A stretch of 33,926 bases of DNA from a virus, in IMG/VR virus record IMGVR_UViG_3300021598_000592, positions 1 to 33,926 of that record; one strand, written 5' to 3'. The translations under genes were made by a program, and so were the position numbers. Each line of letters begins with the position of its first letter. The stretch's first letter is position 1. A model generated the notes under the pieces. The model searched no databases. It worked only from the letters and a program-made list of their open reading frames with translations, and had not been told where the DNA came from. This document shows, piece after piece, positions 1 to 33,926 of this stretch.

Positions 1-550
1 GTACAGGCAATTGATAAATTCTTTTCATTGGACCCTCCAATATTTTCATATCAGGAACGTGCGTACCACTACCTGACCAAAACAACCTAACTTTGTCAGA
101 TTCGATTTTATTATCCAAGAACTGTTCTTCTCCATATGGCAAAGCATTGGGAAGTATTTCCACGTTCTTATTGTACTTGTATATTTCATCAGCCAATCTT
201 TCATGTGTGCAAGTGTTTAGATCAGCTTCTCTGATATACTCAATAATCTTTTCTGTGATGCCGTTTTGCTTATATCTTTCATACAGAATATGACTCGGAT
301 CAAGCTGCCAATAATCATCATTGTCAACCACTAATTTAAAACCATGCTTTTTTCTCCAATGCTTTATATCTTCTAAAGTGACACCAACCAAAAACCTGTT
401 CATCAGGAATATATCATAGTTATTATCAACTGCCTCATCAGATAGCATATCTGTGATCATTGCATATTCCTTTTTCATGTGTGCAACAGGCATGATTATT
501 CTGTGATAACCAACACCTGACTGTGGTGAAGTGACTGCAAGTATTCTCAT
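1..550 (-). CDS. Glycosyltransferase, partial (C-terminus beyond window)
   Basis: The protein starts MRILAVTSPQSGVGYHRI and stays open to base 1, giving about 183 residues without a stop. Seen: a Rossmann-like N-terminus, the block VVDNDDYW near residue 75, then VEILPNALPYGEEQF and LFWSGSGTH, which is the linker and start of the second domain of a GT-B fold like the family 4 glycosyltransferases. Such enzymes transfer sugar from a nucleotide-sugar donor; in a phage the target could be its own DNA, a virion protein or host surface glycan, and the sequence does not say which. Its ATG overlaps the stop of the 93-residue gene upstream (ATGA), so it is probably translationally coupled at the end of the replication operon. 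The acceptor and the C-terminal donor-binding residues lie outside the window. Confidence 0.8.
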   Translation of the reverse strand, partial: MRILAVTSPQSGVGYHRIIMPVAHMKKEYAMITDMLSDEAVDNNYDIFLMNRFLVGVTLEDIKHWRKKHGFKLVVDNDDYWQLDPSHILYERYKQNGITEKIIEYIREADLNTCTHERLADEIYKYNKNVEILPNALPYGEEQFLDNKIESDKVRLFWSGSGTHVPDMKILEGPMKRIYQLPV

Positions 551-828
551 TTTTTTGGTCTTCCTCTTTTTTTAATAGTAACGGAATGCGTTAATGTTTG
601 TACTTCCTCTTGTGGTAAACTAAAATAATATTTATATAATCTGTAAACCATATCCATAACACAGCTGCTGCACCACTTAGTTAATACGAATTGTGGATCA
701 AGATATTGCCTGTAAATATGTTCATACATATTAAGTAATTGAATATCTAAATTGCGTACATATCCATTCTCAACTGTGTGCCAATTAGCAATGTGTTCTT
801 CTAAATAGTCTTTGTGTTCTTGTTTCAT
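547..828 (-). CDS. Hypothetical protein with basic GRP tail
   Basis: I do not recognise a family. The 93-residue protein is rich in Tyr, Trp and His in its first half, has a WCSSCV segment near residue 52, and ends in KKRGRPKK, which resembles an AT-hook core (GRP flanked by basic residues). An AT-hook would bind the minor groove of A/T-rich DNA, so a DNA-binding role is possible but inferred only from the tail. The gene overlaps its upstream neighbour by 4 bp and the downstream glycosyltransferase by 4 bp, so it is a co-translated operon member. Confidence 0.7.
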   Translation of the reverse strand: MKQEHKDYLEEHIANWHTVENGYVRNLDIQLLNMYEHIYRQYLDPQFVLTKWCSSCVMDMVYRLYKYYFSLPQEEVQTLTHSVTIKKRGRPKK

Positions 829-1058
829 GATATAAGGTTTTGAAATTCATCGAATGTCATTAATGTTATGATAGTTGAACCGCCTATGTAAATCTCTGTA
901 TATTCAATCTCGTTATTCCAAACAGGATGTGCCCCATGAAAATTTAAAAGCAAAAAAGGCACAACATCCAATTCCCTCCAATCAAATTCAATGTCAAGGT
1001 CTTTGTTTCTTCTCGTTTCCTCTGTATGGTAAAGTATATTTATTAAGTACCCATTCAT
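825..1058 (-). CDS. Hypothetical protein
   Basis: A 77-residue acidic protein of unknown family. Visible features are an acidic/aromatic stretch (DLDIEFDWRELDVVPF) and a C-terminal half rich in Ile and Thr that could be a small beta structure. No metal motif, signal peptide or membrane segment is seen. It overlaps the sigma-like gene upstream by 4 bp (1055-1058) and the next gene by 4 bp, so the reading frame is supported by position rather than by homology. Confidence 0.65.
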   Translation of the reverse strand: MNGYLINILYHTEETRRNKDLDIEFDWRELDVVPFLLLNFHGAHPVWNNEIEYTEIYIGGSTIITLMTFDEFQNLIS

Positions 1059-1531
1059 TGTCTGATCTTTTTCTTCAATTCTTTTTTAGTTTGATTCAGA
1101 GTCCGAATGATACTCATATACGGAATGCCTGTCTGTCGGCTTAGTTCCCTCGCATTTTTATTAAAATCAAATGTGTAAAGCTTGAATATTTCCTTTTGAT
1201 ACCAATACAGATTTTCTAAATGATCAATGACCTCAATTTGTTCGTGTATTTCATCAGCCTTTTCAACCGGTGTCAGTTCCTCAAAGTTCCTGTAGTTTTT
1301 ATAAAACTTGTTTTTAGTTGACTGAACAAGATTGAGCATGATTCGTACAATGTAAAATTTAAGCTGTTTTTTATTGTATAGTTCAATCAACTTTTGATCT
1401 TCAATCTCTGCTATTATCAGGAATAGTTCACTCCGCAAATCATCCTGCATTTCAACAGGCTTCATTCTTTTAAGCACTTCGTTTAAGTCCTGAGAATGCC
1501 ACAGTTCGGTTAATATTCCGCTTTTGTCCAT
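1055..1531 (-). CDS. Sigma-70-like / sigma-related regulatory protein
   Basis: A 158-residue protein organised like a minimal sigma factor. Residues about 30-80 (DDLRSELFLIIAEI, then KKQLKFYIVRIMLNLVQ) match the helix pattern of region 2 in ECF-type sigma factors. An acidic linker follows (EELTPVEKADEIHEQIEV), and residues about 125-157 form a helix-turn-helix resembling region 4 (ARELSRQTGIPYMSIIRTL) with a lysine-rich end. It probably binds host RNA polymerase or DNA to drive phage transcription, which is inference. It lies in the replication/early operon between the nuclease (22 bp overlap) and small genes. It could instead be a sigma-fold transcription regulator lacking true promoter recognition. 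Confidence 0.6.
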   Translation of the reverse strand: MDKSGILTELWHSQDLNEVLKRMKPVEMQDDLRSELFLIIAEIEDQKLIELYNKKQLKFYIVRIMLNLVQSTKNKFYKNYRNFEELTPVEKADEIHEQIEVIDHLENLYWYQKEIFKLYTFDFNKNARELSRQTGIPYMSIIRTLNQTKKELKKKIRQ

Positions 1532-1869
1532 TTGTTCAAAATTGGATTTTTACCTTGCTGTGTGCAAATAAAAGCTATTCCTCCACAATCAATAACATCG
1601 TTCAGCCTTTCAATCTGTTCTTTGCTTAACCTGTCCCCTATTTTTTTGACCTCAATCGCAACATATAAACCTAACTGATTATATCCCTGAAGATCTGCCC
1701 ATCCTTTCTCTATTGTTCCTTTTCGCCTCCTGACCGGTATATTGTTTACCCTGTTTAGCCTCATACCAAGTCTTTCCCCTTCTAACTTCGCCCATTTTGT
1801 CAGGTCGGAAGCAGTCAGTTCTTTGGATGATTCCACAATGTGGGCAGTCTGTTTTTCCCCTTTTGCCAT
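1510..1869 (-). CDS. VRR-NUC domain nuclease (Holliday-junction-resolvase-like)
   Basis: A 119-residue protein whose second half matches the VRR-NUC fold of the PD-(D/E)XK superfamily. Asp59 lies in KGWADLQG, Glu73 and Lys75 in VAIEVKKIGDRLSKEQ, and Gln85 follows, in the order D...ExK...Q. Family members cut branched or flapped DNA, so this one likely acts in phage replication or recombination, consistent with the annealing protein and replication genes upstream. The ATG at 1869 lies 50 bp after the preceding stop, and its first 190 bp overlap another open frame that starts with a zinc ribbon. It overlaps the sigma-like gene by 22 bp. Confidence 0.8.
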   Translation of the reverse strand: MAKGEKQTAHIVESSKELTASDLTKWAKLEGERLGMRLNRVNNIPVRRRKGTIEKGWADLQGYNQLGLYVAIEVKKIGDRLSKEQIERLNDVIDCGGIAFICTQQGKNPILNKWTKAEY

Positions 1870-1915
1870 TATGAATTGTGACAGTATAAATTTTTTGACA
1901 ACTTGAACACCTCAT
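1679..1915 (-). CDS. Zinc-ribbon small protein overlapping the nuclease gene
   Basis: A 78-residue frame beginning MRCSSCQKIY, with a second pair CPHCG near residue 25, i.e. two CxxC knuckles typical of a small zinc ribbon. Its ATG is 4 nt after the stop of the 223-residue gene, the spacing expected for the next gene of this tightly packed operon. Its last 63 codons run in another frame over the start of the VRR-NUC gene and look like random basic sequence. So either the genes truly overlap, or the zinc ribbon is the real N-terminal part of the nuclease joined by a frameshift or a sequencing error, or this frame is spurious. Confidence 0.45.
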   Translation of the reverse strand: MRCSSCQKIYTVTIHNGKRGKTDCPHCGIIQRTDCFRPDKMGEVRRGKTWYEAKQGKQYTGQEAKRNNRERMGRSSGI

Positions 1916-1919
1916 AAAA

Positions 1920-2591
1920 TTAAATTAATTTATTGAAATATTCTGCAACTGCCATTCTTCGACAAGCCAATTCCATGTGTTCATCATCTTCTAAAAGCCT
2001 ATTCATTTCCTTTCTTTCTTTATGTGATGCGTATTGATACTGCCTTCTGATCGCCTCCTCTGTTCTTTTCAACGTTCCTTCAACATCTGTTATGTGACCT
2101 CTTTTGTGGATAATTTTAAAACACTTGAGTCCCATAAAAATATGATTCCAATCTTTATTTCTTTTGTAAATGTCTAAACTCATTTTTAAAACCTCATCAT
2201 CATCCATTTGTGGGGCAGCCAATTCTTTCTGTGGCTCAATTTTTTCTTCTATTCTGTATTTATATGCCCAACGTGCATAACTGCTCATTAATCTCGAAAG
2301 ATATAAAGCTGAAAAGTTCTGATAGGTTTCAGGATTTTCATCCAACTTGTCTTTGATCATTAAGTCAAAAGCCAATTCAAATTCGCCAATAGGTAAATTT
2401 GCGTAATCTACCTTGACCATTTTTGCCATGTAATTCATTTCAAATTCGCTCGGCAACCTATCTCCTTTCACTCCCAATAAAATCATAGCTTTTGTAAGTA
2501 TATCAAAAATTTCTTGGGTTGAGGAGTCCATAAGTTTTGGAGTCTTCTTCGCTGCTAATAGAATTTTTGAGTCGTTCATACCATTGCTCAT
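1920..2591 (-). CDS. Hypothetical replication-module protein
   Basis: A 223-residue, helix-rich charged protein that I cannot place in a family. It ends with a long basic/acidic helical stretch (residues about 165-215). It follows the winged-helix replication protein, and such pairs often consist of an initiator and a helicase-loader-like partner, but no Walker motif is visible, so that role is only a guess from context. The A-rich leader before the ATG at 2591 favours that start. Using it, the gene overlaps the upstream gene by 89 bp; internal Met codons at 2579 and 2531 would shorten the overlap. Confidence 0.7.
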   Translation of the reverse strand: MSNGMNDSKILLAAKKTPKLMDSSTQEIFDILTKAMILLGVKGDRLPSEFEMNYMAKMVKVDYANLPIGEFELAFDLMIKDKLDENPETYQNFSALYLSRLMSSYARWAYKYRIEEKIEPQKELAAPQMDDDEVLKMSLDIYKRNKDWNHIFMGLKCFKIIHKRGHITDVEGTLKRTEEAIRRQYQYASHKERKEMNRLLEDDEHMELACRRMAVAEYFNKLI

Positions 2592-3240
2592 ATTGTTCTT
2601 TTTTAGTTTTAGGTGATTTAAAGTTATTGTTAAAGTTAGAATTATTTATCCAAACAGCTAACATTTTTTGTTTCCAATTTTTTACAGGTTTCCCTTTGGA
2701 ATCTTTCCAATCAGCCACATCATAATACTCGAATGCCTTTTTAGCTGCTTCTATTGTACTGCCTTTTTCTAAAAAATAATCTTCAACCTCAGAAATTGAT
2801 GGCTTTTGTACACACTTAGTATTTTGTATTAAATTAGTCTTTTGTAATACATTAGTATTTAGTATATGAGCACTTTCACCGAACTCGGTAATTTCCGAAG
2901 TCGGGTTTTCCGATTCTCGGTTTTTCTCTATCTCGGCAGGTATATCATAAACAACATGGTTCCAACCTACAAACCTTCCTGTCTTTTGATCATGAACCTT
3001 TACAGATAAAATATATCCTTTTTTTTGCAGGTTTTTAAATGACTTGTCAATTGATCCTTTTTTATCAGGTAAACTATTGTATAAATTTTGCTTATATATT
3101 ACCCAATCTGAAGGCAATGATAAAAGGTAACTTAATAAACCTTTATCTTCAAGTGACAAATCTTTTGACTTAATCACTTCGTTTGATAGAGTGGTAAACC
3201 TTTCGGTTGTTCTGCTTTTTACTATTTGTCCTGTATTCAT
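2503..3240 (-). CDS. Winged-helix replication protein (DnaD/replisome-organiser-like)
   Basis: The chosen start (ATG at 3240) gives 245 residues beginning MNTGQIVKSR. An upstream in-frame ATG at 3285 lies inside a terminator-like hairpin and is less likely. The N-terminal domain (FTTLSNEVIKSKDLSLEDKG, then LLSYLLSLPSDW, KGSIDKSFKNLQKKGYI) is a helix-turn-helix followed by a wing, the pattern of phage replication initiators and replisome organisers. A low-complexity Ser/Thr/Asn linker follows. The C-terminal part (VEDYFLEKGSTIEAAKKAFEYY, then DWKDSKGKPVKNWKQKM) resembles the DnaD/DnaB-like C-terminal module that contacts DNA and helicase. It probably marks the origin or recruits the host helicase. 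The exact partner is inference. Confidence 0.7.
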   Translation of the reverse strand: MNTGQIVKSRTTERFTTLSNEVIKSKDLSLEDKGLLSYLLSLPSDWVIYKQNLYNSLPDKKGSIDKSFKNLQKKGYILSVKVHDQKTGRFVGWNHVVYDIPAEIEKNRESENPTSEITEFGESAHILNTNVLQKTNLIQNTKCVQKPSISEVEDYFLEKGSTIEAAKKAFEYYDVADWKDSKGKPVKNWKQKMLAVWINNSNFNNNFKSPKTKKEQYEQWYERLKNSISSEEDSKTYGLLNPRNF

Positions 3241-3250
3241 AAATAAAAAA

Positions 3251-3289
3251 CCCAACGGGATTGGAAGTGGCTTTTCCGCACCCATTGGG
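3251..3289 (-). terminator. Terminator- or attenuator-like hairpin
   Basis: On the minus strand a 9-bp stem (CCCAATGGG at 3289-3281 with CCCGTTGGG at 3259-3251, one G-U wobble) encloses a 21-nt loop that holds a second 4-bp stem (GGAA/TTCC). A run of six T follows at 3250-3245, ending five bases before the ATG of the replication protein. The form is that of an intrinsic terminator, but its place in the leader of a gene points to attenuation or control of ribosome access. Seen in sequence; function not tested. Confidence 0.5.
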
Positions 3290-3309
3290 ATAGTCTTAAA
3301 TATTTTATA

Positions 3310-3330
3310 AATGATGAAGCCACCATCATT
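3310..3330. repeat. Perfect inverted repeat (7-bp arms)
   Basis: AATGATG and CATCATT arms are separated by a 7-nt loop between the DnaA-like gene and the replication gene. It lacks a T run, so it is not a terminator by itself. Its place just upstream of an attenuator-like hairpin suggests an operator or an mRNA stem; no evidence decides which. Confidence 0.4.
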
Positions 3331-3348
3331 TTTACAAAGATAATAAAA

Positions 3349-3774
3349 TTAAATTAATTGCAACTTTGAATCTATTAATATTTTTGCCTGACTGAATTTT
3401 TCAGCAAACAATTCATCAACATCAACTAAATTTTTGCAGGTCTTAATACTATGCAGGACAGTTGTATGATGTGCTCCTGTACTAACGTGCTCTCCAATAT
3501 CCTTTAAAGTTAAGTCTGTATATTGCCTTAAAAAGTAAACTGCACAATGCCTTGCATCCTTTACTCTTTGCCTTCTGGATGCTTCCTGACAATTAGTATT
3601 AAACACCTCATTAACAATTGATATAATTTCATCTGCAGGTCTACGTTTATGCCTTGCAACTCTTTCAACTACAGGGAAATTGTCCAATAATTTTTCAAGT
3701 TTGCTAATCATTTCATAATGATCTTTGATGAGAGTTTGTATAGATAATCTCGTAATATTTTGTTCTTGTTTCAA
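3349..3774 (-). CDS. Orphan DnaA domain IV (DNA-binding) protein
   Basis: A 141-residue protein containing the DnaA C-terminal DNA-binding domain without the AAA+ ATPase domain. Residues about 48-112 read IISIVNEVF, then SRRQRVKDARHCAVYFLRQY, LTLKDIGEHV and GAHHTTVLHS; the last block is the DnaA signature, with the recognition helix ending in HHTTV. The N-terminal 45 residues are helical and basic. In DnaA this domain binds TTATCCACA-type boxes. A free copy could mark the phage origin, compete with host DnaA or act as a regulator. Iteron-like repeats beginning TTATC lie about 1.9 kb away at 5668-5700. It overlaps the SSB-like gene by 4 bp. Confidence 0.85.
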   Translation of the reverse strand: MKQEQNITRLSIQTLIKDHYEMISKLEKLLDNFPVVERVARHKRRPADEIISIVNEVFNTNCQEASRRQRVKDARHCAVYFLRQYTDLTLKDIGEHVSTGAHHTTVLHSIKTCKNLVDVDELFAEKFSQAKILIDSKLQLI

Positions 3775-4001
3775 AATGGTAAATTTTCGGTTTCTGAATT
3801 TTGTTTATCTTCTCTTATTTTGTCATATATGACATAGAACTCATTTCCATATTTGTCCAATTTTTTAGATAAAAAACAAACATACTTTTTATATGAGTCT
3901 GCATCTTTAATGGCAAGTTCAAGGTAATCACCGTTTTTGCCTTTCTTTTTTGTTAGGTAGATTCCTTTAGCGAAGTTCGGTTTCTGTGAGTTCTGTTCCA
4001 T
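3771..4001 (-). CDS. Small protein with SSB-like C-terminal tail
   Basis: A 76-residue protein with a strand-rich core (KGIYLTKKKG, YLELAIKD, YKKYVCFLSKKL, NEFYVIYDKI) followed by a short polar tail ending ENLPF. The length and strands could fit a minimal OB fold, and the tail resembles the acidic D-[LI]-P-F end by which SSB proteins bind partners. It sits between the annealing protein and the DnaA-like protein, where an SSB is plausible. This is inference from pattern; I do not recognise the family. It overlaps both neighbours (35 bp with the 66-residue gene, 4 bp with the DnaA-like gene). Confidence 0.6.
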   Translation of the reverse strand: MEQNSQKPNFAKGIYLTKKKGKNGDYLELAIKDADSYKKYVCFLSKKLDKYGNEFYVIYDKIREDKQNSETENLPF

Positions 4002-4167
4002 TTGTTATTTGATTTAAAAATTTAGCTTCCTTTGTTGGGTTCATATCCCAATTGTCTAATGTAGTCATCAATTCCTGAAATCTATCCTCTGAATACCAGA
4101 TATGATGATAGATTTTAGCAACAATGACCATCCTTTCCTGTGGGGGGAGTTTTTGATAAGAGTTCAT
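3967..4167 (-). CDS. Hypothetical small protein
   Basis: The start at 4167 (MNSYQKLPPQ) is chosen because its ATG overlaps the upstream stop as ATGA; a longer frame from 4245 would run far into the upstream gene. The 66-residue product is helical, with aromatic and His residues (KIYHHIWYSEDRFQ) and an acidic end. No domain is recognised. It is a co-translated member of the replication operon. Confidence 0.65.
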   Translation of the reverse strand: MNSYQKLPPQERMVIVAKIYHHIWYSEDRFQELMTTLDNWDMNPTKEAKFLNQITNGTELTETELR

Positions 4168-4529
4168 AATATTTGCATTTTTGCTTTTTCGTAAGAGATT
4201 AAAGTTCTGATGGCATCTATCTGGTGAACAGATGCTGAGTTGCATCTTTCAAATCCTGTTTTTACCCTATTCCAATCCTTTGCCTTAGCCTTTATCATCA
4301 TGTTAAAGGTTGATGCTGAGTATTTATCCAATAGCTCAAGATTGACTTTACATTCGATATCAACCACCTCATCAATTTTGTATTGGCATTCAGTCAGGTA
4401 CTGCCCTGATCTTGTCATTAAAATTGTCAGGTTGTTTAATCTCTCAATAAGTTCCTCTATTTCTTTTGGCATAGGCTGCTCAAGATATTTGATCATCCTT
4501 TGGTAGTGCTCATTGTACTTCTCTAACAT
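4164..4529 (-). CDS. Hypothetical helical protein
   Basis: A 121-residue, charged, mostly helical protein with probable coiled-coil segments at residues about 20-60 and 95-120 (EIEELIERLNNL; CQYKIDEVVDIECKVNLELL). It is placed immediately after the annealing-protein gene, which it overlaps by 20 bp. In phages this slot often carries a recombination accessory protein or nuclease, but I see no catalytic motif and no known family. Confidence 0.65.
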   Translation of the reverse strand: MLEKYNEHYQRMIKYLEQPMPKEIEELIERLNNLTILMTRSGQYLTECQYKIDEVVDIECKVNLELLDKYSASTFNMMIKAKAKDWNRVKTGFERCNSASVHQIDAIRTLISYEKAKMQIL

Positions 4530-5103
4530 TCTTTAAAGTTTTTTTAATATCTGATTGTGAGTAATTTAAACCCATGCTGATTCTGTCCTGATCCTGAATC
4601 TGATTCATGTTAAGGTTAATAAGAGCCTTTTCATATTCAGCCTTTGTTTTAATGCTGCTAATCCTGACTGCCAATTGCTCCTTTTGTCTTTCCTCATATG
4701 TTGTAGTTTCTAAAAGAGTTAGCAAATACATTCTGCCTTCCTCGTCTATTTCCTCAACTCTATTAACTGCCTTCTGGACTTCATCAGCAGATGCAATTCC
4801 TGCATCTATTCCGATATTAGCCATTGCACAGGCTCTACCCACAGCAGAAGTTTCAGCATTTTCCAGAGCAGATGTGTGATTAACTTCTCTGTAGTTGTCA
4901 GACTCTATTTCCTGAGCGAGTCCTGTGTAAATGTAATCTCTTTCTGCCCCATGAATTGTCAACTTTGCTTTTACTACCCACATTTTTCTTTCTGGATAAT
5001 ACTGATAATCGCTTTCAATGTTGTACTCATAATTGTCATTTAGCCATTTAATTCTTTCGTGGACAGGTACATAGTCCTTCCCTTTGATTTTTACTGTGTT
5101 CAT
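4510..5103 (-). CDS. Single-strand annealing protein, ERF/Rad52-like
   Basis: The start at 5103 (MNTVKIKGKDY) lies one base after the preceding stop and gives 197 residues. The central block SALENAETSAVGRACAMANI followed by GIDAGIASADEV is the hallmark of phage single-strand annealing proteins of the ERF/Rad52-like type (TSAxGRAL...GI...IASADE). The N-terminal beta region (IESDYQYYPERKMWVVKAKL) precedes it, and the C-terminal 70 residues are helical. Such proteins coat single-stranded DNA and anneal complementary strands in recombination-dependent replication. Nuclease and SSB-like genes in the same operon fit this. The exact subfamily cannot be fixed by eye. Confidence 0.75.
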   Translation of the reverse strand: MNTVKIKGKDYVPVHERIKWLNDNYEYNIESDYQYYPERKMWVVKAKLTIHGAERDYIYTGLAQEIESDNYREVNHTSALENAETSAVGRACAMANIGIDAGIASADEVQKAVNRVEEIDEEGRMYLLTLLETTTYEERQKEQLAVRISSIKTKAEYEKALINLNMNQIQDQDRISMGLNYSQSDIKKTLKNVREVQ

Positions 5104-5104
5104 T

Positions 5105-5314
5105 TTATGTTGTTTTAAGTGATTTATTAATGCCCCAAAAAGCACCTGCAAAAAATATGTCTGTTATATCCAATGAATTTAATTCATGTTCAAATATAGC
5201 AACAACAGTATTTTCTGTTTGCACTTCAAATGTAACTTTATCTTTAAATTGATTCTTGATGTATTCCTGTGCGGAAGTTGGGATGTAAAGTCTATTGGTT
5301 TTCATATATGCCAT
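5105..5314 (-). CDS. Hypothetical small protein
   Basis: A 69-residue protein of unknown family; an alternative start at Met4 (5305) would leave a shorter overlap with the upstream gene. Visible are a Tyr/Ile-rich first half (NRLYIPTSAQEYIKNQF) and a hydrophobic C-terminal stretch (ITDIFFAGAFWGI) too short and polar-flanked for a confident membrane helix. Its stop is one base before the annealing protein's ATG. Confidence 0.55.
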   Translation of the reverse strand: MAYMKTNRLYIPTSAQEYIKNQFKDKVTFEVQTENTVVAIFEHELNSLDITDIFFAGAFWGINKSLKTT

Positions 5315-5549
5315 TGTTTAAGATGATACAAAGAGAATCCAATGCATTTTGTGAAATAACTTTCAGGTAGTGATGAAACGGAAGTTGACCAAGATCGTGA
5401 TTAACAAACCAACCGATTGCTGTTTTGTAAACATCGGCAATGTCATTGTCTTTAATTAATCTGAGAAGTTCCTTTTCTGTGAGGAAACAATTGATGTAAT
5501 CGCCACCAATCAGGTGGTAAACATCGGATTTGATGTGTTTTAATTGCAT
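5292..5549 (-). CDS. Hypothetical protein, first gene of replication operon
   Basis: An 85-residue protein (MQLKHIKSDVYHLIGGDYIN...) with no recognised domain. It is the first gene after the TATATTTG promoter candidate and has a leader of about a dozen bases carrying CCCACTTATT directly before its ATG, shared with three other start sites in this genome. As the first gene it could be an early regulator, but nothing in the protein, such as a helix-turn-helix, supports this clearly. Confidence 0.65.
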   Translation of the reverse strand: MQLKHIKSDVYHLIGGDYINCFLTEKELLRLIKDNDIADVYKTAIGWFVNHDLGQLPFHHYLKVISQNALDSLCIILNNGIYENQ

Positions 5550-5568
5550 AATAAGTGGGTTTAGAGTT

Positions 5569-5576
5569 CAAATATA
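5569..5576 (-). promoter_or_regulatory. Promoter candidate of the replication operon
   Basis: TATATTTG on the minus strand matches the Bacteroidota -7 element TAnnTTTG exactly. The -33 position (expected TTTG about 19-21 bases upstream) holds only a T run, so the match there is weak. The predicted start lies about a dozen bases before the ATG at 5549. The same element followed by a CCACTTATT leader occurs before 26901 and 27576. Confidence 0.6.
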
Positions 5577-5667
5577 AACCTTATTTTACAATTAAAAAAA
5601 TATATTTTCAGAAAAATCCATGCAAATTGTCCTGTAAATATTATAAAAACATGGACATCGTGATCCG

Positions 5668-5700
5668 TTTATCGCTCATTATCGGCTCATTTATCGCTCA
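5668..5700. repeat. Three contiguous 11-bp iteron-like repeats
   Basis: The copies are TTTATCGCTCA (5668-5678), TTATCGGCTCA (5679-5689) and TTTATCGCTCA (5690-5700). The outer two are identical. The spacing of 11 bp is about one helical turn, so a bound protein would line up on one face. They start with TTATC like a DnaA box. Candidate origin iterons or operator, inferred from position beside the replication operon. Confidence 0.55.
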
Positions 5701-5761
5701 GAAAGTGCCATTTATGACACATTATGTAGTAAGGAAATCAGGGCAAAGCTGACATATGCAC

Positions 5762-5792
5762 TAAAAAAGAAAGCCCCTGTTCCTACAAGGGC
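5762..5792 (-). terminator. Intrinsic terminator of the structural operon
   Basis: On the minus strand GCCCTTGT and ACAGGGGC (5792-5785 and 5780-5773, one U-G pair) form an 8-bp stem around the loop AGGA, followed by the T-rich tract TTTCTTTTTTA. The stop codon of the spanin gene (5785-5783) is inside the hairpin. It separates the structural genes from the replication operon. Confidence 0.8.
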
Positions 5793-6265
5793 AATCTTAA
5801 CCACCTATTACGAATTGCAAAATAAGCAATTAAACTTAACACTAAAATGTAAAACCATCGTTTAAATTTCCTCAAGCTTTCCACCTTTTCTTGAGAGCTT
5901 ATTAAATCTTTCTTTAACTTCTCAATCTCTTTATTGTGCTTTTCCTCATGCATTTCGAAATCTTTAATATAGGTTTCCATCTCTTTTTGATGTGCCTTTT
6001 TTAAGGATTCGATTTTAGCAGTATTTTCCTGCGTTTTAATGACCTCTTTTGTTTTGGTGATAGTTTGTACAGGAGGGCAGACAAAAGTGAAATTTGAGTC
6101 CTTAAAATGCACCACAACCGTATCGGGAAGTGACTGTACTGTATCAATGACTAAAACCTCTTTTATTTCCTCTTTAATAGGGAATTTTTCTGCACAGGTT
6201 TCTGCAAGTTTTCTTTCAGAAAGGCATCCTGTCAAAAACAGACTACAAATCAATAACTTCCTCAT
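5783..6265 (-). CDS. Unimolecular spanin candidate (u-spanin)
   Basis: A 160-residue protein with an N-terminal lipoprotein signal (hydrophobic run ending in the lipobox LTGC, Cys14). A periplasmic region follows with a long coiled coil (about 72-133, rich in Lys/Glu heptads), then a single C-terminal membrane segment (about 137-151, FYILVLSLIAYFAI) with a basic end. That arrangement (lipid-anchored in the outer membrane, C-terminus in the inner membrane) is the layout of unimolecular spanins such as phage T1 gp11, which disrupt the outer membrane in the last step of lysis. It is the last gene before the terminator and lies about 27 kb from the holin/endolysin genes. It overlaps its neighbour by 23 bp. 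Confidence 0.75.
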   Translation of the reverse strand: MRKLLICSLFLTGCLSERKLAETCAEKFPIKEEIKEVLVIDTVQSLPDTVVVHFKDSNFTFVCPPVQTITKTKEVIKTQENTAKIESLKKAHQKEMETYIKDFEMHEEKHNKEIEKLKKDLISSQEKVESLRKFKRWFYILVLSLIAYFAIRNRWLRLPL

Positions 6266-6629
6266 CTTGAAATTTTACTCCGTTTACCCATCCCTTCAAA
6301 TATATGTGAATATCTAATCCTTCAGGATTCATAACCTCAATAGGTTTATATTCAAATTCAGCATCAAGCAATTCTTTTGCTGCTTCGTTCAGCTTTTTAA
6401 GTCCCTCTTTATTGTATTTGTATTCTCCCTTCTCATCTAAAATCAAATTGCCATCCTTGTCCACAGATGCATTGTCTAATCTTAATTCAGCAATCTTTTC
6501 TTGATAGGCATCATAATGCTTTTTCAGTTGTTCGTGAATCTTTAAAAGTTTCTTTTGTGTTTTGGTCTTTTGATCGCCAATGTTTGCAACAAGCAAAGAC
6601 ATTGTCAAGATTAAATCTTTATGCTTCAT
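6243..6629 (-). CDS. Hypothetical virion-region protein (possibly DUF1617-like)
   Basis: A 128-residue protein. Its N-terminal half is a charged coiled coil (KKLLKIHEQLKKHYDAYQEK). The middle reads KDGNLILDEKGEYKYNKEG, followed by LLDAEFEYKPIEV, a pattern I associate with phage DUF1617-type proteins, although that assignment is tentative. No catalytic motif is seen. It lies between a zinc-binding protein and the spanin at the end of the structural operon. Confidence 0.6.
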   Translation of the reverse strand: MKHKDLILTMSLLVANIGDQKTKTQKKLLKIHEQLKKHYDAYQEKIAELRLDNASVDKDGNLILDEKGEYKYNKEGLKKLNEAAKELLDAEFEYKPIEVMNPEGLDIHIYLKGWVNGVKFQDEEVIDL

Positions 6630-6648
6630 AAATATAGTTTTAACAAAT

Positions 6649-6861
6649 TTACCACTTTTTTAATGGACAAGCAGGATTTCTTGGTGAAAATATCTTTTTC
6701 TTTATAACACAACCACAAATGTTGCATGATTCGCCAAAGAAATTGTCCTGTATGTATTCACAAGACTTACAAATTTCATACCGTTTTTGAGCAAGTTCAA
6801 TCTGTTCTTCTGTAGGCTTCAGGGCAATTGCCCAAGCCTGAACGATTTCTTTTATATCCAT
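6649..6861 (-). CDS. Small cysteine-rich zinc-binding protein
   Basis: A 70-residue protein. A short helix (LAQKRYEIC) leads into Cys pairs CKSC and CNICGC, then PACPLKKW at the C-terminus. The six to seven Cys residues with this spacing would form one zinc-ribbon-type site. Small proteins ending CPxxKW occur in tail-gene regions of several marine and Bacteroidota phages. Whether it is in the virion is unknown. Confidence 0.7.
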   Translation of the reverse strand: MDIKEIVQAWAIALKPTEEQIELAQKRYEICKSCEYIQDNFFGESCNICGCVIKKKIFSPRNPACPLKKW

Positions 6862-6870
6862 AAAAATAAT

Positions 6871-7359
6871 TTAATAAGGATCACCGCCACATGGATCACC
6901 ACAGGCAGCACAACCCGAACAATCATCTTCTGTATTACATCTTGATGCTGTTCCTGCACTTCCACATATGTCAAATATAAAAAAAGCTGAATCACCTGTA
7001 GGGATTACATTTGAACATACCCGAATAAAATCCCCATTTCCAAAAACAGGAACTGTCACAGGTGTGCTTGTATTGCATGGTGTAAATGTAACGTTTCTTG
7101 TTACTGTGTCATTATTCGTACACCTCCAACACCAACAACCTTTTTGAAGATTTGATTTTACTACAAGTTGATTATTTGATTTTGCTGAATATGCAGGATA
7201 TAAAGTATTTACCCAAACATATGTATCAACATCAGATTTTGTTACCTGCTCATTGCTTGTTGTTATTGTTGTTTTACCAATAAAAACACCTGTGTCAACA
7301 GCATCTTTTAAATCTGTAAAACTTACTGTTTGATTATTTGCTCTGCCTGACCAAGACAT
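6871..7359 (-). CDS. Putative virion/tail-tip protein with Cys-rich tail
   Basis: A 162-residue protein starting MSWSGRANNQTVSFTDLKDA, followed by beta-rich Thr/Asn/Val sequence and a C-terminal Cys/Gly-rich segment (residues about 140-162: CNTEDDCSGCAACGDPCGG). The beta-rich body and its place after the fibre suggest a receptor-binding or fibre-associated component. The Cys cluster could bind metal or form disulfides outside the cell. I do not recognise a named family; the role is inferred from neighbours. Confidence 0.6.
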   Translation of the reverse strand: MSWSGRANNQTVSFTDLKDAVDTGVFIGKTTITTSNEQVTKSDVDTYVWVNTLYPAYSAKSNNQLVVKSNLQKGCWCWRCTNNDTVTRNVTFTPCNTSTPVTVPVFGNGDFIRVCSNVIPTGDSAFFIFDICGSAGTASRCNTEDDCSGCAACGDPCGGDPY

Positions 7360-7362
7360 ATT

Positions 7363-7704
7363 TTATATTTTAGAATCCCATGGAAATGGTAAAGAAATTG
7401 TTTTAGGATTTAATTGTGCATTTATTTTATTTTCAAGTTCTATATCGATAGATACAACATCTAAATTTGTTTCTAACCATCCACATATTTGATCAAATGT
7501 CAAATCATTGTATGGAGTAAAATTTGATACATCAGGTTCAGCAACTCTTAAAACATCGAATTTGTCTGCATAATACTCCTTTTCATTTTGAATTAAACTT
7601 GCAGTTCTTCTCCAATGTATTAAAAATACAACATCTGTCAAATCATTTTCTGTCTTTATATATTCCTCCATTGAAGAAATTACCCAATTATAATTTATGC
7701 TCAT
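7363..7704 (-). CDS. Small phage protein downstream of the fibre
   Basis: A 113-residue protein beginning MSINYNWVISSMEEY, with the block DVVFLIHWRRTA at residues about 24-35 and an acidic second half (FDQICGWLETNLDVVSIDIE). This short, conserved-looking layout (N-terminal strand, IHW block, C-terminal Pro) is common near tail fibre genes of marine and Bacteroidota phages, where its function is unknown. It overlaps the fibre gene by 17 bp, which supports the frame. Confidence 0.65.
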   Translation of the reverse strand: MSINYNWVISSMEEYIKTENDLTDVVFLIHWRRTASLIQNEKEYYADKFDVLRVAEPDVSNFTPYNDLTFDQICGWLETNLDVVSIDIELENKINAQLNPKTISLPFPWDSKI

Positions 7705-10700
7705 ATAATTTTGATTTAAGTTCTTTTATTTCTTGTTCAAGTTGTGCTATTTTCCAAGTATCTATTGCACTAAAGTTACTTGAATTAATTGAATTTAAAA
7801 CATCTTTTAATCTCAAATCTGAAGATTCAAAGAAAGATGATGCAAGAATTGAACCGTTTACTTGAAGTTTATATGAACCCTGATCTGTCGTATATCCCAT
7901 CAATATTTCTTGAGCTGAAGTTAATCTCATTACTTCTCCGCTACTATTGGTGGAAAACCACATATAATTTGAACCGTTATTGTATCCTATTCTACCCCTC
8001 CAGTCTTCACTTGGTACAGTAAAGTCTATTTCACATCCACCTGAAGTTCCGCCACACATTTCAATAGTAGCATAGTCGCCACTTGTAGTTCCTGAATTAC
8101 CAAGATAAACACCTTGTCTTGTGGGAGCAGAACTCACTCTCGCACCTGTTGCCCCAATAGAACCTGCAACATCTAAAGTTGAATAAGGGTCTGACCTATT
8201 TATACCAACTTTACTCCCGCTTGTAAATTCAACAAGATTTACACCATTAACACCAAACACCATTGAACCTGTACTTTGCACGTATGTCATTGCAGCTTTT
8301 TCCGCATTTGCACTATTTAAAAATCTAACCTGTGCAGAATAACTTGCATTTCTGTTTTGAATTGATATACCAACGTTACCAACTTCAGAACCAGATACGT
8401 GCAAATTATCGGCAGGACTTGTAGTGCCCATACCAATTGACCCACTTGCACCTATAAACATTTTGACATCATCAGCACCTGCCGTAAAATACAAATCACC
8501 TACACCTGAATTAGTCAATATTCTTGAACCTATCCTTAATCCATAGGTTTCCCATTGCATGAATTGTGATGTACCATTGTAATTTTTTGCAGTATATCCT
8601 GCATTTTGGTTTGCTACTGTACCTGTATAAACAGCTTGTACATATCCAAAAGTATCAGTTTGACCTGTACTACTTGATATTTGTAAATTTGTTTGTGGTG
8701 TAATAGTTCCAATACCTAACCTGCCTTCAGGAAACCATTGGTTTGTAGTATCAAATTGCAGTCTATTTGCATTTCCATAACTAAAAGAAAGTAAATCATC
8801 TCCTGCATTATTTGTCAAAATAAAATTTCTTTCTGCATTTGACAATATAATTCTCGCAACACCTGAACCACCTGTATTCGTATTGGTAAGTTTTAATACA
8901 GTTGTTGTCCCTGAAGATGTCATTTCAACATTGGGATCACCTGCTGTTACTGAACTTGTAAATGTTGCAGCACCATTTGATGCAACTGCTAACCTTGTAT
9001 TTGCACCATTAGTATTTAATTTAATCCCTGAACCAGTCCCTGATTCAATTCCAAGTTCATTTGAATTAGCATCAGAAAATATATAATGTGTTTTTGTGTT
9101 AGTAGGATTCTTTATTTGTATATCTGTATTTCCTACAGAAGGCCCATTTAAAGTCATACTTCCATTAACAGTAAATAAGAAAGAACCTACTGTTGTAGTG
9201 CCAATTGCAACTTTACTTCCATCATCATAAATCAATGAATTACCCAAAGTATTTGCAGCTGTATATTTAGGTATATATCCTGAAGTACCGCTACCGCTTA
9301 AATACGTTGTAGTATCAATAATTAATGTTCCGTTAGAAGATGATGTCTTTACAAAACCGTTTGAAGTATATTGTGCAATTTTAACAGTTCCATTTTCATC
9401 AAGTCTTAAAGTTTCCTTAAATGTGATTGCAGTATTAGCTGTTCCGCTTGGTGCAGTATAAAAAGCCATTCCAGTTGCTTCATTCATTTCAATCCTTGTA
9501 GCAACAGCAGTTGTTTTATATCTCCATTGAGCAGGTGAATTATTATAAAAACAGTTTGCTGCAAGTATAAAGTTAGCATCACCGGGTCCTGCAATAGCAC
9601 CATTTGTTAAATCCATTACAGATGTCCATGTAGATAACCAAGCAAATGGTGTTGTATTTAAACCAATAAAATTTCCACTTTCTATAAATAAACTGTTACC
9701 AAGAGTATTTGCAGCAGTATATTTTGGTATTCTTCCTGCTGTTCCACTCCCACTTAAATATGTTGTTGTATCTACAGCAAGTGTACCATCACCACCACTA
9801 AATTTAACAAAACCATTTGTAGTATATGCAGACATTGCAACAGTACCTGTTGCTCCTATTGTTACTCTCGATGCTGCATTTGTTTCAAATCTCATTACAT
9901 TGGTAGAGTTCTCATAACCAATTCTACCTTTATAATCAGATGATTTAACTGTGAAATCTATTTCAGAACCACCATCTGCACCACCAACCATTTCTAAACA
10001 AGCATATCTTACTGCTGCATCAGTTGCAGTCGACATACCTAAAAATATACCTTGTACTGTGGGAGCAGAACTCACTCTCGCACCTGTTGCACCAATAGAA
10101 CCTGCAACTTGGAAAGTGGAATATGGGTCTGATTCTAAAATACCAACTTTTGAATTACTTGTATAATACAAAAGATTAACTGAATTAACACCAAATACCA
10201 ACGACCCATCACTTTGAACATAAGTCATGGCAGCTTTTTCTACACCTGTGCTATTTAGAAATCTGACTTGTGCAGAATAACTTGCATTGGTATTTTGTAT
10301 AGCAAGACCGACATTATTTTCTTCTGATGCAGATATGTGAATATTATCGGCAGGAGTAACTGTACCAATTCCAAGTTTACCTTCATTAAACCATTGGTCA
10401 GTTGTACTAAATTGTAATCTGTTAGCTGCTGCATAACTGAAGGAAAGTAAATCATCACCTGCATTATTTGTAAGCAAGAAACTTCTTTCAGCATTTATTA
10501 ATCTTAATCTTGCTGCTCCACCTGTTGCTGAATTATCTGCAACAATTTCTGTTGCTGCATTACCAGAAACTACGTGTAAATTATAGTTAGGTGTTAATGT
10601 GCCTATACCAGCTCTTTGAGTTGAAGTAAGAACCAATGTATTATTTGTAGAAGCACCAACATTGAATAATAATTTATCACCTGTTGCTCGATGTTGATAT

Positions 10701-13666
10701 GATATTCTTCCAACAAATTCATTATCAGTTGTATTATGAAAATGTATTCCTTGATCATAATCATCAGCAGTTGTAAACAAAATATAAGCATCTGTGCTTC
10801 TCTCTATTACAAGGCGATTATTTTGGTCTGTGTTTGTATAAGTTCCTCCTGACCTTAAATAAAGTTGTGCAGTTGGAACATCATTCCCAATACCAAGTCT
10901 ATTGTTTGTTGCATCCCAAAATAAAGCAGATTCACTTGTAATAGCTGAAGATGATGACCAATATGCAACTTGACCTGCTGTACCTGTTCCTGTAACAGGA
11001 TTTGTTAAAGTTGGTTGTTTACTATCTAATTGTGTTTGAATCGAACTTGTAACACCTTTAACATAACTTAACTCTGTTAATGAAGGATAAGTTGAAGTTG
11101 AAAGAGATGAAATAGTTGAACCGGTAGAATTAAAATAAGCTAATTGATTGTTTGTTCCTGTGCCTGTGACAGGATTCGTTAAAGCATCTTGTTTTCCGTT
11201 GAATGTTGACCAATCAGCAGAACTCAATAAACCTCTTTTTGTTGCTGATGCTGTTGGGATGTTAAATGTATGAACAGAACCTGAAGCATCAATTGTAAAA
11301 TCAGTCCCTGCTGTTCCTGTAACCATTGTTTGTACAGCACCTGTCAATCCATTTAGTGATGTAATTGCTGCACTTATATATGTTGGAGTCCAATTTTCCC
11401 AAACTGAACTTGTACCATTAAATCTTAAAAGTTGACCTCCTGTTGGACTTGTAGCTGAAACATCGCTAATATTATCTAAAGCAAGGTTTACTATACCTGT
11501 AAATCCATTAACTGAAACAACAGCATCTGTGTTGTCAACCTTTCTCCAAACTGTACCATCAAATATTGCCCAATCCCCTATTTGCCAATCTGTAATACCA
11601 TCAAGATTTGTTGAACCTGCTGTTGATACGATATAATAATACCCTTTTGTTCCTACAGATGATGTCAATGTAGGAACGTTTGTTGAAGCATTCCAAGTTG
11701 ATTGAAATATTGAACCACCGATTAAGCCATTAATCTGATTCTGAATCTTTCCAAAAGCATTTAAAACATTATCAGTTGCGACAATTGAACCGCCTGTGAC
11801 ATTCAATCCTGAAAGAACTGTCTGCCTTACTCTTGGCTCTGTAAAATATACAGGACCATTTTCAGGTACAACGGATGTATCTAACGTTTGGAAAGTTTTG
11901 TCACCTCTAAAGTATTGCAAGGTTGTTCCTGCTGTGATTGCAGGTTCACCACCTAAACCACTTAAAGTATAAGTTGGTATATTTAATATATTGCTTACAA
12001 GTGTAGAACTTCCTGAATTTCCTGTGACAGTTAAACTATCAATTCTTTTTGTATATGCTGTGTCCCATTGTGTTTGTTTTGCATCAGTTGGTAAAGAATA
12101 TCCTGAAGCAAATTTAATATCAATTGTTCCTGTGCTTGTTATAGGAACTCCGCTAACTTCAAATCCTGTTGGCACAGTTGCGTTTACACTTGTAACCGTA
12201 CCTACATTATATGTTCTATCAGCAGTTAAATCCTGTGCAGTTCCATTGATTGTAATTACTCTTGAATTAGGAACAGGTGTATAACCTAAAACTCCTTCAA
12301 TGCTTTTATTTTCCCAAACAGAATTTGCTGTATTATAAAATAACCCATCTTTATTTGAAGGGAATCTTGCAGAAACATTATGTAGTTCATCAAGTTCATA
12401 TCCATTCTGAATCTTGACCTCAATAACACCCTGTGTCGGATGTGATCTAACTACAACACCTAAATAAACTAAATGATCAGGTGCATATGGCTTTGTTGTT
12501 GTTATTGCTCCTGCTGTTGTTGGGCTTAAATATAAAGCAGTTCCAACAGAATAAGCCTGTGTATCAAGATTGTCAATACCACCTGCAACAACCACAAAAC
12601 CATTATTCATATTTGTGATGTCGCTCTGAACAATACCAAATGTTTGTGCTGAAGTTGTATCTCCAACTGCAAGAGCTTTTGTGACAGTTGGCAAATTACC
12701 TTGACCGCCATTGATATAAACAACAGTTCCTTTTGCTAAAGTTGCTCCTGTTGAATTATAAACTTCTCTTATTAAAGTTTTTGCTTCACTTGCAACTGAA
12801 GGGAAAGTTGCTAAACTACCATCACCTCTGATATATTGGCTTGTAGTTCCTGCCCCTGTAATTGCAATAGTTCCATTTGATGTCAAAGGTGAACCTGAAA
12901 CATTAAATGCAGAGGGCATTGAAACACCTACAGATGTTAATCCACTCGCATCAGCAGCATTAACCCATGCTGTTCCATTGTATTTTAAAACTTGACCATT
13001 GGTTGCTGTTGTTATTGTAACATCACCAAGTTGATTCAAATTGTAATCACCTTCAGCAGCAACAACATCACCTGTTCTGCCAAAAACACTTGTTACAGGT
13101 GCTGTATCAATATCAGACCATGAAGCCTGAATAATACCACCATCCTGTTGTGTAAGTGTCAAAGTTTTAGTTGTTGTTCCTGAAACTTCAGCACTATTTA
13201 TTTTATCGTTATATGCCTGATCCCATTGCCCTTGCTTTGTTGTTGTAGGCAAAGAATAACCACTCGCAAAATTTACATTTAAAGTTCCATTGGATGTCAA
13301 TGGTGAACCGCTGACATCAAAACCTGTTGGCATTGCAAGTCCAACCGAAGTCAAACCTGTATCAGTATAATTAGGTATATTCAATGTTGCACCAACAAGT
13401 GTTGCAGCACCCGAAGTTCCTGTAGTGGTTAAGGTTATATTATTCTGCTTTGCGTTTAAAGCATTCTGAAGGTCTGTTTGATTTGAAAGTGTACCTGTAA
13501 TCGAACCCCATGCAGCAGGAATAGTACCTGCATTAACATCAACAGTTACAACTTGCTCACCTGAAATTACTTGCGTGGTTGATTGAGAAACAATATTGAC
13601 ATTCGTAATCTGATCACCTGCATTAATTTCAACGATTTGTTCGGTAGAAGATATGTTTGTACTCAT
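7688..13666 (-). CDS. Giant repetitive tail fibre with S74-like C-terminus
   Basis: A 1992-residue protein, the largest in the window. The N-terminal part (WGSITGTLSNQTDLQNALNA and similar modules) is of the kind found in collar-type fibres. At least three copies of an LTSVG...GFxVSG...SPLTSNGT module occur in the first quarter. The second half has long internal duplications, including blocks repeated at 552, 646 and 152 codons distance. GIGTxxP motifs mark the pseudo-repeats of a trimeric beta shaft. The C-terminus has the SDLRLKD motif of the S74 intramolecular chaperone, but only about 40 residues follow, ending in a coiled coil, so the chaperone appears shortened. It most likely binds host surface sugars. 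Confidence 0.85.
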   Translation of the reverse strand: MSTNISSTEQIVEINAGDQITNVNIVSQSTTQVISGEQVVTVDVNAGTIPAAWGSITGTLSNQTDLQNALNAKQNNITLTTTGTSGAATLVGATLNIPNYTDTGLTSVGLAMPTGFDVSGSPLTSNGTLNVNFASGYSLPTTTKQGQWDQAYNDKINSAEVSGTTTKTLTLTQQDGGIIQASWSDIDTAPVTSVFGRTGDVVAAEGDYNLNQLGDVTITTATNGQVLKYNGTAWVNAADASGLTSVGVSMPSAFNVSGSPLTSNGTIAITGAGTTSQYIRGDGSLATFPSVASEAKTLIREVYNSTGATLAKGTVVYINGGQGNLPTVTKALAVGDTTSAQTFGIVQSDITNMNNGFVVVAGGIDNLDTQAYSVGTALYLSPTTAGAITTTKPYAPDHLVYLGVVVRSHPTQGVIEVKIQNGYELDELHNVSARFPSNKDGLFYNTANSVWENKSIEGVLGYTPVPNSRVITINGTAQDLTADRTYNVGTVTSVNATVPTGFEVSGVPITSTGTIDIKFASGYSLPTDAKQTQWDTAYTKRIDSLTVTGNSGSSTLVSNILNIPTYTLSGLGGEPAITAGTTLQYFRGDKTFQTLDTSVVPENGPVYFTEPRVRQTVLSGLNVTGGSIVATDNVLNAFGKIQNQINGLIGGSIFQSTWNASTNVPTLTSSVGTKGYYYIVSTAGSTNLDGITDWQIGDWAIFDGTVWRKVDNTDAVVSVNGFTGIVNLALDNISDVSATSPTGGQLLRFNGTSSVWENWTPTYISAAITSLNGLTGAVQTMVTGTAGTDFTIDASGSVHTFNIPTASATKRGLLSSADWSTFNGKQDALTNPVTGTGTNNQLAYFNSTGSTISSLSTSTYPSLTELSYVKGVTSSIQTQLDSKQPTLTNPVTGTGTAGQVAYWSSSSAITSESALFWDATNNRLGIGNDVPTAQLYLRSGGTYTNTDQNNRLVIERSTDAYILFTTADDYDQGIHFHNTTDNEFVGRISYQHRATGDKLLFNVGASTNNTLVLTSTQRAGIGTLTPNYNLHVVSGNAATEIVADNSATGGAARLRLINAERSFLLTNNAGDDLLSFSYAAANRLQFSTTDQWFNEGKLGIGTVTPADNIHISASEENNVGLAIQNTNASYSAQVRFLNSTGVEKAAMTYVQSDGSLVFGVNSVNLLYYTSNSKVGILESDPYSTFQVAGSIGATGARVSSAPTVQGIFLGMSTATDAAVRYACLEMVGGADGGSEIDFTVKSSDYKGRIGYENSTNVMRFETNAASRVTIGATGTVAMSAYTTNGFVKFSGGDGTLAVDTTTYLSGSGTAGRIPKYTAANTLGNSLFIESGNFIGLNTTPFAWLSTWTSVMDLTNGAIAGPGDANFILAANCFYNNSPAQWRYKTTAVATRIEMNEATGMAFYTAPSGTANTAITFKETLRLDENGTVKIAQYTSNGFVKTSSSNGTLIIDTTTYLSGSGTSGYIPKYTAANTLGNSLIYDDGSKVAIGTTTVGSFLFTVNGSMTLNGPSVGNTDIQIKNPTNTKTHYIFSDANSNELGIESGTGSGIKLNTNGANTRLAVASNGAATFTSSVTAGDPNVEMTSSGTTTVLKLTNTNTGGSGVARIILSNAERNFILTNNAGDDLLSFSYGNANRLQFDTTNQWFPEGRLGIGTITPQTNLQISSSTGQTDTFGYVQAVYTGTVANQNAGYTAKNYNGTSQFMQWETYGLRIGSRILTNSGVGDLYFTAGADDVKMFIGASGSIGMGTTSPADNLHVSGSEVGNVGISIQNRNASYSAQVRFLNSANAEKAAMTYVQSTGSMVFGVNGVNLVEFTSGSKVGINRSDPYSTLDVAGSIGATGARVSSAPTRQGVYLGNSGTTSGDYATIEMCGGTSGGCEIDFTVPSEDWRGRIGYNNGSNYMWFSTNSSGEVMRLTSAQEILMGYTTDQGSYKLQVNGSILASSFFESSDLRLKDVLNSINSSNFSAIDTWKIAQLEQEIKELKSKLYEHKL

Positions 13667-14007
13667 TATGTTGTAATATCATCAGTTACAGAAAATTCAC
13701 CCCAAAGATATGTCTTCACTATCCCACTACTAAATGTCACCTGAAGATCATATTTATATTCTCCGGCATCTAAACTTATTACTTTATTTATGATGATGCT
13801 ATTACTACTAACACCACCAACAGTAATACCATCGCCTTCGGTTAAAGTTGCAACAACTGTATCGCTGCAACCGCTGACAATCTGTATTTTAACATCAGCT
13901 GTTGAAAGATTTATGGGTGTGCTATCCAATGTCAACGTAAACGTTTGCTGCCATGAATCGCCTTTCCAAATCTGTATATCTAATTGTGCCGGTCTGAAAT
14001 CGCTCAT
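13666..14007 (-). CDS. Ig-fold baseplate/tail-type protein
   Basis: A 113-residue all-beta protein (DIQIWKGDSWQQTFTL, then INLSTADVKIQI and GEYKYDLQVTF, ending YLWGEFSVTDDIT). This succession of strands and the final GxFxVTxD block resembles the N-terminal domain of phage upper-baseplate and fibre-attachment proteins. It directly precedes the giant fibre with a TAATG stop-start overlap, consistent with a fibre adaptor. Virion location is inferred from context. Confidence 0.65.
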   Translation of the reverse strand: MSDFRPAQLDIQIWKGDSWQQTFTLTLDSTPINLSTADVKIQIVSGCSDTVVATLTEGDGITVGGVSSNSIIINKVISLDAGEYKYDLQVTFSSGIVKTYLWGEFSVTDDITT

Positions 14008-14008
14008 A

Positions 14009-14434
14009 TTATGGAATTTGACATCTGTTATTTAATGAATCTGTTGTTAATGTTACATCCGCTTGTACCCCTGCAAGAAAATCAGGATCGTATTCTCTTA
14101 CATACACCAAAGGTATTGTGGTGCTCACCTCATAATCATTCACGTTATTTCTTAATTCAGCAATAATATCTTGCATGATTAAGTTAGTATCTGAAAGTAT
14201 TTCCAACCCATCTGTTTCAACCAAGTGCCTGTCCAAAATAAATATACTCATGTTATAAGTAATCTGTTTTTCAATCACACTCCCACCTGTCAAATCAAAA
14301 AACATTGCAGGATATTCGATATCCTGATCATCCAACTTTTCGGCAAATTCTCCGAACAGAACTGTTTTCAGTTGCGGATGACTCGTTCCGAAGCCTTGAA
14401 TTTGTGACACTATTTGATTTAAGGTTTTGCTCAT
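14009..14434 (-). CDS. Tail completion/terminator-like protein
   Basis: A 141-residue protein with an early helix (LNQIVSQIQGFG), an alternation of strands and helices (PAMFFDLTGG, ITYNMSIFILDR, LSDTNLIMQDIIAEL) and a C-terminal strand region (FLAGVQADVTLTT). This pattern is that of small tail terminator/completion proteins that cap the tube and meet the head. It follows the connector gene, which supports the call, but I cannot separate it from other small head-tail joining proteins by eye. Confidence 0.6.
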   Translation of the reverse strand: MSKTLNQIVSQIQGFGTSHPQLKTVLFGEFAEKLDDQDIEYPAMFFDLTGGSVIEKQITYNMSIFILDRHLVETDGLEILSDTNLIMQDIIAELRNNVNDYEVSTTIPLVYVREYDPDFLAGVQADVTLTTDSLNNRCQIP

Positions 14435-14488
14435 TTTTTTTCAGATATAGTTTTAACTTTTCCTGATTTTTTAGATTAGCTTGTTTGC

Positions 14489-15082
14489 TCATTCTCTACA
14501 ACATTGAGGGTTATTTCCCTGATACATTTCCTTAAATGTTACTTCCCCTTTGCAGCAATAATCATCACCAAGCCAAATGGATGCTCTGTATGCATCATTG
14601 TCAGGCTTGATTGCATCAATGCCAGGTCCCCAATTAAGGTAAAGTGGGAAATTACCATTTGCAGACTGTTCTTTCAGGTATTTAATTAATCTTTGTTTAT
14701 AAAATTCTGCCCTTGCTTTGTATCTATTTGCTATGTCAAGCAAATCCTGCATTGAAGGCAGATCAGTATTGTCTGAACTTTTACGAACTAACCCTTTATT
14801 ATAAAACTGAAAACTCAAACCCTGTGGAAGTTCACTGAGTACAAAGTTTACAAGTGTATCAACAATATAATCATCAAGCAAAGTCTTTTCATCACAGGTT
14901 AAATTATTGCAATTGATACCATCCTGAAGCCTATCATATAAAGCAGAACCAAGAGCAGGTAGGATAAACATATCCTGTGCAGTCTTGATCTCAGGCTTGA
15001 TTAGCTTTTCATCAACATTATAATGCAGCCCTGATCTTTCCTTGATTGTGTCTGCTGATATGAATAATATGTTTAAACTCAT
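14489..15082 (-). CDS. Head-tail connector-type protein (DUF6712-like)
   Basis: A 197-residue protein starting MSLNILFISADTIKERSGLH, helix-rich, with DEKLIKPEIKTAQDMFILPA and LLDIANRYKARAEFYKQRL. The region resembles Bacteroidota phage proteins labelled DUF6712 and, in layout, helical head completion adaptors of the gp6/gp15 type that sit under the portal. The gene follows the portal with a 1-bp gap. The C-terminal 35 residues contain four Cys, in CC pairs. Function is by analogy. Confidence 0.6.
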   Translation of the reverse strand: MSLNILFISADTIKERSGLHYNVDEKLIKPEIKTAQDMFILPALGSALYDRLQDGINCNNLTCDEKTLLDDYIVDTLVNFVLSELPQGLSFQFYNKGLVRKSSDNTDLPSMQDLLDIANRYKARAEFYKQRLIKYLKEQSANGNFPLYLNWGPGIDAIKPDNDAYRASIWLGDDYCCKGEVTFKEMYQGNNPQCCRE

Positions 15083-15083
15083 T

Positions 15084-16886
15084 TTATTTTCTTGTTACAA
15101 CGTTTGCTTTCCATTGATGTCTGCAAAAAGGTCTATGCCTATTTGTGTCAGGTATTGTGTACCAACCGCCACCTCTACTGAATACATCATATCCAAGTCT
15201 TGCACTCATCGCTTCAATTTCACTTCTACTGTACATTTTTGAAGTGGTTACAAAGTATTGACAAAATTCTCTTGAAGTGCTTAAATCACTATCATTAAAA
15301 CCCTGCCTCCATTCGTATGAATACCTAATCAAAAACTCAGTTGTTTTTGGCTTCATGCTTTCGACTATTTCGGATATCGGTGCAGTCAGCTTTCTTTCAA
15401 TGATGATTGATTTGTCATCGCCCTTACCAATAGATGTTTCTTTGCTGCTGATATATCCTTTATCTTCCAAAATACCAAGCACTCTTTTAACAGCACCAAC
15501 ATCCTCTTTCAAAACCTCTGCAATAACTTCAGGTGTTATTCTTTTATCCTTTGTGATTAAGTCCAAGATATTTGACTGCAATTGTGAAACATCTTCAAAC
15601 AATTGCGTTTCCTGAAAATATGCCCTTTGTTTAAATAGGTTAAAGTTTTCTTTGCTTTCTCCAAATTCATCCAATGAAGAAAAATCAAATTGCTGTGACA
15701 TCTGTACAGATTGTTGTACAGTATCTTGTACAGGATTTTGTACAGTTTCAGGTTGATATTTTGTAATGTCAATACCTGCCTTTTCAAGCAACCATTCTTT
15801 TGGTGCAATCTGAAGCAATGCAGCCTCTGTTAAATCAATTCCGATTGGTTGCGTTGGGATAATCTTCATTGGTTCATTGTACCCTGCATATCCTGCCAAC
15901 ATATTGAATGTTGACTCCAAGAACATTTGCTTTGCGTTTACATAGGTATTCTTAAAAATCTCATAACCATCTCGCATTTCAGTTCTGCTTCCAAGTTTAC
16001 CTGCTTCAGCAATACCGAAAATCGAAGGTGTTGTAATCTGATGACCGCTAAATATGTTAGTTTGAATCAAGCTGTCCACATTTGCAAAGTCCTCTTTTGT
16101 TAAATCGGACTGTCCTAAATCATCAATGATTGGCTTTCTTGAAGCATCATTGACAAAAGATAACATATATTTTATACCATCAGCACCTGTATAAGTGTTC
16201 TTGAATTTACGATGAATCACACTCTGCTCATCAGGTGAAGGCTCACCGTTTGGAAGGGTTATAAGTTTACTTGCACTAAATCCTGTCTTTGCATTTCCAA
16301 GAACGTGCTTCGAAACTTCAATATCGCTTTCAATGTAATTTAAAGCCCCAAAATAGCCCGGTAAAGCATAAACCTGTGTATATGGTCTATATTCTTTTAT
16401 GTACAAAATTTGGCTTCCCTGTGGGTTTTTAGGGTTAAATGCAGGATATACCTTGTATTTTTCCTTATTATCTTTCCATTCCTCTTTGTACCAAAACTGA
16501 GTATTATCTTTATTGGTCCTGATTTTAGTATAATCAATGTGCCATATTTCAGCCACCTTATTCAACCCCCAAATGACTTCCATATAAGCACCACCGAATA
16601 TTTCGATGTCCATGCTCACTTTTCTTGTAAGATCATCCAAGCTTTCAGTCCTATTTACCTGATCAATAAAAGCCTGATTACCAACCCATCCGTTTCCGCA
16701 AACATAATGAACCTTTGATTTTACGATTGAGTTATGCTTTGCAGACTTATTGAAAAGTTCAACAAGGTAATTCGGGTAGTCGTTTCGGTGTCCGTAACCA
16801 ACCCAACCTTCGCCTTTCTTTTCAACGTATTCAGGCTGCTTTGCTTCGGCAAACTGAACCAATACAAATTGATTTTCTAAACTCAT
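15084..16886 (-). CDS. Portal protein fused to winged helix and MuF-like tail
   Basis: A 600-residue protein. Residues 1 to about 375 have the composition and order of a phage portal (YGHRNDYPNYLVELF, GWVGNQ, IEIFGGAYMEVIW, the clip region around 160-200). A Val/Gln-rich linker (about 378-400, encoded by repeated TGTACAG units) leads to a winged helix-turn-helix (about 435-482: DLITKDKRITPEVIAEVL, then VKRVLGILEDKGYI). The last 60 residues (SREFC, then RLGYDVFSRGGGW, ending PFCRHQW) look like the Cys/His end of MuF-type minor head proteins. Portals form the DNA gate at one capsid vertex. The fused C-terminal part might replace a separate MuF gene, which I do not see elsewhere. Confidence 0.8.
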   Translation of the reverse strand: MSLENQFVLVQFAEAKQPEYVEKKGEGWVGYGHRNDYPNYLVELFNKSAKHNSIVKSKVHYVCGNGWVGNQAFIDQVNRTESLDDLTRKVSMDIEIFGGAYMEVIWGLNKVAEIWHIDYTKIRTNKDNTQFWYKEEWKDNKEKYKVYPAFNPKNPQGSQILYIKEYRPYTQVYALPGYFGALNYIESDIEVSKHVLGNAKTGFSASKLITLPNGEPSPDEQSVIHRKFKNTYTGADGIKYMLSFVNDASRKPIIDDLGQSDLTKEDFANVDSLIQTNIFSGHQITTPSIFGIAEAGKLGSRTEMRDGYEIFKNTYVNAKQMFLESTFNMLAGYAGYNEPMKIIPTQPIGIDLTEAALLQIAPKEWLLEKAGIDITKYQPETVQNPVQDTVQQSVQMSQQFDFSSLDEFGESKENFNLFKQRAYFQETQLFEDVSQLQSNILDLITKDKRITPEVIAEVLKEDVGAVKRVLGILEDKGYISSKETSIGKGDDKSIIIERKLTAPISEIVESMKPKTTEFLIRYSYEWRQGFNDSDLSTSREFCQYFVTTSKMYSRSEIEAMSARLGYDVFSRGGGWYTIPDTNRHRPFCRHQWKANVVTRK

Positions 16887-17257
16887 TGTCTAATTTTGTA
16901 TGTATCTTTTGTTGTATATTCTGTGTAAACGTTTTCATCATCTTGCAACATCATAATACCACTTTCCAAAAGCACCAACCCTGTTGTGCTTGTATTTGTT
17001 GCCGATGTTTGCTGATACACAGAATAAGTATATTGTCCGTTTAACTTGCTCAAAAAGTATTGATTAACATTCAGCAAGAATTTATTGTACCTATCCTTGT
17101 ATAAAGATAAATCTTTTGCGTTGGTTAAAACAAATTTTACTTCCGTATTTGTTGACCTTTGCTCAAAGACAAATAAATAATTAGGAGAAGAAATTGTTTG
17201 CTTCTCTGTTAACGTTAAGTATATATTCTGTATTTGACCTTTCGTTAGTGTAATCAC
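16883..17257 (-). CDS. Putative virion structural protein
   Basis: A 124-residue beta-rich protein (NIYLTLTEKQTI, YLFVFEQRST, EVKFVLTNAKDLS, DRYNKFLLNV, GQYTYSVYQQTS, ending YTEYTTKDTYKIRQ). The motif RYN-F and the Y-x-VY strand are shared with small structural proteins of T4-like cyanophages and Bacteroidota phages of unknown detailed function. It lies between the tube and portal genes and overlaps the portal by 4 bp. Head-tail or decoration roles are both possible. Confidence 0.6.
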   Translation of the reverse strand: MITLTKGQIQNIYLTLTEKQTISSPNYLFVFEQRSTNTEVKFVLTNAKDLSLYKDRYNKFLLNVNQYFLSKLNGQYTYSVYQQTSATNTSTTGLVLLESGIMMLQDDENVYTEYTTKDTYKIRQ

Positions 17258-17289
17258 ATTAATAAATGTCAGAATTAATTGAATTTAAC

Positions 17290-17317
17290 AAAAATGCCCC
17301 ACCAAAAGGCAGGGCAT
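17290..17317 (-). terminator. Intrinsic terminator after the tail tube gene
   Basis: On the minus strand ATGCCCTGCC and GGTGGGGCAT (17317-17308 and 17303-17294, two G-U pairs) form a 10-bp stem with a TTTT loop, followed by T5. It lies in the 80-bp gap between the tube gene and the next structural gene. It is nearly the same hairpin as the one at 25425-25450. Confidence 0.75.
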
Positions 17318-17337
17318 GATCATTATAAACCTACTTA

Positions 17338-17859
17338 TTATGTACCGGGAGTTTGCAATGCACTTGCAATGTTGGATGCAACTTCAGGAGAAAGTTCAGG
17401 TTCTTGACCTGTGAAAGTCAAAGAATAACCGCTTCGATCACCAAGTGCTGCACCTGATTGTGCAGAACCGCCTGTGATGTCCAAACCCTTAGTTAAACCA
17501 AGATACCAATATTTATTGTTATTGTCTTTGGCTACTGCAACCAAAAGATTCTGTGCCAACAAAAGGATTTCATTCCTTGTGTTAGCTTGTAGCTTATTAA
17601 GAATGATAGTCAATTCCTGCTGATAGAAGATAGTTCCGTTTTCAACAGATGCATTTACATTCTCAACAAAGCTTGAAGTTCCTTTAACCAATTCATATTT
17701 GTAGAATCTCTTTCCTGAATCTTTAGTAAGTGCTGTAACAACACCACCTGAAACAGTATAAGAAGCAACATCCTGAAAAGCCATAAAGTACACTTCGGTT
17801 ATACCACCAAGTGAATCTTTACAATCAAGTGCGTAGCCTTGTGTTAGAGCACAAGCCAT
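17338..17859 (-). CDS. Major tail tube protein
   Basis: A 173-residue protein starting MACALTQGYALDCKDSLGGI, with strand-rich sequence (VYFMAFQDVASYTV, FYKYELVKGTSSF), a central block YQQELTIILNKLQANTRNEI, and WYLGLTKGLDITGG. This is the form of short tail tube subunits in Bacteroidota phages: an N-terminal Cys pair, a long loop and the helix flanked by strands. Such a subunit forms the hexameric tube. A terminator on both sides sets the gene off as a separately tuned unit, as expected for an abundant virion protein. Confidence 0.7.
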   Translation of the reverse strand: MACALTQGYALDCKDSLGGITEVYFMAFQDVASYTVSGGVVTALTKDSGKRFYKYELVKGTSSFVENVNASVENGTIFYQQELTIILNKLQANTRNEILLLAQNLLVAVAKDNNNKYWYLGLTKGLDITGGSAQSGAALGDRSGYSLTFTGQEPELSPEVASNIASALQTPGT

Positions 17860-17880
17860 GTTTAAAGTTTTATTTTATTA

Positions 17881-17908
17881 AAAATAGGGCAGTTTTTTAG
17901 GCTGCCCT
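17881..17908 (-). terminator. Intrinsic terminator after the major capsid gene
   Basis: On the minus strand AGGGCAG and CTGCCCT (17908-17902 and 17892-17886) form a perfect 7-bp stem, loop about 9 nt, followed by ATTTTT. The stop codon of the capsid gene lies 6 bp upstream of the stem. Read-through would be needed to express the tail tube gene unless a promoter in the short gap acts. Confidence 0.75.
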
Positions 17909-17913
17909 GTATA

Positions 17914-18867
17914 TTATGCAAGGATAAACTTCACAACTTCATCAGGGAATGCGATGTTCACACCCATTTTGAACTCAGATACGAAACGTACTTGATCAGC
18001 TTCTTTTGCGTAGAAGATTTCAAATTTTTCTTCTTCGTTCAAAAGATCAGTTCCCAAGAACAAGTTGCTCAATCTCAAAGCATATACCTTGTTTGTTCCG
18101 TTAAGACCTGCAACAGCTACAACTTTGATTGAAGTACCGGGAAGTACAAACTCACTATCAGCTTTTGCATCAACTGTGTAATGGAACATATTTTCGTTCT
18201 TCAATGCGATTGTGTATGTTCTGAAAACATCTTGACCGCAGAAAATAGTCATGTCATCAGCAGCTACAACCTGTGCAGGGATTGCCTTGTAAACACCATC
18301 AAAAATGCTGATTACGTTAGCAGCTGTAATGCTTGACAAAGGAGCACCTGAAATGTAAGTGCTATCGTTAGCAGCAACAACTCCTGAAGCAGCACCGATC
18401 AACTTAACCAAACCATTGAATTTGTTCAAGTTTACGTTTACTGAATCTGTGTCACCTTGCCAAATTGCAGTTTCCAATTGTGCAGCGATTCTCTTTGCTT
18501 TCTTGTCAGAAAACTCTTGTTCGAAAGGAATGCTGTCATACATTGAACCTGTAGGCAATGCTTTTTGAAGATACTTTGCTTCCAAATCTTTAGGGCAAAG
18601 AGCTTCATTTACTTTGATTTTACCAACAGTCACAGTTCTTTGTGTGAAAGTTGTTGAACCTGATGCTGTAAATCCGCAGCTACCACCGCTTTGGAAAATC
18701 GCATCTGTGTCCATAATATTAATGGTTTCAGATGATTTAACACCTACCATTACGTTACCTGCACTTTTAATAAGTTGTGCAGTCTTAGCACCAAGCACAC
18801 TTGAAGTTACAAGCAATGCTTCGTTTTGTTCTGTGTAATCTGCAAGAGCAGAAACGTTAAAAGCCAT
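17914..18867 (-). CDS. Major capsid protein
   Basis: A 317-residue protein with the size and style of an HK97-fold capsid subunit: MAFNVSALADYTEQNEALLV at the N-terminus, a beta-rich E-loop-like region (IFQSGGSCGFTASGSTTFTQ), the helix FEQEFSDKKAKRIAAQLETA (spine-helix-like), and a C-terminal P-loop/A-domain part ending VRFVSEFKMGVNIAFPDEVV. It follows scaffold and prohead protease genes in the order expected for capsid assembly. The start has little leading sequence, so N-terminal processing by the protease would involve scaffold rather than a long delta domain. Confidence 0.8.
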   Translation of the reverse strand: MAFNVSALADYTEQNEALLVTSSVLGAKTAQLIKSAGNVMVGVKSSETINIMDTDAIFQSGGSCGFTASGSTTFTQRTVTVGKIKVNEALCPKDLEAKYLQKALPTGSMYDSIPFEQEFSDKKAKRIAAQLETAIWQGDTDSVNVNLNKFNGLVKLIGAASGVVAANDSTYISGAPLSSITAANVISIFDGVYKAIPAQVVAADDMTIFCGQDVFRTYTIALKNENMFHYTVDAKADSEFVLPGTSIKVVAVAGLNGTNKVYALRLSNLFLGTDLLNEEEKFEIFYAKEADQVRFVSEFKMGVNIAFPDEVVKFILA

Positions 18868-18924
18868 TTTTCTTAGTTTTTATTGTTTAAAATTGCGTTA
18901 CGATATTTATTAAGTCTGTCAAAC

Positions 18925-19368
18925 TTAATGTCTTTTAAAACCTTGCTTGGCTTTTGCTTCCATAGTTTCAATCCTTTCATTCAATGCTTTATTTAAGCCT
19001 TCCAATTCAGCTATTTTAGCAGCGAATTGTTCAGACATTTCTTGCATTTTGTCTTCCATTTTCTTTGATTCAACTTCAACTTCAGGCATATCAGCTTCAG
19101 GCTTTTCAGCAGCTTCAATTTCGGTAATCTTACCACCCAAAACAGAAATCTGTGAACCATCAGCAAGTTGATGATCACCATCAGGAGCAAATGAACCATC
19201 TTCAAGTTTAACTTCACCGCCAATTTCCATTGATGAAATCATAACCTTTGTGCCATCAGCAAGTTGATATTCAGCGAAGTCAGCCTTCACTTCCTCAACC
19301 TTTTCTTCGGCTTGTGGCATTTCTTCGAACAATGCCTTAATTTTTAGTATTGCGTCTTTCGGATTCAT
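18925..19368 (-). CDS. Capsid scaffolding protein
   Basis: A 147-residue acidic protein. Residues about 34-85 form two beta blocks with repeated LADG motifs (YQLADGTKVMI, then GDHQLADGSQISVLGG). A Glu-rich stretch leads to a C-terminal coiled coil (about 100-140, KMQEMSEQFAAKIAELEGLN) and a short basic end (KQGFKRH). Coiled-coil plus basic C-terminus is the usual design of scaffolds that bind capsid subunits and are removed before DNA packaging. It lies between the protease and the major capsid gene. Confidence 0.75.
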   Translation of the reverse strand: MNPKDAILKIKALFEEMPQAEEKVEEVKADFAEYQLADGTKVMISSMEIGGEVKLEDGSFAPDGDHQLADGSQISVLGGKITEIEAAEKPEADMPEVEVESKKMEDKMQEMSEQFAAKIAELEGLNKALNERIETMEAKAKQGFKRH

Positions 19369-19401
19369 ACTTTTATTTTAAATGTGAATTAATACTTTTG
19401 T

Positions 19402-19995
19402 TTACCACTTAACCGATGATAAAATTTCCTTTATATCATCAATCATCTTTTGTTCCTTAGATTTTTCTTTCTTGTATTCGAATATACCTTCAACTGAAAA
19501 ACCTTTCACTTCTCCTCTTTTTACCTTTGCCCATGCCTCATCATTATACACTTTGAAGCTTCCAAACCATGAACCTTCAGGAGCATCTTCAAATCCTTTC
19601 ATTGGTGGGATTCCCCTTTCATTGTCAGATATAAATGACTCAAACATAACAATGTCTTCAACCTTGAAATCAGGGTTATGTTCTACATTTACATTCGCTT
19701 GATAGCCTTTCTTAAAAAACTTCTGAGCAATTTTGAGAATAGTATCTTTACTGAAAGTAACGTAATAATCGCCATGAGTATCATCACTCCTAAAAATTGG
19801 AGTATCAGCCAACATAAGAGGACCGCTGATAATTCGCTTTTCCTCAGAAACGATTTCAAAATTAACTTTATCTTTAAAAGCATTCCAATTCTTTTGGATT
19901 GCAGGTCTGTCCACCAATGCCACAAAGTTGACTTCAGCATCATCATTGACATCCTCTGAAATCATTAATTCAAATAATGGTAATTCCATAATCAT
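19402..19995 (-). CDS. Prohead maturation protease (XkdF/S78-like)
   Basis: A 197-residue protein. The block FVALVDRPAIQKNW near residues 24-37 and ISGPLMLADTPIFR near 56-69 are typical of XkdF-type prohead proteases. His106 in VNVEHN and Ser120 in MFESF match the expected His and Ser of the S78-like fold, followed by GFSVEG (165-170). Such proteases cleave scaffold and capsid N-termini during head maturation. The gene is directly upstream of the scaffold and capsid genes. An alternative start at Met3 (19989) exists. Confidence 0.8.
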   Translation of the reverse strand: MIMELPLFELMISEDVNDDAEVNFVALVDRPAIQKNWNAFKDKVNFEIVSEEKRIISGPLMLADTPIFRSDDTHGDYYVTFSKDTILKIAQKFFKKGYQANVNVEHNPDFKVEDIVMFESFISDNERGIPPMKGFEDAPEGSWFGSFKVYNDEAWAKVKRGEVKGFSVEGIFEYKKEKSKEQKMIDDIKEILSSVKW

Positions 19996-20024
19996 AAATG
20001 TTTAATAAGTTGTAAAGTTTCTAC

Positions 20025-21524
20025 TTAACCGAATTTAGCTTTTTGTTTAATCGCCTCAATTCTCTTTTGACTTGAAGTCATATCGCTTTCAACAACGTAT
20101 GCTTTGACTGCCTGATTGCCAAGTGCGTTAATACTTGACTGATCAATTCGTGTCATTATTGAACTTGTTGTTGGTACAATAGGTGCATTCACATTTAAGC
20201 CACCTGTCGGAACACTTCCACCTGCACCGCCTTTACCCGGAACAGGGGTTTTAACAATGTTCTTTACAGCACTCAAACCACTTGCAAGAATTGTTGCAAC
20301 TGAAGCAACCTTTTGAATCGTTCCGAATGGTTCAGGAATTACAGTTTTATTTGATAAAACTTCAGTAACACCTGTGTATGTATTTATGATTGCTTGTGCC
20401 AATGACAATGCCTTTCCTGCTGCTGTTGTTTGACCAACAACTTCAGACAATTGACCAAGTGCAGCTGCTGTCATATAATAAGCATCTCTCTTTGCGTTCT
20501 CTCTTGCAAGAGTATCATCAGCAAGTTTCTTTGAATCAGCTTGTTGTTTTAAAATATCTTTATTTCTCTGATCTTGTAATTGTGCTTGTGATTGTTCCTC
20601 TTGTGCAAATAGATCAGCAACTGTGTCGCTTTCCTCTTTTGCTATTCTTTTTGCTTCCTCACTTCTATTTTCAATTGCCTGTTTTTCAAGTTGCCATGCC
20701 CTTCGCTGTGCCTCAGCCTCATCTTCTTTGAATCTTTCAATCCTTGCAAGTTCATCTTTATATTCTTGTTCTTTCTTTCTTTTTCTTTCCTCTGCTGCTC
20801 TTGCTCTTTCAGCTTCTAATTGTTTATTTTTTTCAGCTTCTTTATCAACTACCTTTTTATTCGATTCAACAGTCTTTTTTACTTCCTCATCTTTGAATCC
20901 TAAATAACCTGAAACTTTGTCAACAATACCACCGATAAAATCGCCAACTGTTTTGAGTCCGGGTATAAGTTTATATAAAGCAGTCTTTACTTTATCAAAA
21001 TTTGCTATTAATAAACCAAGTCCAATTGACAAAGCACCAATACCTGTTGCAATGATAGCACCTCTTAATGTAGAGAATGCAGTTACAACTTGTGTTTTAA
21101 TTACAGTTGCAAGGTTTTTAAAACTATCTATACTTTCAAATAATCCCTGTAAGCCCTGTGAGAATGCAAGTGCTGATTGAACTTTTAAAAGCTGTTTTTC
21201 TAATTGTTTATTTTCCTCACCGAATAAACCAATTGCACCTTGTAAAGCTGTATAACCTGAAGCAACACCTGAAAGTGAAGATGATAATGCTTTGAATTTT
21301 GCATCAGGGTTAAACGCATCAACCAATGCCTTTGCATCTCCAATCCTATCTTTTAATTCAGCTGCCCTCTTTGCTGCCTCAACAGCTTGTTTTGATGATG
21401 CACCAAATTTATCTGACAATATTGCGACCTGTGCCTGTGCCTCCCTTAATTCCTTTTTAAGGCTTTGTACACTTTGTGTGGCATTACCTGTGACATTTAC
21501 CTGTAAATTTAATTGTTCTGCCAT
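20025..21524 (-). CDS. Tail tape measure protein
   Basis: A 499-residue protein with helical N-terminal part (SLKKELREAQAQVAILSDKF), a hydrophobic middle (about 145-215, including IIATGIGALSIGLGLLIANF), a highly charged coiled coil (about 225-345) and a Gly/Pro/Thr-rich C-terminus ending in KAYVVESDMTSSQKRIEAIK, a C-terminal signature I associate with Bacteroidota tape measures. It sets tail length and is a chaperone client; the candidate G/GT pair is upstream at 26413-25686. At about 500 residues it would predict a rather short siphovirus tail. Confidence 0.8.
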   Translation of the reverse strand: MAEQLNLQVNVTGNATQSVQSLKKELREAQAQVAILSDKFGASSKQAVEAAKRAAELKDRIGDAKALVDAFNPDAKFKALSSSLSGVASGYTALQGAIGLFGEENKQLEKQLLKVQSALAFSQGLQGLFESIDSFKNLATVIKTQVVTAFSTLRGAIIATGIGALSIGLGLLIANFDKVKTALYKLIPGLKTVGDFIGGIVDKVSGYLGFKDEEVKKTVESNKKVVDKEAEKNKQLEAERARAAEERKRKKEQEYKDELARIERFKEDEAEAQRRAWQLEKQAIENRSEEAKRIAKEESDTVADLFAQEEQSQAQLQDQRNKDILKQQADSKKLADDTLARENAKRDAYYMTAAALGQLSEVVGQTTAAGKALSLAQAIINTYTGVTEVLSNKTVIPEPFGTIQKVASVATILASGLSAVKNIVKTPVPGKGGAGGSVPTGGLNVNAPIVPTTSSIMTRIDQSSINALGNQAVKAYVVESDMTSSQKRIEAIKQKAKFG

Positions 21525-23542
21525 TAGAATACTTTTGTTATTACTTTCAATAATTCGATCTTGCTTGTGTTATAATCAATGCTGTTATAACCTTCAATTT
21601 TATTTATCCTGAAAAGCTGATTGTCAATCATTACTAACTTTCCAAAATTTAAATTCAATACATCAGCAGCATTTAACAGAATGTTACATGTTAAAAGTTT
21701 ACTGTCTTTGTCTGTAATTTCTGCCATATAATCGCTGTAATATGCATTGAATAAATTCGTTGTTGGATATGTTGTTGTTTCAAAATAAACTTCTTTCGGT
21801 GCTCCGAAGTTTATGTCATTTGTAGGTGAAAAAGGATCATCTAAATGTCCTGCATACCCATATACTGTTAATGTTGCTAAATCGGTCCCACCATTTTGTA
21901 TTTTGTAAGATGTTCTGCCTGTTATTTTCTTTGCCTGTAAAATACGAATGACAGAATCCATTGGGTCTGTCTTACTATTATTGTCAGACTTTTTATATAT
22001 AGCAGGGTAAACTTTGTCTTTATCTTCAGCCTGAAATAAAACAGATGCTGCAAATATTACTTCAGATGCATCAGTATCTTTAACAAAATCAAATTCAGTA
22101 TCGTATATAAGATCACCATACCCTTCGTTGTATTTCTTTCTGTAGTTCTCATTGTAGTAATCATTGTCTTGCTTATACTTAAATTGATAGTATCTCGCAT
22201 TTATTTCACTCATTGGCTTAATGCTGATTGGCTTTGATCTGTCAATCTTATTGGACCAATCTACAAAACTGCCATCATAAAAATCTATATAAGGTTTAAT
22301 CTTAATCTTGTTTGTGTCATATTGATCATCATAAACATAAAGATTGAACATCTTGCAAATTGACAAAAAGAAATCCCTTTGAAAAACACCTTTTGGAATT
22401 GCGTTGTTAATCAATAAGTCTTCACCATAATTTACCGTTATATCAGCACCTGAAGATGCAAATACTTTTAAAAAGCCTGAATCAATATCATATGTGTTTG
22501 CAGTTGTAGATACCCATGCATCAATTGTGTCATTCTGATTTAATGTAGTTGTATATTCCAAGTAAACATAAAATCCGTTTGGTGTTGCGTATATTGGATA
22601 TGTTTGTGAAGCTACTTCTCCGCTGTTTACCCTTAAAGATATTGTTACATCTTGTGGTGGTGCAGGATATACATCAGTAATTTCACCTGACAATTCAAGT
22701 GCTATTGTACAAGGCAAAGCCGTTGCACCATTATATCTGTAAGAATTTCCGACTAAAGTAAAATCTCCTGCTGTAGTAACTGTGAAATCAGGATAATTTT
22801 CTGTGCTGTATGATTTCTCATCAGCAGTTGCAATAAATGCGTTTGTGCTTGGGTTAGATATTACCGCTTTGTTAGAAGGTATAACCATTCTTTTAAGAAG
22901 ATTGGTGTCAAGCAAAGGAAAATCCCAAGTGTAACCACTATCTTCCTGAATCTTTTTAAGATATTCTTTGACATATAATGCAGGTTTAAAAGCCTTAAAA
23001 CTAAAATCAGTATTATTGCTCGTTACGTTTCCATAATCGATTAAAGGGAAATAAACACCTGATGCGTTTATATTGTCCCAACTTGCTGTTATGTTTGCAA
23101 GTGTCCAATCCTGATCGTATTCTGAAAAGTCCAAGTCTTCTAACCTCTTGTTCCCTAAAGCCGAAATAAAGCCCCCCAAGTCACCGTAAACAGAGCATTG
23201 ATATTCTATTGCTGCACCTGTGATCACAACCTCCATAAGCCTTAAAACACCTTTAAATATCTGAATGCCATCAACGAATATTCTGCAAGGTGCAACCTTT
23301 GAAGCATTGAAGTCATAACCCACGTTTGGATTGGCATCGTTCGTAAAGTTGCTGTTCCCTAAATCAAAAATGAACCCGAATACTTTATTGTTCTGTGCTG
23401 ATCCTGCTATGTTTATTGTCTTTGAAAAGGAAGTATTTTTACTACCAAAATCAGCGATGTCATCAATAGCGAATGTAAATTCAGCATCGATGTCTTTGAT
23501 CAGATCAAGTTCTTCGTTATTTATGAATATCTGTGTCCTCAT
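21524..23542 (-). CDS. Tail hub / tail-associated protein
   Basis: A 672-residue protein starting MRTQIFINNEELDLIKDIDA. The block FAIDDIADFGSKNTSFSKTI at residues about 25-44 with NNKVFGFIFDL is a recurrent N-terminal signature of Bacteroidota phage tail proteins placed beside the tape measure. The middle shows hub-like beta domains, and the C-terminal part has LLTCNILLNAADVLNLNFG followed by LFRINKIEGYNSIDYN. It probably closes the tail tube and contacts the tape measure. No lysozyme or protease motif is visible. It overlaps the tape measure gene by 1 bp. Confidence 0.7.
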   Translation of the reverse strand: MRTQIFINNEELDLIKDIDAEFTFAIDDIADFGSKNTSFSKTINIAGSAQNNKVFGFIFDLGNSNFTNDANPNVGYDFNASKVAPCRIFVDGIQIFKGVLRLMEVVITGAAIEYQCSVYGDLGGFISALGNKRLEDLDFSEYDQDWTLANITASWDNINASGVYFPLIDYGNVTSNNTDFSFKAFKPALYVKEYLKKIQEDSGYTWDFPLLDTNLLKRMVIPSNKAVISNPSTNAFIATADEKSYSTENYPDFTVTTAGDFTLVGNSYRYNGATALPCTIALELSGEITDVYPAPPQDVTISLRVNSGEVASQTYPIYATPNGFYVYLEYTTTLNQNDTIDAWVSTTANTYDIDSGFLKVFASSGADITVNYGEDLLINNAIPKGVFQRDFFLSICKMFNLYVYDDQYDTNKIKIKPYIDFYDGSFVDWSNKIDRSKPISIKPMSEINARYYQFKYKQDNDYYNENYRKKYNEGYGDLIYDTEFDFVKDTDASEVIFAASVLFQAEDKDKVYPAIYKKSDNNSKTDPMDSVIRILQAKKITGRTSYKIQNGGTDLATLTVYGYAGHLDDPFSPTNDINFGAPKEVYFETTTYPTTNLFNAYYSDYMAEITDKDSKLLTCNILLNAADVLNLNFGKLVMIDNQLFRINKIEGYNSIDYNTSKIELLKVITKVF

Positions 23543-24726
23543 CTAAATTGACTGTTTATAACTCTGCCAACTGTTGCAGTCAGCTGTATATTGAAAGTCT
23601 TATTAATATTATCGTACTTGAACTCGTAATTATTGTCATCAATAGTTACAGGGAAATAACCGCCATTCATTTCCAAGTAAACCTGTGAACTTGCAACCAA
23701 CTGTTGCCCCCAATATGAATCCTGTTCAGATATCCAATCAGAAATTAAGTTCATCTTATTGGTGTGCTGTATATTAAAGTTTATATTGGTTTCAGAAATC
23801 CTATTGTATGAATCAGCTATCCTTTTGCTGCCATCAATTGTCTGCCATTGTGGTTTAGCGAATTGCTGTTTTTCAAAAGATGATATCCTTTTATTTGCAA
23901 GGGCAAACTTCATGGTGTCCCAACCACCCAAGCGATTGAGGAAGTGAAGGTTAATTGGCTGAAACTTTGGGTAACATTTGAGTCGAACAAATATTTTACG
24001 GCTTGAATGTCCACTTCGGTTAATGTAAAACTTGTAACCATAGGCTGTACTTCCAATAAGTGTACTTCCTGCCCATGTATTGATTGCATCTGTTCCAATG
24101 TTCAAAAGATTAAATTCGTTCAAAGTTATTGTTGCACTATGTGATGACAATGTGCTACCTGCTTCATTAACCACATCGCAATAAGCTGTATATGTTCCTG
24201 TATTTTTTCTAAAAAAGCTAACAAAAACTTTATCAGAATTTGATGCATTTATGTTTACATCCCTTTCTGTTAGAAAATCATCTTCATATTCAGCAAGTGG
24301 TGCAGCATAGTATGTGCTGAATGTTTGATTGCCTGAAGCATAATAGTCAGAGAATAACGGTCTGTAATAGTTTGCTGCTGTGTACGATCCTGAAGCCTGA
24401 TTTGTTGTTATGACTCCACTCACTTCCTCACCTGCCTGTATTGTATAACTAATCTTATATTTATCGCTTGAAGCCACAAGGATTGAATTCCCTGAAGGTT
24501 CAAAGTAATTCTGAATGTATGATCTTACTACAGGACCTGCATTGTAGAATCCATATCCTGAAGCATCAGGAAATACTTTAACTGTTGTTGTATTCTGACC
24601 TGTTACAATTACATCAACAACGAATTTAAAATTGGTTGTTCCTGAATTGTTTGAAGTCAGCTTAAACCACAGGTCTTCATGTGCCGGACTATATGCTGCC
24701 GGTGCTTCGCTTATTACTGCTGCCAT
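23539..24726 (-). CDS. Distal tail (Dit-like) structural protein
   Basis: A 395-residue beta-rich protein (MAAVISEAPAAYSPAHEDLW, then YGFYNAGPVVRSYIQNYFEP) with Ig-like segments in the middle and a C-terminal domain (WQTIDGSKRIADSYNR, WISEQDSYWGQQLV, YLEMNGGYFPVTID). The order distal protein, hub, tape measure in one direction is reversed relative to the usual tape measure then Dit then hub. The Dit assignment rests on neighbours and fold style only; it could be a different tail-tip component. Confidence 0.55.
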   Translation of the reverse strand: MAAVISEAPAAYSPAHEDLWFKLTSNNSGTTNFKFVVDVIVTGQNTTTVKVFPDASGYGFYNAGPVVRSYIQNYFEPSGNSILVASSDKYKISYTIQAGEEVSGVITTNQASGSYTAANYYRPLFSDYYASGNQTFSTYYAAPLAEYEDDFLTERDVNINASNSDKVFVSFFRKNTGTYTAYCDVVNEAGSTLSSHSATITLNEFNLLNIGTDAINTWAGSTLIGSTAYGYKFYINRSGHSSRKIFVRLKCYPKFQPINLHFLNRLGGWDTMKFALANKRISSFEKQQFAKPQWQTIDGSKRIADSYNRISETNINFNIQHTNKMNLISDWISEQDSYWGQQLVASSQVYLEMNGGYFPVTIDDNNYEFKYDNINKTFNIQLTATVGRVINSQFR

Positions 24727-25387
24727 TTATTGCTCTGATTTGTATTGTTATTTCTGTGTCAAGTGCATCGCCTATTGCTGTCCTGAAATCAGCATTGAAT
24801 ACTGACTTCATTGCCTTGTCAATATAATAGGTCGCTCTTAAACCATCCCTTTTTATTTTAGTCGAAATCGCATAGGCTAACCTACGTTTATTTTCGGCAT
24901 CGGTTAGCATTTTCTTTAATCTTGTTCTTTTCTTTTCAAGTGATGTTGTAGGTTGTTGAATTGATCTTATTGACTTCCTTGATTTATTTAACCAAGAAAA
25001 TATTGAGGCAGCCATTGCCCTGTTTGGTCTTGATTTTCTGAATGTATATGTACCTGAATTTGACCTTTTATTATCTATTCCCTTAACACCTTTATTTACA
25101 TAGTCATAATACTTTGCAGCCTTAGAATTGATCGGATAACCGAATTCGACAACATATCCTGTTTCAGTCTGCCTGACTATCGGTACAGATACATCGTAAA
25201 GTGCACCTGATGCAATAGCCTTTGACTTTGTTAAGTTTAGTTTAACTGACTTATTCCATTCCTGTGCATATTGAAACAAAAGCAATTCAATAGCCTTTCC
25301 CACAATCGGGTCTGTTTTGTATTCAGAACCAAGTGATTGAAGGTAGCCATTGAGGAACTGCATTCTTTGTGCCTTGCTGATGCTCAT
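24689..25387 (-). CDS. HK97 gp10-like neck/tail completion protein
   Basis: A 232-residue basic protein. The central block YYDYVNKGVKGID with GTYTFRKSRPN and LAYAISTKIKRDGLRATYYI is the pattern of HK97 gp10-like proteins (RG/GVKG and a final I-x-x-x-G-x-x-A helix). Family members join head and tail. The gene stands upstream of the distal tail gene, which it overlaps by 38 bp. The call is by pattern; sequence identity to known members cannot be judged here. Confidence 0.6.
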   Translation of the reverse strand: MSISKAQRMQFLNGYLQSLGSEYKTDPIVGKAIELLLFQYAQEWNKSVKLNLTKSKAIASGALYDVSVPIVRQTETGYVVEFGYPINSKAAKYYDYVNKGVKGIDNKRSNSGTYTFRKSRPNRAMAASIFSWLNKSRKSIRSIQQPTTSLEKKRTRLKKMLTDAENKRRLAYAISTKIKRDGLRATYYIDKAMKSVFNADFRTAIGDALDTEITIQIRAINGSSNKRSTGSI

Positions 25388-25424
25388 ACTTATAAATGTC
25401 TAAAAATAAGGATAATAACTAACA

Positions 25425-25450
25425 AAAAACCCCACCTAAAAAGGCAGGGT
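25425..25450 (-). terminator. Intrinsic terminator upstream of the tail genes
   Basis: On the minus strand ACCCTGCC and GGTGGGGT (25450-25443 and 25436-25429, two G-U pairs) form an 8-bp stem with a T-rich loop, followed by a T run. It is almost identical to the hairpin at 17290-17317. It separates the chaperone/71-residue genes from the tail module. Confidence 0.75.
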
Positions 25451-25473
25451 AAACAACCGCTATATGAAAAAAA

Positions 25474-25689
25474 CTATTTGTATGTATCGTTAAAATATTG
25501 ATTTCCTGTCACAATTCTTTCTTTATCTTGATAATACTTATTTCCATGTGCATTAATGATCTGTTGCTTTTCAATGTTTTTAGCCTGTTCAAATTTCTCT
25601 TTTATTTTCCACAAACTGCTGTCAAGTTTTTTATTAAAATAAACATTTAGCCTTTGTTCTAACCATTCAACAGCTGTTTGTTTTTTCAT
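25474..25689 (-). CDS. Small conserved Bacteroidota-type protein
   Basis: A 71-residue protein with the pattern KKQTAVEWLEQRLN at the start, FEQAKNIEKQQIINAH in the middle and YFNDTYK at the end. I associate this pattern with a widespread small protein of Bacteroidota phages and prophages whose function is unknown; it is helical and charged. It overlaps the chaperone frame by 4 bp and is followed by a terminator. Confidence 0.7.
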   Translation of the reverse strand: MKKQTAVEWLEQRLNVYFNKKLDSSLWKIKEKFEQAKNIEKQQIINAHGNKYYQDKERIVTGNQYFNDTYK

Positions 25690-25916
25690 TGCAAAGTGCG
25701 TTTAAAATCTCTTTCTGCTTTCATGTATGCAAGTGCGTTAAGATATTCGATTGCCCTCATTTCCCATGCAACTTCAGCTGTAATATTATGGAGTTTGGCA
25801 ATTTCATATATGGTATAGTGCCATCCATATATTTCAAGAAATCTTGAACCGCCTCTGTCTGATCCGAAGGGGTTTTCATCTGATTCAGGCTCTGAATCAA
25901 AAAGTCCTCCGAACAT
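25686..25916 (-). CDS. Second tail assembly chaperone frame (T-like)
   Basis: The frame is open upstream of its own ATG at 25916 back through the U-run at 25950-25941. It encodes an acidic linker (FDSEPESDENPFGSD) and a helical domain (GWHYTIYEIAKLHNI, then TAEVAWEMRAIEYLNALAY), 76 residues if started at 25916. If reached by a -1 shift at U UUU UUA, the upstream protein's first 158 residues would be joined to 84 residues of this frame (242 in total), as in lambda G/GT-type tail chaperones. It overlaps the upstream gene by 160 bp. The alternative is independent initiation at 25916. Confidence 0.65.
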   Translation of the reverse strand: MFGGLFDSEPESDENPFGSDRGGSRFLEIYGWHYTIYEIAKLHNITAEVAWEMRAIEYLNALAYMKAERDFKRTLQ

Positions 25917-26413
25917 TTTATCAAGTTCAGAAATACACTTAAAAAAAAAATTGCGGAATGATAAACATCGACAAACTTTGCCTCCAACATATCCTGTGCG
26001 TATTCTTCGTGTTTACTCGCATCGTATTTGTCAAGCCTCCAACCGAAGATTGTTTTCTTCATTGGCATAACCATAGTCGCTGCTAACTTGTGAATGTTTG
26101 TCACAAGATCAGCACCATAAACTTTGCTTTCAATATACCTCGCAGCAGGTATGTTCCTGACATCGTAAATGCACTTGTATCGTTTTCCGTTTACATCAAT
26201 GTACTTTACAGGCTTACCTTCGATATCGTTTGCAAGAAAGTTAAGATTTTCCTTTGCCTTGTTGAAATCAGCAATTGACATTGATAGCACTTCGTTCTCT
26301 GTCTTTGAAGTTACAATGCTGATCAGCTTAACTGTTTTGTCAATGTCATCTTCTATTTTAAGGGCATTAACAAGCTGCTGATATTGAAATAAGTTTAAGT
26401 CCTGCCAATTCAT
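25757..26413 (-). CDS. Tail assembly chaperone (G-like)
   Basis: A 218-residue protein: MNWQDLNLFQYQQLVNALKI, then IADFNKAKENLNFLA, IPAARYIESKVYGAD and a hydrophobic region VYHSAIFFLSVFLNLI. The length, helical N-terminus and position between terminase and tape measure resemble the first component of a tail chaperone pair that binds the tape measure protein and keeps it soluble during tail assembly. The zero-frame C-terminus after the U-run is 60 residues. Its ATG overlaps the stop of the small membrane gene (TAATG). Confidence 0.65.
   Translation of the reverse strand: MNWQDLNLFQYQQLVNALKIEDDIDKTVKLISIVTSKTENEVLSMSIADFNKAKENLNFLANDIEGKPVKYIDVNGKRYKCIYDVRNIPAARYIESKVYGADLVTNIHKLAATMVMPMKKTIFGWRLDKYDASKHEEYAQDMLEAKFVDVYHSAIFFLSVFLNLIKCSEDFLIQSLNQMKTPSDQTEAVQDFLKYMDGTIPYMKLPNSIILQLKLHGK
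25940..25950 (-). promoter_or_regulatory. Candidate -1 ribosomal frameshift site
   Basis: On the minus strand a run of ten T (25950-25941) is followed by A. In the frame of the 26413 gene the codons read ATT TTT TTT TTA, which places the heptamer U UUU UUA at 25946-25940 in phase for a tandem -1 slip. The downstream frame in -1 is the 25686-25916 gene. A perfect 8-bp hairpin (TGATTCAG/CTGAATCA, 25899-25881) lies 40 nt downstream, farther than usual for stimulating structures. Homopolymer sequencing error is an alternative. Confidence 0.55.
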
Positions 26414-26619
26414 TAATAGTGTATTTTATCGTACCATTCTGTAAACATAAAATATAAAGCTACAAGTACAATCGGAAAGCATATGATGACTGCTGATCCG
26501 AACCATAATATACTAACTATGTATTTCAGTATTGTCTGAAAGATTGATTGTGATTCGCTTTCCCATAGCTGAAAAAATCTTCTCAACAACGGATAGTCTT
26601 GGTGGATTGCCATTTTCAA
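26413..26619 (-). CDS. Small single-pass membrane protein candidate
   Basis: The frame encodes one clear membrane helix (YIVSILWFGSAVIICFPIVL) and ends EWYDKIHY; its stop overlaps the chaperone ATG as TAATG, which supports expression. The only ATG codons before the helix lie inside the XRE gene (26619 or 26613), so the N-terminal part overlaps that gene by about 107 bp in another frame. A non-ATG start nearer the helix is possible. Function unknown. Confidence 0.4.
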   Translation of the reverse strand: MKMAIHQDYPLLRRFFQLWESESQSIFQTILKYIVSILWFGSAVIICFPIVLVALYFMFTEWYDKIHY

Positions 26620-26719
26620 TTCGGTTTATTGAAACAAAGCTGATTCCTGATTTTGCAGCTAATTGTTTCTGCGTTAATGATTGTTCTTGTCTTGTTTTCT
26701 TTAATAGTTCACCGATCAT
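26513..26719 (-). CDS. XRE-family helix-turn-helix regulator
   Basis: A 68-residue protein with the XRE HTH: LLKKTRQEQSLTQKQLAAKS, then GISFVSINRIENG, and a short C-terminal extension (VEKIFSAMGKRITINL) like that of HigA/HipB-type regulators. It likely binds an operator near the promoter at 26917-26924 and controls its own mini-operon, or is a lone antitoxin-type protein; I find no convincing toxin next to it. Its ATG overlaps the 61-residue gene's stop (ATGA). Confidence 0.85.
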   Translation of the reverse strand: MIGELLKKTRQEQSLTQKQLAAKSGISFVSINRIENGNPPRLSVVEKIFSAMGKRITINLSDNTEIHS

Positions 26720-26901
26720 ATTTCTGTTTGTTTAATTACATCTTTTGTCTTCAATGACTTATTGTTCTGCACAAATTCATAAAACTCATTCGCCTTTTCC
26801 TCTCTGCTTGTCATTGAACCTACAATATACTTTCCATCAATTTCAAGGTAATAACTAACCTCTCCTAAAAAGCTTACCTCTTTGATTAATTCGATTTTCA
26901 T
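26716..26901 (-). CDS. Hypothetical small protein upstream of the XRE regulator
   Basis: A 61-residue protein: MKIELIKEVSFLGEVSYYLE, then GKYIVGSMTSREEKANEFYE and KDVIKQTEI. Short strand-rich N-terminus and helical end; no family recognised. It is the first gene of a mini-operon with promoter TATATTTG at 26924-26917 and the CCACTTATT leader, and is coupled by ATGA to the XRE gene. A toxin role cannot be excluded but has no support in the residues. Confidence 0.6.
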   Translation of the reverse strand: MKIELIKEVSFLGEVSYYLEIDGKYIVGSMTSREEKANEFYEFVQNNKSLKTKDVIKQTEI

Positions 26902-26916
26902 AATAAGTGGTTTTTA

Positions 26917-26924
26917 CAAATATA
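26917..26924 (-). promoter_or_regulatory. Promoter candidate of the XRE mini-operon
   Basis: TATATTTG on the minus strand, 15 nt before the ATG at 26901, matches the Bacteroidota -7 element; the -33 region holds T-rich sequence (TTTT) rather than a clear TTTG. The leader then reads AACCACTTATT-ATG, as at 5549 and 27576. Confidence 0.55.
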
Positions 26925-26934
26925 AACAAATGTT

Positions 26935-27291
26935 TTAATTATTTAAAAACTTTTTTAAACCATCAGCACTCTTTGTGATTGCCTCTGCTCTTTCATACAG
27001 GCTCTTGATTTGGTCCTCAATTTCTCTTTTATCATAACTGCAATAGTACCCATTTGAAGTTGCTATTACAGGCAGGATTCCTTCACTCCTAATAAAGTTT
27101 GTAATCTTTCTCAGCCTTGCTCCTGTCATCTTGCATCCGAAATTATACTTCTCGTTTAACTTCTCACAGATCACATCAGATTTAACAGGGTTATCTTTTG
27201 TTTTTGTTGATAGTCCCTGAATGACTAATTGAACAAAATTCTTTTCATCATCCGTAAGAGGGCAGGTTTCTTTTTCGAAATTTGTAATCAT
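26935..27291 (-). CDS. Winged-helix DNA-binding protein
   Basis: A 118-residue protein. The pattern CPLTDDEKNFVQLVIQ, then SDVICEKLNEKYNFGCKMTG, ARLRKITNFIRSEGILPVIA and NGYYCSYDKREI corresponds to helix, helix-turn-helix and wing, ending in a helix rich in Arg/Glu (IKSLYERAEAIT). It is probably a transcription or replication regulator of a class common in Bacteroidota phages. It is coupled by ATGA to the 28-residue membrane peptide upstream, and its 3' end runs close to the promoter of the XRE unit. Confidence 0.7.
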   Translation of the reverse strand: MITNFEKETCPLTDDEKNFVQLVIQGLSTKTKDNPVKSDVICEKLNEKYNFGCKMTGARLRKITNFIRSEGILPVIATSNGYYCSYDKREIEDQIKSLYERAEAITKSADGLKKFLNN

Positions 27292-27374
27292 AAACAGTAG
27301 TTATCTTGAAGTAAACCAATAATGATTGCACCGATCAATAAAGCTAAAATTAAATTTAAGTTTTCCTTTTTCAT
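27288..27374 (-). CDS. 28-residue membrane micropeptide
   Basis: MKKENLNLILALLIGAIIIG followed by LLQDNYCL. It has two basic residues, then one hydrophobic helix of about 17-18 residues: a membrane peptide. Support for expression: the leader AACCCACTATT before its ATG matches the motif at three other starts, it lies 10 nt after the preceding stop, and its TGA overlaps the next gene's ATG (ATGA). Function unknown; a small regulator of membrane function or a superinfection factor are possibilities. Confidence 0.65.
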   Translation of the reverse strand: MKKENLNLILALLIGAIIIGLLQDNYCL

Positions 27375-27384
27375 AATAGTGGGT

Positions 27385-27576
27385 TTATTTTTTTATTAAT
27401 TTCAAATTGAGTTCCTGTGCAACATAATTAATGTGCTTTTGTGTAGTTTGAGACCAATAACCTAATTGAATAAGATAGTCGCCATCTATTTTTGCTACCA
27501 ATGTTTCGTAGCTTTTTACATACTGAAATCCATCAGTTCCTAAAACGATTGAAAGGTTTTGTTTGTACTTTGTCAT
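27385..27576 (-). CDS. Small conserved phage protein (SYETxVA...TTxKHINY type)
   Basis: A 63-residue protein with the pattern YVKSYETLVAKIDGDYLIQL, then GYWSQTTQKHINYVAQELNL. I associate this SYET...TTxKHINYVA pattern with a small domain found in many phages and plasmids, with no known function. It is the first gene of a mini-operon with promoter TATATTTG at 27604-27597. No helix-turn-helix is evident. Confidence 0.7.
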   Translation of the reverse strand: MTKYKQNLSIVLGTDGFQYVKSYETLVAKIDGDYLIQLGYWSQTTQKHINYVAQELNLKLIKK

Positions 27577-27596
27577 AATAAGTGGTTTTGTTTATA

Positions 27597-27604
27597 CAAA
27601 TATA
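27597..27604 (-). promoter_or_regulatory. Promoter candidate of the 27576 mini-operon
   Basis: TATATTTG on the minus strand, 20 nt before the ATG at 27576. TTTG motifs occur 15 and 22 nt upstream, near but not at the usual 19-21 spacing. The leader reads AACCACTTATT-ATG. The promoter lies in the 69-bp gap after the large terminase gene. Confidence 0.55.
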
Positions 27605-27645
27605 AATCTTATTTTAATACAAAATACAAAAAGCTAAACTTTTTT

Positions 27646-28803
27646 TTAAAGAAAACTGTATTTGCCTGTTCCTGCTTTGAAATTCATATTATGCCATGCA
27701 AGTGCAAGAGCCATAACGCAGTCATCATGAAAACCTGAAGGTGCTGAATATTTAACCCCTGATGCTGAATATTGATACTCAAATGTTTCTAACTCATTGA
27801 CTATCAAACCATTAGGAAAGCCAATCTTGCCTGTATGAATAGCTGTTTGAAGCCCTGTCATGAGCTGCTGCTTTGAAGTTTGGGTAAACTTGAAAGATTG
27901 AATATTCATTCCTGCTCTTTGCAGGTCTTCGAATATAGGATCACCAACCCCTGTAGAATCAATTAAAATAGGCTTTTTAGGCAGTTTCTGTATCTCAGCT
28001 TTGGTACTACCCCAATCCTTTTGAAATCGGCTAAAAAAGGCTGTATTCCCCTCAGAATCCAATCCTATTATAACTGTATAGTCATATGACTTTGCAAGGT
28101 CTATTCCGAATACTACAGGCTCTCTGTTGCTTATTGGCTTGATACAGTTCCTGATGAAGTCATTACCGAATGGATTGGCTGCGTTCTCCATTGGGTTAGC
28201 CATGTACTCTTGCTCAAATACAGCCACAGGCAATTGGCTTCTCGCATCATCAATCTCTGCCCTGTCTATGTATGGGTTATCGTAGGTGCTATATTTAAAA
28301 GATGCCCAATCTGTTTCACCTGCTGCCCCCTTCATGTAAAGACTAAAAAAGTAATTCTGCCCTCTGGGAGTTGAAAGAAACATTGCCCAACCTTTGTAGT
28401 CAGTTAGTGTTGGTCTTATTGAATTGAGCCATCCGTTTTCTAAATCTGAAATAAAAGCTGCCTCATCTATTATAACACCATGAAACTTTCGACCTCGTAA
28501 ACCATCTAACCTTTCACCTGTAAAGAACTCAACTGATCCACCGTTCGGGAAGTCAATCTTTAAATCTGATTGGTTTTTGGGGTAAGGCAATGCATTCCCT
28601 AACTTATTAAAAAATACTTTTGCAAGTTTATATGTAGGGGTTATGTATGCAAGATTCTGACCGAAACAGGCAGTCTTTACAATCTTAATAAGGCATAGTT
28701 CACTCTTACCGAATCTTCGACCGCACATAAGCACATTAAACCTTGCTTGACTTTCAAGAATTGGTTTTTGATTAATATGTGCAGCGGAAAACTCAATTCT
28801 CAT
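27646..28803 (-). CDS. terL: Terminase large subunit
   Basis: A 385-residue packaging ATPase/nuclease. Walker A-like CGRRFGKS at 27-34, Walker B VIIDEAA at 110-116 and coupling motif LSTPRG at 143-148 form the ATPase domain. The RNase H-like nuclease carries Asp235 in FGIDLAKSYDY, Asp282 in ILIDSTGVGD and Asp360/361 in GFHDDC. It translocates DNA into the prohead and makes the packaging cuts. It overlaps the small subunit gene by 4 bp (ATGA). The length is somewhat short for the family but all motifs are present. Confidence 0.95.
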   Translation of the reverse strand: MRIEFSAAHINQKPILESQARFNVLMCGRRFGKSELCLIKIVKTACFGQNLAYITPTYKLAKVFFNKLGNALPYPKNQSDLKIDFPNGGSVEFFTGERLDGLRGRKFHGVIIDEAAFISDLENGWLNSIRPTLTDYKGWAMFLSTPRGQNYFFSLYMKGAAGETDWASFKYSTYDNPYIDRAEIDDARSQLPVAVFEQEYMANPMENAANPFGNDFIRNCIKPISNREPVVFGIDLAKSYDYTVIIGLDSEGNTAFFSRFQKDWGSTKAEIQKLPKKPILIDSTGVGDPIFEDLQRAGMNIQSFKFTQTSKQQLMTGLQTAIHTGKIGFPNGLIVNELETFEYQYSASGVKYSAPSGFHDDCVMALALAWHNMNFKAGTGKYSFL

Positions 28804-29180
28804 AATATTGATTTGCCTTCAACAAATACTATCTCCACCTTATTATCTGTGTTGATGTCCATTTGTTCTTTCGGCTTACCATATACCCTTGTCAGTAATG
28901 TTTCAAGTGAATACAAACTTCCCTTTTCTAAACTCTTTCTCATTGCGTGTGCAACTGTTTTTTCAAGTACTGTTGCCTGTGGATTATCCCATACAGCTTT
29001 CAATTCCTCAATAGTCATTGACATCATTGCCTGAATGCTGTCGTTTATTTCGGATAGTTTATATCCTTGCTCTTTTAAAAGGCTGACATATTTTCTCGGT
29101 CTTCCTTTCGGATTACCTGACTCACCTTTTTCCCAATTATTTATAACACCACCATGTTCTTGTTCGATTTTCTTTGCCAT
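28800..29180 (-). CDS. terS: Terminase small subunit (DUF5681-like N-terminus)
   Basis: A 126-residue protein. The N-terminal signature KGESGNPKGRPRKY marks DUF5681-type DNA-binding terminase-associated proteins. The central helical part (LLKEQGYKLSEINDSIQAMM) and AVAHAMRKSLEKG-like helices (here EKTVAHAMRKSLEKG) precede VYGKPKEQMDI, which is typical of TerS C-termini. It recognises phage DNA and loads the large subunit encoded just downstream. Confidence 0.8.
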   Translation of the reverse strand: MAKKIEQEHGGVINNWEKGESGNPKGRPRKYVSLLKEQGYKLSEINDSIQAMMSMTIEELKAVWDNPQATVLEKTVAHAMRKSLEKGSLYSLETLLTRVYGKPKEQMDINTDNKVEIVFVEGKSIL

Positions 29181-29182
29181 TG

Positions 29183-30253
29183 TTATGCCATTGTTTTTAA
29201 TTCAAATGATGCTGTTATTCTATCATGACTACCTGTGCTTGTTAAAACACCAGTTTGTGGAGTTTTTCTTCCAATTCTTGTACATGACCATTTATTATCT
29301 TTTTTCAATCCATATATTAAACTTGGAGAAGAAGTAAGTATATTAAATCTATATTTATTTTTTTTATAATATTCGCCTATCATATTCAAAAATTTTAAAC
29401 CAAATCCAGCACCTTGATAATCAGGCAATACAACTAATCTATGCACTTTCTTCATATTCGTAACTTTTGGATGTGGTAAATGTAAAACAGACAGGAAACC
29501 TGCTATATTATCGTTTATTGTAGCAATATAAACATTTGCAGCATTGTTATGTGTATGACTCAAATAATGATGCTTTGCAAACATTTTCCATATTGTTTTA
29601 TCGTTTGTACTGAATATCTCGAATTTGATGTCTGGTCTATTTTTTTTTTGCCCTTCGCATTTACGAAAGGTCATTGTATCTGTGTCAAATACCCAATCAG
29701 GTAACAACCAATCTTCAACATCGAAATGACAAGTTACAGCTATAAACTTTTTGTTAGTTTTTCTGATTGCCTTTTGCATTGCAAATGATCCTATTTGTGC
29801 AACATTTCTATCAACAACACTTGTAAATTCATCAAATACAAATAACTCTTTATCAGATAATATTGCATTTGCTAAATCAACTCTCATCTTTTGCCCATTA
29901 CTCAAAACTGAATAAGGTTTTAACCAACTTGGTGGGCTGCTAAATCCTACAGAATTGAATGCTGATGTTATTTGCTCGACTGAACAACTTTCAGGCATAT
30001 CATCCAATACTGTTTCTTTGTTATATTCAAAATTTGTTATATATGATTCTGGGAATAATTGTTTTGCAATTGTTGTTTTACCTGTCCCACTTTTACCTAC
30101 TATTAATCCAATTTGCCAATTATCATCAATGTCAATACTTCCTTTGAATTGTTCAATTATATGTTCACTCTGTAAATCGAATTTACCGATTACAGATGCA
30201 ACCCTAAATGTTTTTTTAGGCTTTGTTTCTTTTATAATGTCAAAAGTCGGCAT
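29183..30253 (-). CDS. ABC-ATPase/GNAT acetyltransferase fusion protein
   Basis: A 356-residue fusion. N-terminal ABC ATPase: Walker A GKSGTGKT (53-60), signature LSNGQK (117-122), Walker B LFVFDEFTS (137-145) and switch His176 in TCHF, all intact, but no membrane segments, so it is not a transporter. C-terminal GNAT domain (about 207-356): HHYLSHTHNN, IAGFLSVLHLP and the acyl-CoA-binding motif RLVVLPDYQGAGFGLKFLN (272-290). The GNAT part has a layout like Mom-type DNA-modifying enzymes (phage Mu Mom is a GNAT-fold adenine modifier); that link is inference. It follows the ParB-like gene (22 bp overlap) and precedes the terminase. Confidence 0.9.
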   Translation of the reverse strand: MPTFDIIKETKPKKTFRVASVIGKFDLQSEHIIEQFKGSIDIDDNWQIGLIVGKSGTGKTTIAKQLFPESYITNFEYNKETVLDDMPESCSVEQITSAFNSVGFSSPPSWLKPYSVLSNGQKMRVDLANAILSDKELFVFDEFTSVVDRNVAQIGSFAMQKAIRKTNKKFIAVTCHFDVEDWLLPDWVFDTDTMTFRKCEGQKKNRPDIKFEIFSTNDKTIWKMFAKHHYLSHTHNNAANVYIATINDNIAGFLSVLHLPHPKVTNMKKVHRLVVLPDYQGAGFGLKFLNMIGEYYKKNKYRFNILTSSPSLIYGLKKDNKWSCTRIGRKTPQTGVLTSTGSHDRITASFELKTMA

Positions 30254-30756
30254 TCGTAACCCATTTCAATTAACTTGTTATATTTCTGTTCTTGCTCAAT
30301 TTCATCTTTACAAACAACTTCAATTCTGAATGATGTTTTAATTTTTTCACTTAAATCATCAGGTTCTTCCATTGGCTTAAATAATGGTATATCCAATCCC
30401 CATTCCTCTAAAACTTGATTATCCCATTCATTTGCTAACATATCCCAATCCCATTCACCAAATCCTACATTATCTTTGATTATAAATTCTTTCTGCTGTT
30501 CCTCTGTTAAACTCGAAGCCTTTATAATAGGCAGTTCTTTTAATCCTGCTTCCTTACAAGCCTTTAAACGCATATTACCGCCCAATACGACCATGTCATC
30601 ATTAACTACGATAGGTCTTATATTAAGCATCTGTGGAAACTCCTGAATGCTTTTAACAAGTTTCTTGAACTTGTCATCCTTTATGATTCTTGGATTGTTT
30701 GGGTTAGCTTTAATTTCCCCTACCTTGACCACGATAATTTCGCTCTTTTCTGTCAT
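30232..30756 (-). CDS. ParB/sulfiredoxin-like domain protein
   Basis: The start at 30756 (MTEKSEIIVVKVGEI) is preferred over 30801 because it reduces overlap with the 42-residue gene; it gives 174 residues. The core (KANPNNPRIIKDDKFKKLV, PIVVNDDMVVLGGNMRLKAC, KEAGLKELPIIKAS and EEQQKEFIIKDNVGFGEWDW) is the ParB N-terminal domain, with the GGNMRLKA nucleotide-binding motif. Phage versions often act as nucleases or CTP/ATP-binding clamps, and here it lies directly before the ABC-ATPase/GNAT gene, which it overlaps by 22 bp. The C-terminal 50 residues (VVCKDEIEQEQKYNKLIEMG) are specific to this form. Confidence 0.85.
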   Translation of the reverse strand: MTEKSEIIVVKVGEIKANPNNPRIIKDDKFKKLVKSIQEFPQMLNIRPIVVNDDMVVLGGNMRLKACKEAGLKELPIIKASSLTEEQQKEFIIKDNVGFGEWDWDMLANEWDNQVLEEWGLDIPLFKPMEEPDDLSEKIKTSFRIEVVCKDEIEQEQKYNKLIEMGYECRLLTL

Positions 30757-30838
30757 GCTTATTAAATGATTTTTGTGCTTTTCCTTTCTTTCGTTTACCA
30801 AAGGTAACTTTTATTTTATCCTGTGATCCTTTTTTCAT
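30710..30838 (-). CDS. 42-residue basic Gly-rich protein
   Basis: MKKGSQDKIKVTFGKRKKGK followed by AQKSFNKHDRKERNYRGQGR and GN. About one third of the residues are Lys or Arg, and the end YRGQGRGN is Gly/Arg-rich, suggesting nucleic acid binding. I recall similar small proteins in Bacteroidota phages, which raises confidence. The ATG lies 1 bp downstream of the methyltransferase stop codon, and the gene runs 47 bp into the preferred ParB start. A capsid-DNA or DNA-condensing role is possible. Confidence 0.65.
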   Translation of the reverse strand: MKKGSQDKIKVTFGKRKKGKAQKSFNKHDRKERNYRGQGRGN

Positions 30839-30839
30839 C

Positions 30840-31379
30840 TTACATTAATTGATAAATCTTTGACCATTCTGTAGGTAATGATACCTGTTTGTGTATTCTA
30901 TACCCTAACTGCAAAAAGAACTCATCCCAATCTTTTTGATCTTTTATATTTATATGTCCCCACATTTCATCATTAAAAGTTTCTAAACTTGTACTGCTGA
31001 AAAGAATCCATATTGGATTGATCTGCTGAAAAATGGTTTTTATTTCATCATCAGTCATATGTTCTGCTGTTTCAATGAACATCAGAATATCTGTTTTAGG
31101 CAGTTTAGTGACCAACTTTAATTCAGGTAAATTTTTCTTTAAATATTCTTTATGGCTCTTAAACTTTTCAAATGCATAAACTTTGAATCCATGATCAATT
31201 GCTGCTTTGCTGTATGCTCCGACTCCGCAACCATAATCGAGAATACTCGCCCCATATCCATTGAGTTGAGCAACTGTATTTCTTGCCAAGTCCATGAATG
31301 CAGGATTATCTAAACTAACACCCATTTTTAATTCTGTTTGCAAGAATTCTTTATCAGTACATTTTGCCATAAATTTCAA
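30840..31379 (-). CDS. Class I SAM-dependent methyltransferase
   Basis: A 179-residue protein; Met4 (31370) is an alternative start. Motif I ILDYGCGVGAYSKA (46-59) is the SAM-binding glycine loop, Glu71 in VYAFEK is the ribose-binding acid, and the later blocks (TDILMFIETAEHM, then WILFSSTSLETF and GHINIKDQKDWDEFFLQLGY) match Methyltransf_11/23-type folds. There is no NPPY/DPPY catalytic motif of adenine or cytosine-N4 DNA methylases, and no PC motif of C5 enzymes, so the substrate is unknown; small molecule, protein or a DNA-modification intermediate are possible. It lies between the HNH nuclease (26 bp overlap) and the ParB/ABC-GNAT genes. Confidence 0.75.
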   Translation of the reverse strand: MKFMAKCTDKEFLQTELKMGVSLDNPAFMDLARNTVAQLNGYGASILDYGCGVGAYSKAAIDHGFKVYAFEKFKSHKEYLKKNLPELKLVTKLPKTDILMFIETAEHMTDDEIKTIFQQINPIWILFSSTSLETFNDEMWGHINIKDQKDWDEFFLQLGYRIHKQVSLPTEWSKIYQLM

Positions 31380-31620
31380 TAAATCTGTTATGTGTTTGTT
31401 TCATTAATTCTGTGTATGCTTTTTTATCGCCATATCTTTCATGGCACATTCTGCACATTGCCATTAGGTTTTCGATCTTGTCTTTATCTTTGCTGCCACC
31501 CATGCCCCTGCAATCAATATGATGAATGTCAACAGCTTTATTACCGCATACTTCACAGCCAATAAAATCTTCGAGTCCATAACCAAAATATTTCATGTAA
31601 ATTTTAGTGTGCTGCTTCAT
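31354..31620 (-). CDS. HNH endonuclease
   Basis: An 88-residue HNH protein: zinc knuckle CEVC (22-25), catalytic HHID (33-36), Asn51 in IENLMAMC, and CRMCH (56-60) completing the metal ring and the H-N-H order. HNH proteins near terminases often take part in DNA packaging, or cleave invading DNA. Here it is separated from the terminase by the modification-like genes. It overlaps the HEXXH gene by 4 bp. Confidence 0.85.
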   Translation of the reverse strand: MKQHTKIYMKYFGYGLEDFIGCEVCGNKAVDIHHIDCRGMGGSKDKDKIENLMAMCRMCHERYGDKKAYTELMKQTHNRFIEIYGKMY

Positions 31621-31913
31621 TTCGTACCATCTTGTAAAGGTTCATGCACTTCAGGCTCTATTCTCCTGTAATGCTCTGACCATAAAATTTTAGTTAAAGT
31701 TATTGATTTTTCTACAACCTCTTGCTCTGTTGCTTCCGGAAATAATATGTGAAAAACCTCATGGATGACAATTTCTAAATGCTTACGGGATTTGATCGAA
31801 GGATCAATTTCGATCAGACCATCAGAATGAGCAATACCCCAAGCTTTTTCTTTTCCAAGCTTACGGTATTTAATCCTGATCTTTGGCTTTCCTTTTCTAA
31901 GCAGCAATGTCAT
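31617..31913 (-). CDS. Putative HEXXH zinc metalloprotein
   Basis: A 98-residue protein with HEVFH at 51-55 inside IVIHEVFHILFPEAT, followed by an EQEVVEKS helix that could supply a third ligand (Glu63). Small phage proteins with this layout (basic beta start, HExxH helix, E/V helix) are common in Bacteroidota and resemble the core of SprT-like or M-type metallopeptidases. Proteolytic activity is not shown. It overlaps both neighbours (17 and 4 bp). Confidence 0.65.
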   Translation of the reverse strand: MTLLLRKGKPKIRIKYRKLGKEKAWGIAHSDGLIEIDPSIKSRKHLEIVIHEVFHILFPEATEQEVVEKSITLTKILWSEHYRRIEPEVHEPLQDGTK

Positions 31914-32091
31914 CTTTCATTTCCATTAAATCGGGTCTTTCTAAATCTGACAAATCTATTTTATGATTACCTCGCACCTTTGCCAATGCCCTCCTGTATA
32001 TTTCCTCTTTTCTGTATAACTCCTGCATTTTTTTAATCAAATACACTTCCTGTTCTTCGATGCTCATTTTATTTATTTTTTTAGGTAACAT
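31897..32091 (-). CDS. Hypothetical small charged protein
   Basis: A 64-residue protein: a helix rich in Glu/Lys/Arg (SIEEQEVYLIKKMQELYRKE), then AKVRGNHKIDLSDLERPDLM. An alternative start at Met9 (32067) is possible. Its ATG is 1 bp after the preceding stop. No domain recognised. It probably pairs with the downstream metalloprotein because of the 17-bp overlap. Confidence 0.6.
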   Translation of the reverse strand: MLPKKINKMSIEEQEVYLIKKMQELYRKEEIYRRALAKVRGNHKIDLSDLERPDLMEMKDDIAA

Positions 32092-32092
32092 A

Positions 32093-32824
32093 TTATTTGT
32101 CGGTTTTAGAATGAAATTTATGACAGGTATTGCATTGATATTGAATCTTTTTAACCCCCGATGCTGTTGTTCTTCTCATACTTACAACAATTTCATCTGA
32201 TCCACATTCAGGACAACTTCCCCTATCTTGCCCAAACAAAACCCCATAATGACTCTTTGGCTCAATGTGATTGTTCAGGTGTTTGAATACTTTTTCAAGT
32301 AACACAACATCCATTTTACAATACTTAATCATTTTCTCCATTGCCTGTTTATCGTTCTCTAAAAGTATTGACTTCCACAAATCGAACTCAGTCTTTATCT
32401 TTTGCCCGATACCTAAATACTTAGCAATGTAGTTAAGCCTGTTTGAATTGAACCTGAACTTGGACCTTGCAACCTTTAATGTATCGATAGTTGTATATTT
32501 TGGGAACATATCAATACCATGATACAGGCATCTTGTTCTGATCCATGCCAAATCAAACTTATCGCCATTATGCCCTACCAATTCAGTTGCCTGATTAGTT
32601 ACCTCAATGAACTGCTGAAGCATTTTCTTGTCGCATTGTTTTTTGTCCCAATGCAAAGAATAAACTTCCTTTTCTTCCTCCCACTTGTAACAAATACAAA
32701 TGATCGCTCTTTCTTTTATGATGTTAGAGTAATCAATGTTTTGTTTATAACCTGCTGACCAAAACAATCCGATGTTTGGACTTGTTTCGATATCAAAAAA
32801 TAATCGCCTACGTTTTGTCGGCAT
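32093..32824 (-). CDS. DnaQ-like 3'-5' exonuclease with C-terminal zinc ribbon
   Basis: A 243-residue protein. The RNase H-like exonuclease motifs are FFDIETSP (Asp11, Glu13), VGHNGDKFDLAWI (Asp91) and YCKMDVVLL (Asp172), the Exo I-II-III order of DnaQ/YprB-type nucleases. A zinc ribbon at the end has CPEC (204-207) and CNTC (231-234). It may proofread, trim recombination intermediates or degrade host DNA. No DNA polymerase is visible in the window, so it would act separately or with a host polymerase. It overlaps the endolysin gene by 17 bp. Confidence 0.85.
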   Translation of the reverse strand: MPTKRRRLFFDIETSPNIGLFWSAGYKQNIDYSNIIKERAIICICYKWEEEKEVYSLHWDKKQCDKKMLQQFIEVTNQATELVGHNGDKFDLAWIRTRCLYHGIDMFPKYTTIDTLKVARSKFRFNSNRLNYIAKYLGIGQKIKTEFDLWKSILLENDKQAMEKMIKYCKMDVVLLEKVFKHLNNHIEPKSHYGVLFGQDRGSCPECGSDEIVVSMRRTTASGVKKIQYQCNTCHKFHSKTDK

Positions 32825-33278
32825 AAGCTATGTATTTTGTTTTGCCATTTTCTTTTATGGCTCTCAATACCTGCTTCCGCTGCTGACCATTTGCTTTGAA
32901 AGATACATGAACCCAATCAGGTTCAGTATTATTCCCAAATTCGTAAATCAACTGATCGAAATTAAGCTTTTCTTTTATAAAATTAAAAATTTCTTTATTT
33001 GTAATTTTTGTGCCTTCCATATCAATGTCAATCGCTTCGCCTGTACTGTGCTGTGAATTAGTTGCACCACCGATAGCTGCATTCAATGATTGACTTCTAT
33101 ATCCTGAACTTATACGTATAGGCTGTCTGAAATTTGCACGTATAGGTTCGAAAACATTTTCAGCTAACTTTTTAAGGTTAGCAATATGCTGTTCAGTTGG
33201 CATATTTGAAATGCCCCTTCTCTTGGCTGATTCTGATCTGATGACCTCAGCCAATTCCAAGTGTTCAGATAGTTTCAT
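32808..33278 (-). CDS. Endolysin, peptidase M15 family
   Basis: A 156-residue protein. The motifs ISSGYRSQSLNAAIGGATNS, then QHSTGEAIDID with zinc ligands His77 and Asp84, and DWVHVSF with His124, define the M15 D-Ala-D-Ala/L-Ala-D-Glu carboxypeptidase-type fold of phage endolysins. It cuts the peptide part of peptidoglycan. No signal peptide is seen, so release depends on a holin, and the two small membrane genes are directly upstream (4 bp overlap). The spanin candidate is far away at the structural operon end. Confidence 0.9.
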   Translation of the reverse strand: MKLSEHLELAEVIRSESAKRRGISNMPTEQHIANLKKLAENVFEPIRANFRQPIRISSGYRSQSLNAAIGGATNSQHSTGEAIDIDMEGTKITNKEIFNFIKEKLNFDQLIYEFGNNTEPDWVHVSFKANGQQRKQVLRAIKENGKTKYIAYADKT

Positions 33279-33460
33279 TTTTTAAATATTTTTTCCGCTG
33301 TTGTCAGTCCTAAATATCCTGCACCAATGAACGCAATCGAAGTAACCAAAACATCCCCACCTCTGTGAAACAATTCAGCACAAAGACTGACTGTGCAGAC
33401 AAATCCGCACAATCGCTTCATGCTCAATCTGTTATTATCTTCGGTAAAGAATTCTCTCAT
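33275..33460 (-). CDS. Small membrane protein, holin-module candidate
   Basis: A 61-residue protein: MREFFTEDNNRLSMKRLCGF, then a hydrophobic stretch from about 20 to 30 and a clearer membrane helix (about 37-53: VLVTSIAFIGAGYLGL), ending in a Lys-rich tail (EKIFKK). The polar start FFTEDNNRLSMKR is typical of small Bacteroidota phage proteins before endolysins. It is coupled by ATGA to both neighbours. It is a holin or pinholin/antiholin partner of the 52-residue gene; which is which cannot be decided here. Confidence 0.65.
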   Translation of the reverse strand: MREFFTEDNNRLSMKRLCGFVCTVSLCAELFHRGGDVLVTSIAFIGAGYLGLTTAEKIFKK

Positions 33461-33615
33461 TTCTTTTTCTCGCTTCTAATTTTGTAAACGTTATAAACGA
33501 TAGTTGTTATACCCACACCAATAGTCACTATGTTGCCCATCTCAGATAAAGTAACATTTGCAAATATGTTTGTCAGGATTGTGGCAAAGCACATTCCAAT
33601 ACTATTTTTGTCCAT
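33457..33615 (-). CDS. 52-residue membrane protein, holin candidate
   Basis: MDKNSIGMCFATILTNIFAN, then VTLSEMGNIVTIGVGITTIV and a basic end YNVYKIRSEKKK. Two hydrophobic stretches (about 6-20 and 28-44) and a Lys/Arg-rich C-terminus make it look like a small two-helix holin. Its TGA overlaps the ATG of the 61-residue gene (ATGA) and it overlaps the 104-residue gene by 14 bp. Confidence 0.65.
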   Translation of the reverse strand: MDKNSIGMCFATILTNIFANVTLSEMGNIVTIGVGITTIVYNVYKIRSEKKK

Positions 33616-33916
33616 CTTTTATTTCTTGTAATTTTTTTTGTGCCCATTCGATTCCTGCCTGACCGCCCCAAGCATCAACAGCTAAACCTCCGCAACCTTT
33701 TGTATAAGGCACATCCTTATACTGCAAATGCCTTGCAAAGGCTGCCATTCTCGCTATCGTGTCCCTCGTGATATTTTCTTTGCGTGACAATTGGTAAGCT
33801 CTGGCTTTGCCTGTTTGAGTGAGGCAAGAACCCCAACCATTTTTTTCTGCCCAAGCAACCGCTCTTTTTGCTGCGTTTACCGCTGATTGTGGATAGTCAT
33901 TGTAACTGTCTGCCAT
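33602..33916 (-). CDS. Small conserved phage protein (possibly N-terminally cut by window edge)
   Basis: A 104-residue protein from the ATG at 33916; the frame stays open to the window end, so a longer N-terminus is possible. The pattern YPQSAVNAAKRAVAWAEKNG, then WGSCLTQTGKARAYQLSRKE, NITRDTIARMAAFARHL, PYTKGCGGLAVDAWGGQAG and IEWAQKKLQEI is one I associate with a widespread phage domain of about 95 residues, often at the end of head- or genome-packaging-related proteins; function unknown. It may be a separate protein or the C-terminus of a larger one. Confidence 0.65.
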   Translation of the reverse strand: MADSYNDYPQSAVNAAKRAVAWAEKNGWGSCLTQTGKARAYQLSRKENITRDTIARMAAFARHLQYKDVPYTKGCGGLAVDAWGGQAGIEWAQKKLQEIKDGQK

Positions 33917-33926
33917 TGCAACCCGA

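Follow-up and report, generated by a model that had tools for sequence, protein, structure and literature searches.

Gene arrangement at the locus

The window, defined as the whole 33,926-nt stretch of viral DNA that was analysed, carries a zinc-ribbon gene (1679..1915, minus strand) whose open reading frame (ORF) encodes 78 residues from its ATG and includes two CxxC knuckles. This agrees with the preliminary description, as does the position of the ATG, 4 nt past the stop of the upstream ORF (1920..2591, minus strand; 223 residues), which matched phrog_26016 (unknown function) weakly. The nuclease gene was also found in a different frame, as described, with its ORF at 1510..1869 (minus strand; 119 residues) and at +1 relative to the ribbon. 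According to the ORF coordinates, the two genes overlap out of frame over 191 nt (1679..1869, minus strand), and the proposed start codon of the nuclease (1867..1869, minus strand) falls within codon 16 of the ribbon, in the interval that separates its knuckles. The downstream neighbour (1055..1531, minus strand; 158 residues) overlaps the end of the nuclease gene by 22 nt.

The knuckles comprise residues 3–6 and 24–27 of the translated ORF, with a CxxC-x17-CxxC spacing. Alignments, the codon test and the predicted model delimited a ribbon core, M1–C27, with C3, C6, C24 and C27 (1835..1915, minus strand), whereas the tail lying out of frame over the nuclease (1679..1834, minus strand) was delimited by the codon test, the stop test and the confidence of the model. 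The latter reached a pLDDT of ~80 over residues 1–30 and was below 50 for most of residues 41–78. The best Pfam match of the core was Zn_ribbon_8 (PF09723; 22 bits, E 1.6e-4), which shares the four-cysteine ribbon with it, as do other short zinc ribbons; however, the score is under the 34.4-bit cut-off and the flanks are unlike. For several ribbons, phrog_15404 (unknown function) was the top PHROG match, at a weak E of 0.00036 to 0.011. A fold search with the ribbon model was uninformative.

The nuclease matched Pfam VRR_NUC (PF08774) with an E of 4e-6 and 27.3 bits, above the 23.8 cut-off. Its model had a mean pLDDT of 82, with residues 1–14 mostly below 50, and its predicted PD-(D/E)XK-type fold matched RecU (1zp7, E 3.5e-5) and Hjc (2wcw, E 2.3e-4), and more weakly VRR_NUC (4qbn, E 0.018). 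Having passed the family cut-off and showing a fold like those of RecU and Hjc, with no notable difference from VRR-NUC, Hjc and RecU resolvases, the protein resembles a small Holliday-junction-resolvase-type VRR-NUC enzyme, with the corresponding activity predicted from sequence and model.

A sequence search of the PDB returned weak ribbons only for the ribbon, and no match at 0.01 for the nuclease. Among named phages, the nuclease had no match and the ribbon search gave 10 records, all merely at E 2–8. In cellular genomes, no relative of the nuclease was confirmed among 40 candidates, and the ribbon pattern gave six matches, none in the ribbon/nuclease arrangement. Among the literature records listed, no title or abstract dealt with the ribbon/nuclease overlap.

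Conservation of the overlap

A nuclease scan of viral contigs yielded 73 loci, in 26 of which a ribbon frame with both knuckles overlaps the nuclease start (L001–L015, L017–L019, L021, L022, L058, L059 and L062–L065; L058 was counted although its ribbon is only partial owing to the contig end). In the overlap-bearing contigs, the nuclease is 58–96% identical to that of the window. Locus L016 has the ribbon frame with two of the four cysteines lost (C6 and C27) beside an intact nuclease, and the remaining 46 loci have no such ribbon frame. Two loci (L026 and L038) showed an unlike CxxC frame ending near the nuclease start, which the ribbon profile did not match. This profile matched the window ORF with an E of 5e-16, although that ORF was among its building sequences, and it missed L012, in which the spacing between the cysteines is shorter by two. 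On the nuclease tree, which was built from 60 distinct sequences with few columns, the ribbon occurs in five places and its presence needs six changes; the ribbon-free L020 and L030 adjoin the ribbon-bearing L021 and clade B. These scattered places imply repeated gain or loss of the ribbon.

By comparison of these sequences, the overlap is real and conserved and not a sequencing error, since 26 of the 73 loci carry it. The suggestion in the preliminary description that an error had split one gene, which could draw only on the abutment of the two frames, is refuted by the identical out-of-frame relation in those contigs, and we give it practically no credence. The same homologues rule out a ribbon frame that arose merely by chance from the sequence of the nuclease, which we consider just as improbable: this is true of the ribbon tail, but the ribbon itself lies upstream of the nuclease core and is constrained, and such a frame is absent from 46 of the 73 relatives. 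That description had also named as evidence against its reading homologous nucleases without any ribbon and a frame that is not conserved; most relatives do indeed have no ribbon, but five lineages keep it.

Selection on the two frames

The codon test was applied to clades A and C, clade B having too few changes. In clade A (11 sequences), synonymous/nonsynonymous changes in the ribbon frame numbered 121/178 before the nuclease start, 76/111 from there to the last cysteine and 46/717 after it, compared with 62/253, 18/179 and 570/146 in the nuclease frame over the same three stretches. Clade C (four sequences) agreed, with the ribbon frame passing from 40/28 to 7/82 and the nuclease frame from 3/52 to 64/18. 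Thus, by this test, selection swaps frame near the last ribbon cysteine and, together with the alignments, it identifies the ribbon core as the stretch under protein constraint in the ribbon frame. The tail is unconserved in sequence, yet kept open. The first residues of the nuclease and the ribbon tail are both free, so at the protein level the overlap can hardly be called dual-coding. The dual coding proposed in the preliminary description therefore holds in the sense of two overlapping genes but not in that of a shared constraint, as the codon test shows simultaneous protein-level constraint on the two frames over hardly any stretch.

For the stop test, the first 134 nt of the nuclease gene were recoded synonymously with the codon usage of each locus. 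Ribbon-bearing sequences had 0.82 stops in the ribbon frame versus 4.97 expected (22 distinct sequences, whose rows are mutually related and represent about five lineages), and in 19 of the 22 fewer than 5% of recodings were equally long open. Ribbon-free rows, L016 included, had 4.20 stops versus 5.23 expected (41 rows, likewise mutually related); nine of these also fell below 5%, and L016 is still open. Observed and expected stops in the third frame were 4.00 and 3.90 for ribbon-bearing, and 3.56 and 4.28 for ribbon-free sequences. Clade B was weak in this test (L013, 0.14; L014, 0.03; L015, 0.05; L017, 0.06). We read the paucity of stops as selection for an open ribbon frame, which would serve either ribosome passage or a tail of some length. 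Selection of the tail for charge or hydrophobicity was rejected, as its values mostly lay within ~1.5 s.d. of those of stop-free recodings (14 sequences).

A second family of genes following the ribbon

A search with a degenerate DNA pattern of the ribbon gave hits in 115 viral stretches, and 116 matches were analysed. The next gene encodes the VRR nuclease in 33 of these and, in 67, a protein of ~88 residues without similarity to the nuclease, here termed the NKDLP protein, which had no match in Pfam or in named phages. All 100 next genes are at +1, a figure that represents far fewer events, since many members are near relatives. Of the other 16 matches, six have the next gene at +1, three at +2 and two at 0, and the remaining five are at an edge or lack a called gene. 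The six at +1 comprise L101, L152 and L162, with ribbon-helix-helix-like next proteins (that of L101 scored 26.9 bits against NikA-like, cut-off 27), and L086, L088 and L157, in which the next gene lies 88 nt after the ribbon. Of the two at frame 0, L183 is a true in-frame join and L140 a contig-end artefact. Profile comparison linked VRR-type and NKDLP-type ribbons with 98.4% probability and an E of 7.8e-15, a value to be read against the many positions fixed by the pattern itself and against the E of 7.5e-8 and 4.7e-7 reached by two unrelated ribbons retrieved with the same DNA pattern.

In L101, L152, L162, L107, L183, L086 and L124, differing small genes were observed to separate the ribbon gene from that of the NKDLP protein. 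The 3' edge of the ribbon resembles a recombination boundary.

The ribbon frame is stop-poor over NKDLP genes too, with 1.09 stops versus 2.76 expected where the ribbon overlaps (57 genes) and 0.67 versus 2.63 where it lies apart (nine genes, which may descend recently from overlapping ones). As the frame is equally stop-poor with the ribbon apart, these counts do not single out overlap as the cause in this family.

NKDLP-type ribbon genes contain a very stable hairpin within their coding sequence, with a GGGGCAAAG/CTTTGCCCC-type stem that ends ~27 nt ahead of the following ATG. No more than four of 200 recodings were equally stable in 62 of 63 distinct sequences (mean z −4.13), the exception being L184 with 16 of 200; the mean z was about −2 when codon usage was taken from the ribbons themselves. 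In an alignment of 30 sequences, 93.9% of cells pair, and covariation was 0.136 compared with 0.102 in shuffled alignments (0 of 500 as high). Only two pairs are changed on both sides, however, which 76 of 500 shuffles equalled, and by eye further such pairs occur in L184, which is outside the alignment. The stem is also present in L086, L088, L120 and L124, which have no closely overlapping gene. In VRR-type ribbons, the window's kind, three recoding runs gave no hairpin signal (mean z −0.59 over 23 rows), with a single row of the 23 having at most four of 200 recodings equally stable. Rfam gave no match at gathering scores in the window, L076, L184 or L097. Within the stem of NKDLP-type ribbons (L075–L189, e.g. 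L086:5891–6016), the rare codons GGC and CCC were seen to be nearly fixed.

Start codons and expression of the nuclease

All ribbon clades have a start codon in the frame of the nuclease, at a position that shifts between clades. Relative to the core motif of the nuclease, ATG lies at −78 in clade B, −66 in clade A, −57 in L008–L010, −21 in L021 and L022, and −15 in clade C; GTG is found at −21 in L058, L059, L064 and L065 of clade C, and L012 has either GTG at −36 or TTG at −30. In L008–L010, ATGGCA stands at a site 9 nt further downstream than usual. Among the 46 ribbon-free relatives, 44 carry an ATG no more than 24 nt ahead of the core motif; TTG takes this position in L041, and L071 is truncated by the contig end. 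Of 20 distinct VRR-type ribbon sequences, all nine that have Gly17 encode it with GGC, a codon that accounts for 8% of glycine codons in VRR-type ribbon loci and is what an ATG-GCA start context would require.

Two overlapping genes fit these data better than a frameshift fusion, since none of the ribbon clades lacks a start in the frame of the nuclease and the position of this start moves. On sequence grounds, the locus probably comprises two separate genes, with the nuclease initiated on its own in the +1 frame. The ribbon protein would be translated from 1915 as a 27-residue ribbon followed by an unconserved, probably disordered tail, and its ribosomes would cross the region where the nuclease starts while reading in the other frame. 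Nuclease synthesis would begin independently at the internal ATG (1869) at +1, and the ribosomes translating the ribbon may couple or tune it. The ribbon itself may bind nucleic acid. Translational coupling of the overlapping genes is likely, and independent initiation with some coupling is the most likely arrangement.

Classical +1 frameshift sites use a stop or a slow codon. A programmed +1 frameshift producing a ribbon–nuclease fusion, one of the readings offered in the preliminary description, would account for the +1 relation in all 33 VRR and all 67 NKDLP matches, and for a change of selection at one place, as a sharp hand-over is expected of a fusion too; moreover, L183 has its ribbon joined in frame to the next gene. 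We nevertheless disfavour it as very improbable: by eye, no common shift site was seen at the hand-over, the ribbon frame is free of stops for 80–152 nt (14 sequences), with none near the hand-over of the kind used at classical sites, every clade has start codons, and each partner also occurs alone. In addition, the nuclease of L016 is intact beside a broken ribbon, and 44 of the 46 ribbon-free relatives have an ATG at the nuclease core.

Comparison with com–mom and possible roles of the ribbon

In phage Mu, com spans 469–657 of L196 and mom is annotated from 578, at +1 and with an 80-nt overlap, which would be shorter if mom starts with GUG, as stated in PMC6483171; the same paper describes the binding of Com to an RNA hairpin located upstream of where mom starts. 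Com is a zinc-finger activator of translation whose gene overlaps that of its target. Seven Com loci have Mom, Dam, a methyltransferase or an unknown protein as partner; five of these partners are at +1 and two at +2, with overlaps of 31–86 nt (JD024 and Baskent_P5 being near-copies). The layout at the window is thus of a known kind. Like the window ribbon, Com (PF10122) is small, with an N-terminal CxxC..CxxC, a free tail and an overlapping next gene out of frame, and partner genes vary in both families. In contrast, the window overlap is longer (191 nt, at +1), its partner is a resolvase-type nuclease instead of a DNA-modification gene, and a Com-like RNA hairpin at the overlap is absent from the window's kind, though present in the NKDLP branch. 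Membership of the ribbon in the Com family was rejected: PF10122 was not among the matches listed for the ribbons (the best 25 of 28 in one list), whereas Com itself gave an E of 2.7e-9, and profile comparison of the ribbon with Com gave 5.6–22.8% probability versus 92.6–94.5% for unrelated control ribbons.

By analogy with com–mom, the ribbon protein could bind the mRNA that encodes it, at a site close to the overlap, and control the translation of any gene that follows, which would add to the two-gene reading and not replace it. This is a tentative proposal. It is consistent with the shared layout (a four-cysteine ribbon, a free tail and an out-of-frame next gene), with the ribbon family having more than one partner, and with the hairpin conserved ~27 nt before the next start in the NKDLP branch. 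Against it, the window's kind lacks a hairpin signal, the NKDLP hairpin also occurs where there is no close overlap (L086, L088, L120 and L124), the ribbon is not Com by sequence, most relatives of the nuclease are ribbon-free, and L016 keeps its nuclease beside a broken ribbon. In the window, a Com-like role is possible by likeness of architecture. Equally speculatively, the ribbons might form a family of portable translational switches built on a zinc ribbon, the second after Com but different from it in sequence, which would control the following +1 gene. With the same reserve, such switches might have no stop near the ribbon and the resolvase, the NKDLP protein and ribbon-helix-helix proteins as targets, and one branch could conceivably act via an RNA hairpin inside the ribbon coding sequence. 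If the ribbon does control the next gene, phages reached the com–mom layout with more than one ribbon family.

Alternatively, the ribbon may be an accessory of DNA metabolism, for example a resolvase partner or DNA binder, with the overlap reflecting genome compaction only. We consider this possible, though on balance unlikely. The ribbon lies among replication-type genes, the PHROG matches of 2503–3285 and 3349–3774 being to replication proteins, and overlaps are frequent elsewhere in the window; however, the ribbon also precedes unrelated genes, and its frame is stop-poor to a far greater extent than needed.

Prodigal allows an overlap of ~60 nt. Genes of the ribbon type are thus easily missed, because their overlap exceeds what common gene callers allow; the com frame has no annotated CDS in four of the seven Com loci examined. 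The Com-homologue frame without annotation was noted in UMP151 (L200), Mcat3 (L201), JD024 (L202) and Baskent_P5 (L197).

Elsewhere in the window, long same-strand ORF overlaps were also observed at 2503–2591 (89 nt) and 4164–4245 (82 nt), provided that translation begins at the first ATG of each ORF. The ORF at 32093–32824 is exonuclease-like by eye and has a CxxC..CxxC ribbon at its end, and a single ORF at 29183–30253 appears by eye to combine an ATPase domain (GKSGTGKTT) with an acetyltransferase-like part.
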